Made by a program: the position numbers and the translations under genes. Positions 1-64,000 of a stretch of 64,000 bases of DNA are shown here, in pieces. The DNA comes from Butyribacter intestini (GTDB lineage Bacteria; Bacillota; Clostridia; Lachnospirales; Lachnospiraceae), in the NCBI GenBank assembly GCA_001414325.1, contig LLKB01000007.1:62001-126000 (forward strand). Direction: 5' to 3'. Below the pieces are notes generated by a model, which saw only the letters and a program-made list of their open reading frames with translations, had not been told where the DNA came from and did not search any database. Each line of letters starts with the position of its first letter. Positions within the stretch are counted from its first letter, which is position 1.

Positions 1-2
1 TC

Positions 3-458
3 AAGCTTACTGCAAATGACGGATATAAACTTAAAAGTTCAAAAGTTTCAGTTGCCGTAGACGGAAAGAAAGTTTCAGGCGGATATTCATACGACAGTGG
101 AGTATTGACAATAGACTCGGTTTCGGGGGATACTACTATTATAGCGATAGCTGACAAATCGGGTTCAAGTGACAGCAAATCAAAGAAGAAAAAGACGACT
201 GCAAAAAAAACTACGAACAAGAAAAAGTCAACAGGCAATAAGAGTAAAAGCGGCAGTGGTACGAGCGGTACTAAGTCAGGAAGTTCAAAGTCTGTACAGG
301 CTCTTAAAAGGTCGGGAAAAGCACCGGTTAATTATCATACAGGCAGCTATAAAGCTCCGAAAACAGGACAGGATTTTGATACAAGATATGCCGGAGCAGC
401 AGGAATTGTGTTTATCGGTGTTGGACTTGTATTGTTAAAGAGAAGAAAAATTGTATAA
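3..458 (+). CDS. C-terminal part of a cell-wall-anchored surface protein (5' end outside the window)
   Basis: The reading frame is open from the window edge to the stop at 456-458, so only the C-terminal 151 residues are seen. They show a beta-rich, Ig-like stretch, then a Lys/Ser/Thr-rich low-complexity linker, and finally a sorting-signal-like end: APKTG, a hydrophobic segment (AGIVFIGVGLVLL) and a basic tail KRRKIV. In Gram-positive bacteria an LPXTG-like motif followed by a membrane segment and positive tail is cut by sortase and linked to peptidoglycan; here the first residue is A rather than L, a common clostridial variation. The lysine-rich linker is typical of wall-spanning spacers. 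The biological role of the missing N-terminal part cannot be told. Confidence 0.75.
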   Translation, partial: KLTANDGYKLKSSKVSVAVDGKKVSGGYSYDSGVLTIDSVSGDTTIIAIADKSGSSDSKSKKKKTTAKKTTNKKKSTGNKSKSGSGTSGTKSGSSKSVQALKRSGKAPVNYHTGSYKAPKTGQDFDTRYAGAAGIVFIGVGLVLLKRRKIV

Positions 459-469
459 ATGATATTAAT

Positions 470-555
470 ATGCAGGGGTCAAAATGTTTTTTGCACCCTG
501 CATCATATTTTGAAAATAAAGTTAAATTGAAAAACGCCCGTTGTGGCGTTTTTTT
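470..555 (+). terminator. Two successive hairpins ending the surface-protein transcript
   Basis: A first hairpin pairs ATGCAGGG (470-477) with CCCTGCAT (496-503). A second, classical rho-independent terminator pairs ACGCC (534-538) with GGCGT (545-549) and runs into seven Ts, with an A run on the 5' side that could also serve the opposite strand. Confidence 0.7.
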
Positions 556-655
556 GATATGACATAATAATAGTGGGATAGTTTTTATGTGGTGTTATTT
601 TATGATGTTTTTTGCTCCTGGTGCCCCACTGCTTTACGAGCATTTTCCTATACAA

Positions 656-682
656 TAAAAAAGATTCCACTTTCGTGGAACC
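656..682 (-). terminator. Rho-independent terminator of tRNA-Lys
   Basis: On the minus strand TTCCAC-gaaa-GTGGAA (plus 665-680) is followed by TCTTTTTT. It lies 23 bases downstream of the tRNA-Lys 3' end, so it ends that transcript. Confidence 0.8.
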
Positions 683-704
683 TAAGAAATAGAATATGTT
701 GCAA

Positions 705-777
705 TGCGCCTCCAGGGGTTCGAACCCTGGACACCCTGATTAAGAGTCAGGTGCTCTGCCAACTGAGCTAGAAGCGC
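705..777 (-). tRNA. tRNA-Lys (anticodon CTT)
   Basis: Read on the minus strand, the 73-nt segment folds into a full cloverleaf: acceptor GCGCTTC pairs with GAGGCGC and an A discriminator follows. The D stem is GCTC/GAGC. The anticodon stem CCTGA/TCAGG holds loop CTCTTAA (anticodon CTT). The T arm carries GGTTCGAACCC. CCA is not encoded. Confidence 0.93.
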
Positions 778-898
778 ATATATTGTCTTTTTTCAACTCG
801 AACTCGACAACAATCAGATTATATCAGAATGTTTATGCAAATGCAAGCACTTTTTTTGAAAAAATACTGATTTTATTTTGTAGTAATTTGTAAATTTA

Positions 899-949
899 TA
901 TGATAGAACAAATTCGTTGCCATCTCCTATACCGGCAAGGAAAGGAGGT
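899..949 (+). promoter_or_regulatory. Promoter and self-sequestering leader of the small toxin gene
   Basis: A TATGAT -10 box lies at 899-904 with only a weak -35 (TTT-rich) upstream. In the predicted leader ATCTCCT (922-928) can pair over 7 bp with AGGAGGT (943-949), the Shine-Dalgarno sequence itself. Fst-type toxin mRNAs use such a 5' stem to hide their ribosome site; the resemblance is structural and inferred from pairing only. Confidence 0.5.
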
Positions 950-974
950 GTTTGCTATGGAGCGCATAACTTCC
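948..974 (+). repeat. Direct repeat a (toxin start region), antisense target
   Basis: Covers the end of the Shine-Dalgarno, the ATG and the first codons. It matches 1130-1154 with one substitution and a short internal indel (shared cores GCTATGG and CATAACTTCC). Because the second copy is transcribed from the other strand, the two RNAs would be complementary here. Confidence 0.8.
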
Positions 975-1043
975 ATATTTGTTACTGTCATGGGTGGTGT
1001 GATTTGTCATTACATTATCAAATGGTTAGATGGTGACAAATAA
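957..1043 (+). CDS. Small hydrophobic peptide, Fst-like type I toxin candidate (28 aa)
   Basis: A 28-codon ORF with a strong site AAAGGAGG 8 nt before ATG. The peptide starts MERITSIF, has a central membrane-spanning segment (SIFVTVMGGVICHYIIKWL) and ends in a short charged tail after Trp (KWLDGDK). This layout, hydrophobic helix followed by W-L-D and a charged tail, is that of Fst/Ldr-type membrane-acting toxins. A convergent small RNA lies just downstream, shares a bidirectional terminator with this transcript and carries the complement of the toxin start region. That arrangement is the hallmark of the par/Fst locus of enterococcal plasmids. The peptide itself is too short for confident family assignment; it could instead be a membrane signalling peptide. 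Confidence 0.65.
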   Translation: MERITSIFVTVMGGVICHYIIKWLDGDK

Positions 1044-1090
1044 TTGGTAACTAGCCTGTGGTATTAAGCCTTCCACGCAAAAAATAGGAA

Positions 1091-1162
1091 TAAAAACCCC
1101 CGATGTAGCAGCATCGGGGGTTTTGTTTTGTGTTCGCTATGGAACATAACTTCCTTTTGTCT
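1091..1162 (-). ncRNA. Putative antisense antitoxin RNA (about 70 nt), RNAII-like
   Basis: A minus-strand promoter with TTGCAA (1192-1197), a 17-bp spacer and a perfect TATAAT (plus 1169-1174) would start a transcript near 1162. It would run through the repeat at 1130-1154 and stop at the bidirectional terminator, giving about 70 nt. The RNA includes the complement of the toxin ribosome-site/start-codon region (through the direct repeat) and shares the terminator stem-loop with the toxin mRNA. These are the two contact regions used by RNAII of the par locus. No expression data are available; the call rests on the promoter, repeat and terminator geometry. Confidence 0.65.
1092..1125. terminator. 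Bidirectional rho-independent terminator shared by toxin mRNA and antisense RNA
   Basis: CCCCCGATG (1097-1105) pairs with CATCGGGGG (1112-1120) around a 6-nt loop. It is flanked by AAAAA on the left and TTTTGTTTT on the right, so it can end transcription from both directions. Confidence 0.9.
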
Positions 1163-1168
1163 AACGAC

Positions 1169-1197
1169 ATTATAGCATATGTAAAAATGATTTGCAA
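1169..1197 (-). promoter_or_regulatory. Sigma-A promoter of the antisense RNA
   Basis: Minus strand: -35 TTGCAA at 1192-1197, 17-bp spacer, -10 TATAAT at 1169-1174. Confidence 0.7.
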
Positions 1198-1261
1198 TAT
1201 GCATATTATGAGAATTATTTTCGCTGTGTCTATTCTTGTATTTTGGGTATCGTCAAACAGC

Positions 1262-1444
1262 GTAACAGTTCAGCCTTGCATTTCTTACATTCATAAACCT
1301 GCCAGCGAGCTGTCAGTCGCTGCTTTGCAGCTTATGTTTGCTCATTTCAGAAATGAAAGGCTATTCTACCATAAAAAGGTACTTAACAATACAATGAACA
1401 AGCTCATTGTATTGCCAATTATCTTTTTATGGCTGAACTGTTAC
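1262..1444. repeat. Dispersed element with GTAACAGTTCAGCC inverted ends (copy 1, 183 bp)
   Basis: GTAACAGTTCAGCC at 1262-1275 is matched by its exact complement GGCTGAACTGTTAC at 1431-1444. The right half contains an inner hairpin (ATACAATGA with TCATTGTAT) that is nearly identical to the element at 12313-12389. The left arm continues for about 40 bp in a sequence also found, inverted, at 51550-51607. No ORF of substance lies inside. It looks like a MITE or REP-type palindromic element; mobility is inferred from the multiple copies. Confidence 0.75.
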
Positions 1445-1615
1445 CAAACAGCAAAATCTATTACAAAAAAATCTAGCATATGCCATATAAGAGTGCTATA
1501 CTTAGAGGGAAGTGTGTTATTGTTCACTCGCAAACACATTAGTTTTCAGCCTATGAATTTATGAGTGGATTTTACATTGGACTAAATGCAGTTAAGTATA
1601 GAAATGAGGTTTGAA

Positions 1616-2806
1616 ATGATAGCAAAAAAGATGGTTAAATATGTTGAAGGAAGTTCTGTAATCCGTGCCATGTTTGAGGAAGGAAAGAAAATGGCAGCAA
1701 AATATGGAGCAGAAAATGTATATGATTTCAGTTTGGGTAATCCGAGCACACTTCCACCTAAAGAAGTGAATGAAGCAATTATTGATATTGCATCTAACGA
1801 GGATCCAAACCGTTTACATGGATATATGAATAATTCTGGTTTTGAGGATGTAAGAGAAGCTATAGCACAGTCACTTAATAAAAGGTTTGACACACATTTT
1901 TCCCAGAAAAATATTTTGATGACGGTAGGTGCGGCAGGAGGTCTTAATGTTATTCTTAAGTCTATAATAGACCCGGAGGATGAGGTTATCGCATTTGCAC
2001 CGTATTTTGGAGAGTACAATAATTATGTGGCAAACTTTGATGGAAAGATAGTTGCGGTTTCTCCTAATCCACCATCATTTCAGCCAAATATAAAAGAATT
2101 TGCGGAAAAGATAACACCTAAGACAAAGGCGGTTATCATAAACAATCCAAATAATCCTACGGGAGTTGTATATTCGGAGAAGACGATAAAGGAGCTTGCA
2201 AAAGTCCTTGAGGATAAGCAGAAAGAATACGGAACGGCGATTTATCTTATAGCTGACGAGCCTTACAGAGAGCTTGCATACGATGGGGTCGAAGTTCCAT
2301 ATCTTACAAAATATTATGATAATGCTATTGTTGGGTATTCATACAGTAAGTCATTGTCACTTCCGGGAGAGCGTATCGGTTATCTTGTTATTCCTGATGA
2401 AGCAGACGATTTTGAAAATCTTATTGCGGCGGCAAATGTTGCAAACAGGATTTTAGGATTTGTAAATGCACCGTCACTTCAGCAGCTTGTTATAAAGAAA
2501 TGCCTTGATGCGAGCACTGATATTTCAATTTACGACACAAATCGTACACTTTTGTATGATAAACTTACATCACTTGGCTTTGAGTGTGTAAAGCCACAGG
2601 GTGCTTTCTATCTCTGGATGAAAACGGCAGAGCCTGATGATGTGGCATTTGCGACAAAGGCAAAAGAGTTTAATCTTTTGATAGTTCCGGGAAGTTCATT
2701 TATGTGTCCGGGATATGTAAGGATTGCTTACTGTGTGGAAAAGGCGATGATAGAAAGGTCGTTTGCGGCATTTGAGAAGCTGGCACAGAGTTATGGATTG
2801 AAATAA
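1616..2806 (+). CDS. Class I/II pyridoxal-phosphate aminotransferase (AspAT-like)
   Basis: A fold-type I PLP aminotransferase of 396 aa that would transfer an amino group between an amino acid and a 2-oxoacid in the cytoplasm. The sequence shows the usual landmarks: YDFSLGNPS near the N terminus, HGYMNNSG, NNPNNPTGVVY in the middle, then ADEPYREL with the cofactor-binding Asp and Tyr, and YSYSKSLSLPGERIGY, in which the Lys after SYS is the Schiff-base lysine. The ATG at 1616 is preferred because ATGAGG lies 6 nt before it; a further 10-codon upstream extension to 1586 lacks such a site. The exact substrate (Asp, Ala or aromatic) cannot be read from the sequence. A second aminotransferase follows 186 bp downstream. 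Confidence 0.85.
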   Translation: MIAKKMVKYVEGSSVIRAMFEEGKKMAAKYGAENVYDFSLGNPSTLPPKEVNEAIIDIASNEDPNRLHGYMNNSGFEDVREAIAQSLNKRFDTHFSQKNILMTVGAAGGLNVILKSIIDPEDEVIAFAPYFGEYNNYVANFDGKIVAVSPNPPSFQPNIKEFAEKITPKTKAVIINNPNNPTGVVYSEKTIKELAKVLEDKQKEYGTAIYLIADEPYRELAYDGVEVPYLTKYYDNAIVGYSYSKSLSLPGERIGYLVIPDEADDFENLIAAANVANRILGFVNAPSLQQLVIKKCLDASTDISIYDTNRTLLYDKLTSLGFECVKPQGAFYLWMKTAEPDDVAFATKAKEFNLLIVPGSSFMCPGYVRIAYCVEKAMIERSFAAFEKLAQSYGLK

Positions 2807-2991
2807 ACAAGCCGCTGAAAAAATAAAAACACAGCTAAATTTTTCATTAAAAAATAAATGGTTTAAAAGTAAAAATATAAACAAGAAATCGTATAAAACA
2901 GAATGAGCGGCTGAAAAATAAAAATTTAAATAAAATTTTATATAAAAACGGCGAAAAGCCGATAAGACAGTAAATCAGACGGAGGATTACC

Positions 2992-4044
2992 ATGAGCAGT
3001 TGGAAAGATAATTTAAGAACTATAGACCCATATGTACCGGGAGAGCAGCCACAGCTTAGTGATATGATAAAGTTAAACACTAACGAAAATCCATATCCAC
3101 CATCACCGAAGGCAAGGGATGTGCTGACAAATTTCGCACTTGATACACTCAGGCTTTATCCGGATCCTGATTCGTCACTTCTCGTAAATGCGATAGCAAA
3201 AAGATATGAGGTTGGAGCGGACCAGGTGTTTGTCGGTGTGGGTTCTGATGATGTGCTTGCGATAGCGTTTATGACATTTTTTAACAGCAAAAAACCGATA
3301 CTTTTCCCGGATATAACATATTCATTTTATGATGTGTGGGCAACACTTTTTAATATTCCGTTTGAAAGACCGGCTTTAGATGATGATTTCAATCTTGTGG
3401 CAGCAGATTATTATAAGGAAAACGGCGGAGTTGTTATCGCAAATCCAAATGCACCAACAGGTATCGTGCAGAATGAGAGTTTCCTGAGAGATGTTATAGA
3501 ACATAATCGTGATGTTGTTGTTATAATAGATGAAGCTTATGTTGATTTTTGCGGAGAGTCTGCCTTATATTTGACAAAAGAGTACGATAATGTGCTTATT
3601 GTTCAGACTTTTTCAAAATCCCGTTCAATGGCAGGTATGAGAATAGGCTATGCCATGGGAAATCCTGAGCTTATCAATGCCATGAATGATGTGAGATTTT
3701 CTTATAACAGTTATCCAATGACAAGACTTTCAGTTGCTTTAGGTGTTGCGGCTATTGAGGATGAGGATTATTTCCAGGCAACCAAAAATCAGATAATCGA
3801 GACAAGGGAGTGGACTAAAAGAGAGCTTAAAGCACTCGGTTTTACTTTTGGTGACTCAAAGACAAACTTTATCTTTGCAAAACACAGTACGGTGGATGCG
3901 GAAGTGATTTTTGATAAACTTCGTGAAAAACATATTTTTGTAAGACATTTTTCGGGTGAACGCATAAGAAACTATCTTCGTATATCAATAGGAACGATGG
4001 CTGAGATGGAAAAATTCATTGACGAGTTAAAGAAAATAGTATAG
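2992..4044 (+). CDS. hisC: Histidinol-phosphate aminotransferase family protein
   Basis: This 350-residue protein has the HisC layout. The N terminus reads KLNTNENPYPPSP, followed by RLYPDPDSS and GVGSDDVL. Further motifs are NPNAPTG, VVIIDEAYVDF (Asp and Tyr contact PLP) and QTFSKSRSMAGMRIGY, which contains the Schiff-base Lys and a phosphate-binding Arg. HisC makes histidinol phosphate from imidazole-acetol phosphate and glutamate. No other his gene is nearby, so the protein may also serve aromatic amino acid transamination, as stand-alone HisC proteins often do. It has a strong site CGGAGG 8 nt before ATG and lies about 50 bp upstream of the tagD-like gene, so co-transcription is possible. 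Confidence 0.82.
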   Translation: MSSWKDNLRTIDPYVPGEQPQLSDMIKLNTNENPYPPSPKARDVLTNFALDTLRLYPDPDSSLLVNAIAKRYEVGADQVFVGVGSDDVLAIAFMTFFNSKKPILFPDITYSFYDVWATLFNIPFERPALDDDFNLVAADYYKENGGVVIANPNAPTGIVQNESFLRDVIEHNRDVVVIIDEAYVDFCGESALYLTKEYDNVLIVQTFSKSRSMAGMRIGYAMGNPELINAMNDVRFSYNSYPMTRLSVALGVAAIEDEDYFQATKNQIIETREWTKRELKALGFTFGDSKTNFIFAKHSTVDAEVIFDKLREKHIFVRHFSGERIRNYLRISIGTMAEMEKFIDELKKIV

Positions 4045-4093
4045 TATAAAAAAATATGGATGTTTTACAACTGTATCATACTGGAGGGTAAAG

Positions 4094-4501
4094 ATGAAAA
4101 AAGTAATAACTTACGGAACATTTGACCTGCTTCATGTAGGGCATATAAACATATTAAGAAGAGCGAAAGAACTTGGTGATTATCTTATAGTTGTACTTTC
4201 AACAGATGAGTTCAATGCCATAAAGAATAAGAAGGCATATTACTCATATGAGGATAGAAAGCAGATTCTTGAAGCGATAAGATATGTCGATAAAGTTATT
4301 CCTGAAAATACATGGGAACAGAAAATTTCAGATGTTGTAGATAATGATATAGATGTGTTTGTTATGGGACATGACTGGGAAGGCAAGTTTGACTTCCTTA
4401 AAGATTATTGTGAGGTTGTGTATCTGCCACGAACAGAGGGAATTTCTACATCAAAGATAAAAAAAGATTTAGGTATTAATGGTCAGAAAAAAGAGGACTG
4501 A
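4094..4501 (+). CDS. tagD: Glycerol-3-phosphate cytidylyltransferase
   Basis: A compact 135-aa nucleotidyltransferase of the TagD type. It has GTFDLLHVGH with the HxGH signature at residues 8-17, MGHDWEGKF, and RTEGISTS near the C terminus, which binds the nucleotide. The enzyme couples CTP and sn-glycerol 3-phosphate to CDP-glycerol, the donor for teichoic-acid-like poly(glycerol phosphate). The next gene is a CDP-glycerol polymerase, so the pair forms a supply-and-use unit for a surface polymer. The start is supported by GGAGG 6 nt upstream. Confidence 0.9.
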   Translation: MKKVITYGTFDLLHVGHINILRRAKELGDYLIVVLSTDEFNAIKNKKAYYSYEDRKQILEAIRYVDKVIPENTWEQKISDVVDNDIDVFVMGHDWEGKFDFLKDYCEVVYLPRTEGISTSKIKKDLGINGQKKED

Positions 4502-4518
4502 TAAACCTGAATATTTTA

Positions 4519-4580
4519 ACACTAGCAGCTAGTAGTGTTATGAGCAGACAGCAGAGCGGATTGTGAATATCCGCCTGAAT
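4519..4580 (+). repeat. REP-like dispersed element, copy a
   Basis: AACACTA and TAGTGTT form a first small hairpin (4519-4539), followed by the family core AGAGCGGATTGTGAATATCC. Its GCGGAT and ATCCGC halves form a second hairpin. It sits in the gap after tagD. Confidence 0.65.
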
Positions 4581-4588
4581 TAAAAGGT

Positions 4589-4612
4589 GGGACTGTTGGT
4601 GACGACAGTCCC
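4589..4612 (+). promoter_or_regulatory. Hairpin in the leader of the CDP-glycerol polymerase gene
   Basis: GGGACTGT (4589-4596) pairs perfectly with ACAGTCCC (4605-4612). No T run follows, so it is a leader or processing stem rather than a clear terminator. It lies 28 nt before the chosen start codon. Confidence 0.5.
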
Positions 4613-4640
4613 TTACAAGTGTTTAGAAAGGATTTTTAAG

Positions 4641-7600
4641 ATGTTTATAAATAAGGCGAGGGCAAAAATGGTAAGCGGTTACCATGTGTTGAAAAACAAT
4701 GCCAGAAGAATACTGAAAAGAGCACCAAAAATGAAGTTTTTTTATGGCAGCTATTATAAGCACTGTCCTGTTGTGGAGAACAGGATATTGTTTGAGTCGT
4801 TTCATGGTTCGACAATCTCAGATTCTCCGTTTTATATTTTAAAGGAACTTTTATCGAGAGAAGATGCGGACAAATATGAGATTTATTATAGTACAAATCC
4901 ACAGGACTATGAGACACACAAGAAATTTATTGAAGCAAATAACATTCCGGTTAAGCTTGTAAGTATTACTTCTTATAAATATTTAAAGGTACTTGCAACA
5001 GCAAAATATCTTATTAATAACAGTTCGTTTCCGGTGTATTTTATAAAAAAGGATGAGCAGGTTTATCTTCAGACCTGGCACGGAACACCGTTAAAGACTC
5101 TTGGAAAGCAGATGCGTAAGGGTATCGAGTCAATGTATAATGTTCAGCATAACTTCTTGCAGGCTACTTATCTTATGCATCCAAATGAGTTCACCAAAAA
5201 TGCGATTATGGAGGATTACAATCTCAATCCTTTATATACGGGAAAAGTTGCACTCAGCGGTTATCCGAGAAACAGTATCTTTATGGATAAGGAAAAGGCG
5301 AAAGAGGTTAGAAAGCAGCTTGGTCTTGAGGACAAGGTCGTATATGCATATATGCCTACATGGCGCGGTACGAGCAATCATTCAGTAAATCAGAATGCTT
5401 ACGGCAGAGAAGTAACGAAGATGATGCAGTACCTTGATAAAAACCTCAAGGATAATCAGGTTTTATATGTAAACTTCCATCCGATACTTAAAAACAGCAT
5501 ACAGCTTGGAGATTATAAACATATTAAGAGCTTTCCGGCTGAGGTCGATAAATACGAATTTTTAAATAGTGTTGATGCACTTATAACGGATTATTCGAGT
5601 GTATTCTTTGATTTTTCAGTTACGAGAAAGCCTATTATCCTCTATATGTATGACTATGATAAATATATGTCAGACAGAGGAACTTATTTTGATATAAAAG
5701 AACTTCCTTTTGTAAAACTTTATGAACTCGAAGATTTAAAGGAATGGCTTGTATCTGAAAAGATACTCGGTGCAAGCTATGATGATGGAGATTATTGCGA
5801 GAAGTTCATCAAATATGATTCGCTCGATGCACCTGCTAAAATGCTCGACCTTGTATTATACGGCAAGGAAGAAGGTATGATAGTTGAGGATTATTCAGAA
5901 AATAGACAGAAACCCAGAAGAATCATACATCCTCAGAAAGCATCGACAAAAGGTGACTTTGAAGTTATCAAACAGTTTTCAAAGGATAACGATATTGTAC
6001 AGTTTGAGAAGAAGTGGTTTAGAAAAAAGGTTAGTTGCATACTGTATGATGATTACAATTATGACTTTGATTATGTCATAATCACAAATACAACACCGAG
6101 AACCTACTGGGAAGAGTTTTTGTATAAGCTTGGTGTTAAATCTGTCATTGCAAGACTGCAGGAGAGAGAACTTAAGAGAACTTTCCCTAACTTAAAGGTT
6201 CAGACACCGTATCTCAGAGAGTTTTATATTGCAGCGGAGGGTTGTGGTACAAGAAATACTGAGAGAATACCGGTTGAGTCAGATATAGAAAGCGGTGAAA
6301 ATGGGATTACATTAACCGTAAGAAATAAAGAGCGTTTTGTACCACTCAGCTTTATGCTTCTTGAGAAAGATTATTCTATCTTGTGTATGAGAGAACTTTC
6401 AGACGAAGAGAGAAAGAGCGGAGTTATCCACGAAGATTTCAAAAAATGGAATGAAAAAATGTCGCCGGTCGGAAGATACCAGCTTGCAGCCGAATTTGTG
6501 GACATGGAGTCCGAAGAAAAATTTATCGGAACATTCTATTGTCCTGAAATTGCTAAAAAAGCAGATGCAGGGGCAGAAAAGTATGATAAGCCGGATGCAT
6601 ATCTTGCTCCGTGCATAATAGAAAAAGTCGGAGATCCGGACAGCATACGCTTCTATGAAGAGGGAAAAGTGGCTGTTATTCCATATTCAAGAAACGGAGA
6701 CAGAACGATTTCAATCACGCTCCGCAGACCGGAGAAGATTGTTGATGAGTACACACAGGCGAAGATTAAAAAGATTAAGTCCAGCAAAAACACCTGTATC
6801 GTATATATGAAGATGAGGAAGCAGGACGGTCTTAAGATTAAGGATGTTGTGCTAAGATACAGAAGTGCACTTACTTATGATATTCCGGTCAAATACGATA
6901 TAAGGGAAAATGATGTTCATTATTTCATTACCGCATACATCAATTTTGATGAGATGAACTTAAGAGAGCTTTATTGGGATTTAAGAATACTTGCAGACAA
7001 ACATGGCTTTGAAAATGAGATAAGGGCAAGATTTGTAAATAATTACTGGAAAGATAAATTTTATATTACAAACAGACAGTATTCAGCAGGCGAGGGGCAT
7101 ATGACATTCCCTTATTATACAAAGGGAGGCTGTCTTGCATTCCTCTATCGTCAGGATTCAGAATATGATGCGTATTCGACGAAAGTTAAAGAGATAGTTG
7201 CGAGCGGAATATATGTATTGTTTAAGCCTTTATTAAAGAGAAAGAAGATATGGCTTGTATATGAGAAATTCTGTTCGATGGCACAGGACAACGGATATTA
7301 TTTCTTTAAATATTGTATGGAAAATCTCTCGGATGAGGAGAAGAAAAATATTTATTATGTAATAGATAAGAAAGCTCCTGATTATGAGAAGATTAAAGAA
7401 TATGATGACCATATAATACAGTTTATGAGCCTGAAACATGTTTTATATGTACTTGCCGCCGTATTGTATGTTGCATCGGACTCCAGAACGCATCTTTACG
7501 CATGGAGATGCAAGACGAGCCTTATCAGGTCAAAGATTGACAAACGACCTATATTCTTTCTCCAGCATGGAGTTACGGCTCTTAAACAGGTCGGACCACT

Positions 7601-8336
7601 GTTTGGAAGAAAGGGAAGCAGTCCTATGACCTATTTTGCGACAACTTCACAGTTTGAGCAGGATATAGTAGTAAAATATCTTGATTATTCCGAGGCAAAA
7701 TCGCCTATTACGGGATTTACAAGATGGGATGTTCTTGAGGATACTTCGACAAAAGATGATAAACTTATACTTCTTATGCCGACATGGCGTTCATGGCTTG
7801 AGGAGGTAAGTGATGAAGATTTCTTGAAGAGTGAATATTACAAGAATTATTCAAGTCTTCTTCAGAGCGAGCGACTTGACGCTATATTGGAGAAGAATGA
7901 TGCAAGGATGATATTCTACATTCATCCAAAGTTTGCAGGATACCTTAAGAACTTCAAAAAAACGGGTGAGAGAATAACATTGGTTCCATTTGGACAGGAG
8001 CCATTAAATGAGATTATGAAAAAATGTCATTTACTTATAACAGATTATTCAAGTGTATGCTGGGATGTTTATTATCAGAAGAAACCGGTAATTTTCTATC
8101 AGTTCGACCTTGACCATTATAATAATGCTCATGGAAGCTATATTGATATGGAAAATGAGTTGTTTGGACGACACGCATATGAGAAAGAAGAGCTTATAGA
8201 TAATATAGAAGACTGCATAAATAAAGATTTTGCACTTTTGCCGGATGATGAGAAAAATCACAATCATTACTTTGAGTATATAGATGATAAGAACAGTGAG
8301 CGTACTTATATCTATCTTAAGAGTAAAGGATATTAA
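4641..8336 (+). CDS. Tandem-domain CDP-glycerol:poly(glycerophosphate) glycerophosphotransferase (TagB/TagF family)
   Basis: This 1231-residue protein carries two copies of the TagB/TagF glycerophosphotransferase domain joined by a 400-500 residue middle region of unknown function. Copy one (about residues 60-390) shows TWHGTPLKTLG near 145, MPTWRGT near 238 and ITDYSS near 315. Copy two (about 880-1200) shows LQHGVT near 975, MPTWRSW near 1045 and ITDYSS near 1133. The family moves glycerol phosphate from CDP-glycerol to a membrane-bound acceptor on the inner leaflet. One domain could prime and the other elongate, or each could use a different substrate. The ATG at 4641 has AAGGA 8 nt before it; an upstream GTG at 4587 would start inside a hairpin. 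The gene lies downstream of tagD. Confidence 0.85.
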   Translation: MFINKARAKMVSGYHVLKNNARRILKRAPKMKFFYGSYYKHCPVVENRILFESFHGSTISDSPFYILKELLSREDADKYEIYYSTNPQDYETHKKFIEANNIPVKLVSITSYKYLKVLATAKYLINNSSFPVYFIKKDEQVYLQTWHGTPLKTLGKQMRKGIESMYNVQHNFLQATYLMHPNEFTKNAIMEDYNLNPLYTGKVALSGYPRNSIFMDKEKAKEVRKQLGLEDKVVYAYMPTWRGTSNHSVNQNAYGREVTKMMQYLDKNLKDNQVLYVNFHPILKNSIQLGDYKHIKSFPAEVDKYEFLNSVDALITDYSSVFFDFSVTRKPIILYMYDYDKYMSDRGTYFDIKELPFVKLYELEDLKEWLVSEKILGASYDDGDYCEKFIKYDSLDAPAKMLDLVLYGKEEGMIVEDYSENRQKPRRIIHPQKASTKGDFEVIKQFSKDNDIVQFEKKWFRKKVSCILYDDYNYDFDYVIITNTTPRTYWEEFLYKLGVKSVIARLQERELKRTFPNLKVQTPYLREFYIAAEGCGTRNTERIPVESDIESGENGITLTVRNKERFVPLSFMLLEKDYSILCMRELSDEERKSGVIHEDFKKWNEKMSPVGRYQLAAEFVDMESEEKFIGTFYCPEIAKKADAGAEKYDKPDAYLAPCIIEKVGDPDSIRFYEEGKVAVIPYSRNGDRTISITLRRPEKIVDEYTQAKIKKIKSSKNTCIVYMKMRKQDGLKIKDVVLRYRSALTYDIPVKYDIRENDVHYFITAYINFDEMNLRELYWDLRILADKHGFENEIRARFVNNYWKDKFYITNRQYSAGEGHMTFPYYTKGGCLAFLYRQDSEYDAYSTKVKEIVASGIYVLFKPLLKRKKIWLVYEKFCSMAQDNGYYFFKYCMENLSDEEKKNIYYVIDKKAPDYEKIKEYDDHIIQFMSLKHVLYVLAAVLYVASDSRTHLYAWRCKTSLIRSKIDKRPIFFLQHGVTALKQVGPLFGRKGSSPMTYFATTSQFEQDIVVKYLDYSEAKSPITGFTRWDVLEDTSTKDDKLILLMPTWRSWLEEVSDEDFLKSEYYKNYSSLLQSERLDAILEKNDARMIFYIHPKFAGYLKNFKKTGERITLVPFGQEPLNEIMKKCHLLITDYSSVCWDVYYQKKPVIFYQFDLDHYNNAHGSYIDMENELFGRHAYEKEELIDNIEDCINKDFALLPDDEKNHNHYFEYIDDKNSERTYIYLKSKGY

Positions 8337-8348
8337 TATTGTTAAAAT

Positions 8349-8396
8349 ATTCGCAGCGCCCGTAGTTGTTATACCGGACGCTGCGAATTTAGGTTT
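8349..8396 (+). terminator. Hairpin terminator after the polymerase gene
   Basis: ATTCGCAGCG (8349-8358) pairs with CGCTGCGAAT (8379-8388), with extra pairing inside the loop. The following T run is short and interrupted, so efficiency is uncertain. Confidence 0.6.
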
Positions 8397-8517
8397 AATA
8401 ATGGTGTGACTGCCGGAAGTTTGGGGCAATCCGGGAATATATGGTAACACATTATTAACACAAATTTGCGGTAATATGGAAGAATAGGGTGAAAACAGGA
8501 TAAGAAAGAGGTAATTT

Positions 8518-11500
8518 ATGAGGTTGAGAAAACAAATAAGCTTATTTTTAAGTTTTGCAATTTCAATAACATCAATGAATGTTACAGCTTTAAGTAACAG
8601 TATATCGGGAATGACAAAGAAAGCAAAGGCTGCTGATATAGTTCTGACAAGCAGTCCGGAGCCGACAAACAATGCATCTGCTGCAGCTATGGATGCGGAT
8701 ATGAGAGTTATATTTACTACAGACATTCATGGTCAGGTGGTCAATTATGATTATCAGTCGGCGAAGGAAGTAAACAGAGGTCTTAATAAGGCATATACGC
8801 TTGTTAAAAAGGCGAGAAATGAGGTTGGAACAGGAAATTATCTTACATTTGACCTCGGTGACAGTGTGTATGATTTTACTACAGATTACATATATAATCA
8901 TGAGCCTGAGGCATTGCAGCCGGTTTATAATGCTATGACAATGATAGGTTATGATGCTATCACACTTGGAAACCATGACTTTGATTATGGATATGATTAT
9001 CTGGTAAATCAGCTTGAAACATCAGGTCTTGAACAATCATGTGTGTTATCAAATGTTTATAGTGCTGCGGATAATAAGAGTATATTTGGTGTTGAGAATA
9101 AGATAATCGAAAAAAACATTACCAATGATGAAGGTCAGGTAATGACTGTAAAAGTTGGTATATTGGGTGAAACGGTACCATCGCTTTCGAGCAAGACAGA
9201 GAAATATAAAGGAAAACTCGTGACTGAAGATATCCTTGAGAATGCCAAGAAGCAGGCGGCTGCACTTAAGAAAAAAGGGGCAGATATAGTAATTGCACTG
9301 GCTCATTCCGGTTTTGGAACAGATAATCCGAAGAAAAAAGCCGGGGATATGGCTTATATGCTCACAACGGTAAGTGATATAGATTTAGTGCTTGCAGGAC
9401 ATGAACATATAGATTTTCCAACCGGATCTTCAAGTGATGCACATTACTCGCTGCCAAATGTTGAACTTAAGACAGGTCTTGTAAATGGAAAAAGACTTAT
9501 CATGGTTCAGGACAGTTGTCGTGGCATCGGAGTTGTTGATTTAAATCTCAAGAGAGATGAGACAGGAAAGATAGTAGTCGGTGACTCTAAGTATGAGATA
9601 AGAAAAACAAAGAAAGACACTTCTTGTGATGAAGCTATTACCGGGACTATGTCAAAATGGGATAGTGTTCTTAAGACATATTGTAATACGGAGATAGGAA
9701 CTATTGCAAACGGAGACAGATGGAATAATTATTCAGCATTGCTTGAGAGTAATGAGATAATCCAGACGGTTCACGAGGCACAGCTTGACTATGCGGCACG
9801 GTTTGTTGAAGCCAATAAATCAAAGTACGGAAACTGGCCAATAGTCTCGTTGGCGAGATACACGAAGTATGGTGGAGAAAGTGGAGGAGATTATGCTGAT
9901 ATTTCAGGCAAACTGATGGAGGGTAATCTTGATACTATTGCGAACTACCACAGGTATGTATATATATATTCAATGACCGGAAAACAGCTTAAAGAATGGC
10001 TGGAGTGGGCAGCATCTATATATCAGACTACGGGAACTTCAAAGGACACTAAGTGGAACAATATCATATTGTCAGATTATATAAATAAAACCGGTGGAAA
10101 TTCGTTGGTACAGGAACCTTATCTTGGCGACTGGAGTGAGTTTTTTCAGTGCAGCGGTATAGAATATACGATTGATCCAAGTGTTGCACCGAGATATGAT
10201 GTGAACGGAAGTTATTTAAATGACACAAACAGGATTACTTCGATGACCTACAATGGCAATCCTATAAGTGATGACCAGAATATCGTGCTTGTGACGGACA
10301 AGATTACACCACATATGCAGTGTGATGCAAATGCAGGCGTAAATGACAATATACTTCAGAGTTCACATGACAATCTTCAGGATGTTATAGAGGAGTACAT
10401 GAAGGAAAAGGCACAGATAAGTGATCTTAAATTAAATATTTCACAGAACTGGCAGCTTAATCTTCCGGACAATTATAAATTCCTTATGGAAAGTGGAAAG
10501 TCAGGTGAGAGTCTGCTGCTTGCAAAGAACTGGTGTAAAGGTGTTTATGATACAATAGGTTATTTCAATTATTATAATTGTAATACAGGTGTACAAAATA
10601 AACAGGATGATATGATACCGTCAGTTGTCGTATCGGAGACAAGCAAGGCAGATACAAAGAGCAGTGTTCCGGTAAGAGTTGTGGCAAATGCAAAATCAGG
10701 AATAACCGTCAAAAAGTATGTTAAAGGGGACTATGATAAGGACTCTGAGGTATGGAATCTGACACCGGCAAGTGGTGGTGCTATAACAATGGATTCAGAT
10801 ACTTTCAGTGTGTCAGAAAACGGTGTCTATTCAGTTTATGTTGAGAGCGGAAACGGAAAATCAGTAATTGAGAAAGTTGCGATTACCAATATTTATCCGA
10901 CTTCGCTTATAGCACCGGTAGTAGGAACAGTTACAAATATTGATGATGAGGTTACAGGTACTGCGTATCCAAACCTTACGGTAAATGTTAAGATTGGTTC
11001 TAAAGTTTATAAGGCATCAGTAAATGTCAAAGGAAAGTTTACTGTTAAGATACCGGTTCAAAATGCAGGGAAAAAGATTACGGTATATGTTTCCGATAAG
11101 AGTGGTGACAAGAGCAAGAGCACGAGTGTTACCGTCAAGAGAAATGGACCAAACAGCCCTAAGATTACATCTGTTAAAAATAACGGTTATGAGATAAAAG
11201 GAAATACAAATGACAGCAATGTCAAGGTTTATGCGGTTATTGGCAAAAATGTGTATGTTTCAAAGGCAATAGGTTCTTCTTATTATAAGAAGTGTAACGG
11301 TTACGATAAGAAACTTAAGATAAAGAAAGTTAATGTTGTCATAAAAAGCAATGGAGACTATACGATAGCTATTCCTAATCAGTATTCAGGAACAAATGTA
11401 TCTGTATATTCGGTTGATAAACTTAGCAGAGTGAGCCATGTCAGAAATAAAAAGGTTTCAAAGAGTGCACCGAATAAACCGACTATCTACACGGTTTCAA

Positions 11501-12261
11501 GTTCTGACCGATATGTATTCGGAAAAGTGCCGGATAGTGGAAAGTGTACAGTTATATTGAAGCGTGGCAAAAAAAGCTATAAAGCAAAAGCGGATGCGGA
11601 TGGTTATTACAGAATAACATCACCGAGGCTGCACGCTAAGGAGACTATCACGATATATGCACAGGACAAGGTAAAAGGCAAAGTAAGGACAGGTGTATCT
11701 AAGAGTAAAACCGTAAGCTCAGCATATGATGTTTACAAGAAGCACAGAAATACTAATCTTCATATAGGTAAGGTGACAAATAAGAGTACCTATGTGACAG
11801 GAAGATGGGCTAAAGGTAAAGCTACGGTATATGTGTTTGTGGATGGTATAGTATATGTCAGAAAGACAGGTTCAAGTGGCAAGTTTAAATTTAAGCTGAA
11901 AAAGCGTGTTGCTGTAGGAACAGGAATTTATGCCACGATAAGGACAGGGCATGGCAAATCAATAAAGGCGATGCGTAAGTGGAAAGTTGTGCTTGGAAAA
12001 CCAAGTACGCCAAATATATATGGAAGACTTACGACGAGAACCACAAAGATAATCGTGCTTACAAGAGAAAAGTGTCCGAGAGTAGTATTAAGAATCGGAA
12101 AACACAGATATACAAGAAGAAAAAACAGCGGTTATTCTAAGAGAATGCACAGATACCGCTATATATTTAAGATTAGAAGGTATCCGTACAGGACACATCT
12201 GAGAGCTTTTGCAACAAATAGTGCAGGAACAAGTCAGAGTAAATTAAGGATTATCAGATAA
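8518..12261 (+). CDS. Secreted 5'-nucleotidase / 2',3'-cyclic phosphodiesterase family protein with basic repeat tail
   Basis: A 1247-aa exported protein with a signal-like N terminus. A calcineurin-type metallophosphatase domain follows: TTDIHGQ near residue 69, DLGDS near 112, LGNHDFDYG near 151, LAHSGFG near 261 and AGHEHID near 293. These supply the two-metal site. A 5'-nucleotidase C-terminal domain spans roughly 395-650. Such enzymes release phosphate and nucleosides from external nucleotides. From about residue 800 there are several Ig-like repeats (each about 85 aa) of the kind that hold wall proteins. The last 250 residues become extremely Lys/Arg/Tyr-rich. No LPXTG motif is present, so the basic tail may bind the anionic wall polymer made by the upstream genes. 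This is an inference. The start has AGAGG 7 nt upstream. Confidence 0.85.
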   Translation: MRLRKQISLFLSFAISITSMNVTALSNSISGMTKKAKAADIVLTSSPEPTNNASAAAMDADMRVIFTTDIHGQVVNYDYQSAKEVNRGLNKAYTLVKKARNEVGTGNYLTFDLGDSVYDFTTDYIYNHEPEALQPVYNAMTMIGYDAITLGNHDFDYGYDYLVNQLETSGLEQSCVLSNVYSAADNKSIFGVENKIIEKNITNDEGQVMTVKVGILGETVPSLSSKTEKYKGKLVTEDILENAKKQAAALKKKGADIVIALAHSGFGTDNPKKKAGDMAYMLTTVSDIDLVLAGHEHIDFPTGSSSDAHYSLPNVELKTGLVNGKRLIMVQDSCRGIGVVDLNLKRDETGKIVVGDSKYEIRKTKKDTSCDEAITGTMSKWDSVLKTYCNTEIGTIANGDRWNNYSALLESNEIIQTVHEAQLDYAARFVEANKSKYGNWPIVSLARYTKYGGESGGDYADISGKLMEGNLDTIANYHRYVYIYSMTGKQLKEWLEWAASIYQTTGTSKDTKWNNIILSDYINKTGGNSLVQEPYLGDWSEFFQCSGIEYTIDPSVAPRYDVNGSYLNDTNRITSMTYNGNPISDDQNIVLVTDKITPHMQCDANAGVNDNILQSSHDNLQDVIEEYMKEKAQISDLKLNISQNWQLNLPDNYKFLMESGKSGESLLLAKNWCKGVYDTIGYFNYYNCNTGVQNKQDDMIPSVVVSETSKADTKSSVPVRVVANAKSGITVKKYVKGDYDKDSEVWNLTPASGGAITMDSDTFSVSENGVYSVYVESGNGKSVIEKVAITNIYPTSLIAPVVGTVTNIDDEVTGTAYPNLTVNVKIGSKVYKASVNVKGKFTVKIPVQNAGKKITVYVSDKSGDKSKSTSVTVKRNGPNSPKITSVKNNGYEIKGNTNDSNVKVYAVIGKNVYVSKAIGSSYYKKCNGYDKKLKIKKVNVVIKSNGDYTIAIPNQYSGTNVSVYSVDKLSRVSHVRNKKVSKSAPNKPTIYTVSSSDRYVFGKVPDSGKCTVILKRGKKSYKAKADADGYYRITSPRLHAKETITIYAQDKVKGKVRTGVSKSKTVSSAYDVYKKHRNTNLHIGKVTNKSTYVTGRWAKGKATVYVFVDGIVYVRKTGSSGKFKFKLKKRVAVGTGIYATIRTGHGKSIKAMRKWKVVLGKPSTPNIYGRLTTRTTKIIVLTREKCPRVVLRIGKHRYTRRKNSGYSKRMHRYRYIFKIRRYPYRTHLRAFATNSAGTSQSKLRIIR

Positions 12262-12270
12262 TGGATAAAG

Positions 12271-12298
12271 CGGGGAGGCAGAAGTGCCTCCCCGAATT
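12271..12298 (+). terminator. Terminator of the nucleotidase gene
   Basis: CGGGGAGGC (12271-12279) pairs with GCCTCCCCG (12286-12294) around a 6-nt loop, 10 nt after the stop codon. The T tract is weak. Confidence 0.65.
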
Positions 12299-12312
12299 CT
12301 TAGGTGAATAAA

Positions 12313-12389
12313 GTAACAGTTCAGCATTTGAAAATACAATGAACAAGCTCATTGTATTGCCAATTATCTTTTTATAGGTGAACTGTTAC
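12313..12389. repeat. Dispersed element with GTAACAGTTCAGC inverted ends (copy 2, 77 bp)
   Basis: GTAACAGTTCAGC (12313-12325) faces GGTGAACTGTTAC (12377-12389). The inside is an ATACAATGA/TCATTGTAT hairpin and CCAATTATC, the same as in the right half of the element at 1262-1444. Confidence 0.75.
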
Positions 12390-12420
12390 AAAAAAAAATT
12401 AAAAAATTTGAAAAAAGTTG

Positions 12421-12449
12421 TTGACAAACAGTGCAACATAATGTAATAT
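12421..12449 (+). promoter_or_regulatory. Strong promoter of the tRNA cluster
   Basis: Consensus -35 TTGACA at 12421-12426, 17-bp spacer, -10 TAATAT at 12444-12449. It lies about 60 bp upstream of tRNA-Pro. Confidence 0.8.
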
Positions 12450-12509
12450 ATATCTTGCGTCACGGGAAAGCGGTTAGCGAGTAAGGCGAAAGCGAGAAAG
12501 CAAACAACT

Positions 12510-12584
12510 CGGGGTGTGGCTCAGTTTGGCTAGAGTACCTGATTTGGGATCAGGGGGTCGCAGGTTCGAATCCTGTCACCCCGA
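12510..12584 (+). tRNA. tRNA-Pro (anticodon TGG)
   Basis: Cloverleaf with acceptor CGGGGTG/CACCCCG plus A discriminator. The anticodon arm CCTGA/TCAGG holds loop TTTGGGA, and the T arm carries GGTTCGAATCC. First gene of a four-tRNA transcript. Confidence 0.93.
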
Positions 12585-12635
12585 CTGGTGACGCATTAAA
12601 TAAATAAAGCGGGAAACACATTTGTTTCCAAATGT

Positions 12636-12706
12636 GCGGGTGTAGTTCAATGGTAGAACACCAGCCTTCCAAGCTGGATACGTGGGTTCGATTCCCATCA
12701 CCCGCT
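12636..12706 (+). tRNA. tRNA-Gly (anticodon TCC)
   Basis: Acceptor GCGGGTG/CACCCGC with T discriminator. The anticodon arm CCAGC/GCTGG holds loop CTTCCAA. The 71-nt length is normal for tRNA-Gly. Confidence 0.93.
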
Positions 12707-12712
12707 TTGTAT

Positions 12713-12786
<74 letters not shown>

Positions 12787-12800
12787 TTTTAATTTTATAT

Positions 12801-12875
12801 GGTGGGTATAGCGCAGTTGGTTAGCGCGCCAGATTGTGGCTCTGGAGGCCGAGGGTTCGAATCCCTCTATCCACC
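12801..12875 (+). tRNA. tRNA-His (anticodon GTG)
   Basis: Acceptor GTGGGTA/TATCCAC with an encoded extra 5' G (12801) opposite C73, the special identity element of tRNA-His. The anticodon loop is TTGTGGC. Confidence 0.93.
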
Positions 12876-12881
12876 TTTGAT

Positions 12882-12907
12882 TTCCTTGTAGTTTACAAGG
12901 ATTTTTT
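12882..12907 (+). terminator. Terminator of the four-tRNA transcript
   Basis: CCTTGTA (12884-12890) pairs with TACAAGG (12894-12900), followed by ATTTTTT. Confidence 0.85.
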
Positions 12908-12941
12908 ACTATATAGGAGAGTTGCAATATTTAAGAATAAT

Positions 12942-12970
12942 TTGCGGAGACTTTTTATATAGTTTATGAT
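12942..12970 (+). promoter_or_regulatory. Promoter of tRNA-Gln and probably thrH
   Basis: TTGCGG (12942-12947), 17-bp spacer, TATGAT (12965-12970), about 40 bp upstream of tRNA-Gln. Confidence 0.55.
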
Positions 12971-13010
12971 AAACTGTGGTTTGCATAACAAATGTAAATG
13001 GCATATATGA

Positions 13011-13083
13011 TGGGCCGTCGCCAAGCGGTAAGGCACAGGACTTTGACTCCTGCATCCCGCGGGTTCGAATCCCGCCGGTCCAG
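13011..13083 (+). tRNA. tRNA-Gln (anticodon TTG)
   Basis: Acceptor TGGGCCG pairs with CGGTCCA and a G discriminator follows. The anticodon arm CAGGA/TCCTG holds loop CTTTGAC, and the T arm carries GGTTCGAATCC. Only 42 bp separate it from thrH and no terminator is visible between them. Confidence 0.93.
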
Positions 13084-13125
13084 TTACTTAAAGAACAGAT
13101 ATAAAGAGAAAAGAGGATGGTTGAG

Positions 13126-13725
13126 ATGAATATTGTATGTTTAGACTTAGAGGGAGTTCTTGTACCGGAAATCTGGATAGCATTTGCTGAGGAGACTGGG
13201 ATTCCGGAGCTTAAGAGAACAACAAGAGACGAGCCTGATTATGACAAGCTCATGAACTACAGACTCGGGATTTTAAAAGAGCATGGTCTTGGTCTTAAAG
13301 AAATTCAGAACACTATTGCAAAGATTGATCCTATACCTGGAGCAAAAGAGTTTTTGGATGAGCTTCGTTCTATCACACAGGTTATCATCATCAGTGATAC
13401 ATTTACACAGTTTGCAAGCCCGCTTATGAAGAAACTCGGCTGGCCTACAATTTTCTGTAATTCACTTGAGGTTGCGGATGACGGAGAGATTACAGGATTT
13501 AAGATGCGTTGTGAGCAGTCGAAACTTACAACAGTTAAGGCACTTCAGTCTATCGGTTATGAGACTATCGCAAGCGGTGACAGTCACAATGACCTCGGTA
13601 TGATTCGTGCAAGTAAAGCAGGATTTCTTTTCAAGAGTCCTGACAGCATTAAGGCAGAAAATCCTGACCTTGAAGCATTTGATACATATGATGAGCTTAT
13701 GGCGGCTGTCAAAAAGGCTTTATGA
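13126..13725 (+). CDS. thrH: Phosphoserine phosphatase / homoserine phosphotransferase ThrH
   Basis: A HAD-superfamily enzyme of 199 aa closely following the ThrH pattern known from Pseudomonas aeruginosa. The N-terminal CLDLEGVLVPEIWIAFAEETG contains the nucleophile motif DLEGV. TTRDEPDYDKLM follows, then IIISDTF (motif II) and GDSHNDLGM with the Mg-binding aspartates. ThrH removes phosphate from phosphoserine and can pass it to homoserine, joining serine and threonine metabolism. The start at 13126 is chosen because AGAGG lies 9 nt before it; the ATG at 13117 is directly against that site. Its position just behind tRNA-Gln suggests read-through transcription from the tRNA promoter. Confidence 0.88.
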   Translation: MNIVCLDLEGVLVPEIWIAFAEETGIPELKRTTRDEPDYDKLMNYRLGILKEHGLGLKEIQNTIAKIDPIPGAKEFLDELRSITQVIIISDTFTQFASPLMKKLGWPTIFCNSLEVADDGEITGFKMRCEQSKLTTVKALQSIGYETIASGDSHNDLGMIRASKAGFLFKSPDSIKAENPDLEAFDTYDELMAAVKKAL

Positions 13726-13767
13726 TATTTAAAGTAAGTATTTGAGTTTGAAATATTAAATAGATTA

Positions 13768-13799
13768 AAAATCCCGGACTGTTCAGGTCTGGGATTTTT
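13768..13799 (+). terminator. Terminator of thrH
   Basis: ATCCCGGAC pairs with GGTCTGGGAT (one wobble), followed by TTTTTA, with an A run on the left. Confidence 0.8.
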
Positions 13800-13933
13800 A
13801 TATGTATAGAAAATGCCCGCAATGTATCAATGATTTTCAGTTAAATATAGCAGAAAAATTTTCAATATTCAAAACGCAGTAATGAATTGCAGCGGGATAT
13901 TTGGAATACAGGAACAAGTGTGTGTGTTTTATT

Positions 13934-14001
13934 AAAAAGCGTTAAAAAACAGATATAAATATTATGTAAAAAGCGTTAAAAAACAGATATAAATATTATG
14001 T
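13934..14001. repeat. Perfect tandem duplication of a 34-bp unit upstream of an MCP gene
   Basis: The unit (13934-13967) begins AAAAAGCGTTAAAAAACAG and ends AATATTATGT. It is repeated without change at 13968-14001. A TATAAT box (14011-14016) follows immediately, so the repeats occupy the -15 to -85 region of a likely promoter. The rest of the 13726-14139 gap holds the thrH terminator and a leader hairpin. Confidence 0.85.
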
Positions 14002-14072
14002 AAAAAATGTTATAATTGGTATAAATTAAATATATTTTGTCAAATTTGATTGATTTGATTGAAGATTATGTG

Positions 14073-14116
14073 ATGTACTCTCGGAATTTTTTGTTAAGAA
14101 CATACCGAGAGTACAT
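14073..14116 (+). promoter_or_regulatory. 12-bp perfect hairpin in the MCP leader
   Basis: ATGTACTCTCGG (14073-14084) is fully complementary to CCGAGAGTACAT (14105-14116) around a 20-nt loop. It ends 9 nt before the GGAGG ribosome site. No T run follows. It could be an RNA regulator, an RNase site or a repressor operator. Confidence 0.6.
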
Positions 14117-14139
14117 TTATAAAGGAATGGAGGATTGTT

Positions 14140-16122
14140 ATGAAGAAAAAAAGAAATATGTCAATTAAGGCAAAACTACTTGGGATAATAATTCCGGTTA
14201 TGGTTGCGATTGTAGTTGTGCTGGTACTTGTTGCCTATGAGATGTCATCAGGGATAATTGGAAATTATTCAGAGAATCTTTTGGAATCTTCGGTAGATAA
14301 TCAGGCAAATGAAATTGAGTCATGGCTTAATAAAAATATTGCAGGTATTAAGTCGGCAAAGAAGACTATTGAACAGTTGAAACCTGATAATGAGGAAATG
14401 CAGAATATTCTTGATGGTTATTATGGATTTGATGAGAATTATCCGGGTGGAATATATATAGCTGATTCAAACGGGAAGCTGATGAAGGCTTCTGAGTCGG
14501 ATAAGTCTGAGAGTGATGTAACAGGAAGCGTGTGGTACAAAGAAGGACTTACAAGGGTTAATCCTAAGGTGGGTTCAGCATACAAAAATTCTAAGGGAGA
14601 AAATGTTATCAGTGCATCGGCTATGATAAATGATGGAGCTGGAAATGTGAGTGTTATTTCTGCCGATATGACACTTGACCGTGTTGCGATTATCGTTAAT
14701 TCATTTATAGAGATGAAACACGCAGAAGCGGTACTTGTTGACAAGAATACCGGGGTAATAATAGCTAACAGAGACAGTGAGCTTATATCACAGAAAATTG
14801 GTGATGGAAAACAGAGTGACTATTATAAACAACTTGCCAAGAAGGTGACGGCAAAAAAATATGATTCTACAACGCTTGACGGAAATATGACTGTTTTTAA
14901 AGAGGTTGACGGAACGGACTGGCTGCTTGTTTCTTATATACCAAAGAGTGTTATAATGTCAGATATTGCTCATCTTCGTATGGTAATGATAGTTATAAGC
15001 GTTGTGTGCATACTTCTGTTATGCGTGCTTATTGAGCGTGTGACACACATTGTTATCAAGCCGGTAAAGAAGATGACAAAGATTATTACTCAGATGTCAT
15101 CAGGAGATTTCACTGTAACAATGGATGTAAAGGGCAATGATGAGATTGCTGTTATGGGATACAGTGTAAAGAAATTTATAGAAAATATGAAACAGATGAT
15201 AAAAGAAATGGGAAGCATTTCCGGAAAACTTAAAGAACAGGCGGATTCCAGCAAAGAAGTTTCAAGTGAGATGAATTCGGCGGCATCAATACAGTCACAA
15301 TCCATGGGTGAGCTGAACACAACGGTTGACCAGCTTTCTCTCTCTGTAAATGAGATTGCGGAAAATGCAACACAGCTTGCAGGAGTTGCATCTGATACAA
15401 AAGAGGACAGTAGCTTGGTTAAACAAAAGATGAATGAAACTGTAGCAATATCTGAAAAAGGCAGACAGGATATGGAGCGTGTAAGCAGTGCTCTTGAGAG
15501 TATAGAGGAGTCGATACATAATCTTGAAGCTGCTGTAAATAAGGTTGGAAATGCATCAGGTGAAATTGTGCAGATTATTAATCTTATTGGTGAGATTGCG
15601 GATGAGACAAATCTGTTATCGCTAAATGCCTCTATAGAAGCGGCACGAGCAGGCGAAGCAGGAAAAGGCTTTGCGGTTGTTGCATCTGAGATAGGAAAGC
15701 TGGCAAATAACAGTACAGAATCGGTTGCAAATATTACGGCACTTATAACAGAGATTAATAATCTTGTTGGAGATGCGGTAAGACAGGCATCAGGCAGTGC
15801 AGAGGATATATCAGGCAGTGCAGGTCTTATACATACGGCAGTTGATACATTTGATGTTATATTTAAAAATATACAGGATACCGGTGCATTGATAAGCGAA
15901 ATGGCAGGCAAGATAAATGAGGTAGATGAGGTTGCAACAAATGTTGCGGCAATCTCAGAAGAACAGGCGGCAAGTTCAGACGAAATACTTGCAACTTCAG
16001 AATCAATGCTTCAGCAGGCTAAGAACATTTCAAAGAATAGTGAAGCGGTTGAAGATGAGGCAGAAAATCTTGCCATGTCTGCAGTACAGCTTGAAAATCA
16101 GGTTCAACAGTTTCGGATATAG
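14140..16122 (+). CDS. Methyl-accepting chemotaxis protein (dCache type)
   Basis: A 660-aa transmembrane chemoreceptor. A basic N terminus precedes TM1 (about residues 13-36). An extracellular sensor of about 240 aa follows with double-Cache character (pattern [14 protein letters not shown], then GSVWYKEGL). TM2 is at about 282-302, then a HAMP linker, then a long coiled-coil signalling domain. The conserved hairpin tip [20 protein letters not shown] lies near residue 488. The tip contacts CheA and CheW. The protein would report an extracellular small ligand to the flagellar motor. The downstream gene, 18 bp away, encodes a sugar-type binding lipoprotein, so the two may work as one sensor. 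Start supported by GGAGG. Confidence 0.93.
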
Positions 16123-16140
16123 GTAAAGGAGGTATAACTC

Positions 16141-17115
16141 ATGAAGAAGATTGTAAGTTTGGCTATATGTATTTCATTAATGATATGTTGCTTGAGCGGA
16201 TGTAAAAACGATTCAAAAAGCGGTGATATAAATGCAGATGGAATGAAGATTTTTATATCTGTATCACAGGCAGATGATTTTAGAGGAGCATTTGCACAGA
16301 AGGCTAAAGAATTAGCAGAAAAAAGTGGTGCACAGGTTGAAGTTGTGGATGAAAAGAATTCCATTGAAACTCAGGTAAGTGACATAAAGAAGGCTGTATC
16401 TGAGAAGTATGACGCGATAATATGTGGTCTTGTTGATATAGATACGGCGTTTGAGGTTGAAGCACTTGCGGGGGATATTCCTATTGTATTTTTCAATACT
16501 TGTCCTGAGGACGACAAGCTTGATGCAGGAAAATATGTTTATGTGGGTTCAAATGAAGAAGACGCAGGAAAATATCAGGCTGAATATATACTTAATGAAT
16601 TTAAGTCATCAGATGAAATAAATGTGGCAATATTTAAAGGTGCACTTTCCCATGCGGCAACAAAACCGAGAACAGAGGCTTTGAAAAATGCTTTGAGGGC
16701 ATCGGGAAAAACAGTAAACTTTGTGTTTGAGGACACGGCAGAATGGGATAATGTCAAGGCTGAAGATATGTTTAAGCTGTTTTTGAAAACAGGTCAGAAA
16801 TGTGATGCTGTTGCCTGCAACAATGACACAATGGCGACAGGTATTATACAGGCGTGCAAGGATGAGGGGATTAGCGATATAAAGATTTTAGGAATTGATG
16901 CAACATCTGATGGCTGTAAGGCTATTGAGTCAGGTGATATGGCATTTACGGTATATCAGTCCGCTACCGGTCAGGGAGAAATGGCTGTAAAGGCTGCCAT
17001 AGATCTTGCGAATGGCGGAGATTTATCAGGATTTAAGGGAGTTACAAAGGATAAGAAATATGTATGGGTGCCATTTGAAAAGGTAGACAGCTCAAATGTA
17101 AAGGATTATGAGTAA
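16141..17115 (+). CDS. Periplasmic-type sugar-binding lipoprotein (RbsB/Peripla_BP_4 family)
   Basis: A 324-aa lipoprotein whose signal sequence ends in the lipobox LSGC with Cys21. The rest has the two-lobed ribose/galactose binder signature: [48 protein letters not shown], then [15 protein letters not shown] and [10 protein letters not shown]. Such proteins usually feed an ABC importer, but no permease or ATPase gene is near. The neighbour is an MCP only 18 bp upstream with the same direction, so the protein is more likely a ligand presenter for chemotaxis. The ligand is unknown; a sugar or autoinducer-2-like molecule is possible. It has AAAGGAGG at a good distance. Confidence 0.88.
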
Positions 17116-17147
17116 GTTTACCGGAATGTAGGAAGTATAGTTACAAT

Positions 17148-17185
17148 AAAGAAAGAGTCAGCAGATTTACTGACTCTTTCTTTTT
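17148..17185. terminator. Bidirectional terminator between the binding-protein and GGDEF-EAL genes
   Basis: AAAGAAAGAGTCAG pairs with CTGACTCTTTCTTT. A and T runs on both sides serve the two convergent operons. Confidence 0.85.
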
Positions 17186-17221
17186 GAGTAAAAAATCATA
17201 TGAGTAATAGTCCAGACTTTT

Positions 17222-19513
17222 TTACTTTAAATAGGTATTTTCAAAATCTTCAATAGGAATAGGTTTTGAAAAATAATATCCCTGATAAATGCGACAGCCC
17301 ATTTTGGTAAGTGCCGTGACCTGTTCTTTAGTTTCCACACCTTCTGTAATAACTGAAAGACCAAGTGTTTTTGAAAGGTCTATAATGTTGTTTAGTATTG
17401 ACATACTTCGTTTTATTCTGTCAGGTTTTGTTGTTCTTAAAAATCCCATGTCTATTTTAAGTACATCGACATCCATATCTTTTAAGGTATTTAAAGATGA
17501 ATAACCGCTTCCAAAATCATCAATTTCGACTTGGAAACCATAGTTTCTGAATTGTTCAAGGATTTCAAGTTCACCTGATATACCGGTCATTATGGCGGTT
17601 TCAGTAATTTCAAGTTTAAGTGTTTTAGGTATGATGCCATATTTTTCAACAAGTGTTGTTATGGTTTTGTAAACATCCATGTAATAAAAATCTTTTGCAG
17701 AAATATTTATTGAAATATAAAGTTCATTTTTTCCATGTTTCTGCCATTCTGAAAGTTTTTGTACGGCGAGTTCCCAGACATATTTGTCGAGGCGGTATAT
17801 AAGTCCCGTTCGTTCAAAGACATTAATAAAATCTCCTGGGAATATAAGTCCTCTGTTCGGATGCTGCCAGCGTACAAGAGCTTCGGCACCAAGCATTTGT
17901 CCTTCAGGTGTCATCTGCGGCTGCAGGTACATACAGAATTGTTTTTCAGCAAGCGCAGTATCAAATTCTCCTACAAGGCGTTTTTCAAGCAGAGTGTCGT
18001 TAAATATACTGTCGTTGTAATAAGCAATACATTTATCATATGTTTCGTGAAGTGTTTTTATGGCGATATTTGCTTTGTCACACATAATAGAGACATCTTC
18101 GTTACAATCTGTTATTTCATATACACCGACATATATGTGCAGGTGATAAAGCGTGTTGTTAAAAGATTTGCTCAGTGTGTGTATTGCATTGAGCAAATCT
18201 TCCTCTTTAAAACGGTCTTTAGGGATACATATTGCAAATTTATCACCGCCTGTTCTTCCGTAAAGAGTGCCATTGCTGCAAGTTGTTTTAAGAAGCTCTG
18301 CAAGCATTTTTAAGACTTCATTACCCTTTTCAAGTCCGAATAAGTCATTTACCAGCTTAAAATCTTTGATGTTTGAACAAAGAATAAGGCGGGGAGTATC
18401 AGGATCACGCTTGAGAAGTTCTGATACTTTCTCGCTGAAATATGAGCTGTTGTATATTCCGGTAAGTCTGTCATGAGTTGCAAGGTAACGCTCTTTGTTG
18501 TATGCTATATACTTTTCGGTTACATCTATAAGGCTGATAAAGAAACCAATATAATTTTTGTGTGAATCATGGAGTTTTCTGAATTCGACATCGAAATGAT
18601 GTTCCTCGTCACCTAACATTCTTTTTTCACTCCAGGTGAAATAATCTTTGTTGTCTATTATGTTTTCTTCAATCAGTTTTTGTGCATATTTGCTTATATT
18701 TTCGGTTGAACCGTCATCTGAATCTAAATTAAAGAGTCTGCGTGCACTGTCGTTTGCGTAAACACATTTGCTGTCAATGTCAAAACAGATTACGGAGTTG
18801 TTAATTTCAGTGACTACTATAGAAAGCGTTTTGTCTATCAGCTCATTTGGTGTATGGTAAAATGTAAAATAACATATAAGAAATGCTGCTAATAGAAAAA
18901 ACGGGAGTGACAAGTCTATAGGAAAACCTGATATTGTGTATATAAGGTTTAATATTATGATGACACTCATGACCAATATGATAGGGTAGTACTTCTTGCG
19001 GTAGAAATGTGGTATTTCGGCAATCTTAACTATCAGTGCTGCGATAAACATCAGCACAATAAAATAAGCAAAGATATAATGCAGATAATATGCAGCATAT
19101 CTTTTATCAATGCGATAGATTAAAAGATTGCCATAAGTTGTAAGTTTTAATGTAAAGACATGATGAAAAAAAGCATTTAAAAACAAAGATATACCATCTG
19201 CAAAAGCAAGAATAAAGCATCCGGATCTAAAAGGTCTGACTTCACTGAAAACATTAGTATATTGCTGTGAGTATTGTAGTATGTAAATAAGCATTAGATC
19301 ATATGCAAAAAGATATAATGCCATTGCAAGATACGATATGGTTTCGTTTATATTCAGTGTAAATAAGCCATTTCCCAGGATGGTAAATATTGCAAAGACA
19401 AGACATCTTGTAATGGAAGATGAAATGTCGTTGTGAAATTTTTTAATGTTTTTTATACAGACCAATATTGGAATTATCATTAAGTATATTAGTATAGTGT
19501 ATATTTTACCCAT
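17222..19513 (-). CDS. Membrane c-di-GMP signalling protein: 7TM-PAS-GGDEF(degenerate)-EAL
   Basis: A 763-aa protein with about seven hydrophobic helices in residues 1-220 (histidine-kinase-7TM-like sensor), then a PAS domain (about 235-340), GGDEF and EAL domains. The GGDEF site reads RTGGDKFAI near 423, with Lys in place of the catalytic Glu, so cyclase activity is doubtful. The EAL domain looks intact: EALVRWQHP near 543, ITETAIMTG, DDFGSGYSSL near 667, LKIDMGFL and ITEGVET. The likely role is therefore hydrolysis of cyclic di-GMP, with the GGDEF part perhaps sensing GTP. It lies 36 bp after the MCP on the same strand, linking chemotaxis with the motile/sessile switch. The ribosome site is GGAGG. 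Confidence 0.9.
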   Translation of the reverse strand: MGKIYTILIYLMIIPILVCIKNIKKFHNDISSSITRCLVFAIFTILGNGLFTLNINETISYLAMALYLFAYDLMLIYILQYSQQYTNVFSEVRPFRSGCFILAFADGISLFLNAFFHHVFTLKLTTYGNLLIYRIDKRYAAYYLHYIFAYFIVLMFIAALIVKIAEIPHFYRKKYYPIILVMSVIIILNLIYTISGFPIDLSLPFFLLAAFLICYFTFYHTPNELIDKTLSIVVTEINNSVICFDIDSKCVYANDSARRLFNLDSDDGSTENISKYAQKLIEENIIDNKDYFTWSEKRMLGDEEHHFDVEFRKLHDSHKNYIGFFISLIDVTEKYIAYNKERYLATHDRLTGIYNSSYFSEKVSELLKRDPDTPRLILCSNIKDFKLVNDLFGLEKGNEVLKMLAELLKTTCSNGTLYGRTGGDKFAICIPKDRFKEEDLLNAIHTLSKSFNNTLYHLHIYVGVYEITDCNEDVSIMCDKANIAIKTLHETYDKCIAYYNDSIFNDTLLEKRLVGEFDTALAEKQFCMYLQPQMTPEGQMLGAEALVRWQHPNRGLIFPGDFINVFERTGLIYRLDKYVWELAVQKLSEWQKHGKNELYISINISAKDFYYMDVYKTITTLVEKYGIIPKTLKLEITETAIMTGISGELEILEQFRNYGFQVEIDDFGSGYSSLNTLKDMDVDVLKIDMGFLRTTKPDRIKRSMSILNNIIDLSKTLGLSVITEGVETKEQVTALTKMGCRIYQGYYFSKPIPIEDFENTYLK

Positions 19514-19549
19514 TTAATACCAACCTCCATTAAAAGAATGTGTTAAATA

Positions 19550-21637
19550 TCAATGTTTGAACATAGATAATACGCTGTCTAATTTATCGGTATTTTCTTT
19601 GTTAGTATTTACAAGTGATTCATTGTCGTCAACTACTGTGGAGAGTTCTGATGTTTTTTCGGCAATATCATTAATGCCCTCCGCCGTTTCTGATACTGTT
19701 ATATTTACCGTATTTACCGAATCGGCAATATTGACAATGGAATTTAAAAGTATATCTATCTGGTCGTTTATGGCTGTCATGCTGTCGTCAAAAACAGAGG
19801 CATCGCTATTGTACTGTTTGGCAACAGTGGTAAAGTCTTTGTAATCATTTAAAACTGTTCCGTTAAGAAAATCAGTACTTTCCTGTAAACATTGTGTAAG
19901 GTCAGATACGGCGGTGTTTACTTCACTGATGATAGTTTCGATGTTGCTGACTGTTGCAGTTGTCTGAGCTGCAAGATTACCAATTTCATTTGCGACAACG
20001 GCAAATCCCTTTCCGGCTTCACCGGCTCTTGCAGCTTCAATCGAAGCATTGAGGGCAAGCAGGTTCGTTTGTTCTGAGATTTCAAGGATAGTCTGGGTAA
20101 ACTGGTTTATCTTTTCAACTGATTTAGCCTGTATCATAGCCTTGTCCATCTTCTGTCTGACATTTTCATATATATCAACGGTTTTATCTGTTGCAAGTTT
20201 TGTTTTTTGTTCAAGACCATGAGCTCTTTTCTTTATTGTCTGTGCTGTTTCTTTTCCGTTGACTGAGTGTTGTTCAATGTCTGCAGCGTGCTGTCTTATC
20301 TCGCCGACAGTTTCATTTACAGTCTCCATGGTAGCAGCACTTTCCTGCATTGCGGCAGCAATCTCGCGTGTTGTATCATTGTTAGAATTGCTCATTGTAT
20401 GTATTTTGTCGGTTATTTCAGTGAGCTGGTCAGAGGTACTTTTTATATCTGATTGTACCTGCTTTATGGTTGATATCATATTGCGAAGATTTTTACGCAT
20501 TTCGTGAATGGATAGTGCCATATGTCCTGCTTCATCTTTGTGTTTATAAAGCTTTTGAGATGCGGGATTGCTCTTGAAATTAAAGTCAGCGGTATCCTGT
20601 ACTATGCCGTCGATTTGTTTGATAGGTTTTGTGATTGCCGTGCCTATGATAAATCCTATGATAACAGTAATAATCATAGCGGTAACGGCTCCGCCTGCAA
20701 TCTGTTTTGATAGAGCAGCAGATTGGGCATTTAACTCGCTTTTTGGAGCGGTAAGAATGTACTTCATGCCATTTTGTAAAGTTTTATAATACATTACCTT
20801 TGATGTGTTTTTATATGAGTATGAAATCAATGTCTGTTCTTTTTTTGGATCTTTTAGAGCACTTACAAGCAGATTTGTACCATTGTCTGTCTTTTGAAGA
20901 TTAGTGCCCACATCAATTTTGTTGTGGTATGTTATATTTCCGTCGCTGTCTGTAAGAAAAGAATATCCTGTTTTAAATATTTTAGATGAATCTACGGTAT
21001 CAGTAAATGTATTGAAATTAATATCCATACCTACAATACCAATAGATTTTCCGTCAACATAGATAGGTACAACATATGATATCATGTAAACATTTATGTT
21101 GGAATTCATGTAAGGAGACATCCATGTTGCTTTTTTGTTTTTGACAGGGATATAATACCAGCCTACATGTTCAGTATCGTCTTGGTCATACATAGAAAAA
21201 TCTGTAGGAGTTACACTGTTAAAGCTGCTTTTTTCGTCATCTCTGGTGAGAAATAATCCGCTTGTAGGCTCGGTAAATTCGGGATTGTATCTGATATAAG
21301 CAGAAAGGGCACCGGGGGTGTCCTCGGCAGACTCCATAAGTATAGGAAGCATTTTCTTTGTGTATTCATTTACATAGCGTGCACTGCTGCAAAATATCGC
21401 AGTGTTGTCAATTTTGGCTTTTGCCATGCTGTAAACCATGTTTACGGAATTTTCAACATTCTGCATGGTTTTATTTAATTTATCTGTCTGGGTAATGCAG
21501 GCAATCTCCATCTGTCTCTTTGAATCTTCAACAGATGTTTTAGAAGAATTTACAATGCTTATTCCACCGCATATAACAGTTGAAAGGAGTGAGCAGAATA
21601 TAACTGCTGCAATAATTTTAGTCTTGATAGATTTCAT
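19550..21637 (-). CDS. Methyl-accepting chemotaxis protein (dCache type), second copy
   Basis: A 695-aa chemoreceptor. TM1 starts near residue 7 ([18 protein letters not shown]). A Cache-type extracellular domain of about 260 aa follows, with [14 protein letters not shown] and [14 protein letters not shown]2 is at about 293-315 ([18 protein letters not shown]), then HAMP and a signalling coiled coil with [20 protein letters not shown] near residue 529. It differs clearly from the 14.1-kb receptor in its sensor part, so a different ligand is likely. The start MKSIKTK at 21637 is preferred: GAGGG lies 6 nt upstream. A longer in-frame version (to 21748) would absorb a structured leader. The GGDEF-EAL gene follows 36 bp downstream. 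Confidence 0.9.
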
Positions 21638-21645
21638 AATAACCC

Positions 21646-21732
21646 TCATTTCTGCACACATTTTTTGCATATCAAGTTTGTGCCAAGTGTGCACAGACAC
21701 AAATCTTGTGTGTAAAAAATCGGATTTTTCAC
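21646..21732 (-). CDS. Possible 28-codon leader peptide before the second MCP
   Basis: A GTG start 8 nt after GGAGGG opens a 28-codon frame rich in Cys and Lys. Its TGA stop overlaps the ATGAGGG ribosome site of the MCP, 8 nt before that gene's ATG. The RNA can also fold: TTTGTG with CACAAA around a GTGCAC palindrome. Translational coupling or attenuation is conceivable. It could also be chance; no homologue is known to me. Confidence 0.3.
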
Positions 21733-21864
21733 ACTGATGTCCCTCCAATCATGGTTGTATGTTATTAAATGCTTAATATAGTCTGATTTGTAAATGCATA
21801 TATCTATTTTACCACAAAACAGATAATTATGGAATAAATTGATTAAAGAAATATTCGTACAATA

Positions 21865-21878
21865 GTAACAGTTCAGCC
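21865..21878. repeat. Solo GTAACAGTTCAGCC arm
   Basis: One terminal arm of the dispersed inverted-end family, without a visible partner within 100 bp. Probably a decayed or partial copy. Confidence 0.5.
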
Positions 21879-21970
21879 ATAAAAATGTTTACTTTAGTGA
21901 AAAGTGTGTTAAAATGATTTCCGGTCCGCAAAAAGTGATACAGAAGTATGGAAATGAGGTTTGAATTAAG

Positions 21971-23302
21971 ATGAAAGATTTGACAAAAGGAAAAACATTG
22001 CCGCTTATAATGGGATTTGCAATTCCTATTGCGATAGGAAATATATTTCAGTTATTCTACAGTCTTGCTGACACGAGGATAGTAGGACAGTTTCTAGGGG
22101 AAAACGCACTTGCGTCTGTGGGTGCTACAAGCTCACTCAACAATATGATAATAGGATTTCTGCTCGGTATGACAAACGGATTTGCGATAATCGTTGCGAG
22201 AAGTTATGGCGCAAAGGACGAAAAAGCGATAAAAAAGGCAGTAGCTGCAACATTTGTGCTTGGAATAGCGGTGTCGTTTGTGTTTACGGTGCTCAGTGTG
22301 GGATTTTTAAGGAACATACTTGAATTTCTCAACACTCCCAAAAATCTGATAGACGGTGCTTACAGATATTTCAGAATAATCCTTTTAGGAATGACCGGTG
22401 CGATGCTCTACAATGTCTGTGCCGGGCTGTTCAGGGCGATAGGTGACTCGATAACCCCACTTATTTTTCTGATAATTTCCACATTTGTTAATATAGGTCT
22501 TGATATTTTGTTCGTTTGTGGATTTAAGTGGGGAGTTGAAGGTGCAGCATTTGCAACAATCCTGTCACAGATAATGTCATTTGTGTGCTGTTTCGTGTAT
22601 ATGCTTAAGAAATATCCCGTACTTCACTTTGGGATAAAAGATATAAAACTTGAAAAAGGACTTGTAAAATCAATGTTTGCGATAGGCTGTTCAATGGGAT
22701 TTATGAGTTCGCTTATTAATATAGGTTCTGTTGCACTTCAGGGAGCGATAAACTCTCTCAACAATGCGAACTATATAGTCGCACATACTGCGGCGAGAAA
22801 GATTTCAGAGTTTTTCATGCTGCCGTTTACCGTGTTTGGAACAACGATGGCAACATTCTGCGGTCAGAATATGGGGGCAAAGAAACCAGACAGGATAAAG
22901 AAAGGAATATGGCAGGTAACGATAGTCACATGGATATGGTGTGCATTTATGGTGCTTTTGTCATATACTGTTGTGCCGTACATGGTTGAGATGATAACTG
23001 CGACAAAACAGCAGCAGGTGATAGACACGGCAACGCTTTATCTCAGAGTTGACACGCTGCTCTATTTTATACCGGCAGTCATATGTATCCTTAGAAATGC
23101 AATGCAGGGAATCGGGGACAGTGTGACACCTGTTGTATCAAGTTCATTTGAGCTTATATGTAAAGTGCTTGTGGCAACATTTTTGACCCCGGTACTCGGA
23201 TATTGGGCAATCATATGGGCTGAGCCTATTGCATGGGTCATAATGGTAATGCCACTGCTTATCGGGATAAAGAAAAATCCGGTAATAAACGGGGTGGAGT
23301 AA
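21971..23302 (+). CDS. MATE family multidrug/Na+ antiporter
   Basis: A 443-aa, 12-helix exporter of the MATE/NorM (MOP) class. It starts KDLTKGKTLPLIMGFAIPIAIGN and continues QLFYSLADTRIVGQFLGENALASVGATSS, the most conserved stretch of the family. A second-half repeat is seen around VSSSFELICKVLVATFLTPVLG. MATE proteins expel drugs, bile-type compounds or flavins in exchange for sodium or protons. The gene is alone between convergent neighbours. Start supported by ATGAGG upstream of ATG. Substrate unknown. Confidence 0.9.
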   Translation: MKDLTKGKTLPLIMGFAIPIAIGNIFQLFYSLADTRIVGQFLGENALASVGATSSLNNMIIGFLLGMTNGFAIIVARSYGAKDEKAIKKAVAATFVLGIAVSFVFTVLSVGFLRNILEFLNTPKNLIDGAYRYFRIILLGMTGAMLYNVCAGLFRAIGDSITPLIFLIISTFVNIGLDILFVCGFKWGVEGAAFATILSQIMSFVCCFVYMLKKYPVLHFGIKDIKLEKGLVKSMFAIGCSMGFMSSLINIGSVALQGAINSLNNANYIVAHTAARKISEFFMLPFTVFGTTMATFCGQNMGAKKPDRIKKGIWQVTIVTWIWCAFMVLLSYTVVPYMVEMITATKQQQVIDTATLYLRVDTLLYFIPAVICILRNAMQGIGDSVTPVVSSSFELICKVLVATFLTPVLGYWAIIWAEPIAWVIMVMPLLIGIKKNPVINGVE

Positions 23303-23335
23303 ATATATTAGATTATTGAATATTTTCGCAAGGTC

Positions 23336-24082
23336 CTATCTTTTATATAAGATACACCGCCCGTTTTTTCCGATTTCTTCGACTGCACCGGTTCGTTTCA
23401 GGACGGTAAGTGTAGTTTGTGCAAGGCGGAGGGGGATTTTTGCACATTTGGCAAGGTCTTTTGAGGTGAATGTTTCCGGGAGGTTATGAGGCAGCAGCAG
23501 GGCATAGTCCTTGCCACCGCCTATATAGAGTTCATCATGGAGTGCGACAGGTATGCGGTCGTAGCGTGATGAGCCTTTTTTTCTTGTCTCGTTCCAGCCG
23601 TTTAAAAGTCGGTATTCCTCCATATCAACAAGGACAAGACAGATGTGCAGATTAGGATTTGACAAAAACATACTTATCTTATACAGCTCTATAAAAGCAT
23701 CAAAAAAAGTTCCGGTTTTAGGTGATTTACGCTTTTTAGAGACTTCTCCCGTGTCCTCGTCTATCCAGTAAAGCCACTTGTTGTGTGGGATGGGATAGAC
23801 AATGGTAACAGGATATTTTTCTAAAAAAACACTGAGTTTCTTACGCATTGCATTGAAACTTCTTGTCTGTATCTCTATAATCTCATCATCACGCAAAATA
23901 TCCGCAACAAAGCGGCCAACTTTTATCTCCTGATGTGAAATGTCAGGCTCATAAAAGTTTTTAAGTACTGCGTGCATTGTTTTTTCTTTTAGAGTGCCGA
24001 TACCGTTTGTTTCACGCTCTTTGGCAACAATTTTTTGGCAGGCATCGGCGAAAAGTTTCTGGTCGTATGTAGTGATTGACAT
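23336..24082 (-). CDS. Unrecognised protein: PD-(D/E)XK-like core plus C-terminal winged helix
   Basis: I do not recognise a named family for this 248-aa protein. Residues 40-80 read like a restriction-type nuclease core: GRFVADILRDDEIIEIQT, that is an Asp after a hydrophobic strand and an E-x-Q triad in the next strand, followed by a helix (RSFNAMRKKL). The middle contains a predicted alpha/beta stretch with YPIPHNKWLYWID. The C-terminal 60 residues (ETFTSKDLAKCAKIPLRLAQ... ending GRCILYKR) look like a winged helix-turn-helix. A DNA-handling or regulatory role is plausible. Start: ATG with GGAG 7 nt before. Solitary, convergent with the MATE gene. Confidence 0.55.
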   Translation of the reverse strand: MSITTYDQKLFADACQKIVAKERETNGIGTLKEKTMHAVLKNFYEPDISHQEIKVGRFVADILRDDEIIEIQTRSFNAMRKKLSVFLEKYPVTIVYPIPHNKWLYWIDEDTGEVSKKRKSPKTGTFFDAFIELYKISMFLSNPNLHICLVLVDMEEYRLLNGWNETRKKGSSRYDRIPVALHDELYIGGGKDYALLLPHNLPETFTSKDLAKCAKIPLRLAQTTLTVLKRTGAVEEIGKNGRCILYKR

Positions 24083-24267
24083 AGGGCGGCTCCTAGGGGA
24101 TTAAGGTGTAATATTTTTTGAAAATCTTTAATTCACAAATTTAACTGAATAATAATATATATAATCATTGTCAGTCTCGTCAAGTCCATCAATACTATTC
24201 TTTGTGATGTGCTGCATAGCATATGTATATTTTACTGTTTTCTGCAAACAATAACCATTGTTCATAG

Positions 24268-24314
24268 TCAGGCGGATATTTGCAATTCGCTTTTCTGCTT
24301 GTTTAATAGTGTTA
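24268..24314 (-). repeat. REP-like dispersed element, copy b (inverted)
   Basis: On the minus strand it runs from AACACTATTAAACAAGCAG through GCGAATTGCAAATATCCG to CCTGA. It matches the core of the other copies. It lies in the 315-bp gap between 24083 and 24397, which otherwise holds only A+T-rich DNA. Confidence 0.6.
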
Positions 24315-24397
24315 AAAATCAGATATATTGAAAAATATATTGAAGTTGCTTGCAAATATCGCAAATGCGAACAGTAACAAATCGGAGGCAGTCGGAA

Positions 24398-25876
24398 ATG
24401 AATAGTGGTACGCAGCAAAACAGTACAGATAATACAAAACAAAAAAGCTCCATTATTTTTGGAAGTGATTTCAAAATGCGTCAGCAGGAGATAAGCAATC
24501 TTTTTAAACTTGATGAAAATTTTGATCTGCTTCACCGTGAGGTTCGGATTGGAGGCAGAAAAGTTTCTATTTATTCAGTGGACGGATTTCTGCCCGGAGA
24601 TACGATAGAAAAACTTATGCAGTTTTTTTATTCGATAAAAGAGGAGGATATGCCTGAGAATTTAGCAGGTTTTATAAGTAAAAGTACACCGTTCGTCGAT
24701 ATTATTGAGATTGATAAAGAACAGGATTTTATAGATAATTTCCTTGCAGGACTCACCTGTATGATGATAGAAGGGTACGAAGGGATTCTTGCTCTCGACC
24801 TTAGGGAATATCCGGGACGAAGTGTGGAAGAACCTGAAAAGGATAAGGTTTTAAGGGGGTCAAGGGATGGATTTATCGAGGCACTTATACCGAATATGGC
24901 ACTTATCAGGAGACGAATAAGAGATAAAAACCTTATGTTTAAATTTGCGAGAGTAGGCAGAAGTTCAAGGACGGATATTGCTGTCGGATATATGTACGGC
25001 AGGGTAAATGAAAAAGATGTAAAAAAAGTCATGGACAGCATAAATTCAATGGATGTTGATGCACTTACAATGAATCAGGAAAGCCTTGCGGAGATGCTTT
25101 TTCCGGGAAAATGGATAAATCCGTTTCCAAAGTACAAATATACGGAAAGACCTGACACGGCGGCGGCAAGTATGCTGGAGGGAAGTATTGTAATACTTGT
25201 CGATAACTCACCTGCCGTTATGATACTGCCTACATCATTGTTCGGTATAATCGAAGACGCAAATGATTATTATTTTCCTCCTGTAACGGGAACATACTTA
25301 AGGATTACAAGAATGGTGACAAATATACTTGCCGTTTTTATCACACCTGTTTTCCTGCTCCTTATCGAAAATCCGGAGTGGGTGCCGAAGCCGCTTGAAT
25401 TTATATTAATCCGTGATGATATAAATGTGGCACCTGTATTTCAGTTCCTTATACTTGAATTTGCAATAGACGGATTGAAAATGGCAGCGGTCAACACCCC
25501 AAATATGCTCACAACACCACTTAGTATCGTTGCCGGTATCGTATTTGGTGATTATACGGTAGACTCAGGATGGTTTAATCCGGAAATAATGCTCTACATG
25601 GCATTTGTTGCGGTGGCAAATTATACGCAGAGCAATATGGAACTCACCTATGCAGTCAAATTTCATAGAGTGATACTACTGATATTGACAAGTATATTTG
25701 GTGTATATGGATTTATAGCAGGAACGGTACTTCTTATAGCATCACTTCTTATGACACATACACTATTAGGAGAGGGATATCTCTATCCGCTGATACCGTT
25801 CAATGCAAAATGTCTTGCAAGAAGATTTTTTAGAATGAGCCTGCCGGCATATGAAAAGACGCACAAACAGGAATAA
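24398..25876 (+). CDS. spoVAF: Spore germination protein, GerA/SpoVAF family
   Basis: A 492-aa membrane protein with the GerA (A-subunit) architecture. A soluble N-terminal half contains VLRGSRDGFIEALIPNMALI and RRRIRD. Several membrane helices follow in the second half, together with RPDTAAASMLEGSIVILVDNSP and PPVTGTYLRI. These are diagnostic of the GerA/SpoVAF group. GerA proteins form germinant receptors with B and C subunits; SpoVAF proteins assist receptor function. No B or C gene or other spoVA gene is adjacent, so this is either SpoVAF or an orphan A subunit. The start at 24398 has CGGAGG 9 nt upstream. It points to a spore-forming ancestry; whether this strain sporulates is unknown. 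Confidence 0.8.
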   Translation: MNSGTQQNSTDNTKQKSSIIFGSDFKMRQQEISNLFKLDENFDLLHREVRIGGRKVSIYSVDGFLPGDTIEKLMQFFYSIKEEDMPENLAGFISKSTPFVDIIEIDKEQDFIDNFLAGLTCMMIEGYEGILALDLREYPGRSVEEPEKDKVLRGSRDGFIEALIPNMALIRRRIRDKNLMFKFARVGRSSRTDIAVGYMYGRVNEKDVKKVMDSINSMDVDALTMNQESLAEMLFPGKWINPFPKYKYTERPDTAAASMLEGSIVILVDNSPAVMILPTSLFGIIEDANDYYFPPVTGTYLRITRMVTNILAVFITPVFLLLIENPEWVPKPLEFILIRDDINVAPVFQFLILEFAIDGLKMAAVNTPNMLTTPLSIVAGIVFGDYTVDSGWFNPEIMLYMAFVAVANYTQSNMELTYAVKFHRVILLILTSIFGVYGFIAGTVLLIASLLMTHTLLGEGYLYPLIPFNAKCLARRFFRMSLPAYEKTHKQE

Positions 25877-25894
25877 GAGGGAGCGTCAATCTAT

Positions 25895-25908
25895 GGCAGA
25901 ACTGTTAC
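25895..25908. repeat. Solo arm GGCAGAACTGTTAC
   Basis: A right-hand arm of the GTAACAGTT family (one mismatch) just after spoVAF, with no partner arm nearby. Confidence 0.45.
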
Positions 25909-25936
25909 AAAATAATAAAAAAATATAAAACATTTA

Positions 25937-25965
25937 TTGATTTTTTATGACCTCTGTACTATAAT
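25937..25965 (+). promoter_or_regulatory. Sigma-A promoter of the antiporter gene
   Basis: TTGATT (25937-25942), 17-bp spacer and TATAAT (25960-25965), about 70 bp upstream of the start codon. Confidence 0.7.
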
Positions 25966-26037
25966 AACTCGGTATGCGAATAGTGTTATATTCTAATAAG
26001 TAGAAACAGTGTTATTTTACACAGGAGGCGTAAGAGT

Positions 26038-27483
26038 ATGAAAACAGTAAAAAACAGCTTTTTGGCTATTATATCAATGCTTCTTCTTGCGGCTGCCGTC
26101 AATCCGGCTGTGTCATTTGCAGCAGAAAAGGGAGCTGAGCAGGAGCTTGGAAACAGTCTGTCGCTTGCGTATTGTATTCCGTTTGTCGGAATGCTTCTTT
26201 GTATAGCGATATGCCCGTTAGTTATCGGGGAGTTATGGGAAAAATATAAAGCAGTAGCAGTAATCTTTTGGTCACTTGCGTTTTTGATACCATTTGCCAT
26301 AGGTTATGGCGGAAGTAAAACATTTGAAGAATTTCTCGAAGTTATTTTTGGAGATTATATTACATTTATAGTGTTGTTGTTTGGTCTGTTCTGCGTGGCA
26401 GGAAATATAGCACTTGAGGGCGATCTTGTAGGTACACCTAAAGTAAATATTTTGATGCTTCTTATCGGTACGCTTTTGTCGAGCTGGATTGGTACGACAG
26501 GAGCAAGTATGCTTATGATAAGACCTATAATCAGAGCAAATAAATGGCGTAAAAGAAAAGTACAGATAATAGTATTCTTTATTTTCCTTGTATCAAATAT
26601 CGGAGGATGCCTTACACCGGTCGGTGACCCACCGCTTTTGATGGGATTTATGAATGGTGTTGATTTCTTCTGGAGTTTGCACCTCATTCCGATATTGTTA
26701 TTAAATATTGTACTTCTTTTAGCACTATTTTTTGTAGTTGATACAAATGCATATAAGAAAGATATTGCTGACGGTCTTAAACCGGAAGTACTTGAAAATA
26801 AGACACCTATCCGTCTTTCGGGTGCAAAGAATATAATTTTCCTTGCAATGATAGTTGGAGCCGTTATATTGAGCGGAGTTCTTCCGCAGATAAGTCCATT
26901 CTTTGCAAAGAATATTCATATATACGGTGAGGTAGAGTTTGGATATGCATCACTCCTCGAAGTTATCATAATACTTGCCGCAGCTTTGATTTCTTACAAG
27001 ACTACGGACAAGGGTATCAGGGAGGATAACCATTTTACATGGGATGCCATCGAGGAAGTTGCAATTCTTTTCATCGGTATATTTATTACAATGATACCTA
27101 CACTTCTTATTCTTGAAGTAAAGGGTGGGGAACTAGGAGTGACAAAGCCGTGGCAGTTCTTTTGGATAACAGGATTTTTGTCAAGTTTTCTTGATAATAC
27201 ACCGACATACCTTGTATTCTTTAAGACAGCACTTTCACTTGGATTTAAAGACGGAATACAGGTTACGGGAGGATTTGTTCCAAAAATACTTCTTATGGCG
27301 ATTTCGTCAGGTGCAGTATTCATGGGAGCAAACACATATATCGGAAATGCACCGAACTTTATGGTTCGCTCGATTGCCGAGGAAAACGGTATCAAGATGC
27401 CGTCATTCTTCGGATATATGCTTTGGTCAATAAGCTGTCTTATTCCGGTATTTTTGATAGACATGATTGTGTTCTATTTATAA
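26038..27483 (+). CDS. Sodium:proton antiporter, NhaD / CitMHS-like family
   Basis: A 481-aa polytopic transporter with an N-terminal signal-anchor-like helix, then about 11-12 membrane segments. Signature stretches are SSWIGTTGASMLMIRPIIRANKWR, SNIGGCLTPVGDPPLLMGFMNGVDF and SSFLDNTPTYLVFF. They place it in the ion-transporter superfamily beside NhaD (PF16980-like). It likely exchanges sodium for protons; a carboxylate substrate cannot be excluded. It has AGGAGG before ATG and its own promoter and terminator, so it forms a single-gene unit. Confidence 0.82.
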   Translation: MKTVKNSFLAIISMLLLAAAVNPAVSFAAEKGAEQELGNSLSLAYCIPFVGMLLCIAICPLVIGELWEKYKAVAVIFWSLAFLIPFAIGYGGSKTFEEFLEVIFGDYITFIVLLFGLFCVAGNIALEGDLVGTPKVNILMLLIGTLLSSWIGTTGASMLMIRPIIRANKWRKRKVQIIVFFIFLVSNIGGCLTPVGDPPLLMGFMNGVDFFWSLHLIPILLLNIVLLLALFFVVDTNAYKKDIADGLKPEVLENKTPIRLSGAKNIIFLAMIVGAVILSGVLPQISPFFAKNIHIYGEVEFGYASLLEVIIILAAALISYKTTDKGIREDNHFTWDAIEEVAILFIGIFITMIPTLLILEVKGGELGVTKPWQFFWITGFLSSFLDNTPTYLVFFKTALSLGFKDGIQVTGGFVPKILLMAISSGAVFMGANTYIGNAPNFMVRSIAEENGIKMPSFFGYMLWSISCLIPVFLIDMIVFYL

Positions 27484-27506
27484 TATTTTAAAAATTGTAT
27501 TTTAGT

Positions 27507-27553
27507 AAAAAATCCGCTATACTAAGCATAATGTTTGTATGGTGGATTTTTTT
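27507..27553 (+). terminator. Terminator of the antiporter gene
   Basis: ATCCGCTATAC (27512-27522) pairs over 11 bp (two wobbles) with GTATGGTGGAT (27537-27547), followed by TTTTTT. Confidence 0.8.
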
Positions 27554-27595
27554 GACAGTTTTTACCGCAGACAGAATTTAGGGTAAAATCTGATT

Positions 27596-27624
27596 TTGAC
27601 AGAAGATTTATATCTATGAATAAT
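27596..27624 (+). promoter_or_regulatory. Sigma-A promoter upstream of tatD
   Basis: Consensus TTGACA (27596-27601), 17-bp spacer, AATAAT (27619-27624). The predicted leader would include both 52-bp repeats. Confidence 0.6.
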
Positions 27625-27666
27625 GTCTGTTTAATAGAAAAATATAATAAACTTTAACAGGCTTAT

Positions 27667-27803
27667 TAAGAGTTTTGAATGAAACGCTGTCGTGTGCAGA
27701 AAACAGCACAAAAAAGAGATAATAATGAAACTTAACAGATTTATTTATATTTAAGAGTTTCTAATGAAACGCTATCATGTGCAGAAAACAGCACGGAAAA
27801 GAG
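27667..27803 (+). repeat. Duplicated 52-bp segment in the tatD leader
   Basis: 27667-27718 and 27752-27803 match at 47 of 52 positions. Shared parts are TAAGAGTTT, AATGAAACGCT and TGTGCAGAAAACAGCAC, the last holding a small GTGC/GCAC stem. The second copy ends 5 nt before the tatD start and supplies its GAGG. An apparent ORF extension through this copy is not a plausible protein. Confidence 0.75.
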
Positions 27804-27808
27804 GCTAT

Positions 27809-28576
27809 ATGATTTTTGATACACACGCTCATTATGATGATGAGAGATTTGATGAGGACAGGGAAGAACTACTTTTTTCTTTAAAAAATAAAGGGATTGG
27901 GACCGTTGTAAATGTTGGGGCAAGTGTCGCATCGACAAAAAAGACATTTGAGATAGTTAAGAAATATGATTTTATGTACGGTGCGGTCGGTATCCATCCG
28001 GAGGATGTAGAGAGACTTGACGAGAGTCATATGGAGTGGCTTAAAAGTCTTGCGACTGATGAAAAAATCGTGGCGATAGGCGAGATAGGACTTGATTATC
28101 ACTATGACGAGCCGGAACGAGAAGTTCAGAAGAAATGGTTTGCAAGACAGCTTGACCTTGCCTATGAACTTGATATGCCGATTATTATTCACAGCAGGGA
28201 TGCGGCAGCAGATACACTCGATATAATGAAAGCACATCACGGGGACGAGCTTAACGGAGTTATCCATTGTTTTTCTTACAGTCCGGAGATGGCACAGATT
28301 TATCTTGATATGGGATATTATCTTGGAATTGGCGGAGTAGTTACATTTAAAAACAGCAAAAAACTCAAAGAAGTAGTGAAAATGACACCACTTGAGCGTA
28401 TTGTGCTTGAAACAGATTGCCCATATCTGACCCCTGAACCTCATCGTGGAAAGAGGAATGACTCATCGTATCTTAAGTATGTGGTGGAATGTATTTCCAA
28501 ACTTAAGGGGATTTCGGCTGAGAAAATCATAAAAACTACTTGCGAAAATGCGGTGAAGATGTACCGGATAAAATAA
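27809..28576 (+). CDS. tatD: TatD family metal-dependent hydrolase / 3'-5' DNase
   Basis: A 255-aa TIM-barrel hydrolase. The metal-binding motifs are clear: MIFDTHAHYDD at the N terminus, AVGIHPEDV, AIGEIGLDYHYD, then PIIIHSRDA, GVIHCFSYS and LETDCPYLTPEPHRGKRND. TatD enzymes act as Mg2+-dependent nucleases in DNA repair or fragmentation. The start at 27809 opens directly with the DTHAHYDD motif; a longer frame from 27764 only adds sequence derived from the leader repeat. ksgA follows after 31 bp, the usual tatD-ksgA order but without the ribonuclease M5 gene normally found between. Confidence 0.92.
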   Translation: MIFDTHAHYDDERFDEDREELLFSLKNKGIGTVVNVGASVASTKKTFEIVKKYDFMYGAVGIHPEDVERLDESHMEWLKSLATDEKIVAIGEIGLDYHYDEPEREVQKKWFARQLDLAYELDMPIIIHSRDAAADTLDIMKAHHGDELNGVIHCFSYSPEMAQIYLDMGYYLGIGGVVTFKNSKKLKEVVKMTPLERIVLETDCPYLTPEPHRGKRNDSSYLKYVVECISKLKGISAEKIIKTTCENAVKMYRIK

Positions 28577-28607
28577 TTAGTGTGTAACAGCACGGAAATG
28601 AGGAAAT

Positions 28608-29468
28608 ATGGCAACACTTGGAATACCACAAAATACAATAGAAATATTACAGAAATACAATTTCAGATTTCAGAAGAAATTTGGTCAGAACTTTCTTATA
28701 GACACTCATGTTTTAGAGAGGATAATAAGCGAGGCAGGGATAACAAAAGATGATTTTGTACTTGAAATAGGACCCGGAATAGGTACGATGACGCAGTATC
28801 TTTGTGAAAGTGCAAGGGAGGTAATGGCGGTAGAGATAGATGACAATCTCATACCCATACTTGCAGATACATTGTCTGCTTATGACAATGTCACGGTTGT
28901 AAATGAGGATATACTTAAACTTGACATTGCAAAAGTGGCAAAGGAGCATAACGGCGGCAAGCCGATAAAGGTTGTTGCAAATCTTCCATATTATATAACA
29001 ACACCTATCATAATGGGATTATTTGAAAGTCATGTGCCACTTGAAAGCATAACGGTCATGGTGCAGAAAGAGGTCGCAGACAGGATGCAGTCAGGACCGG
29101 GAACAAAAGATTATGGTGCATTGTCGCTTGCCGTACAGTTTTATTCAAAAGCGGAGATAGTCGCTAATGTTCCGGCAAATTGTTTTATGCCGCGTCCAAA
29201 TGTCGGCTCTGCGGTTATAAGGCTTACCTGCCATGCGGAAAGACCGGTTGATGTAAAAGACGAAGCATTTATGTTTAAAATAATAAGAGCATCATTTAAT
29301 CAGAGAAGAAAAACACTTCAGAACGGATTAAATAATGCTTCAAATCTAAGTGTAAATAAAGAACAGGTTGTCACAGCATTAGAAAAAATGGGACTTCCTG
29401 CAACGGTCAGAGGAGAGGCATTAAGTCTTGAACAGTTCGCCGAGCTTAGCAATCTGTTGAAAGCTTAG
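28608..29468 (+). CDS. rsmA: 16S rRNA dimethyladenosine transferase
   Basis: A 286-aa rRNA methyltransferase (KsgA/RsmA). It starts near KFGQNFLIDTHVLERI, has the SAM-binding EIGPGIGTMTQYL, and the catalytic motif NLPYYITTPI (N-L-P-Y). It dimethylates two adjacent adenosines in the 3' hairpin of 16S rRNA during 30S maturation. Length and motifs are complete. It is preceded by tatD and its 3' end overlaps the convergent PAP2 gene by 23 bp. ATGAGG precedes the start. Confidence 0.95.
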   Translation: MATLGIPQNTIEILQKYNFRFQKKFGQNFLIDTHVLERIISEAGITKDDFVLEIGPGIGTMTQYLCESAREVMAVEIDDNLIPILADTLSAYDNVTVVNEDILKLDIAKVAKEHNGGKPIKVVANLPYYITTPIIMGLFESHVPLESITVMVQKEVADRMQSGPGTKDYGALSLAVQFYSKAEIVANVPANCFMPRPNVGSAVIRLTCHAERPVDVKDEAFMFKIIRASFNQRRKTLQNGLNNASNLSVNKEQVVTALEKMGLPATVRGEALSLEQFAELSNLLKA

Positions 29469-30150
29469 TCTGCCTGAAAGGTCTGATATAAATAATCGTG
29501 TAATAAAAAGCAAATAATACACAACCGCCGACAAGGTCTAAAAATGAGTGCTGTTTAAGTGTCAGCGTTGATATGCAGATAAGAATACAAAGTATAAGCG
29601 ATGAAAGTCTTAAGATTTTAATCGCTTTTCTTTTTTTGTCGTTCTTAACAATATTAACATCATCGACATTTCTAAAATAATAACTGCGGCTTATGCCAAA
29701 ATGGATTGCAATCGAGTTGAACACATGGATGCTTGGAAAAACATTTGTATCCGTGTCGGTTCGGTAAAGTATGTCAATGATAGTAGTAAAAATATTGCTG
29801 TGGTCAAAGGTTTTAGGCCGCATTGTCTGCTGATTTGGAAAAATCGTATAAATGAGAAGTGAAGTCGTCATTCCTAGTAGCAGCACGGCACAACACCTAT
29901 AAAAATCGTCGAGGTGTTTTGTCTGAAAGAAAAGATATACTAAACTGACTGCAACATATAAAAACCATAAAAGATAAGGAATTATAAAAAACTCACAAAA
30001 GGGTATATAATCATCGATCTTGCAATGAATGTCGGTGAAATGCACATTGGTTCTCTTCTCGAGACTTGTAAACCATAAAAGATAAATCGGCATATATAAA
30101 ATAATAATTGCGTGTTTGTATTTGAAAAGAAATTCTTTTAATCTAGTCAT
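29446..30150 (-). CDS. PAP2-family membrane phosphatase
   Basis: A 234-aa integral membrane protein with about six helices. The PAP2 signature is present late in the chain: VFPSIHVFNS (motif 2, SxH) and KQHSFLDLVGG (motif 3, H-S-x-x-D). Motif 1 is less clear (PNQQTMRPKTFDHSN). Such proteins dephosphorylate lipid phosphates, for example undecaprenyl pyrophosphate or phosphatidic acid, at the outer face. It resembles the group annotated as inositol phosphorylceramide synthase-like PAP2. Start: ATG with GAGG 6 nt before. Convergent with and overlapping rsmA. The 290 bp upstream hold no clear feature. Confidence 0.75.
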   Translation of the reverse strand: MTRLKEFLFKYKHAIIILYMPIYLLWFTSLEKRTNVHFTDIHCKIDDYIPFCEFFIIPYLLWFLYVAVSLVYLFFQTKHLDDFYRCCAVLLLGMTTSLLIYTIFPNQQTMRPKTFDHSNIFTTIIDILYRTDTDTNVFPSIHVFNSIAIHFGISRSYYFRNVDDVNIVKNDKKRKAIKILRLSSLILCILICISTLTLKQHSFLDLVGGCVLFAFYYTIIYIRPFRQTKLSTDC

Positions 30151-30465
30151 AAAAAACCTCGTTCTGCTGTTTTTGTGTAAATATAGTTATGTCAAAGCAA
30201 ATGTTGTTGAGAATAAAAATACCGTTGCGTTATTGCTGTGGGACATATTATTGTGTAAAACTTGCTGCATTTGCTGTGTGTAGGTGTCAGACAACAAATG
30301 TAATGAATAGTTTAGCATAAAATTTGGGATTAAACAATCCTGATATAAGGGATAAATGGATTTAAATTTTAGGTATTAATATTAAAATTAATTTAGTTGC
30401 GTTTGTAGTGTATCTTTAATATAATTGTATCAAAGAATATGAGTATAAGGTATATAAGAGGTGAT

Positions 30466-31488
30466 ATGCAAAAAGATAAGAGGGGGAATGAAAAGTTGAA
30501 TACAGAAATAAAAAATGTGCTGAGTGCAGCAGATGATAAGGCACAATATGATGCGTATGCAAAGAAGCTGATTGCACAAAAGAGTATATTAGCAAATATA
30601 TTAGTAAAAACTGTTGGTGCATTTAAAGGTATGAATCCGAAAGATGTTGTAAAGTATATTGAAGGAGAACCTGAAATAGGAGTAGTACCTATTGAACCTG
30701 GTATGACAAATGCAGAATATGTATCCGGTGAGAAGATAAAAGGATTTAATACAGAAGATAATGAAATAAATGAGGGGATGATAAGGTTTGATATTATATT
30801 TTATGTAAGAATGCCGCTGCCGGATAAGTCCCAAAACAATTTGTCGAAGATTATAATAAATGTAGAATGTCAAAAAGATGAACCGTCAGCATATGAAATA
30901 TTAAATAGGGCAATCTTTTATGTGAGCAGATTGATATCATCACAAAAAGAAAGAGATTTTGTGAATTCAAATTATGATGATATAAATCAGGTGTTTAGCA
31001 TATGGATATGTATGAATATGAAGTACAATAGCATGTCGCATATACATCTTGCAAAAGATGAGATTTTAGAGCCATATGATTGGAAGGGGAATCTTGATCT
31101 GATAAACATTGTGTTGATAGGTATAACCAATACATTGCCGGAATATGAAGAAAAATATGAATTACATCGTTTGATATGTACATTACTATCAAATGAACTG
31201 CCAGAGGCACAGAAATTTGATATTCTTGAAAAAGAATATAATATTCCGGTTGATACAAAATTAAGAGAGGATGTGAGTGTGATGTGTAATTTAAGTTTAG
31301 GAATAGAAGAAAGAGCAGAGGCGAGAGGAGAAGCGAGGGGAGAAGCCAGAGGAATGAAAAGAACCAATGAAACGATTATTATAAATATGTATAAAAATAA
31401 GTTTACATTGGAACAGATTTCACTTGCAACGCAGAAAAGTGTTGAGGAGATTGAGCATATTATAGAAGAAAATTGCGTGACAATGTAG
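30466..31488 (+). CDS. Rpn-type PD-(D/E)XK nuclease-family protein
   Basis: A 340-aa member of the large PD-(D/E)XK 'transposase-like' group common in Lachnospiraceae. It begins with an AYAKKLIAQKSILANILVKT helix. The nuclease core follows with GMIRFDIIFYVRMP and KIIINVECQKDEP (D...E-x-Q). The C-terminal part carries a short EARGEARGEARG repeat and a helix-turn-helix-like end. Related Rpn proteins promote RecA-independent recombination, and some act in phage defence; the function here is unproven. Repeats of EARG vary in number between paralogues. The start at 30466 uses AAGAGG close upstream; 30439 is also possible. Next to the CRISPR locus. Confidence 0.7.
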   Translation: MQKDKRGNEKLNTEIKNVLSAADDKAQYDAYAKKLIAQKSILANILVKTVGAFKGMNPKDVVKYIEGEPEIGVVPIEPGMTNAEYVSGEKIKGFNTEDNEINEGMIRFDIIFYVRMPLPDKSQNNLSKIIINVECQKDEPSAYEILNRAIFYVSRLISSQKERDFVNSNYDDINQVFSIWICMNMKYNSMSHIHLAKDEILEPYDWKGNLDLINIVLIGITNTLPEYEEKYELHRLICTLLSNELPEAQKFDILEKEYNIPVDTKLREDVSVMCNLSLGIEERAEARGEARGEARGMKRTNETIIINMYKNKFTLEQISLATQKSVEEIEHIIEENCVTM

Positions 31489-31563
31489 CAAACTGTTATG
31501 TGTTTGTTTGTGTTAAAATGTTTTTTGATATCAGTATAGTAATATTTGGAAAAATATAAATGG

Positions 31564-31673
31564 AAAAAGCATCTTTTCTTTGTGTTGACATGATACTTCT
31601 AAAGTAGACGGATTAGATATAAAATCTGTTGCTTTAGAGGGGTATATCAGCACTAGGAGAGATGCTTTTTTTA
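31564..31673. other. Long imperfect hairpin, bidirectional terminator-like, 110 nt
   Basis: AAAAAGCATC on the left pairs with GATGCTTTTT on the right. Inside, GTGTTG pairs with CAGCAC, CTTCTAAAG with CTTTAGAGG, and GGATT with AATCT. The whole segment can fold into one long rod with a T run on either strand. It separates the Rpn-like gene from the cas locus. Confidence 0.55.
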
Positions 31674-31715
31674 TAGGGAAGTGAATGATTTCCATAATGT
31701 AGCTATTAAAATTGA

Positions 31716-31863
31716 AATAATTAAATATAATTTATTTTTTACATCCCAAAATGTATATTAAGTATAGGTGAAAAGAAAAAGATTGTAAAGAAAAAAGAGT
31801 GTAAGGATTAATTTTATTTTGTGTCGAATAAATATTCATCCAAATAAATTATATTTAATTATT
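31716..31863. repeat. 22-bp perfect inverted repeat in front of the cas operon
   Basis: 31716-31737 is the exact complement of 31842-31863 (arm ending ATATTTAATTATT on the right). The two arms are 104 bp apart, and the right arm overlaps the -35 box of the cas promoter by two bases. The interval is A+T-rich with no ORF. It could be a regulatory loop or the ends of a lost element. Confidence 0.7.
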
Positions 31864-31889
31864 GACTTTTGATGTAAAAGTGATATACT
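31862..31889 (+). promoter_or_regulatory. Promoter of the cas effector operon
   Basis: TTGACT (31862-31867), 16-bp spacer, TATACT (31884-31889). About 70 bp to the cas6 start. The leader contains AATCATT and AATGATT in inverse order, able to fold or act as an operator. Confidence 0.65.
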
Positions 31890-31963
31890 AAACTCAATCA
31901 TTCAAATAATCAGAGTTGAAATGATTGAAGAAATAATTATGGATTATAGAAAGGGGTGAAAAA

Positions 31964-32686
31964 ATGAACCAGTTCAAATTAACTTTTAGTTTGGAAAAAC
32001 AATTTTTGCCAAAAAGTTTGGAATCACTCATGATTAGTTTTTTTAAAGAGGCAACATTGAACTATTCAGAACAATTTCATATGAGTCTTTACGACAAGAG
32101 CAAATCTGTCATGAAAAGTTATACATTTTCATATTATCTTCCAAATGCAAAGTTTCAAAAAGAACAGATCTCACTAGGGATGCCTTGTTTTGAGGTGTTC
32201 TTTAGTGACGCTGATCTTGAGGAAAGCATACAGATGCTCAAGTCTTTCAAGACTATGTATGGAAAAAGTTATCCCATGAAGTGTAATTCTATAAAACTTG
32301 TGTCTATCGTTGCACAAAAACGAAAGGAAATAAGGGATTCAGAGATTGTTGTGAAAATGTTGAGTTCTCTTATTGTCAGAAGACATAATTCTGACGACAA
32401 TTCCGATATTTATTACACTTATGAAGATGATGAATTTGGAGAAGTTTTGAGAGAAAATGTTGATTTTATGCTGAAAAAACTTGATGTACCGATTTCAACA
32501 GATGGTTTTTCAATTGTTCCAATAAAAGGAAAAAAGGTTGTTCAGTGTGTATTTGAACATATGATAGATGCTAATATAGGGATTTATAAATTGACTGGGA
32601 CACCTGAACTTTTGAACTTTTTGTATATGGCAGGGTTAGGGTGCAGAAGGTCAGAAGGGCATGGTAAATTTGAAATCGTTATGTAG
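31964..32686 (+). CDS. cas6: CRISPR-associated endoribonuclease Cas6
   Basis: A 240-aa Cas6 of the type I-B kind. It has a ferredoxin-like N-terminal half and the characteristic glycine-rich end GLGCRRSEGHGKFEIV, which binds RNA. Cas6 cuts the long array transcript inside each repeat, leaving an eight-nucleotide 5' handle (here expected to be ATGTAAAT). It is the first gene of the effector operon, directly behind a sigma-A promoter, with AAGGGG before ATG. The gene is followed by cas8b with 15 bp between stop and the next start. All the cas genes are richer in A+T than the genes around them, by eye. Confidence 0.9.
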   Translation: MNQFKLTFSLEKQFLPKSLESLMISFFKEATLNYSEQFHMSLYDKSKSVMKSYTFSYYLPNAKFQKEQISLGMPCFEVFFSDADLEESIQMLKSFKTMYGKSYPMKCNSIKLVSIVAQKRKEIRDSEIVVKMLSSLIVRRHNSDDNSDIYYTYEDDEFGEVLRENVDFMLKKLDVPISTDGFSIVPIKGKKVVQCVFEHMIDANIGIYKLTGTPELLNFLYMAGLGCRRSEGHGKFEIVM

Positions 32687-32701
32687 AGGGGAGTGAAATA
32701 T

Positions 32702-34367
32702 TTGGAGCCAATCAAGATTACAAAAGGTGATTTCCTGAAAAATGCAGGTATTGTAGGAATGTATAATATGCTTCATGTTTTCAAGGCAAGAAAAGGTGAG
32801 GATTTTTGGATTGATGAAGAAGAACAAGTACTCTGCATAAGTCGTGAGTTTGCATTAAATGCAGACTGGACAGATATGTACTTTAAGGCATTTGTAGAAA
32901 TTTATGGTCCAATGTGTACATATCAGGAAATTATAAATAGAATTGAAAAGTGCAGAGGAGTTATAGAAAAAGGAGATGGTATAGAAAAAAACAACAATGT
33001 AAAAGATGACTTGAAATACATTACAGATAAGATGACGTCGAGTAGTTACAAAAGTGGTTTTGCAAATATTCGTGACAAAATTGAAAATCCGGAAGTGTAT
33101 GAAAATCTTAAAAGTAAAAAAATAAATATGAAAATGGAGTCTGATGAGATTCTGAAAAGATTGTCAGAACTTGAAGATTTTTTGGAACAGCCATTGTGCA
33201 GGGAAACTTTTTGTATGAAAAGTGTAATTTACAACTACATAAATCGTTTTTGGAATGGCAAGAGTTTTTTGCTTAGGGCAAATGCGGCAAAAGATATGCG
33301 TGAGATGTTTGAAAAAGATTTTTCAAAACCTTTAAAAGATTATCTGCAAAAATCACATGAAAAATCTAAGGAATATTGTATTGAATGTAATACGATGATA
33401 GACAGTAAAGAAAAGATTTCAATTGCCTTTATGAATGATATGGCAGATGACCTCTCAAGAAAGCGTTCGGCATTTTGGAACTGCAAAGTTGATGCGTATA
33501 TATGTCCTTTATGTGCTTATCTGTATGCACTTGTTCCTTTGGGATTTCGTCTGGTTGGAAATAAGTTTGTTTTTCAAAATATAGATTGTAGTCTTAAGGC
33601 ATTAATAGATTCTAATAAAATGGGAACGGTAGTACTGAAAGAAAATGCAAAGCATATCGGAGAAAAGTACGCTACATGGGTTGCAAGGACTTTAAATACT
33701 GTATTTAAATTAAAGATTAGAGAGCTTAACAATATACCTGTGATACTAAGAGGAACAAATGAAAAAGACAGATATACTTTCAATATATTACACAAAGATA
33801 TTCTAAATATTCTTAAAGATAAGAAGATAATGGAATATTTAGAAAAATTATCAGAACATCCAAATGTGAAGATAAAAAATGACTTTTTAAATGTGTATGA
33901 AAGCTCGATTGAAAATCTGATAAGTTATAATAATCAGTACAGGCTTATAAACAGGCTTATAAAGGCAAGTATTGAAACAGAAAGTATTTTGAGCAGGGCA
34001 GTGCTTGTATTTAAGATTCAGGTCAGGACATTTATGATTGTACAAGATGAAGGAGGTAATAAGAAAATGAATGTATGGTCTATGAGAAATAGCGGATATG
34101 AATTGAGAAAAGCAATTTTAGCCGCAAAAGGAGTTGTTTCTGATGAGTGCATAAGAGGAACGATTTACAGACTGACAAATGCACTTTCGGTAGGTAATAC
34201 GGAAAGATTTATGGATGTTATTATTAGATTATATACATCAAGCAGACTTGATGTGCCAAATGGTTTTGTTGATATGTTACAGGATAGAGATAAATTCAAT
34301 CAATATGGATATGCGTTTGTTTTAGGGTTAAAAGGAAGTCATCATGTAAGTAAGGAGGAAAACGAAA

Positions 34368-34375
<8 letters not shown>
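32702..34375 (+). CDS. cas8b1: Type I-B CRISPR-associated protein Cas8b1/Cst1
   Basis: The large subunit (557 aa) of Cascade, which recognises the PAM and helps recruit Cas3. It is identified by position between cas6 and cas7 and by family-like features. These are the start EPIKITKGDFLKNAGIVGMYNML and two CxxC pairs (CIEC near residue 226 and CPLC near 268) that form a zinc-finger region followed by YALVPLGFRL. The C terminus contains the paired helices of a Cas11-like small-subunit region. A TTG at 32702 is preferred because GAGGGG lies about 10 nt before it; a GTG at 32693 is too near. The 3' end overlaps the cas7 start by 8 bp, indicating translational coupling. Confidence 0.85.
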
Positions 34376-35964
<1,589 letters not shown>

Positions 35965-36013
35965 AGAAAATATAATAGATACATTTTGGGATGAAAAATT
36001 TAGGGGGATGAAA

Positions 36014-38407
36014 ATGAATTTTTACGCTAAATCAAAAAAGCACATATTAAAATATAATGAAAAAGAGAAAGTTGAGAAAGTGTATTCAGATTTAATAGAA
36101 GAAATGGCTGACATACTTTCAAAAGCTGAGATTGCGGCATTGGAAAATGAGAAGAACAATATCATTAACGATGTTTACGAAGAACAAAAAACACTTAGGG
36201 AACACTTAGACGAGACTGTTGAATGTGCGGAAAAATTTTTTGAACAGTATGGAAAATATTTTACTGAAAAGGAAAAAAATCTTATTTATATTGCGTGTAA
36301 ATATCATGATGTTGGAAAGGCAAATCTTGTTTTTCAGGCAAAGCTATCTGATGGGGGAGATGGAAAGTATAAAAATATAACACAGGTTCCGCATGGGTTT
36401 CTTAGTGCTTTGACTTTATCTTTTGAAAAATTGCAAAAAGAATTTGATGACATAACAAAGGAAGATTTTAAATGCCTTGTAACGGCAGTTTATTATCATC
36501 ATACAAGGGATGATGAGTTTGAAGCGTGTGAAATAAGAGAGTTTTCAGAAAAATATTTTAAAGATTGTTTTAATGAATTTTGCAAAGCAAGTGAATGGAA
36601 AACCAGTATGAGAAATCGAGGCAGGGAACTCCTTTTTGTCAACTCAAAAGCATATCCTAATGTTGTGATAAATGAGGATATATGGCAAGAATATATGCTT
36701 ATAAAAGGAATGCTAAATAAATTTGACTGGACAGTAAGCAGTGGAAAAATTGAATCCGAGGAAAAGGTTGATTTTGAAAAGAAGATACTGATAAATAATA
36801 TTGATAAAAGATATGGAAAAAATATGAGAGCGGTTCAGAAGTATATGAGAGAAAAAGCGGACAGCAATGTTGTCATAATCGCACCTACAGGTTCGGGAAA
36901 AACAGAAGCAGCCTTATATTGGCTTAACGGAGAAAAGGGGTTTTATACATTGCCGCTTAAAGTGTCTTCAAATGCAATATATAAAAGAATACGGGAGGAA
37001 TATAATTTTAAAGATGCTGCGTTGCTTCACTCTGAGAGTTTGCAAAAGTATATAGAGGAATCTGCTGATGAACAGGAGAAAGATGCGGAGGAAAAGTCTG
37101 CAAAAGAAAAGTTTGAAAAGACAAAAATGTTTAGTGCACCATTAACAATATCTACTGTAGACCAGTTGTTTTTATTTGTGTATAAAGCATTGGGAACAGA
37201 AATAATGGCAGCAACATTGAAATATTCAAAGGTTATAATAGATGAAATACAGTCATATGAACCAAGAATTGTTGCGGCACTTATATATGGTTTAAAAACG
37301 ATTTCACAGATGGGAGGAAAATTTGCTATTATGACAGCAACACTCCCACCGGTATTGCTTGATTTTATGAACAAATATGGATTGATAAAAAATGAGACAT
37401 ATTGTTTTGAAGATTTTTCGGCAGAAAATGTGATGCAGAGACATATGATAAAGTTATATGAACAGGAATTTAATCTGGAAGAAATCGCAGAGGAATCAAA
37501 AACAAAAAAAGTGCTTGTTATATGCAACACTGTAAAAAAAGCACAAGAAACATATCGTTTGTTGGAAGAATATACGGACAATGTATATTCGTTACATGCA
37601 AGATATATTAAAAAACACAGAAAAATGCTTGAAAAAAATATAATGCAGTTTTCGGAAAACAGAGAAAGCATAGGTATATGGGTGACAACACAGATTGTAG
37701 AGGCGAGTCTGGATATAGACTTTGATATACTTTATACGGAAATGTGTACCGCAGACAGTTTGTTACAGCGTATGGGACGCTGCAATAGAAAAGGTAGATA
37801 TATTCCGTCAAAACCTAATATAAAAATTTATAAAACAGAAAATGCAAAAAGACAAGTAAAAAACAGAATTAACAACACAGGAATATATTATCGGGATTTA
37901 TTTGAGCGTTCTTGGGAATGTATGGGCGATTATGAGAATCAGCTATTTACTGAAGAACAGAAAATAAATTATATCAACGAAGTTTACGATACGGAAAAAA
38001 TAGTAAATACTGAATATTATAAAGAAATAGAAGCATATCTTGAATATTTTCAGAAACTATCTGTGAACGAACTGAGTAAAATGGATGGTAAGAAAAAATT
38101 CAGAATGATAGAGAGTGTGTCTGTGATGCCTGATAAAATTTACAATGAAAATGAGGATTTAATAGAAAAGTATCAGAGTGAAATATACGATAGACATTTA
38201 GGGAGAGAAGCCAAAGAAATATTAAAAACAAAGCTTGATGAATTGACTTTAAGTGTAACTATATATAATAAATATTCAAAGGAAGGTATAGAAGGCGTTA
38301 TCGAAAAAACGGATATACATCGTACAGATTTTGTGTACGATTTTGATGAGGAGACGGGAAAAGGTATCGGGTTATCGAAAACGGAGAGAGAGGGAAACAT
38401 ACTTTAA
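36014..38407 (+). CDS. cas3: CRISPR-associated helicase-nuclease Cas3 (HD-DExH)
   Basis: A 797-aa fused HD nuclease and superfamily-2 helicase that degrades DNA marked by Cascade. HD part: YHDVGK near residue 97, PHGF and YYHHTRDD. Helicase part: APTGSGKTEA near 295 (Walker A), IIDEIQSY near 409 (DEIQ in place of DExH), TATLPP near 443, LVICNTVKKAQ, VTTQIVEASLDIDFD, and QRMGRCNRKG near 586. All motifs for activity are present. The start at 36014 follows AGGGGG by 6-7 nt; a frame extension into cas5 is possible but lacks a site. It is the last standard gene of the effector operon. Confidence 0.93.
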   Translation: MNFYAKSKKHILKYNEKEKVEKVYSDLIEEMADILSKAEIAALENEKNNIINDVYEEQKTLREHLDETVECAEKFFEQYGKYFTEKEKNLIYIACKYHDVGKANLVFQAKLSDGGDGKYKNITQVPHGFLSALTLSFEKLQKEFDDITKEDFKCLVTAVYYHHTRDDEFEACEIREFSEKYFKDCFNEFCKASEWKTSMRNRGRELLFVNSKAYPNVVINEDIWQEYMLIKGMLNKFDWTVSSGKIESEEKVDFEKKILINNIDKRYGKNMRAVQKYMREKADSNVVIIAPTGSGKTEAALYWLNGEKGFYTLPLKVSSNAIYKRIREEYNFKDAALLHSESLQKYIEESADEQEKDAEEKSAKEKFEKTKMFSAPLTISTVDQLFLFVYKALGTEIMAATLKYSKVIIDEIQSYEPRIVAALIYGLKTISQMGGKFAIMTATLPPVLLDFMNKYGLIKNETYCFEDFSAENVMQRHMIKLYEQEFNLEEIAEESKTKKVLVICNTVKKAQETYRLLEEYTDNVYSLHARYIKKHRKMLEKNIMQFSENRESIGIWVTTQIVEASLDIDFDILYTEMCTADSLLQRMGRCNRKGRYIPSKPNIKIYKTENAKRQVKNRINNTGIYYRDLFERSWECMGDYENQLFTEEQKINYINEVYDTEKIVNTEYYKEIEAYLEYFQKLSVNELSKMDGKKKFRMIESVSVMPDKIYNENEDLIEKYQSEIYDRHLGREAKEILKTKLDELTLSVTIYNKYSKEGIEGVIEKTDIHRTDFVYDFDEETGKGIGLSKTEREGNIL

Positions 38408-38451
38408 CACTATCAAGGAAGTAGCAGAGCAGATTGTGAATATCCGATTGA
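38406..38451 (+). repeat. REP-like dispersed element, copy c
   Basis: Starts right at the cas3 stop codon: AACACTATCAAGGAAGTAGC followed by the core AGATTGTGAATATCCGATTGA. Confidence 0.6.
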
Positions 38452-38482
38452 TTATATGACAGAATAAAATGGAGGGATATAA

Positions 38483-38935
38483 ATGATAGATATATATACA
38501 GATAAGAAAAATTGTGAGGACTGGATAATACAAAACGACCTCTACTTTAATTTAAACACCTGTAATGAGGAGATGACAGAAAGAGATATAAATCTTATCA
38601 AGCAGGCGGATGATGCTGTATTAACACCAGACAAGCATATTCAGACAAAGTTCGGTTTGGGAACAATCAGAAATTTATCATCAGGATGCAAAACTTTGTT
38701 AAATATTATAAAACATCCGGATAAAGTTGTATGTGTAGAGGAATGTGGACCTAATGTACTAAAAATAATATTTGAGATGGATAATATTAAGATATATATG
38801 TCAAGACCAAGTTTTGTTTATGTTTCGGATAATACAAAAATCAGGTTTAATGGTGATGAGATTGTGACAGGGAGTGCAGGATATAGTGCATGGTGGAGTA
38901 AGGAATATGAGAGGAGGGAAAAAGATGATTTATAA
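38483..38935 (+). CDS. DUF4869-like small protein, first gene of a three-gene cassette
   Basis: A 150-aa soluble protein of unknown function. From memory of the family, the order 'L-G-TIRNLSSGCKTLLNI' then 'ECGPNVLKIIFEMDNIKIYMS' resembles DUF4869 proteins, which carry LSGGVKTL and CGDNC at equivalent places. It begins with IDIYTDKKNCEDWIIQND. Ribosome site GGAGGG lies 7-8 nt before ATG. The gene end overlaps the next gene by 11 bp, so the two are translationally coupled. It follows cas3 after 75 bp (with a REP-like element between) and has no known CRISPR role. Confidence 0.65.
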   Translation: MIDIYTDKKNCEDWIIQNDLYFNLNTCNEEMTERDINLIKQADDAVLTPDKHIQTKFGLGTIRNLSSGCKTLLNIIKHPDKVVCVEECGPNVLKIIFEMDNIKIYMSRPSFVYVSDNTKIRFNGDEIVTGSAGYSAWWSKEYERREKDDL

Positions 38936-39326
38936 AAATATTTCATTTAAAGCAGCTCCATTTTCGTATGAATTATTTTTTGATGATAGAATAACACTGG
39001 TTGGCGGAGACAGTGGAACAGGGAAAACAGTGTTATATGAAATACTTGAGGATCTTAAGTTGACAGAGGAATATAATGCAATAAAATTGTTTAATTACAA
39101 ATCAGAGAATATGAAAGAAAATCTGAAAAAATGCAGGGATTGTTTTATTGTTATTGATAATGCAGACATTCTGATTGACGATGATATAAGAAGATTTATT
39201 AATTTTGAGTTTTCTAATCAGTATATGCTTTTTTCAAGAAATTGTGATGGCTTGAATGTATCAGATAAAAGTTTTAAAATATTGCAGCTTGATGACAATA
39301 AAATAACACTTCAAGATGAGTTATAG
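38925..39326 (+). CDS. Miniature P-loop ATPase, second gene of the cassette
   Basis: A 133-aa protein with a clear Walker A (LVGGDSGTGKTVLYE, about residues 26-40) and a Walker B-like strand (CFIVIDNADIL, about 65-75). The N terminus reads ISFKAAPFSYELFFDDRITL, like the start of ABC/SMC-type ATPases, but there is no room for a signature helix or dimerisation arms. The C terminus repeats short beta strands (FKILQLDDNKITL). The start at 38925 has GAGGAGGG 6 nt upstream and lies inside the end of the previous gene. Only a small core of an OLD/AAA-type ATPase is preserved; a partner may be required. Confidence 0.7.
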   Translation: MIYKNISFKAAPFSYELFFDDRITLVGGDSGTGKTVLYEILEDLKLTEEYNAIKLFNYKSENMKENLKKCRDCFIVIDNADILIDDDIRRFINFEFSNQYMLFSRNCDGLNVSDKSFKILQLDDNKITLQDEL

Positions 39327-39349
39327 TGTGTGTAGAAATGGGGAATAAA

Positions 39350-39778
39350 ATGAAATATTTATGGACAGAGGATACAGGTGCAGGATTATATTTTTGGCAG
39401 TTGGCAAATGAGCTTTTCTTTGGTGGCGAATTAGAGGTAGAAAGCAAAGGGAGCAATCAGGGGATATTAGATGCAGTATCACATATAGATGCTAATGATA
39501 ATAATATATATTATATTGCATTTGACTATGTGGTTGATAATCAGGATATTCGGAATAAATACAGATTACTCAGAACATATGCTGCCAAATCGGATAGCCA
39601 CATTGTAATACTTGATATGATTTGCTTTGAATATTTGATTTTAACTTTTGATAAACTTGTGGAATGGACAGGGACTGGTAAAAAGGATAAGGTAAAGATG
39701 CGTATGGAAATACTGAAAACAATAGAAAATCACCATATTAATTTATCGAAAATACAAGACGAGAAAACTTTAAAATAA
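39350..39778 (+). CDS. TOPRIM-like small protein, third gene of the cassette
   Basis: A 142-aa protein beginning KYLWTEDTGAGLYFWQLANE, followed by ESKGSNQGILDAV and YYIAFDYVVDNQDI. This order, acidic residue after a strand, glycine-serine-asparagine turn, then a D...D strand, resembles a bare TOPRIM fold as in OLD nucleases and DUF4435-type proteins. The match is by eye only. The start at 39350 has GGGG 6 nt before it. It lies 23 bp after the ATPase, so all three cassette genes form one operon. ATPase plus TOPRIM suggests a split OLD-like or Gabija-like pair. Confidence 0.6.
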   Translation: MKYLWTEDTGAGLYFWQLANELFFGGELEVESKGSNQGILDAVSHIDANDNNIYYIAFDYVVDNQDIRNKYRLLRTYAAKSDSHIVILDMICFEYLILTFDKLVEWTGTGKKDKVKMRMEILKTIENHHINLSKIQDEKTLK

Positions 39779-39814
39779 TTAGCAGGATTTAAGAGGTTTT
39801 CTACGGAAAGAGTA

Positions 39815-40027
39815 ATGAAATCATTGGCAGGGGAATTAACAGAAAATGAAAGATGGTCGATAAAAGGAAAAGAAATGGGGGGATGTTGGCATAAGGATTG
39901 TTGCATTTCAGAACATAAAGACAGTATCAGATGCGGACAACCAAATGTCAAATCAGGAATTATGAAAATGCGTATGTTAATACAATCTGTTGAAGTGCAA
40001 AAGGTACTAAGAGATATAGTAGTTTAG
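39815..40027 (+). CDS. Short Cys/His-rich ORF of uncertain coding status
   Basis: A 70-codon frame after the cassette with the stretch GGCWHKDCCISEHKDSIRCGQ, which has four cysteines and two histidines. The ribosome site is weak (GGAAAGAG two nt from ATG). It could be a small metal-binding protein, a degraded gene end or chance. The rest of the 39779-40224 gap contains a REP-like copy and the CRISPR leader. Confidence 0.3.
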   Translation: MKSLAGELTENERWSIKGKEMGGCWHKDCCISEHKDSIRCGQPNVKSGIMKMRMLIQSVEVQKVLRDIVV

Positions 40028-40224
40028 AAATGATTGCTGTGCTATTGTCGACCTAAGAAAGTGCATTTTTGTGGGGGAGTTGACAATCCATTGATTCGTG
40101 TGGTATGAGAAGCGTTGTGAGCAAGTAATTGAGCAGATTGCGAACATCTACTTGACTTGTTTTTTCGGGGGTAGACAAAAAGGGGGTTGAAAATCGTAGA
40201 AAATAGAGTATTATATAGGTATGG
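40028..40224 (+). promoter_or_regulatory. CRISPR leader and array promoter
   Basis: The region between the last ORF and the first repeat contains a TTGAAA (40187-40192), 16-bp spacer, TATTAT (40209-40214) promoter, which would start transcription about 5 nt before repeat 1. Upstream lie GTCGACC and G-rich tracts. The most conserved repeats are on this side and the decayed ones at the far end, which fixes the orientation. Confidence 0.7.
40114..40155 (+). repeat. REP-like dispersed element, copy d, inside the CRISPR leader
   Basis: Runs from GTTGTGAGCAAGTAATTGAG through CAGATTGCGAACATCTA to CTTGA. It matches the family core with several changes and splits the sequence upstream of the array. 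Confidence 0.5.
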
Positions 40225-43200
40225 GATTTAATAGGAACATAATGGGATGTAAATAATTCTATAACGGGGTTGCAAAAAGCGGCAGACAAATGATTTAATA
40301 GGAACATAATGGGATGTAAATTTGAGTAGGTATTTTATCATATAGCATACACTCATGATTTAATAGGAACATAATGGGATGTAAATAAAAGAATATCTTT
40401 ATAAAGTTCTTCACTGATATTCGATTTAATAGGAACATAATGGGATGTAAATTTCTATACTCGTAATATAGCAATAAATGTACTGAGATTTAATAGGAAC
40501 ATAATGGGATGTAAATTCTTATGTTGCTGTCACCTTGCGACCATGGTACATGATTTAATAGGAACATAATGGGATGTAAATGTCGAAAAACTCTTTGTAA
40601 ATGAAAATGAAGTGTTGATTTAATAGGAACATAATGGGATGTAAATATCATTGTGTTAGCGGCTAAGCAAAAATAAACGAGGATTTAATAGGAACATAAT
40701 GGGATGTAAATATCAATAGAACCGATAAAATCAGCAATAGCCTGCCCGATTTAATAGGAACATAATGGGATGTAAATTCAAAGCCTAAGAGAATATTTTT
40801 GTAAAGCTCGTCGATTTAATAGGAACATAATGGGATGTAAATATGTGTTTATTTACTTTCCGTATGTTGTATATATGGATTTAATAGGAACATAATGGGA
40901 TGTAAATTCGTTTGTAAGACCGAAGTTATTTTGCATTTTTAGATTTAATAGGAACATAATGGGATGTAAATAAATGTGGCTATTAAATACAATTACTAAA
41001 TATAAGATTTAATAGGAACATAATGGGATGTAAATTATTCCCACCGGTCAAATTGCGACCGATGAAAGTTGGATTTAATAGGAACATAATGGGATGTAAA
41101 TACAGCTGAATTGTGTGAAGCTGAATTACTCGCACAGCGATTTAATAGGAACATAATGGGATGTAAATCACTTATTCCGTTTGACCTTACAAAATTATAA
41201 TCAGATTTAATAGGAACATAATGGGATGTAAATGCGGATATTGCTATCGCCTTGCGACCACGGCACATTGATTTAATAGGAACATAATGGGATGTAAATC
41301 CGCATAAAAGAGGTGAAAAAAGATGTGGTATTCTGATTTAATAGGAACATAATGGGATGTAAATACTCAGCAAGGTTTTGTATATATGACAGGTATTACG
41401 ATTTAATAGGAACATAATGGGATGTAAATCAAGATGTAGCGGTTATTGAGAATAAAAACCACTAGGATTTAATAGGAACATAATGGGATGTAAATTGGTT
41501 TACTGTAATGTCAGCAAAAGTTATTTTTTCGATTTAATAGGAACATAATGGGATGTAAATTTTAACAAGGAGGTCTATAACTTTATAGACCTCTCGGATT
41601 TAATAGGAACATAATGGGATGTAAATACACAACTTTATAAATTACAAGATAGTGGGTTAGATTTGATTTAATAGGAACATAATGGGATGTAAATATCACA
41701 TACGAAAACTTTTTGTCAGAAACTGAAATAGATTTAATAGGAACATAATGGGATGTAAATAACAGTTATATAACATAGCAACAAATCTATTTTCAGATTT
41801 AATAGGAACATAATGGGATGTAAATCTCAACTTTATAAATTACAAAATAGCGGCTTAGATGATTTAATAGGAACATAATGGGATGTAAATTTTTCAAGAA
41901 TTGATAAACACTCGTAACTTATGTAGAGATTTAATAGGAACATAATGGGATGTAAATTTTGAGCGTGAACGGTTAGCGTTATATCTGTTGCACGATTTAA
42001 TAGGAACATAATGGGATGTAAATATGTTTAAGTTTGTTGTGACGGTTATTGAAAAATGGATTTAATAGGAACATAATGGGATGTAAATAGAGTAACTGTA
42101 CAAGAATATTGTAATTGACATGCCGATTTAATAGGAACATAATGGGATGTAAATTTTGCCCTTACTCGCTAACTTAGAGTAGTGATTTAGATTTAATAGG
42201 AACATAATGGGATGTAAATAGATAGTCTAACATCTTTACTTTTCCCGTCAAAAACGATTTAATAGGAACATAATGGGATGTAAATTTCAAGGTGATTATA
42301 CTTCTGTTTGGGGAGTTGGGTCGATTTAATAGGAACATAATGGGATGTAAATTTACTTTATCTAATGATATGTGTAAAAATTTGGAATTGATTTAATAGG
42401 AACATAATGGGATGTAAATCATTACCATCTATCATTGTGTTGGCGGCTAAACAAGATTTAATAGGAACATAATGGGATGTAAATTTGTCACTGAAAAAAT
42501 CGGTGCTTAAATTAAATTTGATTTAATAGGAACATAATGGGATGTAAATGTGAAGAATATAGACAGATGAGTAAATATGATAGAGGGGATTTAATAGGAA
42601 CATAATGGGATGTAAATATGATATAAATGATTTATCTGATAAACTCAATGCTGATTTAATAGGAACATAATGGGATGTAAATCAGTACTATCAGATGTTT
42701 TTACATAAACAAAAACACGATTTAATAGGAACATAATGGGATGTAAATCTCACTACATCCATTTGAGCGTGTACCTCTATCGGATTTAATAGGAACATAA
42801 TGGGATGTAAATAGATAATCTCATATCATGTTCATATCGACTGACGAGATTTAATAGGAACATAATGGGATGTAAATTCTTTTTTGAAGAATTTGTGCTT
42901 ATGGAAGATGATGATTTAATAGGAACATAATGGGATGTAAATTAATTGTCTGGCAAAAGTAATTTTGCATAATTTAAGATTTAATAGGAACATAATGGGA
43001 TGTAAATCGAAATAAATCAGCAATAGCATCACTAAGATTAAAGATTTAATAGAAACATAATGGGATGTAAAGTAGCAACTTTATTTGAAAGTGCTTCACC
43101 AGTCCAGATTTAATAGGAACATAATGGGATGTAAAGAGTGACTATGGCGTAAAATTTGAAAAAGATACAAATGGATTTAATAGGAACATAATGGGATGTA

Positions 43201-43469
43201 AAGGTCATCATGTTTGTGACGGCATACGGAAGAAAAAAACGATTTAATAGGAACATAATGGGATGTAAAGTTGAGTCACGAAAGATATTCGGATAATTTT
43301 ACTTTTGGATTAATAGATACATATTGTAATGTAAAGAACTCAACAAAAAGGATTTCTTCACACTCAACAAAGATTTAATAGAAACATAATGGAATGTAAA
43401 GCCTATGGCTTCTGCAACTGAATTTTTTGCACCATTACCAATTTAATAGAAACATAGTGGAATATCAAC
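40225..43469 (+). CRISPR. CRISPR array, type I-B: 50 repeats of 30 bp, 49 spacers
   Basis: The consensus repeat begins GATTTAATAGGAACATAA and ends GGGATGTAAAT; its last eight bases give the expected 5' handle. Counting repeat starts gives 50 units with a 64-68 bp period, so spacers are mostly 34-38 bp. Repeats 1-43 are essentially identical. From 43043 the last base is G instead of T (TAAAG). Repeat 44 (43043), repeat 48 (43307) and repeat 49 (43372) carry internal changes, and the terminal unit (43440-43469) is strongly decayed. Transcription is in the plus direction from the leader at 40028-40224. Spacers have no detectable common strand or frame bias by eye. Confidence 0.98.
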
Positions 43470-43502
43470 TGCCAAATATTAAGCATGGAAGGAGAAAAAT
43501 GT

Positions 43503-43997
43503 ATGGAAGAAAGAATAACAGGAGTAATGATTTATTATTATTTTGTGTGTAAGCGTAAATTGTGGTATTTTTGTCATGAAATTAATATGGAATCAGGTAA
43601 TGAGGATGTGCAGCTTGGAAAGATTTTGGATGAGACAAGTTATGGAAGAAGTGAGAAACACATTCAGATTAATGGAGAGATTAATATAGATTTTATAAAA
43701 GAACATCGTGAGTTACATGAGATTAAAAAAAGTAAGTCAATAGAGCAGGCAGGAATATGGCAAGTTAAATATTATCTGTATTATTTAAAAAAGCGTGGAG
43801 TAGATGGATTAAAGGCAAAAATTGATTATCCATTATTAAAAGAAAATGTTATGGTTGAATTATCAAAAGATGACGAAAATCAGCTACAATTTGTAATTGG
43901 AGATATTGTTAAAATTAAAAAGGAAAAAAGACCGCCAATTATGAAGAAAACAAAGTTGTGTTCAAAATGTGCATATCGTGATTTGTGTTTAATTTGA
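43503..43997 (+). CDS. cas4: CRISPR-associated exonuclease Cas4
   Basis: A 164-aa RecB-family nuclease used during spacer acquisition to trim prespacers and choose PAM-proximal ends. It shows GVMIYYYFVCKRKLWYF with the first Cys, HEIKKSKSIEQAGIWQVKYYLYYL (core E-x-K and helix) and the C-terminal cluster CSKCAYRDLC for an iron-sulfur cluster. The start at 43503 has AAGGAG 8 nt before; a frame from 43485 adds six residues that are in fact the ribosome site. First of three adaptation genes, placed behind the array, 33 bp after the last repeat. Confidence 0.93.
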   Translation: MEERITGVMIYYYFVCKRKLWYFCHEINMESGNEDVQLGKILDETSYGRSEKHIQINGEINIDFIKEHRELHEIKKSKSIEQAGIWQVKYYLYYLKKRGVDGLKAKIDYPLLKENVMVELSKDDENQLQFVIGDIVKIKKEKRPPIMKKTKLCSKCAYRDLCLI

Positions 43998-44010
43998 GGG
44001 GAGTGTGTCT

Positions 44011-45003
44011 ATGAAGCAAAGTTTTTATGTTTACAATGATGGTGAAATTAAAAGAAAAGATAATACATTGCAATTTCGCACATATGAGGGAGAAAAAAGG
44101 GATATTCCGATAGAGCGGATTTCAGATATTTATGTTATGTCAGAAATGTCATTTAATACAGCATTTTTAAATTATATTTCTCAATATGGTATTCCTATTC
44201 ACTTTTTTAATTATTATAATTTTTATACGGGAAGTTATTATCCGAGAGAATCATTGCTTGCCGGACAGTTATTGGTTAATCAGGTGGAATACTATCAGGA
44301 TAGTGTGAAAAGACTGAAAATTGCTCAAAAAATCATAGATGCGGCAACTTTCAATATATATAGAAATTTAAGATATTATAATGGCAGAGGTAAAGATGTT
44401 TCAAAATGGATGAATGAAATAGATGGACTGCGGAAACAGATTGAAAAGACAAATACGATAAATGAACTTATGGGTATTGAGGGAAATATAAGACAACAAT
44501 ATTATGCGGCATGGAATGTTATAGTGAATCAGGAAATAAAGTTTGAAAAAAGAGTAATGCACCCACCTGATAATATGATAAATTCGTTGATATCATATGT
44601 AAATTCATTGATTTATTCAAAAACATTGAGCGAGGTTTATCATACACAGTTAAATCCGACAATCAGTTATCTGCATGAGCCTGGTGTAAGACGTTATTCG
44701 TTGTGTCTAGATATATCTGAAGTTTTTAAACCTTTAATAGGTGACAGATTGATTTTTTCATTGTTAAATAGACAACAGATTACAGAAGAAAGTTTTACGC
44801 AGGAGTTAAATTTTTTACATTTGAAAAAAGAAGCATCAAAGCTGATTGTTAGGGAACTTGAAAATTCATTAAAAAAGACAATTAAACATAAGGAATTAGG
44901 ACGACAGGTTTCTTATCAATATTTAATTCGTCTAGAATTATATAAATTGATAAAGCACATAATTGGAGAAAAAGAATATGAAGGGTTTAAAATATGGTGG
45001 TAA
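44011..45003 (+). CDS. cas1: CRISPR-associated integrase Cas1
   Basis: A 330-aa Cas1 of type I-B. The N-terminal beta domain contains FYVYNDGEIKRKDNTL and IPIERISDIYVM. The helical domain carries the metal ligands: Glu in MGIEGN near residue 156, His in YLHEPG near 221, and acidic residues in LDISEVFKP near 235. Cas1 with Cas2 inserts new spacers at the leader end. Start chosen at ATG 44011, 8-9 nt after GAGGGG; GTG at 44005 is too close. It follows cas4 after 13 bp and precedes cas2 by 3 bp. Confidence 0.96.
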   Translation: MKQSFYVYNDGEIKRKDNTLQFRTYEGEKRDIPIERISDIYVMSEMSFNTAFLNYISQYGIPIHFFNYYNFYTGSYYPRESLLAGQLLVNQVEYYQDSVKRLKIAQKIIDAATFNIYRNLRYYNGRGKDVSKWMNEIDGLRKQIEKTNTINELMGIEGNIRQQYYAAWNVIVNQEIKFEKRVMHPPDNMINSLISYVNSLIYSKTLSEVYHTQLNPTISYLHEPGVRRYSLCLDISEVFKPLIGDRLIFSLLNRQQITEESFTQELNFLHLKKEASKLIVRELENSLKKTIKHKELGRQVSYQYLIRLELYKLIKHIIGEKEYEGFKIWW

Positions 45004-45006
45004 AAA

Positions 45007-45285
45007 ATGTATGTAGTTTTGGTATATGATATAAGTCTAGAAGATAAAGGGGCAAAAAGATGGAGGTCTGTTTTTAAGATATGTAAAAAATATCTGTCAC
45101 ATATACAAAATTCGGTATTTGAAGGTGAGATTTCAAAAGTTCAATTAACGAAAATGCAAAATGAATTAAAACCTCATATAGATAAAAATCTTGACTCGGT
45201 TATTGTCTTTAAAAGCAGACAGGAAAAATGGCTTGAAAAAGATTTTTGGGGTAAAGATAACGACATGACAGACTTTATGCTTTAA
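45007..45285 (+). CDS. cas2: CRISPR-associated protein Cas2
   Basis: A 92-aa Cas2 that dimerises and bridges two Cas1 dimers in the adaptation complex. It starts MYVVLVYDISLEDKGAKRWRSVFKICKKYLSHIQNSVFEG, the typical first strand with a conserved Asp, RR-like basic helix, and HIQNSVFEGE. Normal size. It is the last gene of the CRISPR locus. Confidence 0.95.
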   Translation: MYVVLVYDISLEDKGAKRWRSVFKICKKYLSHIQNSVFEGEISKVQLTKMQNELKPHIDKNLDSVIVFKSRQEKWLEKDFWGKDNDMTDFML

Positions 45286-45296
45286 TTTTTGCTTAT

Positions 45297-45323
45297 AAGG
45301 TGGATAACAACATATCCACCTTT
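45297..45323 (+). terminator. Terminator after cas2
   Basis: AAGGTGGATA pairs with TATCCACCTT around a 6-nt loop; the T run after it is short. Confidence 0.6.
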
Positions 45324-45427
45324 AACTAATAAATTATTATTCCCCGATTTTTTCTAAATTTTAATTTTTTACTTTTAATATTTTTACTTTTCTTCAAAAA
45401 ATATTTCTCATTTTTACTGTTTTAATT

Positions 45428-45988
45428 TCAATACTTATTCGATTTCTTCCAGTCAATATTTTCCCTAATGTACTTAAAAGTTGCTTCTTCGCCCTCATCA
45501 GCAAGCATAGTCAGCAGTTTTTCGAGCAATTCCCGTGTATCGGGATGCAGTACATAGTAATCTTTGTTTTTGTTGTAGTATGCCAATGGGAAAGAGTCAT
45601 TGTAGGTATCACGGTTATAGTTTTTGCTTGCGGAAATCCTGTCACAGAACATTTCGAGGACATATCTTGTAGGCATAGGCATACCGATAAGACCATCTCT
45701 TGGGTTTATTGCAAAATCTATCCAGTATTCAAAATGATGTTTGTTGCGTCCTTTGTGGTGAAGCCATGCGGAAGAATATTTTTTATCTTCTTTTTCTGCA
45801 AAATTCGGGCTTCTTTTGCCACCCTGATAATATTTTACACCTGCAAAAAATTCTATAGGATTATATTTAGACCAGTCGTGCATAATTCCTTGCTTGTAAA
45901 GACCTGCTTTAAAGCAGTAATGTCTTACAAGATTTTTGTGGTGAAGGATCGTACATAAGTGACCGTAAAAATTTTTTAAGTAGTTCAT
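45428..45988 (-). CDS. DUF5662 family protein
   Basis: A 186-aa protein with conserved blocks GIMHDWSKYNPIEF, AWLHHKGRNKHHFEYW and FCDRISASKNY. They match the DUF5662 family of unknown function common in gut Firmicutes and their phages. Several histidines and aspartates (HDxSK, HH, HH) suggest a metal-binding HD-like helical protein, but no activity is proven. Start ATG with GAGG 6 nt before. Solitary gene on the minus strand, convergent with cas2. Confidence 0.75.
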   Translation of the reverse strand: MNYLKNFYGHLCTILHHKNLVRHYCFKAGLYKQGIMHDWSKYNPIEFFAGVKYYQGGKRSPNFAEKEDKKYSSAWLHHKGRNKHHFEYWIDFAINPRDGLIGMPMPTRYVLEMFCDRISASKNYNRDTYNDSFPLAYYNKNKDYYVLHPDTRELLEKLLTMLADEGEEATFKYIRENIDWKKSNKY

Positions 45989-46082
45989 AATGTGCCTCGT
46001 TTCTGGTATATGTATATTGCATAACCTTTTTGCATATGATATAATGTGGCATAGGCAAAAAGATATGATTTATTCATTTAAA

Positions 46083-46110
46083 CACCTATGCCTGTTATTA
46101 GGTATAGGTG
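46083..46110 (-). terminator. Hairpin terminator of the AraC gene
   Basis: CACCTATGCC (46083-46092) pairs with GGTATAGGTG (46101-46110). On the minus strand a short TTT follows. It also faces the DUF5662 promoter region. Confidence 0.5.
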
Positions 46111-46143
46111 GGACAACTAACTAGACAAGTATATCATAATCTC

Positions 46144-47271
46144 TCATGAATTTCCATATTCCCTCCTCCAGACCTTAGGTGTCATTCCTTTCCAATGCTT
46201 AAACGAGCGTATCAGATGGCTGCAATCGGAAAATCCGGTTTCCTGACTTATATAATTTAAGTCAAGGTCGGTATATATAAGCAGGTCTGCTACACGATTA
46301 AGCCGTATAAATTCTATATATTCCTTGCATGACTGGTTATAAAGCTGTCTGAATGAACGGGCAAAGTTTGAGTAACTCATATTACACATCTTTGCTAGTT
46401 CTTTTACTTGAAGCTGCTCATTGTAATGTCGGTCAATATATTCCGTGATGTTGTCAAATGGATTGTCAGGGGCTGATGCACAGAGTATTTTCTCGTCTAC
46501 AGCTATGCCTTTTGATATCCATATACGGCTCAGATATGTAAGGAGTTTTGCGATATTTGTGCCGATGAGTGTATCGTATCCATATTGTCTTGTTTTTATT
46601 TCTTCAATGCATTGTTCAAAGAGTTCGTAAATCTGATAGTTTTTTAAATCCTCTTTTGAAAAAAATATATTTTCCGGATTTTGTTCATAAGCAACATTCA
46701 TCATATTTAAAAATCTTGATTTGTAGTTGCCTGATATATGAAGAAAGTTAAGGTCAAATTTTAATACCTGATAGCGTATATTACAGCTTTTCGATAATAT
46801 TGTTTTGTCGGGAACAGGCTGGATAGAACCGTGTTTTTTGTCAATCTTAGGATGTATTTCATCGGTTGAAAGCGGACTTAAACAGGCTTTTTTACTTAAA
46901 GAAAGACCTTTTTTGGCGATGGAAATATTATTGTTTGACACATATTTATTGCCAGAAGGACTGTTTGCAAATAAATTACTGAAAGTTAAAATATCTGTTT
47001 CAGTTGTTGGGGCACTGGCTTCGGCTGGTGTTTCATAAATTGAATGTATATGTTTCGGACAGAAGATAATAATGTCGCCCGGAGTAAGATTATAAACATT
47101 TTCATTGCAGGTAACTTCTACATTTCCGTTTAATATATGAATAATTTCAAAAAAATAGTGCCAGTGTGGGAGGATTGGGAAGTTGTCCGGTATCGAGGTA
47201 TGCAAAAAGGCCTCTATAGGTGAGTTAAGTCCATCGCAGTATTCATAAAGATTTTTAATGTTTTTTTCCAT
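46144..47271 (-). CDS. AraC-family transcriptional regulator with cupin sensor domain
   Basis: A 375-aa regulator. The N-terminal domain is a cupin: PHWHYFFEIIHILNGNVEV and LTPGDIIIFCPKHIHSIYE, which would bind a small ligand. The C-terminal 100 residues hold two helix-turn-helices: LQVKELAKMCNMSYSNFARSFRQLYNQS and DLNYISQETGFSDCSHLIRSFKHWKGMTPKVWR. The segment between is long (about 190 aa) with a low-complexity Ser/Thr/Asn-rich insertion. It is divergent from the ABC exporter operon and may control it. GGAG 7 nt upstream of ATG. Confidence 0.88.
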   Translation of the reverse strand: MEKNIKNLYEYCDGLNSPIEAFLHTSIPDNFPILPHWHYFFEIIHILNGNVEVTCNENVYNLTPGDIIIFCPKHIHSIYETPAEASAPTTETDILTFSNLFANSPSGNKYVSNNNISIAKKGLSLSKKACLSPLSTDEIHPKIDKKHGSIQPVPDKTILSKSCNIRYQVLKFDLNFLHISGNYKSRFLNMMNVAYEQNPENIFFSKEDLKNYQIYELFEQCIEEIKTRQYGYDTLIGTNIAKLLTYLSRIWISKGIAVDEKILCASAPDNPFDNITEYIDRHYNEQLQVKELAKMCNMSYSNFARSFRQLYNQSCKEYIEFIRLNRVADLLIYTDLDLNYISQETGFSDCSHLIRSFKHWKGMTPKVWRREYGNS

Positions 47272-47714
47272 AGTGATTCTCCGTTCTTTGGTGTTATGCC
47301 GTTTTATCAGAAGTGATATGATGTTTGGGAAAATATTCTTTACCTAAATTGCTGTCACGAATTGTTATATTTCTATATGTTGTTGCTCCGTGCATCATAA
47401 TACTAAAAATAATGAGGTGTGAAAATGTTAGTTTGCACTGATTTTGTTTGCAGATATTATATAACATATAAACGATTTTTTCAATAATATAAGTTTGTGA
47501 TAAAGATAGCAAAAAATAAAGCAAAATAGTATCTTTGCGGCTTAAAATAGTATTATATGATTTTGATATATGATAGGTTTATGCAATTTTTTTATATGTT
47601 TATTATATTATCTATATGTCTGCTGTGCTATACTGTAGAAACTTTCGTAAGTTATTGTTTACCGGCAAACTTGATATTAGATATAAAGCTATGTGCAAAT
47701 GACAGAGTTGGCAA

Positions 47715-47776
47715 TACACTAGTGTACTGGCATGTTGTTATTTAGCTAAATATGAATAGGTCAGCACACTAGGTGT
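47715..47776. promoter_or_regulatory. Two related palindromes, possible operators of the ABC exporter
   Basis: TACACTAGTGTA (47715-47726) is a perfect 12-bp palindrome. ACACTAGGTGT (47766-47776) repeats the same half sites with one extra base. Their centres are about 50 bp apart. They lie in the 571-bp gap 47272-47842, upstream of the exporter start. No other clear feature was seen in that gap. Confidence 0.45.
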
Positions 47777-47842
47777 AAGCATTAACAATTACGAAAAACA
47801 GAAGAAAAAGAGTACATGAACAGAAAAAGGAGGACAAGAAAA

Positions 47843-49591
47843 ATGACACCGATGAAATGGTTTTATTCGTTTCTGAAGAAATACCGCTGGCGTATGTTTT
47901 GGGGCATTGTGCTGACTACTATTGTTGCGGCTTGTGCTTTGGTGAGTCCGTATGTTTCAAAACTTATCGTTGACAGAGTTATTCAGCATGAACAGTACGG
48001 TATGCTTAAAAATCTTATTATCGTGCTTATTGTTACTATTATAATAAGAGGAATATGCAGATTTTTTTCGCAGGTGCTTTTTGAGACGAGTTCGCAGAAT
48101 GTTCTTTACAGTATGCGTGACACTGTTTACAGAAAACTTCTTCAGGAGGATTTTGCTTTTTACAACAAGAACAGAACAGGTGACCTGATGAGCCGCCAGA
48201 CCGGTGATATGGATGCTATCAGACATTTTGTTGCGTATGTAATATATGTTACATATGAATATGTCTTGTATTTTGTGATAGCTCTTATCATGATTTTTGC
48301 GACAAATCTGAAAATGGCTCTCTGCATGGTGCTCGTGCTCCCGCTTACGGCACTTACCACATATTTTCAGGCAAAGAGTGTTAAGCCTGCTTTTAGAAAC
48401 TGCCGTAATGCGTTTTCAAGTCTTAATACTTTTGTTCAGGAAAATGTAAGTGGAAACAGGGTTGTTAAGGCTTTTGCAAAAGAAGATTATGAGATGGAAA
48501 AGTTTGCCGTTGAGAATGATAAGTACAGGGATTCTGAGCTTGGCGCGGCAAATGTTTGGAAAAAATATGTGCCGCTGTTTGAACTTTTCTCAAATATTCT
48601 TACATTGGTACTTATGCTTGTCGGCGGTATTATGGTTGTGAACGGTCAGATGACAATGGGTGACCTTGTTGCAGTGAATGGTTATCTCTGGATGCTCACA
48701 ATGCCGCTTCGTATGGCGGGCTGGCTTATCAATGATATGCAGAGATTTACGACTTCTGTTGAAAAAATCTACAATACATATATCGCTGAGCCGGATGTTA
48801 AGAAGCCGCTTAATCCTATACACCGCAAGAAACTTGATGGAAATGTCAAATTTGAGCATGTTTCGTATCAGGCAGATGATGAGGACATTCTTCACGATAT
48901 AAATTTTGATGTTAAGAAAGGTGAAACTGTCGGAATAATAGGAACTACAGGTGCAGGAAAGTCTACGGTGATGAACCTTTTGTGCCGTTTCTTTGATGCG
49001 ACAGAGGGAAGTGTCTATGTTGATGGTGTAAATGTTAAAGACATGGATATGTATGAACTCAGGGAAAATATCGGTATTGCAATGCAGGATGTATTTCTCT
49101 TTTCAGATACAATCGAGGGAAATATCGCATACGGAAGACCGGATTGCAGCTTTGAGGATGTAAAGCGTGTTGCAAAGATGGCGGATGCAAATTTATTTAT
49201 TAAAAATCTTCCTGACGGATACGACACTATCGTAGGTGAGCGTGGAGTAGGTCTTTCAGGCGGTCAGAAGCAGAGAATTTCGCTTGCAAGAGCATTACTT
49301 AAAGATCCGTCAATCCTTATTCTTGACGATACAACATCGGCTGTTGATATGGAAACGGAGAGTTATATTCAGAGACAGCTTGAAAATATAAATCATGCCT
49401 GCACGACATTTATAATCGCATACAGAATTTCTTCTATTAAAGATGCGGATAAGATACTCGTGCTTGACCAGGGCAGGATTATTGAGCAGGGAACACATGA
49501 GGAGCTTGTTGCAAAAAACGGATATTATGCGACGGTTTATTACCACCAGTATCCAATGGCAGCTAAAATGAGAGAACAGGGGGTGAAATAG
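47843..49591 (+). CDS. ABC exporter half-transporter, subunit with degenerate ATP site
   Basis: A 582-aa fusion of six membrane helices and an ATPase domain, type IV exporter fold. Walker A GTTGAGKST near residue 366, signature LSGGQKQR near 471, Walker B ILILDDTTSAVD near 491 with Asp in place of the catalytic Glu, and H-loop AYRISS near 526 with Tyr in place of His. This marks the non-hydrolysing subunit of a heterodimer, as in TM287/288 or BmrCD. The start at 47843 has a perfect AAGGAGG 9 nt before; an ATG at 47816 lies before that site. The partner gene follows with no gap. Substrate probably drugs, peptides or lipids. Confidence 0.9.
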   Translation: MTPMKWFYSFLKKYRWRMFWGIVLTTIVAACALVSPYVSKLIVDRVIQHEQYGMLKNLIIVLIVTIIIRGICRFFSQVLFETSSQNVLYSMRDTVYRKLLQEDFAFYNKNRTGDLMSRQTGDMDAIRHFVAYVIYVTYEYVLYFVIALIMIFATNLKMALCMVLVLPLTALTTYFQAKSVKPAFRNCRNAFSSLNTFVQENVSGNRVVKAFAKEDYEMEKFAVENDKYRDSELGAANVWKKYVPLFELFSNILTLVLMLVGGIMVVNGQMTMGDLVAVNGYLWMLTMPLRMAGWLINDMQRFTTSVEKIYNTYIAEPDVKKPLNPIHRKKLDGNVKFEHVSYQADDEDILHDINFDVKKGETVGIIGTTGAGKSTVMNLLCRFFDATEGSVYVDGVNVKDMDMYELRENIGIAMQDVFLFSDTIEGNIAYGRPDCSFEDVKRVAKMADANLFIKNLPDGYDTIVGERGVGLSGGQKQRISLARALLKDPSILILDDTTSAVDMETESYIQRQLENINHACTTFIIAYRISSIKDADKILVLDQGRIIEQGTHEELVAKNGYYATVYYHQYPMAAKMREQGVK

Positions 49592-51370
49592 ATGGCTAGA
49601 AATAAATACGATGTTGACGAAGTAGTAGAGCAGAAATTTGATATTAAGCAGCTTAAAAGACTTGTTGATTATATCAGGCCTTATAAAGGAAAAATGCTTT
49701 TTGTGCTTGTGCTTATGCTTTCCTCATCGGGACTTGGAATGTTTCTTCCGAAGTTTTTGCAGATTGAAATGGATAAGTATATACCTGATAAAGATATAAA
49801 ATCAATTGTGATGCTCACGGCACTTGCCGGTGTTATCGTTCTCTATTCGGTAATAAGCACAAGGATAAAGATAGATGTGACAACTAAAGTCGGTCAGGAC
49901 ATAATACATACAATAAGAGAAGATATTTTTAAACATCTTCAGGAACTTCCTTTTAGTTATTATGATGAAAGACCGCACGGAAAAATTCAGGTAAGGGTAG
50001 TAAATTATGTAAACAACCTTAGTGACCTTCTTTCAAACGGTATTATAAATACGATAACCGACCTTTGCAATCTTATATTTATATTGATATTTATGTTTGC
50101 AATGAGTCCTAAACTTACACTTATATGTCTCTGCGGACTTCCTGTGCTTGTCATATATGTAGTGTTTTTGAAACGGAGACAGAGCCATGCATGGCAGGTT
50201 CAGAGCAACAAGCAGTCAAACTTAAATGCTTACATAGCAGAGAGTATTAACGGAATCAGAGTTACACAGGCTTTTGTAAGAGAAGAAAAAAACATGGACA
50301 TATTTAATGACCTCAGTATGTCCTACAGAAATGCATGGCTTAAGGCGGTATATTATAACTTTGCTATGGGTCCTATGGTTGACCTTATATCAACGATAAC
50401 AACATCATTTATATATGTAGTTGGTGTTTCGTGTATTATAAACGGCGGACAGTCGGGCGTCACAGTCGGTGTACTTATCGCATTTACGGCTTATATAAGC
50501 AGATTTTGGGCACCTATAAATACTATTGCAAGTTTTTATAACAGCCTTTTAACTGCAATCTCATATCTTGAAAGAATATTTGAGACAATAGATGAGCCGG
50601 TGGAAGTTAAGGACGCACCTGACGCAACGGATATGCCTCCGATAAAGGGTGATGTATCATTTGAAAATGTAAAATTCAGCTATGAGGATGGAGTACCTAT
50701 TCTTAAAGATGTAAGTTTTGATGTGAAACAGGGACAGACAATAGCGATAGTCGGACCAACGGGAGCAGGAAAGACAACAATCGTAAATCTTTTGAGCCGT
50801 TTTTACAATGTTGACAGCGGAAAAGTTCTTATTGATGGAATTGACATATCAAAGGTAAAAATACATTCGCTCAGAACACAGATGGGTGTGATGATGCAGG
50901 ACAGTTTTATATTTTCGGGAACTATTATGGATAACATAAGGTACGGAAATAAGACTGCAACGGATGAAGAAGTAATAAAGGCGGCAAAGACGGTATGTGC
51001 ACATGACTTTATTATGGAGATGGAGGACGGTTATAATACTCAGGTAAATGAGAGAGGAAGCAGACTCTCAGTTGGACAGAGACAGCTTATCTCATTTGCG
51101 AGGGCATTGCTTGCAGACCCCGCAATCCTTATACTTGACGAAGCTACTTCAAGTATTGATACGGAAACGGAAATCGTACTTCAGGAAGGTCTTAACAATC
51201 TTCTTAAAGGAAGAACTTCATTTATCATAGCACACAGACTTTCCACTATAAAAAATGCCGACACTATCATGTATATAGATAAGGGCGGCATCGTGGAGGC
51301 TGGAAGTCATGATGAACTTCTTGAAAATAAAGGGGCTTATTATGAGCTTTATATGTCGCAATATATGTAA
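49592..51370 (+). CDS. ABC exporter half-transporter, partner subunit with catalytic residues
   Basis: A 592-aa membrane-ATPase fusion. Walker A GPTGAGKTT near residue 387, Walker B LILDEATSSID near 514 with the catalytic Glu, and H-loop AHRLST near 546 are all canonical. The signature is LSVGQRQL (Val instead of Gly), so it would pair with the degenerate Walker site of the partner. Together the pair has one competent and one altered ATP site, the pattern of asymmetric heterodimeric exporters. The ATG follows the stop of the first subunit directly; GGGGG lies 6-8 nt before. Confidence 0.92.
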   Translation: MARNKYDVDEVVEQKFDIKQLKRLVDYIRPYKGKMLFVLVLMLSSSGLGMFLPKFLQIEMDKYIPDKDIKSIVMLTALAGVIVLYSVISTRIKIDVTTKVGQDIIHTIREDIFKHLQELPFSYYDERPHGKIQVRVVNYVNNLSDLLSNGIINTITDLCNLIFILIFMFAMSPKLTLICLCGLPVLVIYVVFLKRRQSHAWQVQSNKQSNLNAYIAESINGIRVTQAFVREEKNMDIFNDLSMSYRNAWLKAVYYNFAMGPMVDLISTITTSFIYVVGVSCIINGGQSGVTVGVLIAFTAYISRFWAPINTIASFYNSLLTAISYLERIFETIDEPVEVKDAPDATDMPPIKGDVSFENVKFSYEDGVPILKDVSFDVKQGQTIAIVGPTGAGKTTIVNLLSRFYNVDSGKVLIDGIDISKVKIHSLRTQMGVMMQDSFIFSGTIMDNIRYGNKTATDEEVIKAAKTVCAHDFIMEMEDGYNTQVNERGSRLSVGQRQLISFARALLADPAILILDEATSSIDTETEIVLQEGLNNLLKGRTSFIIAHRLSTIKNADTIMYIDKGGIVEAGSHDELLENKGAYYELYMSQYM

Positions 51371-51607
51371 CAGTTAAGTAGTAGGAATAACGGAAAACAG
51401 GGGCTATATATGTTCTTAGGTGGCACGCTTGCGCTATACAAACACGCAGCGGTACTAATGCACCAAAATACGGTGCATAAGTGCCGGCGAGTTTGAAAAT
51501 GCCACTTGCTAAACATTATAGCCCCTGTTTTCCTGTTTATTGGAGAAATGAACAAAAAATGACATGGCAGGTTTATGAATGTAGGAAATGGAAAGCTGAA
51601 CTGTTAC
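51367..51607. repeat. Large member of the GTAACAGTT inverted-end family with a long folded core (241 bp)
   Basis: Ends are GTAACAGTTAAG (51367-51378) and AGCTGAACTGTTAC (51594-51607). From 51550 to 51607 the sequence, read inverted, matches the first 42 bp of the element at 1262. Inside, 51392-51414 pairs with 51512-51533 (17 perfect base pairs, GGAAAACAGGGGCTATA, then 5 more past a bulge). The stem continues with TTAG/CTAA and TGGCA/TGCCA. A further hairpin pairs ACTAATGCACC with GGTGCATAAGT around AAAATA. The fold is much more elaborate than a terminator. It fills most of the 357-bp gap after the ABC exporter; no ORF is present. Confidence 0.75.
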
Positions 51608-51727
51608 ATTATCAGTTGGATTGATTTTGGGGAATATACGATTGAAAGGGGTTATTTTGTTGCATATAGTTAAATGTAATGTTATCATGAGAATAATATA
51701 GAATTGATTGGGGAGAGGAGCTGGGGA

Positions 51728-52498
51728 ATGGAAAAGGATTTATTATTCTATAATGAATATGAGCAGTTTTATTTAATGGCGAGGAAGTCTGAAGTATTTC
51801 GTTTGTTTTGTGAGAAAGCATTTGGAATGGATTTTTCACAAGACGGATTTAGTGATATTAGTCAGACCGATAGAATTTTACAATATATTCCCAAAAATGA
51901 GAAAGCATATATTCTTGATATTGGCTGCGGAAATGGAAAGATGTTAGGTTATCTGCAGGAAAAGACAAATTGTTTTATACATGGATTTGATTATTCAAAA
52001 AATGCTATCGAAACTGCTAAAGAATTATTTAGTATTGATAGTGAATTTATACAGGGCTGTATAGGCGAGGTGGATTATTCAGAAGAAATGTTTGATGTTA
52101 TCATTTCAATGGATACCATGTATTTTGCACCTGATATGTCTGATTTTGTAGACCAGATTATGAAGTGGTTAAAAAAGGATGGAGTTTTCTTTGTTTGTTA
52201 TCAGGAGGGGGATGTAATGCCAAAGACAGAAAATGTGAATACAACAGTTTTTGCCAAGACTTTGCTTGATAAAAAAATAGATTTTGACAGCATTGATATT
52301 ACAAGGGAAACTTATGACATGCTTTTACACAAGAGAGTTATTGCTAATTTATTTGAGAAAGAATTTGCAGAAGAAGGTAATATTGACTGGTTTAATATGC
52401 TTATTGGTCAAACTGAGTATGCAAACAGACCGTATGAGGAATTTGCAAAAGTAATGTCAAGATATATTTATATTGTAAGGAAAGAGAGGAGATGTTAG
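51728..52498 (+). CDS. Class I SAM-dependent methyltransferase
   Basis: A 256-aa methyltransferase with motif I AYILDIGCGNGKMLGYL, then HGFDYSKNAIETAKE (acidic residue binding the ribose), EMFDVIISMDTMYFAPDMSDF and LKKDGVFFVCYQEGD. It lies in the Methyltransf_11/25 group. The substrate is unknown; small molecules are common for this group. The start at 51728 is chosen because GAGGAG lies 7 nt before it. It is followed closely by the DUF2500 gene (2 bp between stop and the next ATG). Confidence 0.85.
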   Translation: MEKDLLFYNEYEQFYLMARKSEVFRLFCEKAFGMDFSQDGFSDISQTDRILQYIPKNEKAYILDIGCGNGKMLGYLQEKTNCFIHGFDYSKNAIETAKELFSIDSEFIQGCIGEVDYSEEMFDVIISMDTMYFAPDMSDFVDQIMKWLKKDGVFFVCYQEGDVMPKTENVNTTVFAKTLLDKKIDFDSIDITRETYDMLLHKRVIANLFEKEFAEEGNIDWFNMLIGQTEYANRPYEEFAKVMSRYIYIVRKERRC

Positions 52499-52500
52499 GT

Positions 52501-52896
52501 ATGTTTTTGGAATCTGATGCAATGTTTGACACATCATTTGATATTTTGGTCGTGCTGTTTTTTGTGTGCTTTTTTGGAGTTATAGGTTATGTCGTGGTGA
52601 AAGTTGTAGTGCAATGGAATAGAAATAATCACTCCCCTTTAATAAATGTTCCTGCGACAGTGATTGCAAAGAGGGCAGATGTTTCAAGTCACAGGTATGC
52701 AAATGCAAATGATTTTTCGGGAGCGCATGGTTACAGAACAACTTCATCTACAGATTATTACATAACATTTCAGACAAAAAGCGGTGAGAGAATAGAGTTT
52801 TCTGTTGAAGATTCAGAGTATGGTCTTTTGATTGAAGGAGATGAGGGTGTGTTAAGTTATCAGGGGACAAGGTATCTTGGGTTTAAGAGAGTTTAG
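52501..52896 (+). CDS. DUF2500 family membrane-anchored protein
   Basis: A 131-aa protein with one N-terminal membrane helix (DILVVLFFVCFFGVIGYVVVK) and a beta domain with PATVIAKRADVSSHR, STDYYITFQTKSGERIEFSV and GDEGVLSYQGTRYLGFKR. These are typical of the DUF2500 family. Function unknown. Start at 52501 with GAGAGGAG 9 nt before. Two bp after the methyltransferase. Confidence 0.75.
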   Translation: MFLESDAMFDTSFDILVVLFFVCFFGVIGYVVVKVVVQWNRNNHSPLINVPATVIAKRADVSSHRYANANDFSGAHGYRTTSSTDYYITFQTKSGERIEFSVEDSEYGLLIEGDEGVLSYQGTRYLGFKRV

Positions 52897-52979
52897 TGGA
52901 TTGTAAAGGAGATAAAGAAGATGACAGAATTGGAAAAATATCCGGTTTTTTAATAATATTAAGAATGGGGAAAGTTTTT

Positions 52980-53375
52980 ATGAATAGTGGATTTGAGTAC
53001 GCAGGTAATTCTATTGAAATAATAAATTATAGATATAACAGGGAGGATGCTGTAAGTGGTAATCCATATAATTGTTCATTTCAGATAAAAGTTGTTTCGG
53101 GGAATTTTTCGGGACTGGCTGATTATGAATGTGACCGCAGTAAGTGGGAACAGTTTGTCAGGCAAATGGAACTGTTTTATCAATTCAAGTGTGATAAATT
53201 AGAATTTAAAGATATAAGTTATGGGAGCAAAATATCTTTTGAAATGGATGCTTGCGGTCATTTTGCTGTAAAAGGGAAAATATATGGCGTCCATATGACA
53301 CATTCTTTGGAATTTGAATTTGATGCAGACCAGACGGTATTGCCTGAGTTTATAAATGGGTTAAAAAAATTGTAA
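52980..53375 (+). CDS. WapI-family immunity protein
   Basis: A 131-aa beta-rich protein. The order IEIINYRYN, CSFQIKVVSGNFSGLADYEC, WEQFVRQMELFYQF, ISFEMDACGHFAVKGKI and LEFEFDADQTVLPEFINGLKKL is that of the WapI immunity family, which neutralises contact-dependent toxins. No WapA-type toxin lies in the window, so this may be an orphan immunity gene carried for self-protection against neighbours. Start at 52980 with GGGG upstream; the in-frame stretch before it looks non-coding. Confidence 0.65.
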   Translation: MNSGFEYAGNSIEIINYRYNREDAVSGNPYNCSFQIKVVSGNFSGLADYECDRSKWEQFVRQMELFYQFKCDKLEFKDISYGSKISFEMDACGHFAVKGKIYGVHMTHSLEFEFDADQTVLPEFINGLKKL

Positions 53376-53414
53376 TACAATGGCGGGTGATTTTGGAAAG
53401 GTGGTACTGTTATA

Positions 53415-53915
53415 ATGAAGATAGACATTATAGGTTCGGTGGCAAGTGGAAAAACAACACTGGCAGGAAAAATATCCAAGAAATATAATGTGCCGTATTA
53501 TGAAAAGGACAATGTTGTCTGGGACAGGACTCCGGATGGAGACAGAAAACGGACACCTGAAGAGCGTGATTTGTATTTTCAAAAGATTATCAGTGGTGAT
53601 GTTTGGATAGTAGAGGGAAGTCCAAGAAAGTGCCTTAAGGAAAGCTTTGAAATTTGTGATTATATTATTGTCTTGAACGAAAAAACTTCTGTGAGATTGT
53701 TCAGGGTATTCAAACGGTGGATAAAACAAAGAATAGGGAAAGAACATTATAATACAAAGCCGACTTTGAATTTTTTGAGGTATAATATTAAGTGGGTGTT
53801 GGAATTTGATGATATGAAAAAGGATTTGTTTAAGGAGTTAAATTCTTATGGCGAAAAGGTAAAAATATTTAGCAATTCTGATGAGGCATGGGAGTTTGTT
53901 TCAAGAAAATATTAA
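53415..53915 (+). CDS. P-loop nucleotide kinase, FlaR / adenylate-kinase-like
   Basis: A 166-aa protein with an N-terminal P-loop IIGSVASGKTTLAGKIS, then YYEKDNVVWDR, WIVEGSPRKCLKESFEICDYIIVL and LFRVFKRWIKQR. This is the layout of the small kinases annotated as DNA topology modulation protein FlaR. The likely reaction is phosphate transfer from ATP to a nucleotide or small molecule; nothing defines the substrate. Start ATG 53415 with AAAGGTGG upstream. Followed by a 268-bp gap with a weak REP-like trace at 53956-53990. Confidence 0.75.
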   Translation: MKIDIIGSVASGKTTLAGKISKKYNVPYYEKDNVVWDRTPDGDRKRTPEERDLYFQKIISGDVWIVEGSPRKCLKESFEICDYIIVLNEKTSVRLFRVFKRWIKQRIGKEHYNTKPTLNFLRYNIKWVLEFDDMKKDLFKELNSYGEKVKIFSNSDEAWEFVSRKY

Positions 53916-54183
53916 AAGATTATGGAGGTTTGGTTATGGCGGTTATATGCCGGTGTCAGCAGCTAATAGTGCTGTAAGCAGGCAAGCAGGGCGGCATGGT
54001 GCTATAGAGGAATGAATTTTGGAATGTCATGAGTAGCCAAGATAAAAAGTAATGCAATTTTGTATTACTGATAGTATAATTGAAAATAGGTGATTGCAAA
54101 ACTGATTATAGTTACAATTAATCACAGATTATGACAGTTTCGCAAATGCCTGATAATGAAGAGAAAAGAAAGGAGTTTTGTAA

Positions 54184-57100
54184 ATGGAGTTTGGGAAAAG
54201 GTTTAAAAAGAAATTGTTGTGTGTGTTGGTCGCAACTTCTTTGGTCTTAACAGGTTGTTCAGGAGGGGAACCTACAGATGACGGTGAAGATGATGTACCT
54301 AAGGGACAATATGAACTTGTTGTCATGAATCAGTATGGAGAGATTGTTCCGGGGGCAGAGGTTAGTATAGGCGGAAGTACATATACGACAAGTGATTATG
54401 GAACTATTAAAATAGATAATCCGGGTATGGGAAATTATGATATATCTGTTAAGTGTAATAATTATTATGATTACAATGCTAAATATAGTATTGGTGATGA
54501 GAGTACAGGAAAGATTACGATTAAAGCGGCAACTTTAGACGCACACAGGTTACAGTCAGCCGTATATAAAAGAGGGGCTGGAAAAGTAGACCTGGTTGAT
54601 ACATATAAAAAGGTTAATAAAGGAACGGCAGGCTGGAAGTTTTCTATTGATGCCGCTGTTTGCAATGATGCAGAAACAGTAGCATCATATAAACTTTTTC
54701 AGAGAACGGAAAGTGGAGATAAAGAAATTGCAAGCAGTACCACAGGTGAGTTCAATGATATAAGTATTAATGATTTTTCGGTAGGTACGGGAGTGTTTAT
54801 AACCGTGTATGATAATGATGGAAATCAAATATCAACTTCGCTTAGGCTTGAGATAGCGGAAAATCCAAATTATACTGAGCATACAGAGCTTAGTTTTGGA
54901 AATGAGAATAAGATAACTGTTAGCGACAAAGTGCCTATATTTGGCGGGACGGAATTAAATTTTGGTTTTCCTTCAATACCATTGGATTATAAAGTGTCTG
55001 AAGATACTATTCATATAGGGTTTAATGTCGATGATGAAACTTTTGATGATAATGCCCTGTTTGAAAATTACAAAAAAATGCTTAATCAGGTTAAAGCGGC
55101 AAAGTTTGCTTCAACAAATATGAAGACTGCCATAGCACAGTTGAAAAAGAAGCAGAAGAAAAAAGGCGTCATGGGAATGGCAGGTTTTGATAAAGGCGTA
55201 GAGGTGACGGCAAGCGGATATGCAGAGGCAGGCGTAAATAGTGACGGAACATTATCGTCAGGAACAGGTTATCTGTGCGTGACGGCTGAGGCATCAGCAG
55301 AGTTTGACTGGCAGTTTGTTGTATGGGTTATACCGGTAACTATAGGAATAACAGGAGCAATTGAAGCGGATTTTGCGGATACCATAACATATGATTTTAA
55401 TGAAAATAAACTTGAGGGAGATTCGTCACTAACATTAAAACCATCTCTTGAGGCAAATGCAGGCGTGGGATTTAAATATCTCAATGGTGGAGTGTATGGC
55501 TCGGCAGGACTCGAGACAAAACTTGTTATAGCAAGTTTGAGCGAGGAGCCTGGATTTACATATCTTGATCTTAGCAGTTCGATAGGAATATATGCAAGAG
55601 TTGCATGGTTTGAACCAAAATATGACATTGCAAAAGGAACATTCCATTTATGGACAAGAGAAGATAAAAAGTCGGCACAGTCAGTTAAGAAAATATCTGA
55701 TGGCATGACAGATTTTTCACAATTATATGACTTGACAAATTATAAACTTTCAAAAAATGCAGATAAAATAAAGATAAAGGCTGTTTCTAAAGGTGACAAA
55801 ACAGTAATTGCTTCGGGAGTTAATCCGGCGGCAGAACCGGTTGTGTCATCAAATGGAAAAGATGCTTTAAATGTATATACGGTGCGTGAAAATGTAAATG
55901 GTACGGATTATACAGCACCTAAACTGTATTATCAGACATATACTGCCGATGGAAATACAGGTTCGTGGTCGGACGCAAAAAAAGTAGACCAGGATGAAAG
56001 TGATTCTTCGACAGCGGTCAGTGAGATGAATCAGAAATTATATACTGATGGCAAGAACTATTATATGGTTTATCAGGAGTCATCTGTTGATACCAATATA
56101 TTAAAAAGTTATGCTTCAGCTTCAACAGATGAAGAAAAAGACAGTATTCTTAAATCAATATGGAAGAATGTTGAACTTCATGTGAAAAAATATGATACTG
56201 AAAATAATCAGTGGATTGATTATGGAAAGATAAAAACAGACGGTGCATTTGATTATAATGCTGATATTATTGTTAATGACGGTAAGATATATGTGTGCAG
56301 TGCTGCTAACATGGAGGGCGATTACTTTGGAACAGGAACAGATAAGAACTATATAAATATCTCAAACTGCACCATAAATGATGCTTCGGCAACAAAAAAC
56401 TGGAATGTAAAGAAAGCAGCAGGAAACCTCAACTCAGTTACATCCCTTGCAGCAGGTATTAAAGACAATAAGATAACCTGCGTATATGGTGTGGATTCAG
56501 ATAATGACCTTTCTACGGATGAGCAGGAAATAAAATCATATACGGATGGTGATAGTCAGGAAAACACCAGTGTTTGCACAGGAAATGCGGTAACTGTAGA
56601 TTATGGATACAAGAATGATGGAAAAGAAACATTTACGATTGCATCAAACAGCAATCTTTCGTATCTGAAAGATGATGGTACGGTTAATGGTATCGTTGAT
56701 GATATGGGAAGTTATGACGGAGTATATGCTATAACTGACAGAGGTATTTATTATGCGAAGAATACTGAAAATGGAACAGAGATTTTTGGAAGGTATAAAA
56801 CGGCAGATGGTACATATGGAGATGCTGTTGAGGTTACACAGGAAGAACGCTGGCTGAGAAATGTATCGGCATTTACAATAGCAGATAAAGATTTTATCGT
56901 TGCATCATCGGATGATTATGATACCGAGGGTGACAGAGGTGTTACAGATTCAGAGATAGATGCTTTTGAAGTGACGGATTACTATGATCTGAATGTGGAA
57001 GAGGCAAGTTATGATTTGAATAATTCTTTGATGGGAGAGGAACTTCCGGTAACTTTAAAACTTAAGAATGATGGAAATAAAAAGATTTCGTATGTTGAGG

Positions 57101-58593
57101 TAAATGTAAATGATGCAGACGGAAAAGAAGTGGCACAGAAGTCAAAATATTATACGGTTGATATAGAGCCGGGTAATGAAAAGAACATTACACTTGAATT
57201 GTCAGGTATAAATGCTGCAGAATATGGAGACTGGAAAGTTTCGGCAAATATAGTTTCGTCAGTGCCGGAGGATACTGCCGCCTCAGGAGATAATTTGATT
57301 TCGATGGAACCGGCACAAACAGAGGAAGCGACAACTTCACCGAATATTAATAATGAGCCAAAAGAGATAGAGGAAAAGACAAAGGATAACAACGGCACAG
57401 AGATGACTTTAGGAAATAGTGACTTTGTTGTAAGAACACAGATGTGCGATTCGGGTGCTTATCCATATATGCTTGTCGAGGTTAAGAATGAAGGCAATAG
57501 AAAGGATTCAGCGAAACTTAAACTATACAACGCAAATGATGTGACAGAGTCATATGGAGAAAGGGATGTTTCAAATCTGGAACCGGGAAGTGCCAAGATG
57601 TTTAAGGTAAACATAAAGCAGGATTGGGCAGATGATAATGGAAAAGTAGCGGTGCTTGCTCATGTTCAGGATGCCTCAAACGAAATGTACACATATAATA
57701 ATTATGCATATCAATATACGACCATAAATTATGGAAGATTTTTGATAAATTATATTTTGAATGGTGGTGTAAATAATTCTGAAAACCCATCGACTTATAC
57801 AACATCAGATAGGATAAAACTTAAGGAGCCGACAAAAGACGGTTATACATTTGAAGGCTGGTACACATCTTCAAAATTTGATATTATCTCAAGAATCTCT
57901 GAGATTGCATCGGGAAATGCACAGGACATAAGTGTCTATGCTAAGTGGAAGCAAAAAGAAGCAGAAGCAACAAAAACTCCTGCACCGGAGGTGACTGAGA
58001 AACCGCTTGTAAAGCCGACGACAACACCAACAAAGACACCGGCTGCAACAGCAAAAGCGACAGCAAAACCGACAACGAAACCGACAACAAAGCCGGGCAG
58101 TAATCCAAGTGCAGGCAGTAAGGTTAAGCTGTTGAAAAAGGGAATTGTAAAGAAACTTACAAAATATAATGCATATTTTAAGGTTACAAAACCTGGAAAA
58201 GTTGTTAAAAGTAAGATAACAGGTGGAGAAGTTCAGTTTGTTAAACCGATTAAAAATAAGACTTCAATATCTGTACCGGACACTGTAAAGATAGGAAAAT
58301 TTTCTTATAAGGTTAAGTCTGTTGCCGGAAATGCACTAAAAAACAAAAAGACTTTGAAGAAAGTAACTATTGGTAAAAATGTTACAACAATTGGAAAAAA
58401 TGCTTTTACCGGAAGCAAAAAGCTTAAAAATATAACAGTAAAATCATCAGTGCTTAAGAGTGTTGGAAAGAATGTATTTAAGGGCATATACAAAAAAGCT
58501 GTTATAAAGGTACCAAAGTCAAAATATAAAAAGTATAAAAAGCTGTTTAATAAAAAAACAGGATTCGGCAGAAAAATGAAGCTTAAGAAATGA
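54184..58593 (+). CDS. Large surface lipoprotein with InlB-type repeat and C-terminal LRR-like region
   Basis: A 1469-aa lipoprotein with a basic N terminus, a hydrophobic segment and the lipobox LTGC (Cys25). Next is a carboxypeptidase-regulatory-like beta domain (ELVVMNQYGEIVPGAEVSIGG). A long middle part contains bacterial-propeller-like blocks (KNYYMVYQESS, IYVCSAANMEGD). CARDB-like segments follow (LPVTLKLKNDGNKKISYVEV). An InlB B-type repeat lies near residue 1190 (TKDGYTFEGWYTSS...ISVYAKW). After it come a Thr/Pro/Lys linker and a BspA-like leucine-rich region (ALKNKKTLKKVTIGKNVTTI). It is probably an adhesin or sensor on the cell face. AAAGGAG lies before the start. No terminal sorting signal, so it is held only by the lipid. 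Confidence 0.8.
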   Translation: MEFGKRFKKKLLCVLVATSLVLTGCSGGEPTDDGEDDVPKGQYELVVMNQYGEIVPGAEVSIGGSTYTTSDYGTIKIDNPGMGNYDISVKCNNYYDYNAKYSIGDESTGKITIKAATLDAHRLQSAVYKRGAGKVDLVDTYKKVNKGTAGWKFSIDAAVCNDAETVASYKLFQRTESGDKEIASSTTGEFNDISINDFSVGTGVFITVYDNDGNQISTSLRLEIAENPNYTEHTELSFGNENKITVSDKVPIFGGTELNFGFPSIPLDYKVSEDTIHIGFNVDDETFDDNALFENYKKMLNQVKAAKFASTNMKTAIAQLKKKQKKKGVMGMAGFDKGVEVTASGYAEAGVNSDGTLSSGTGYLCVTAEASAEFDWQFVVWVIPVTIGITGAIEADFADTITYDFNENKLEGDSSLTLKPSLEANAGVGFKYLNGGVYGSAGLETKLVIASLSEEPGFTYLDLSSSIGIYARVAWFEPKYDIAKGTFHLWTREDKKSAQSVKKISDGMTDFSQLYDLTNYKLSKNADKIKIKAVSKGDKTVIASGVNPAAEPVVSSNGKDALNVYTVRENVNGTDYTAPKLYYQTYTADGNTGSWSDAKKVDQDESDSSTAVSEMNQKLYTDGKNYYMVYQESSVDTNILKSYASASTDEEKDSILKSIWKNVELHVKKYDTENNQWIDYGKIKTDGAFDYNADIIVNDGKIYVCSAANMEGDYFGTGTDKNYINISNCTINDASATKNWNVKKAAGNLNSVTSLAAGIKDNKITCVYGVDSDNDLSTDEQEIKSYTDGDSQENTSVCTGNAVTVDYGYKNDGKETFTIASNSNLSYLKDDGTVNGIVDDMGSYDGVYAITDRGIYYAKNTENGTEIFGRYKTADGTYGDAVEVTQEERWLRNVSAFTIADKDFIVASSDDYDTEGDRGVTDSEIDAFEVTDYYDLNVEEASYDLNNSLMGEELPVTLKLKNDGNKKISYVEVNVNDADGKEVAQKSKYYTVDIEPGNEKNITLELSGINAAEYGDWKVSANIVSSVPEDTAASGDNLISMEPAQTEEATTSPNINNEPKEIEEKTKDNNGTEMTLGNSDFVVRTQMCDSGAYPYMLVEVKNEGNRKDSAKLKLYNANDVTESYGERDVSNLEPGSAKMFKVNIKQDWADDNGKVAVLAHVQDASNEMYTYNNYAYQYTTINYGRFLINYILNGGVNNSENPSTYTTSDRIKLKEPTKDGYTFEGWYTSSKFDIISRISEIASGNAQDISVYAKWKQKEAEATKTPAPEVTEKPLVKPTTTPTKTPAATAKATAKPTTKPTTKPGSNPSAGSKVKLLKKGIVKKLTKYNAYFKVTKPGKVVKSKITGGEVQFVKPIKNKTSISVPDTVKIGKFSYKVKSVAGNALKNKKTLKKVTIGKNVTTIGKNAFTGSKKLKNITVKSSVLKSVGKNVFKGIYKKAVIKVPKSKYKKYKKLFNKKTGFGRKMKLKK

Positions 58594-58664
58594 TTTTTTG
58601 TATAAGGTAAGCAGTGTAATAAAAGGGATGTAGTTTGTATAAATTTACAAATTGCATCTCTTTT

Positions 58665-58750
58665 GTAACAGTTCAGCCAAAAAAAGATAAGTCAATAATA
58701 CACGAGCTTGCTCGATGTATTATTGGCTTGTTTTTTGGCTGAACTGTTAC
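58665..58750. repeat. Dispersed element with GTAACAGTTCAGCC inverted ends (copy 4, 86 bp)
   Basis: Perfect 14-bp ends (GTAACAGTTCAGCC and its complement) enclose CAATAATACA and TGTATTATTG, a different inner hairpin from the other short copy. The whole can act as a two-way terminator. Confidence 0.8.
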
Positions 58751-58860
58751 TATCTTTTTGGTATTGTCATAAAAAAGTAAATGAAAATTTGTGTCATAAG
58801 GAGTATAATAGTAAAGATGTTTATAAAACGATATGATTTGACAGAAAGGATTGGAATGAT

Positions 58861-59568
58861 ATGTACACTTTTAACAGCAGAGTAAGATATAGTGAGGTTG
58901 ACAGTGACGCAAGGCTTACGCTTGACGGTATTATAAATTATATGCAGGACTGCACGAATTTTCAGTCCGAGGATTTGGGAGTCGGTCTTGATTTTCATAA
59001 GGAAAGGCAGATTGCGTGGATTCTTAATTCATGGCAGATAGTTATTGATGAATATCCGAGGATGGGCGAAAATATTATAATTGGTACGCAGTCATTTGGA
59101 TATGAAAAGATGTTCGGTCACAGAAATTTTCTTATTACAAAGGAGGACGGCAGCAGGGTTGCTATTGCAAATTCACTCTGGGTGCTTATGGATTTAAAGA
59201 AAAACAGACCTATGATAGTTACGCCTGAGATAGGGGATGTCTATGGTACACATGAGCCGCTTGAAATGGATTATGCACCGAGAAAGATTAAAGTGCCGGA
59301 GGGCGGTGTGAAAGGCAGGGAGTTTGTGGTGCAGGAGTCACAGCTTGACACAAACCACCATGTAAATAACGGACAGTATGTGAGGATGGCGATGAACCAG
59401 ATTGAACTTAAGTCTGTTAAAGAACTCCGTGTCGAGTATAAGAAACAGGCACTTCTTGGTGATGTTATTGTTCCGGTGATATGTGAGCAGGAAAATGAGA
59501 CTTTTGTTTCGCTTGATGATGAAGAGGGCAAAGCGTATGCGGTCGTGCAGTTTAAAACTATCAGGTAG
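58861..59568 (+). CDS. Acyl-ACP thioesterase (FatA/FatB family)
   Basis: A 235-aa double hot-dog thioesterase. It has FNSRVRYSEVDSDARL at the N terminus, IAWILNSWQIVIDEYPRMGE in the first domain, and LDTNHHVNNGQYVRMAM in the second, which includes the catalytic Asn and His. The family ends fatty acid synthesis by releasing free fatty acid from acyl carrier protein; chain length is unknown. Start: ATG with AAAGGA upstream. Solitary. Confidence 0.88.
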   Translation: MYTFNSRVRYSEVDSDARLTLDGIINYMQDCTNFQSEDLGVGLDFHKERQIAWILNSWQIVIDEYPRMGENIIIGTQSFGYEKMFGHRNFLITKEDGSRVAIANSLWVLMDLKKNRPMIVTPEIGDVYGTHEPLEMDYAPRKIKVPEGGVKGREFVVQESQLDTNHHVNNGQYVRMAMNQIELKSVKELRVEYKKQALLGDVIVPVICEQENETFVSLDDEEGKAYAVVQFKTIR

Positions 59569-59595
59569 CAAAGCGGATTGCGAATAGCCGCTTGA
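59565..59595 (+). repeat. REP-like dispersed element, copy e
   Basis: Overlaps the thioesterase stop codon and contains GTAGCAAAGCGGATTGCGAA and AGCCGCTTGA. Confidence 0.6.
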
Positions 59596-59670
59596 CATTT
59601 TTACACGCAGGATTTGTGTTTACGCACAAATTTGAGATGCCCTGAAAAGCGGGCAGGAATGGAGTTTTTT

Positions 59671-60423
59671 ATGGTTTTAGCTTTTGTATTATGGGTGCTT
59701 GGGATTGCATCCGTGGTGTATTTTGGCGCTTATGCGTTCATTATCGGTTTGAATAATTCATTTACATATTTCTGGCTGCTTCTCGGCGTGGTGCTTTCGG
59801 CGGCTGGAACAGCTTCGAGGATGTGTCACAACGGCAGACTGCATCTGCCTAAGGCGGTGTCAGTGGCATTGATTGTATGTGTGATATTATTTCTAGGTGC
59901 TTTCGGTGTTGCAGAAAGTGCTATAATTAAAAATGCGGTTCAGAAACCGGAGAAAAATGCGGATTATATAGTGGTTCTCGGTGCGAGGGTGAATGGGACA
60001 AGAGTTACTTTAAACCTCAAATACCGTCTTGATGTGGCACTTGATTATCTTAATGAAAATGAGGGGACAAAGGTTGTTGTTTCGGGCGGTCAGGGTAAAG
60101 GCGAGGAAATAACGGAGGCTAAAGCAATGTCTGATTATCTTGTCAAAAACGGAATTAAAAGTGACAGGATAATACTTGAGGACCGGTCAAAAAATACAAA
60201 TGAAAATCTGAAATTTTCGGCTGAGCTTATCGGCAGCAAAGAAAAAAAGACTGTTATTGTCAGCAATGATTTTCATATTTACAGGGCAAAATGCATAGCA
60301 AAAAAGATGGGTTACACAGATGTGAGCGGTGCAAGTGCAAAGACTAAGCCGATTACGATACCCAACAGTTTTGTGAGAGAAGCATTTGCGGTTATAAAAT
60401 ATAAGATTTTTAATCAGATATGA
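59671..60423 (+). CDS. YdcF/ElyC-family membrane protein (DUF218)
   Basis: A 250-aa protein with three N-terminal membrane helices, then a DUF218 domain: YIVVLGARVNGTRVT, VVVSGGQGKGEEITEAKAM, DRIILEDRSKNTNENLKFS and VIVSNDFHIYRAKCIAKKMGY. Related ElyC/SanA proteins affect peptidoglycan and lipid-carrier metabolism, but the activity is unproven. Start at 59671 with GGAG 6 nt before; an ATG at 59659 is an alternative. Confidence 0.8.
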   Translation: MVLAFVLWVLGIASVVYFGAYAFIIGLNNSFTYFWLLLGVVLSAAGTASRMCHNGRLHLPKAVSVALIVCVILFLGAFGVAESAIIKNAVQKPEKNADYIVVLGARVNGTRVTLNLKYRLDVALDYLNENEGTKVVVSGGQGKGEEITEAKAMSDYLVKNGIKSDRIILEDRSKNTNENLKFSAELIGSKEKKTVIVSNDFHIYRAKCIAKKMGYTDVSGASAKTKPITIPNSFVREAFAVIKYKIFNQI

Positions 60424-60543
60424 CAAAAACCGTTATGCGAAAACGGCTGAAAATATAAAAGAAAAATCGTATAAATACATTGTTTGGATATATCAGGAAA
60501 CAAGTTTTACGAAGTGATGTATCTATATGGAAATGAGGAAAAA

Positions 60544-61269
60544 ATGGAAAATGAAGCATCAGATAAAAAGAAAGATATAAAAAGAGGAGTACAGGACGGA
60601 ATACCGATAGCACTTGGTTATCTGTCGGTGAGTTTTGCATTTGGAATAATGGCAGTTTCGGCAGGGCTTACACCGTGGCAGGCGATACTTATATCGGTTG
60701 CAAATGTAACATCGGCGGGACAGTTTGCTGGTGTTGAGATAATGGCTGCGTGTGGCGGTCTTGTTGAGATGGCACTTACGCAGCTTGTTATAAATATACG
60801 ATATGCACTTATGTCACTGTCACTTGCACAAAAGGTGGATGACACCTTTAAAAAGCCGACACGAATGGCAGTAAGTTTTTGCGTGACGGACGAGATATTT
60901 GCGGTTTCAGTCAGCAGAAACAAGACCGTAAGCAAATATTATATGCTTGGGATTATATCGGTTTCATACATCGGCTGGATAGCGGGAACAGCGTTTGGTG
61001 CACTGCTTGGCGGCATACTTCCGGCAGTTATAAGTGACGCACTGGGTATTGCAATATATGGAATGTTCCTTGCGATAATTCTTCCGGCGGCAAGGGACGA
61101 CAGTCGTTTTCTGAAAGTAATAATAATTGCCGTGGTATTAAGCTGTATGTTCAGATGGGTTCCGGTGTTAAATAAAGTTTCGTCAGGCTTTGTTATAATA
61201 ATATGTGCGGTAGCTGCATCGGCAGTCGGTGCGTGGCTTTATCCGATTGATGAGGAGGAAGGAAATTAA
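60544..61269 (+). CDS. azlC: AzlC family branched-chain amino acid exporter subunit
   Basis: A 241-aa membrane protein with DGIPIALGYLSVSFAFGIMA, NVTSAGQFAGVEIM and NIRYALMSLSLAQKV, the AzlC signature. With AzlD it exports branched-chain amino acids or analogues such as azaleucine. Start at 60544 with GAGG 5 nt before. The azlD gene lies 98 bp downstream. Confidence 0.92.
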   Translation: MENEASDKKKDIKRGVQDGIPIALGYLSVSFAFGIMAVSAGLTPWQAILISVANVTSAGQFAGVEIMAACGGLVEMALTQLVINIRYALMSLSLAQKVDDTFKKPTRMAVSFCVTDEIFAVSVSRNKTVSKYYMLGIISVSYIGWIAGTAFGALLGGILPAVISDALGIAIYGMFLAIILPAARDDSRFLKVIIIAVVLSCMFRWVPVLNKVSSGFVIIICAVAASAVGAWLYPIDEEEGN

Positions 61270-61367
61270 ATCTCTGATATATTTAGTAAAGATTTGTGAA
61301 GAAGTAATGTTGAAAACGAAAAATGATTTTATATCCATAAAAGTATGTGGAGAAATGAGGAAAATAA

Positions 61368-61685
61368 ATGAACACACAGACATTTTTTATATATCTTATA
61401 GTGATGGCAGGGGTTACATATCTTATCAGGGCAATTCCGCTCACGGTTTTTACGGGAAAGATTGAGAACAGATTTATCAAATCATTTCTTGCGTATGTGC
61501 CGTATGCGGTGCTTGGTGCGATGACATTTCCGGCAATAATCTATTCAACGGCAGATTTGATTTCGGGAATAGCAGGAACGGTGGTCGGAGTATTCTTTGC
61601 ATATAAAAGGAAAAGTCTTTTGACGGTTGCGGTCGCAGCCTGCCTTGCGGTTCTTCTTGTATCAGTGATAGAGCTTGCGTTATAG
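61368..61685 (+). CDS. azlD: AzlD family branched-chain amino acid exporter subunit
   Basis: A 105-aa protein with four helices, starting TFFIYLIVMAGVTYLIRAIPL and containing SFLAYVPYAVLGAMTFPAII, typical of AzlD. It acts as a small partner of AzlC. ATGAGG lies 7-8 nt before ATG. The 98-bp gap to azlC has no clear feature. Confidence 0.92.
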   Translation: MNTQTFFIYLIVMAGVTYLIRAIPLTVFTGKIENRFIKSFLAYVPYAVLGAMTFPAIIYSTADLISGIAGTVVGVFFAYKRKSLLTVAVAACLAVLLVSVIELAL

Positions 61686-61737
61686 CTGTAAAATCTAAAT
61701 AAACAGAACAAAGAACACAAAAAGTTCACAAAAATTA

Positions 61738-61764
61738 TTAGCACTCGCTATTGACGAGTGCTAA
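61738..61764 (+). promoter_or_regulatory. CIRCE operator (HrcA binding site)
   Basis: TTAGCACTC - 9 nt - GAGTGCTAA, a perfect match to the CIRCE consensus. HrcA binds it and releases on heat shock. It controls the following Hsp20 gene. Confidence 0.95.
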
Positions 61765-61779
61765 TAAAAGTGCTATAAC
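61751..61779 (+). promoter_or_regulatory. Sigma-A promoter of hsp20, overlapping CIRCE
   Basis: TTGACG (61751-61756), 17-bp spacer, TATAAC (61774-61779). The -35 box lies inside CIRCE, so HrcA would block RNA polymerase directly. Confidence 0.8.
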
Positions 61780-61892
61780 ATAATCAGAACAAAGGAAGGG
61801 AACAAAAAGAAGAAAAGAAATAAGATTTCAATCAGACAATCGGATTTGGAGATTGAGATTAAAAACTTTCACTGACAGGTCGCAAAGCGACT

Positions 61893-61940
61893 GTGTTCAT
61901 GAGCAAGTAGCGAAAGCGGATTGCGAATGTCTGCTTTGCT
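61893..61940 (+). repeat. REP-like dispersed element, copy f, in the hsp20 leader
   Basis: ATGAGCAAGTAGCGAAAGC, then GGATTGCGAATGTCTGCTTT. Inside the 210-nt untranslated leader between the CIRCE promoter and the start codon. The rest of that leader has a short CGCAAAGCG palindromic stretch and nothing else recognised. Confidence 0.6.
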
Positions 61941-61997
61941 CCTCCCGGTTCCATGAAACAAGGTAACAAAGCATATATGAAAAAGGAGAGATGACTT

Positions 61998-62465
61998 ATG
62001 TTAATGCCTAGTATTTTTGGAGAAAATTTGTTTGATGATTGGTTTGATGAATTCCCGTTTTATGATTTCGATAAGAGCATGAAAAACACGGAAAAGAAAT
62101 TATATGGTAAGAAAGCAAGCAGGATTATGAAAACTGATATTAAAGAGAAAAAAGACAGTTATGAGCTTGAAGTTGACTTGCCGGGATTTACTAAAGATGA
62201 GATAAATGCTTCTATTGAGGACGGCTATTTGACAATCAGTGCCGCAAAAGGTCTTGATAAAGACGAGAAAGAAAAAGACAGCGGTAAATATATCCGCAAA
62301 GAGCGTTATGCAGGTGCCTGCCAGAGAAGTTTCTATGTTGGTGAGGGTGTCAAACAGGAAGATGTCAAGGCTGAGTTTAAACATGGTATTTTGAAACTCA
62401 CTGTTCCAAAGAAAGAGCCTGAAAAGGAAGTTGAAGAAAAGAAATATATTGCGATTGAAGGATAA
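61998..62465 (+). CDS. hsp20: Small heat-shock protein Hsp20 / alpha-crystallin family
   Basis: A 155-aa ATP-independent chaperone. The alpha-crystallin domain is present: MKTDIKEKKDSYELEVDLPGFTKDEINASIEDGYLTISA and the end GILKLTVPKKEPE with a C-terminal I-A-I-like motif (KKYIAIEG). Hsp20 holds unfolded proteins as oligomers for DnaK and other systems. Its CIRCE operator shows heat regulation through HrcA. Start supported by AAGGAG 9 nt before. Confidence 0.95.
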   Translation: MLMPSIFGENLFDDWFDEFPFYDFDKSMKNTEKKLYGKKASRIMKTDIKEKKDSYELEVDLPGFTKDEINASIEDGYLTISAAKGLDKDEKEKDSGKYIRKERYAGACQRSFYVGEGVKQEDVKAEFKHGILKLTVPKKEPEKEVEEKKYIAIEG

Positions 62466-62469
62466 AATA

Positions 62470-62516
62470 TAGTGTTATGAGCAAGCCGCAGAGCGGATTG
62501 CGAATATCCGATTGAT
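62470..62516 (+). repeat. REP-like dispersed element, copy g
   Basis: TAGTGTTATGAGCAAGCCGC followed by AGAGCGGATTGCGAATATCC and GATTGA, directly after the hsp20 stop. It is the copy nearest to the consensus. Confidence 0.7.
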
Positions 62517-62613
62517 ATGACGACTGTAAAAAGTTCTATTTTAAACCTCCATAGCATAACTTGAATAAGATACAAATGTATATAAGTCAAGGTATGTTAT
62601 GGAGGTGTTTTTT

Positions 62614-63615
62614 ATGGGAATGGATGAAAAAGTTGATGAAGTGCTTAAACAGTATGAGCTTGATATAAAGGCAAAAAGACGCGTGAGGGGTTCAGTGGTT
62701 GTAGAAAGTGGGGATGAATTTTATGTTGTAAAACCATATCTTAGGGATGAGATGAGGATTTTGTTTGAGGAGAGTGTAAAAGAATGTCTCTATAAAAACG
62801 GCTATGAATTTGCTGATTTTGCTTTGAAAAATAATTTAGAGAAATATATAAGCGAGGATTCGTGTGGCGGGAAGTGGGTTATAAGAAGATGGTTTCAGGC
62901 ACAGGATTGTGATGTGAGAGATAAAAGTGAGGTCCGTATGGCGGCGGGGCATCTTGCATATTTACATAGATGTATGAGACTGCCTGATGAATCTGAGGCA
63001 AAATTTAATACATCAAGAATAGATATAGTTTCTTTGTTTAAGAAACATAATAATGAAATGAAGCGTGTGAACAGTTATATCAAGGCAAAAAAACAGAAAA
63101 ATCATATGGAGATAAGCATACTCAATTCGTTTAGAGAGTTTTATGAGCAGGGAGTAGAGGCTTTGGAATATATACAAAGATGCGGCATAGATGAGTTATG
63201 TGAGAAGACAATAAGTGAAAACAGGATAATTCATGGAAGTTATAATTATCATAATATTTTTTTTAGCAGGGAAAATATAATAACATCAAATTTTGAAAAA
63301 TCTGCGGTGGGACTTCAAATGACAGATTTATATGACTGGATTAGAAAAATTATGGAGAAAAACGGATGGAACTGTGAGCTTGGAGTTTCTATCGTTGAGG
63401 AATATATTAAAAAAAGAGAGCCTGAACCCGGTGAAATGGAAGTTTTGCATGCACTGTTACTCTATCCTGAAAAGTATTGGAAACTGGTTAATTTTTATTA
63501 TAATGGAAAAAAGACATGGATTTCCGAAAAAAATTATGAAAAACTTGAAAAAATAAGGGCACAGGAACCTGACAGACAAAAATTTATCGCTAAGATAAAA
63601 GATTTAAGAGTTTGA
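62614..63615 (+). CDS. CotS-like spore-coat kinase homologue (aminoglycoside-phosphotransferase fold)
   Basis: A 333-aa protein with a kinase-like fold of the CotS/YutH type. Residues near the middle read GGKWVIRRWFQAQDCDV, MAAGHLAYLHRCMRLPDES and IIHGSYNYHNIFF, then LYDWIRKIMEKNGW. In true kinases the HGD segment holds the catalytic Asp; here it is HGS, so activity is doubtful. CotS proteins are assembled in the spore coat, and their presence supports a spore-forming lineage. Start at 62614 with GGAGG 8 nt before. Confidence 0.7.
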   Translation: MGMDEKVDEVLKQYELDIKAKRRVRGSVVVESGDEFYVVKPYLRDEMRILFEESVKECLYKNGYEFADFALKNNLEKYISEDSCGGKWVIRRWFQAQDCDVRDKSEVRMAAGHLAYLHRCMRLPDESEAKFNTSRIDIVSLFKKHNNEMKRVNSYIKAKKQKNHMEISILNSFREFYEQGVEALEYIQRCGIDELCEKTISENRIIHGSYNYHNIFFSRENIITSNFEKSAVGLQMTDLYDWIRKIMEKNGWNCELGVSIVEEYIKKREPEPGEMEVLHALLLYPEKYWKLVNFYYNGKKTWISEKNYEKLEKIRAQEPDRQKFIAKIKDLRV

Positions 63616-63656
63616 CTTTTTTTTTAAGTGGTTTTGAGTTATAATCAAATAGTACA

Positions 63657-63692
63657 GTATGAAAAATGCCGCTGATGCAGTATTTTTCATAC
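63657..63692 (+). promoter_or_regulatory. Hairpin in the gap before the last lipoprotein gene
   Basis: GTATGAAAAAT (63657-63667) pairs fully with ATTTTTCATAC (63682-63692). Just upstream lies TATAAT (63640-63645), so the hairpin could begin the leader of the lipoprotein transcript. Confidence 0.5.
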
Positions 63693-63793
63693 GACAATTT
63701 GGGTTTGAGTAAAACAAGTTGTTCAGAAATAAGGATTAGTGTATTAGTCTTATGACTGTGCAGTGACTTTTTGATTAGGAGGGGCATTTTAAG

Positions 63794-64000
63794 ATGCACA
63801 AGAAAATAGGGACCGGTTTTATTAAACGGTGTGTGTGCCTTGTATTTTTGGTGGTAATGATGTGTGGATGTGCAAATAAAAGCGATTCACAAAACAAAGT
63901 GCAGGATACGGCTAAGCCTATGGCTGCACAGTCTTTTACAGGGGTTATCACGAGTGTTGACAAGGAACTGAAACAGCTTTCGGTAAGGGAGATTGACACA
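63794..64000 (+). CDS. N-terminal part of a lipoprotein (3' end outside the window)
   Basis: The first 69 codons are visible: a basic start MHKKIGTGFIKR, a hydrophobic stretch, and a lipobox-like MCGC (Cys26), followed by a hydrophilic linker and GVITSVDKELKQLSVREID. The cysteine marks a lipid-modified surface protein. Good site AGGAGGGG upstream. The rest lies beyond the window and no function can be given. Confidence 0.65.
   Translation, partial: MHKKIGTGFIKRCVCLVFLVVMMCGCANKSDSQNKVQDTAKPMAAQSFTGVITSVDKELKQLSVREIDT

Follow-up and report, generated by a model that had tools for sequence, protein, structure and literature searches.

Which role is played by three small genes that lie in a row between cas3 and a CRISPR array, and do they belong to the CRISPR system surrounding them? 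The initial annotation of the window (the whole stretch of 64,000 nucleotides that was analyzed) had described three ORFs of 150, 133 and 142 aa in this position. This layout was confirmed: all three genes are located on the + strand with cas3 on one side and the array on the other, genes 1 and 2 overlap by 11 nt, and gene 3 follows gene 2 after a gap of 23 nt. The features of the locus are as follows:

38483-38935, + strand: gene 1, ORF for a DUF4869 protein (150 aa), PF16163 match of 27.5 bits
38925-39326, + strand: gene 2, ORF for a P-loop ATPase core (133 aa from the ATG), recognized by its motifs
39350-39778, + strand: gene 3, N-terminal 142 aa with a predicted TOPRIM-like domain, ending at the in-frame TAA 39776-39778
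39779-40027, + strand: remainder of gene 3 past the premature stop in the same frame, C-terminal part with the Cys cluster GxCWxxDCC...C
38416-38451, + strand: leader-resembling segment 5' of gene 1, an imperfect direct repeat (75%) of 40120-40155
40028-40224, + strand: CRISPR leader region in the gap between trio and array (context, outside the module)
40225-43260 (end approximate), + strand: CRISPR array with the 30-nt repeat GATTTAATAGGAACATAATGGGATGTAAAT (context)
35924-38407, + strand: cas3, 5' of the trio (context)

The trio and its CRISPR neighborhood

Located 5' of cas3 are cas8b, cas7 and cas5, a type I-B set, and 3' of the array three ORFs (43485-45285) look like candidates for cas4, cas1 and cas2. 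A CRISPR accessory role had been suggested in the initial annotation, in which case the trio would serve its type I-B locus. The position between cas3 and the array on the same strand, which recurs in the nearest relative L025 (Eubacterium sp. MSJ-13, 93% identical), is in line with such a role, as is one protein of the near-neighbor set that matches Csm6/CARF-HEPN models at another locus. The distribution of the module argues against it. Only in the window and in L025 do the window's cas gene clusters lie no more than 7 genes from the trio, and a simple repeat scan of 62 loci (some of them duplicates of one genome, two without the trio) flagged arrays at three: the window, L025 and L045, in the last case about 6 kb away. 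Moreover, the conserved unit is confined to the stretch from about 20 nt before gene 1 to the stop of gene 3 and therefore behaves as an insert.

Possible traces of such an insertion were found on either side of the trio. The score of the leader-like segment was reached by 2 of 500 shuffles for the window and by 0 of 500 for L025, and in L025 an apparent partial CRISPR repeat is visible by eye directly 3' of gene 3. Apparently a single insertion at the leader end of the array brought the cassette into the lineage of the window and L025. The accessory role was rejected because of this distribution and because the upstream segment looks like a leftover of the leader, in line with an insertion at that end of the array. 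Only one lineage has the trio beside these cas genes, the link to CRISPR looks incidental, and the spread of the module largely refutes the accessory reading, which is left as very improbable. No empty site of the CRISPR locus was found among 28 members of the genus, 11 of which match Cas3. Besides the host there is one close Cas3 match in the genus (G974, 87%); its contig is as long as that of L025, and the trio occupies the same position there. A scan for promoters and terminators gave values at the shuffle mean.

Co-occurrence, fusion and spread of the three genes

Homologues of gene 3 were detected in 23 of 299 genomes of the same family and at 42 loci in a second collection. Within the genus 7 of 28 members carry it, some as fragments or interrupted by stops, and the class-wide and phylum-wide samples yielded 2/391 and 1/299, each of these being either the host or another member of its family. 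Using gene 2 as query we obtained 41 places in 34 of the 299 same-family genomes. Three of them (G140, G212, G272) are long unrelated P-loop ORFs without genes 1 and 3 and were dropped, leaving 38 genuine places. Gene 1 adjoins gene 2 at 34 of the 37 places that could be scored. The order of the genes is 1-2-3 in one group and 3-1-2 in another. In comparison to L025, dN/dS amounts to 0.08-0.14 across all three genes, which together with the homologues in many genomes shows that the trio is not a chance arrangement. The three genes are one conserved module, as had been supposed when they were first described as a unit; their homologues do occur together.

In a sister group the second and third gene are joined. 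A typical DUF4869 gene (L094, 137 bits) is followed there by a single protein of approximately 330 aa comprising the ATPase and the TOPRIM-like domain. The same pair of DUF4869 and fusion is found on replicons of Ruminococcus albus, Agathobacter rectalis and Collinsella aerofaciens, where it is annotated as 'DUF4869' and 'hypothetical protein'; in some copies (L095, L096, L227, L233) the fusion is broken or missing. This natural fusion argues strongly for joint action of genes 2 and 3 and bears out the pairing of ATPase and TOPRIM-like protein put forward in the initial annotation.

Trio loci are patchily spread and their flanks are unrelated. Upstream, pairwise identity has dropped to background some 20 nt ahead of gene 1; downstream, it does so immediately past the gene 3 stop codon. 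No neighbor family was found to recur in most trio loci, the commonest cluster comprising 11 genes over all loci. One genome of 4.9 Mb (G111) harbors seven divergent copies of the module. Patchy spread, unrelated flanks, sharp limits of conservation and multiple copies together form the pattern of a laterally spread cassette. A transposon-like unit was considered and rejected, as no conserved ends were seen and identity is at background just outside the trio. A phage-borne module was likewise rejected: neither of two pattern-based scans of viral contigs produced a confirmed relative. Among unannotated faecal scaffolds labeled 'Bacteriophage sp.', one matches gene 3 and five match the fused form; these may be bacterial DNA. 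The plasmid search gave no hit for genes 1 and 3 and found the fused form on three replicons.

The copy in the window is damaged. Protein 3 had been regarded as minimal at 142 aa, a view that does not hold. Its frame runs on past the TAA to position 40027 as a conserved C-terminal part, and the profile match spans the gene across this single stop codon. Of the 39 relatives with at least 215 aa, the minimum length chosen, 38 have 222-246 aa and one has 340 aa. As the frame continues and the relatives are longer, 142 aa is not the natural length; gene 3 of the window encodes a truncated version of a protein that has about 225 aa and is complete in relatives. The dN/dS values of gene 3 against L025 are alike before (0.137) and after the stop (0.141), so that the stop is either recent or not fully silencing. 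The lost part includes C179, C184 and C185, which are invariant in 25 aligned rows. Since the effector lost its C-terminal part to a premature stop, this copy of the trio is probably inactive or was recently disarmed.

Loss of gene 3 is frequent elsewhere, too. At the 38 places it is intact in 19, broken in 9, absent in 6 and ambiguous in one, and could not be scored at three contig ends (G171, G131, G182). The ambiguous case (G068, a fusion interrupted by a stop within its ATPase part) was kept among the 35 as not lost, the fusions G088 and G083 as well as G111:C16 were scored as intact despite 81-94% profile coverage, and G002 and G213, whose starts are cut, were scored as broken. Gene 1 is broken at two (G131, G171) and absent at three (G213, G008, G291) of 37 scorable places; G182 was not scorable and G112 was taken as intact with 78% coverage. 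Gene 3 is broken or absent more often than gene 1 (15/35 versus 5/37 scorable places, Fisher p = 0.008), an excess that is suggestive only, given the relatedness of the loci, the draft state of some assemblies and the greater length of gene 3.

Motifs and predicted folds of the three proteins

The resemblance of protein 1 to DUF4869, noted in the initial annotation, is reflected in a match to PF16163 with E = 3.1e-6 that stays below the cut-off (27.5 versus 28.9 bits). Protein 1 contains NLSSGCKT at residues 64-71 followed by VVCVEECG at residues 82-89. Protein 2 possesses the Walker A motif GGDSGTGKT and the Walker-B-like strand FIVIDNAD, both correctly recognized before, and is without an ABC signature motif. 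We counted these motifs in 49 sequences per protein, consisting of the aligned sets plus divergent copies; these are relatives and thus not independent tests. The signature [LIM]SxGx[KQ]T is present in 48 of 49 DUF4869 sequences compared to 1 of 2260 unrelated non-P-loop ORFs, the exact LSGG in 12 (mostly from the typical DUF4869 group) and a strict Walker A (GxxxxGK[ST]) in none. Protein 2 is complementary to this: Walker A in the form Gxxxx[GE]K[ST], which allows one G-to-E variant, occurs in all 49 sequences, the Walker-B-like strand in 48 and the ABC signature in none, the ATPase parts of fusions included. A further conserved strand (NQYMLF..RN) follows the Walker-B-like strand. The identification of protein 2 as a P-loop ATPase is supported by these counts.

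The structural model of DUF4869 (pLDDT 93.5) places the signature, residues 65-71, at the start of a helix (67-77) that leads to a strand (82-84). Overall, the modeled order is signature helix, strand, helix, strand, hairpin and helix, the order of elements in the C-terminal half of an ABC domain. Foldseek returned 92 PDB matches. Among the best 50, to which classes were assigned from their titles, 44 are ABC-type ATPases; none of the 50 is significant (best E 0.11, TM-scores below 0.4). Sixteen of these 44 are chains of retron complexes, known by the entry title alone, which we take to be PtuA. In HHalign comparisons with OLD-like, AAA_21 and ABC-transporter profiles (11, 12 and 8 sequences), DUF4869 was aligned at the signature with scores of 18.2, 21.3 and 21.8 versus maxima of 16.3, 17.3 and 15.7 in 15 column shuffles each, the HHalign probabilities being 0.5-3%. 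Protein 2 reached 90-94% probability against the same three profiles, in the Walker A region. By sequence search against the PDB, gene 2 retrieved generic P-loops, and nothing better than E 0.38 was obtained for gene 3 and 0.67 for gene 1.

Based on these motifs we propose that protein 1 is the detached signature half and protein 2 the Walker half of a split ABC-type ATPase. DUF4869 may accordingly be part of an ATPase instead of a separate protein of no assigned role. In known ATPases the ABC signature acts in trans (PMC7049728), and in combination with the complementary motifs this means that two proteins could share one ATP site.

For protein 3 we modeled an intact relative with AlphaFold2 (pLDDT 91.6). 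The model has strands at residues 2-6, 28-32, 53-57 and 85-88 with alternating helices, a confidently predicted TOPRIM-like topology. The lack of a TOPRIM fold had been named beforehand as grounds for giving up the TOPRIM-like assignment; the model did not refute it, and the motif order TED, KGSNQG, FDYVVDN on which it was based is present. C-terminal regions of OLD proteins take ranks 1-3, 6 and 13 in Foldseek. With E-values of 0.017-0.099 for ranks 1-3 and TM-scores of 0.29-0.35 these matches are not significant and the likeness to OLD is suggestive only. No Pfam model, TOPRIM models included, matched the intact protein 3, and its HHalign score against the OLD-like profile (15.5) did not exceed the shuffle maximum of 20.5.

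Candidate acidic residues are E7, D59/D63 and E94, of which E7, D59 and E94 are invariant in the aligned rows. E7, the Glu expected after strand 1 of a TOPRIM fold, is present in 25 of 25 aligned rows, and [TIVC]ED is found anywhere in the sequence in 35 of 35 protein 3 sequences. At the place of the invariant Gly expected after strand 2 there is SKxSN or SKxNN, with x being G, E, L, F, K or T depending on the row. After strand 3 protein 3 shows DxxxD and not DxD; D59 is invariant, D63 at least 90% conserved, and the fused form has ADGAAFG at this position.

Proposed mechanism, known systems and alternative readings

In our reading, to which we give about an even chance, the trio is a mobile, split system resembling OLD and PARIS: an ABC-type ATPase in two halves would control a TOPRIM effector. 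Protein 2 would supply the ATP-binding half with Walker A and B and protein 1 the signature half, so that a composite ATP site would form between the two in trans. The TOPRIM nuclease, held or triggered by the ATPase pair, would be protein 3; in the sister systems a single polypeptide comprises both the ATP-binding half and the TOPRIM domain. Upon a signal from an invader the effector would be released or activated and cut nucleic acid, either DNA as in OLD and GajA or tRNA as in AriB, with an anti-phage or abortive defense as the outcome. The data show the module and its co-occurrence, the fusion, the complementary motifs, the predicted TOPRIM-like topology and the truncation; the composite site, the nuclease activity, its target and the role in defense are inferred.

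The ATPase-TOPRIM logic is common to the trio and OLD/GajA (Gabija), and the fusion in the sister group provides a natural counterpart. The Glu-Asp-Glu order of protein 3 (E7, D59, E94) parallels E400, D455 and E508 of Bp OLD, including the last Glu in the helix after strand 4 (PMC6755086). OLD and GajA cut DNA (PMC10568477). OLD differs in uniting ABC ATPase and TOPRIM in one polypeptide, with Walker A and signature on one ATPase domain, whereas in the window three separate genes are found and the signature lies on DUF4869, Walker A on protein 2. The ATPase of the trio is small and seemingly split, DxxxD replaces DxD in protein 3, and the group with split genes contains the extra Cys cluster.

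PARIS resembles the trio in having separate genes for the ATPase (AriA) and the TOPRIM protein (AriB). Its ABC ATPase holds the TOPRIM nuclease and frees it on infection, upon which tRNA-Lys is cut (PMC11455837 and PMC12409363). PARIS offers the closest working model for the trio, with the difference that PARIS has one ABC ATPase protein where two short proteins would share the role here. By AriA/AriB profile the trio does not belong to PARIS: an AriA match was obtained for protein 2 only (E 0.0073), alongside other weak PADLOC matches of this protein to LmuB (1.8e-5), GajA (0.0046) and PtuA (0.045), and proteins 1 and 3 matched no PADLOC model at E 1 or better. Weak, non-significant profile matches of protein 3 (E 0.27-3.1) at a conserved FE motif (...CFEFWLLLH) led to OLD-like proteins and to proteins which we take to be of the RloB type, encoded beside AAA_21 ATPases; the set searched had been enriched in such proteins, and the RloB-type partner is a full-length AAA_21 ATPase, unlike that of the trio. 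Gene 1 is a divergent member of Pfam DUF4869, for which Pfam records no function; the typical member in L094 precedes a fused ATPase-TOPRIM protein, in the window's group these are two genes. The open-access literature searched yielded no paper that mentions DUF4869 or PF16163 by name, and a split signature subunit is not described in the titles and abstract openings on OLD/TOPRIM defense. The trio is probably a variant of the ATPase-TOPRIM kind in which the ATPase is split.

Three pairs of DUF4869 and ATPase stand without a TOPRIM gene. In L230 an FRG-domain gene overlaps the ATPase gene and is followed by GmrSD_N; this contig stops before the usual place of gene 3, where a TOPRIM gene is possible. 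In L237 DUF4238 lies inside an apparent type I restriction locus, whose hsd genes we named from their sequences, and in L228 a 211-aa gene of no assigned family is located nearby. Each of these neighbor types was seen once. A broader proposal, which we regard as rather doubtful, is that DUF4869 and its short P-loop partner are obligate complementary halves forming one asymmetric ATP site, a general trigger module with varying effectors, most often a TOPRIM nuclease and elsewhere perhaps an FRG/GmrSD-type protein or DUF4238.

Two other explanations have to be weighed against a split ATPase that controls a defensive nuclease. DUF4869 might be a separate sensor or adaptor outside the ATPase fold, with proteins 2 and 3 forming a complete miniature OLD. 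Proteins 2 and 3 do fuse without DUF4869, and protein 2 has its own Walker-B-like strand (48/49) and the strand NQYMLF..RN, a fairly complete P-loop core that leaves room for DUF4869 as an adaptor and not half an ATPase. It is, however, DUF4869 that bears the signature motif missing from protein 2; most of its PDB matches (44 among the best 50 of 92) are ABC-type ATPases, and its secondary structure follows the order of the C-terminal half of an ABC domain. We judge a sensor or adaptor unlikely, at roughly the level of the second explanation, a toxin-antitoxin-like module that plays no part against phages. Here the toxin would be protein 3, DUF4869 and the P-loop protein would be the antitoxin or chaperone, and the module would persist via addiction and horizontal transfer. 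Patchy spread and unrelated flanks agree with this, and the more frequent loss of gene 3 than of gene 1 (15/35 versus 5/37) would be expected of a costly effector.

The neighboring genes bear on the same question. The initial annotation had named homologues scattered without each other or without defense neighbors as grounds against its reading. The homologues co-occur, defense neighbors are not enriched, and an anti-phage role may still be supposed. PADLOC families matched amount to 107 in 148 genes near the trio and 50 in 148 far genes (of 187 and 174, respectively, the window and L025 being left out of both sets), compared to 161 in 146 of 149 contig-start genes of trio-bearing genomes; the output consists of family tallies only and is a crude measure of enrichment. 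The lack of enrichment also counts in favor of a toxin-antitoxin-like module. The near set included, among others, single matches to Csm6, AbiEi, Drt2 and TOTE-primase models, and the contig-start set matches to Wadjet, type IIG and GajB models.

A further point for the toxin-antitoxin-like explanation is an OLD-type ATPase with a non-defense role: the archaeal Cran1 is reported to act in the cell cycle (PMC12796447), so that not all OLD-type ATPases need be defensive. Against it, OLD, Gabija and PARIS, bacterial systems of ABC ATPase and TOPRIM, are described as anti-phage in PMC10568477 and PMC11455837. PARIS itself is described as a toxin-antitoxin-like pair, and this explanation therefore overlaps with our main reading; in its strict form without an anti-phage role we find it improbable. 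The case for a defensive role of the proposed split ATPase and its TOPRIM effector is built on the pairing of ATPase and TOPRIM, on the lateral spread and on the loss of the effector; the neighbors lend it no support.

If the proposal is correct, DUF4869, a Pfam family without an assigned function, would obtain a testable one. It would also reveal to what size the ATPase-TOPRIM architecture known from OLD, Gabija and PARIS can shrink and how it can be divided. With the signature motif on a protein of its own, its role in trans would be directly testable by mixing the two purified proteins.

Length variants of the TOPRIM-like gene and its CRISPR-side flank

The third gene of the trio carries a single in-frame stop in two homologous loci, L080 (2710–2712) and L031 (near 8480), and in both copies the downstream frame is otherwise open. 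The stop in L080 lies at nearly the same relative position (0.61–0.62) as the TAA in the window, in a gene belonging to the other subgroup, not that of the window copy. A distant gene 3 homologue in L023/L084 is 340 aa long and has a long C-terminal extension. In the locus of Eubacterium sp. MSJ-13 (L025), the nearest relative of the window trio, the segment directly 3’ of the gene 3 stop (L025:8629–8700) reads as a partial CRISPR repeat. The array repeats differ slightly between L025 (GAAACATAGTGGGATGTAAAG) and the window (GGAACATAATGGGATGTAAAT).

Multiple copies in one genome

Seven divergent copies of the module were found in a single genome, G111 (L072, L085, L223–L227). At least two have separate, intact TOPRIM-like genes, and one copy is of the fused type, with genes 2 and 3 in one protein, and is truncated past the ATPase part.

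Partial modules and their neighboring genes

Loci with other gene compositions are listed below.

L229:528–3560, minus strand: lone gene 2 homologue and TOTE-type primase-helicase gene
L230:773–3241, minus strand: DUF4869-ATPase pair with FRG-domain and GmrSD_N genes
L228:2229–2861, plus strand: 211-aa gene upstream of a DUF4869-ATPase pair
L237:2–7001, minus strand: DUF4869-ATPase pair and DUF4238 gene

At L229 the gene 2 homologue occurs without genes 1 and 3 and adjoins the primase-helicase gene (PF22548). The ATPase gene of L230 is overlapped by the FRG-domain gene (PF08867, E 4e-15), which is followed by the GmrSD_N gene; gene 1 is interrupted by an in-frame stop, and the usual place of gene 3 lies beyond the end of the contig. 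At L228 the 211-aa gene occupies the place expected for the TOPRIM gene. It had no Pfam match; our impression is of an ADP-ribosyltransferase-type protein. The pair at L237 adjoins the DUF4238 gene, a second, partial DUF4869 is present, and the genes flanking this group resemble the hsdS and hsdR genes of a type I restriction locus.
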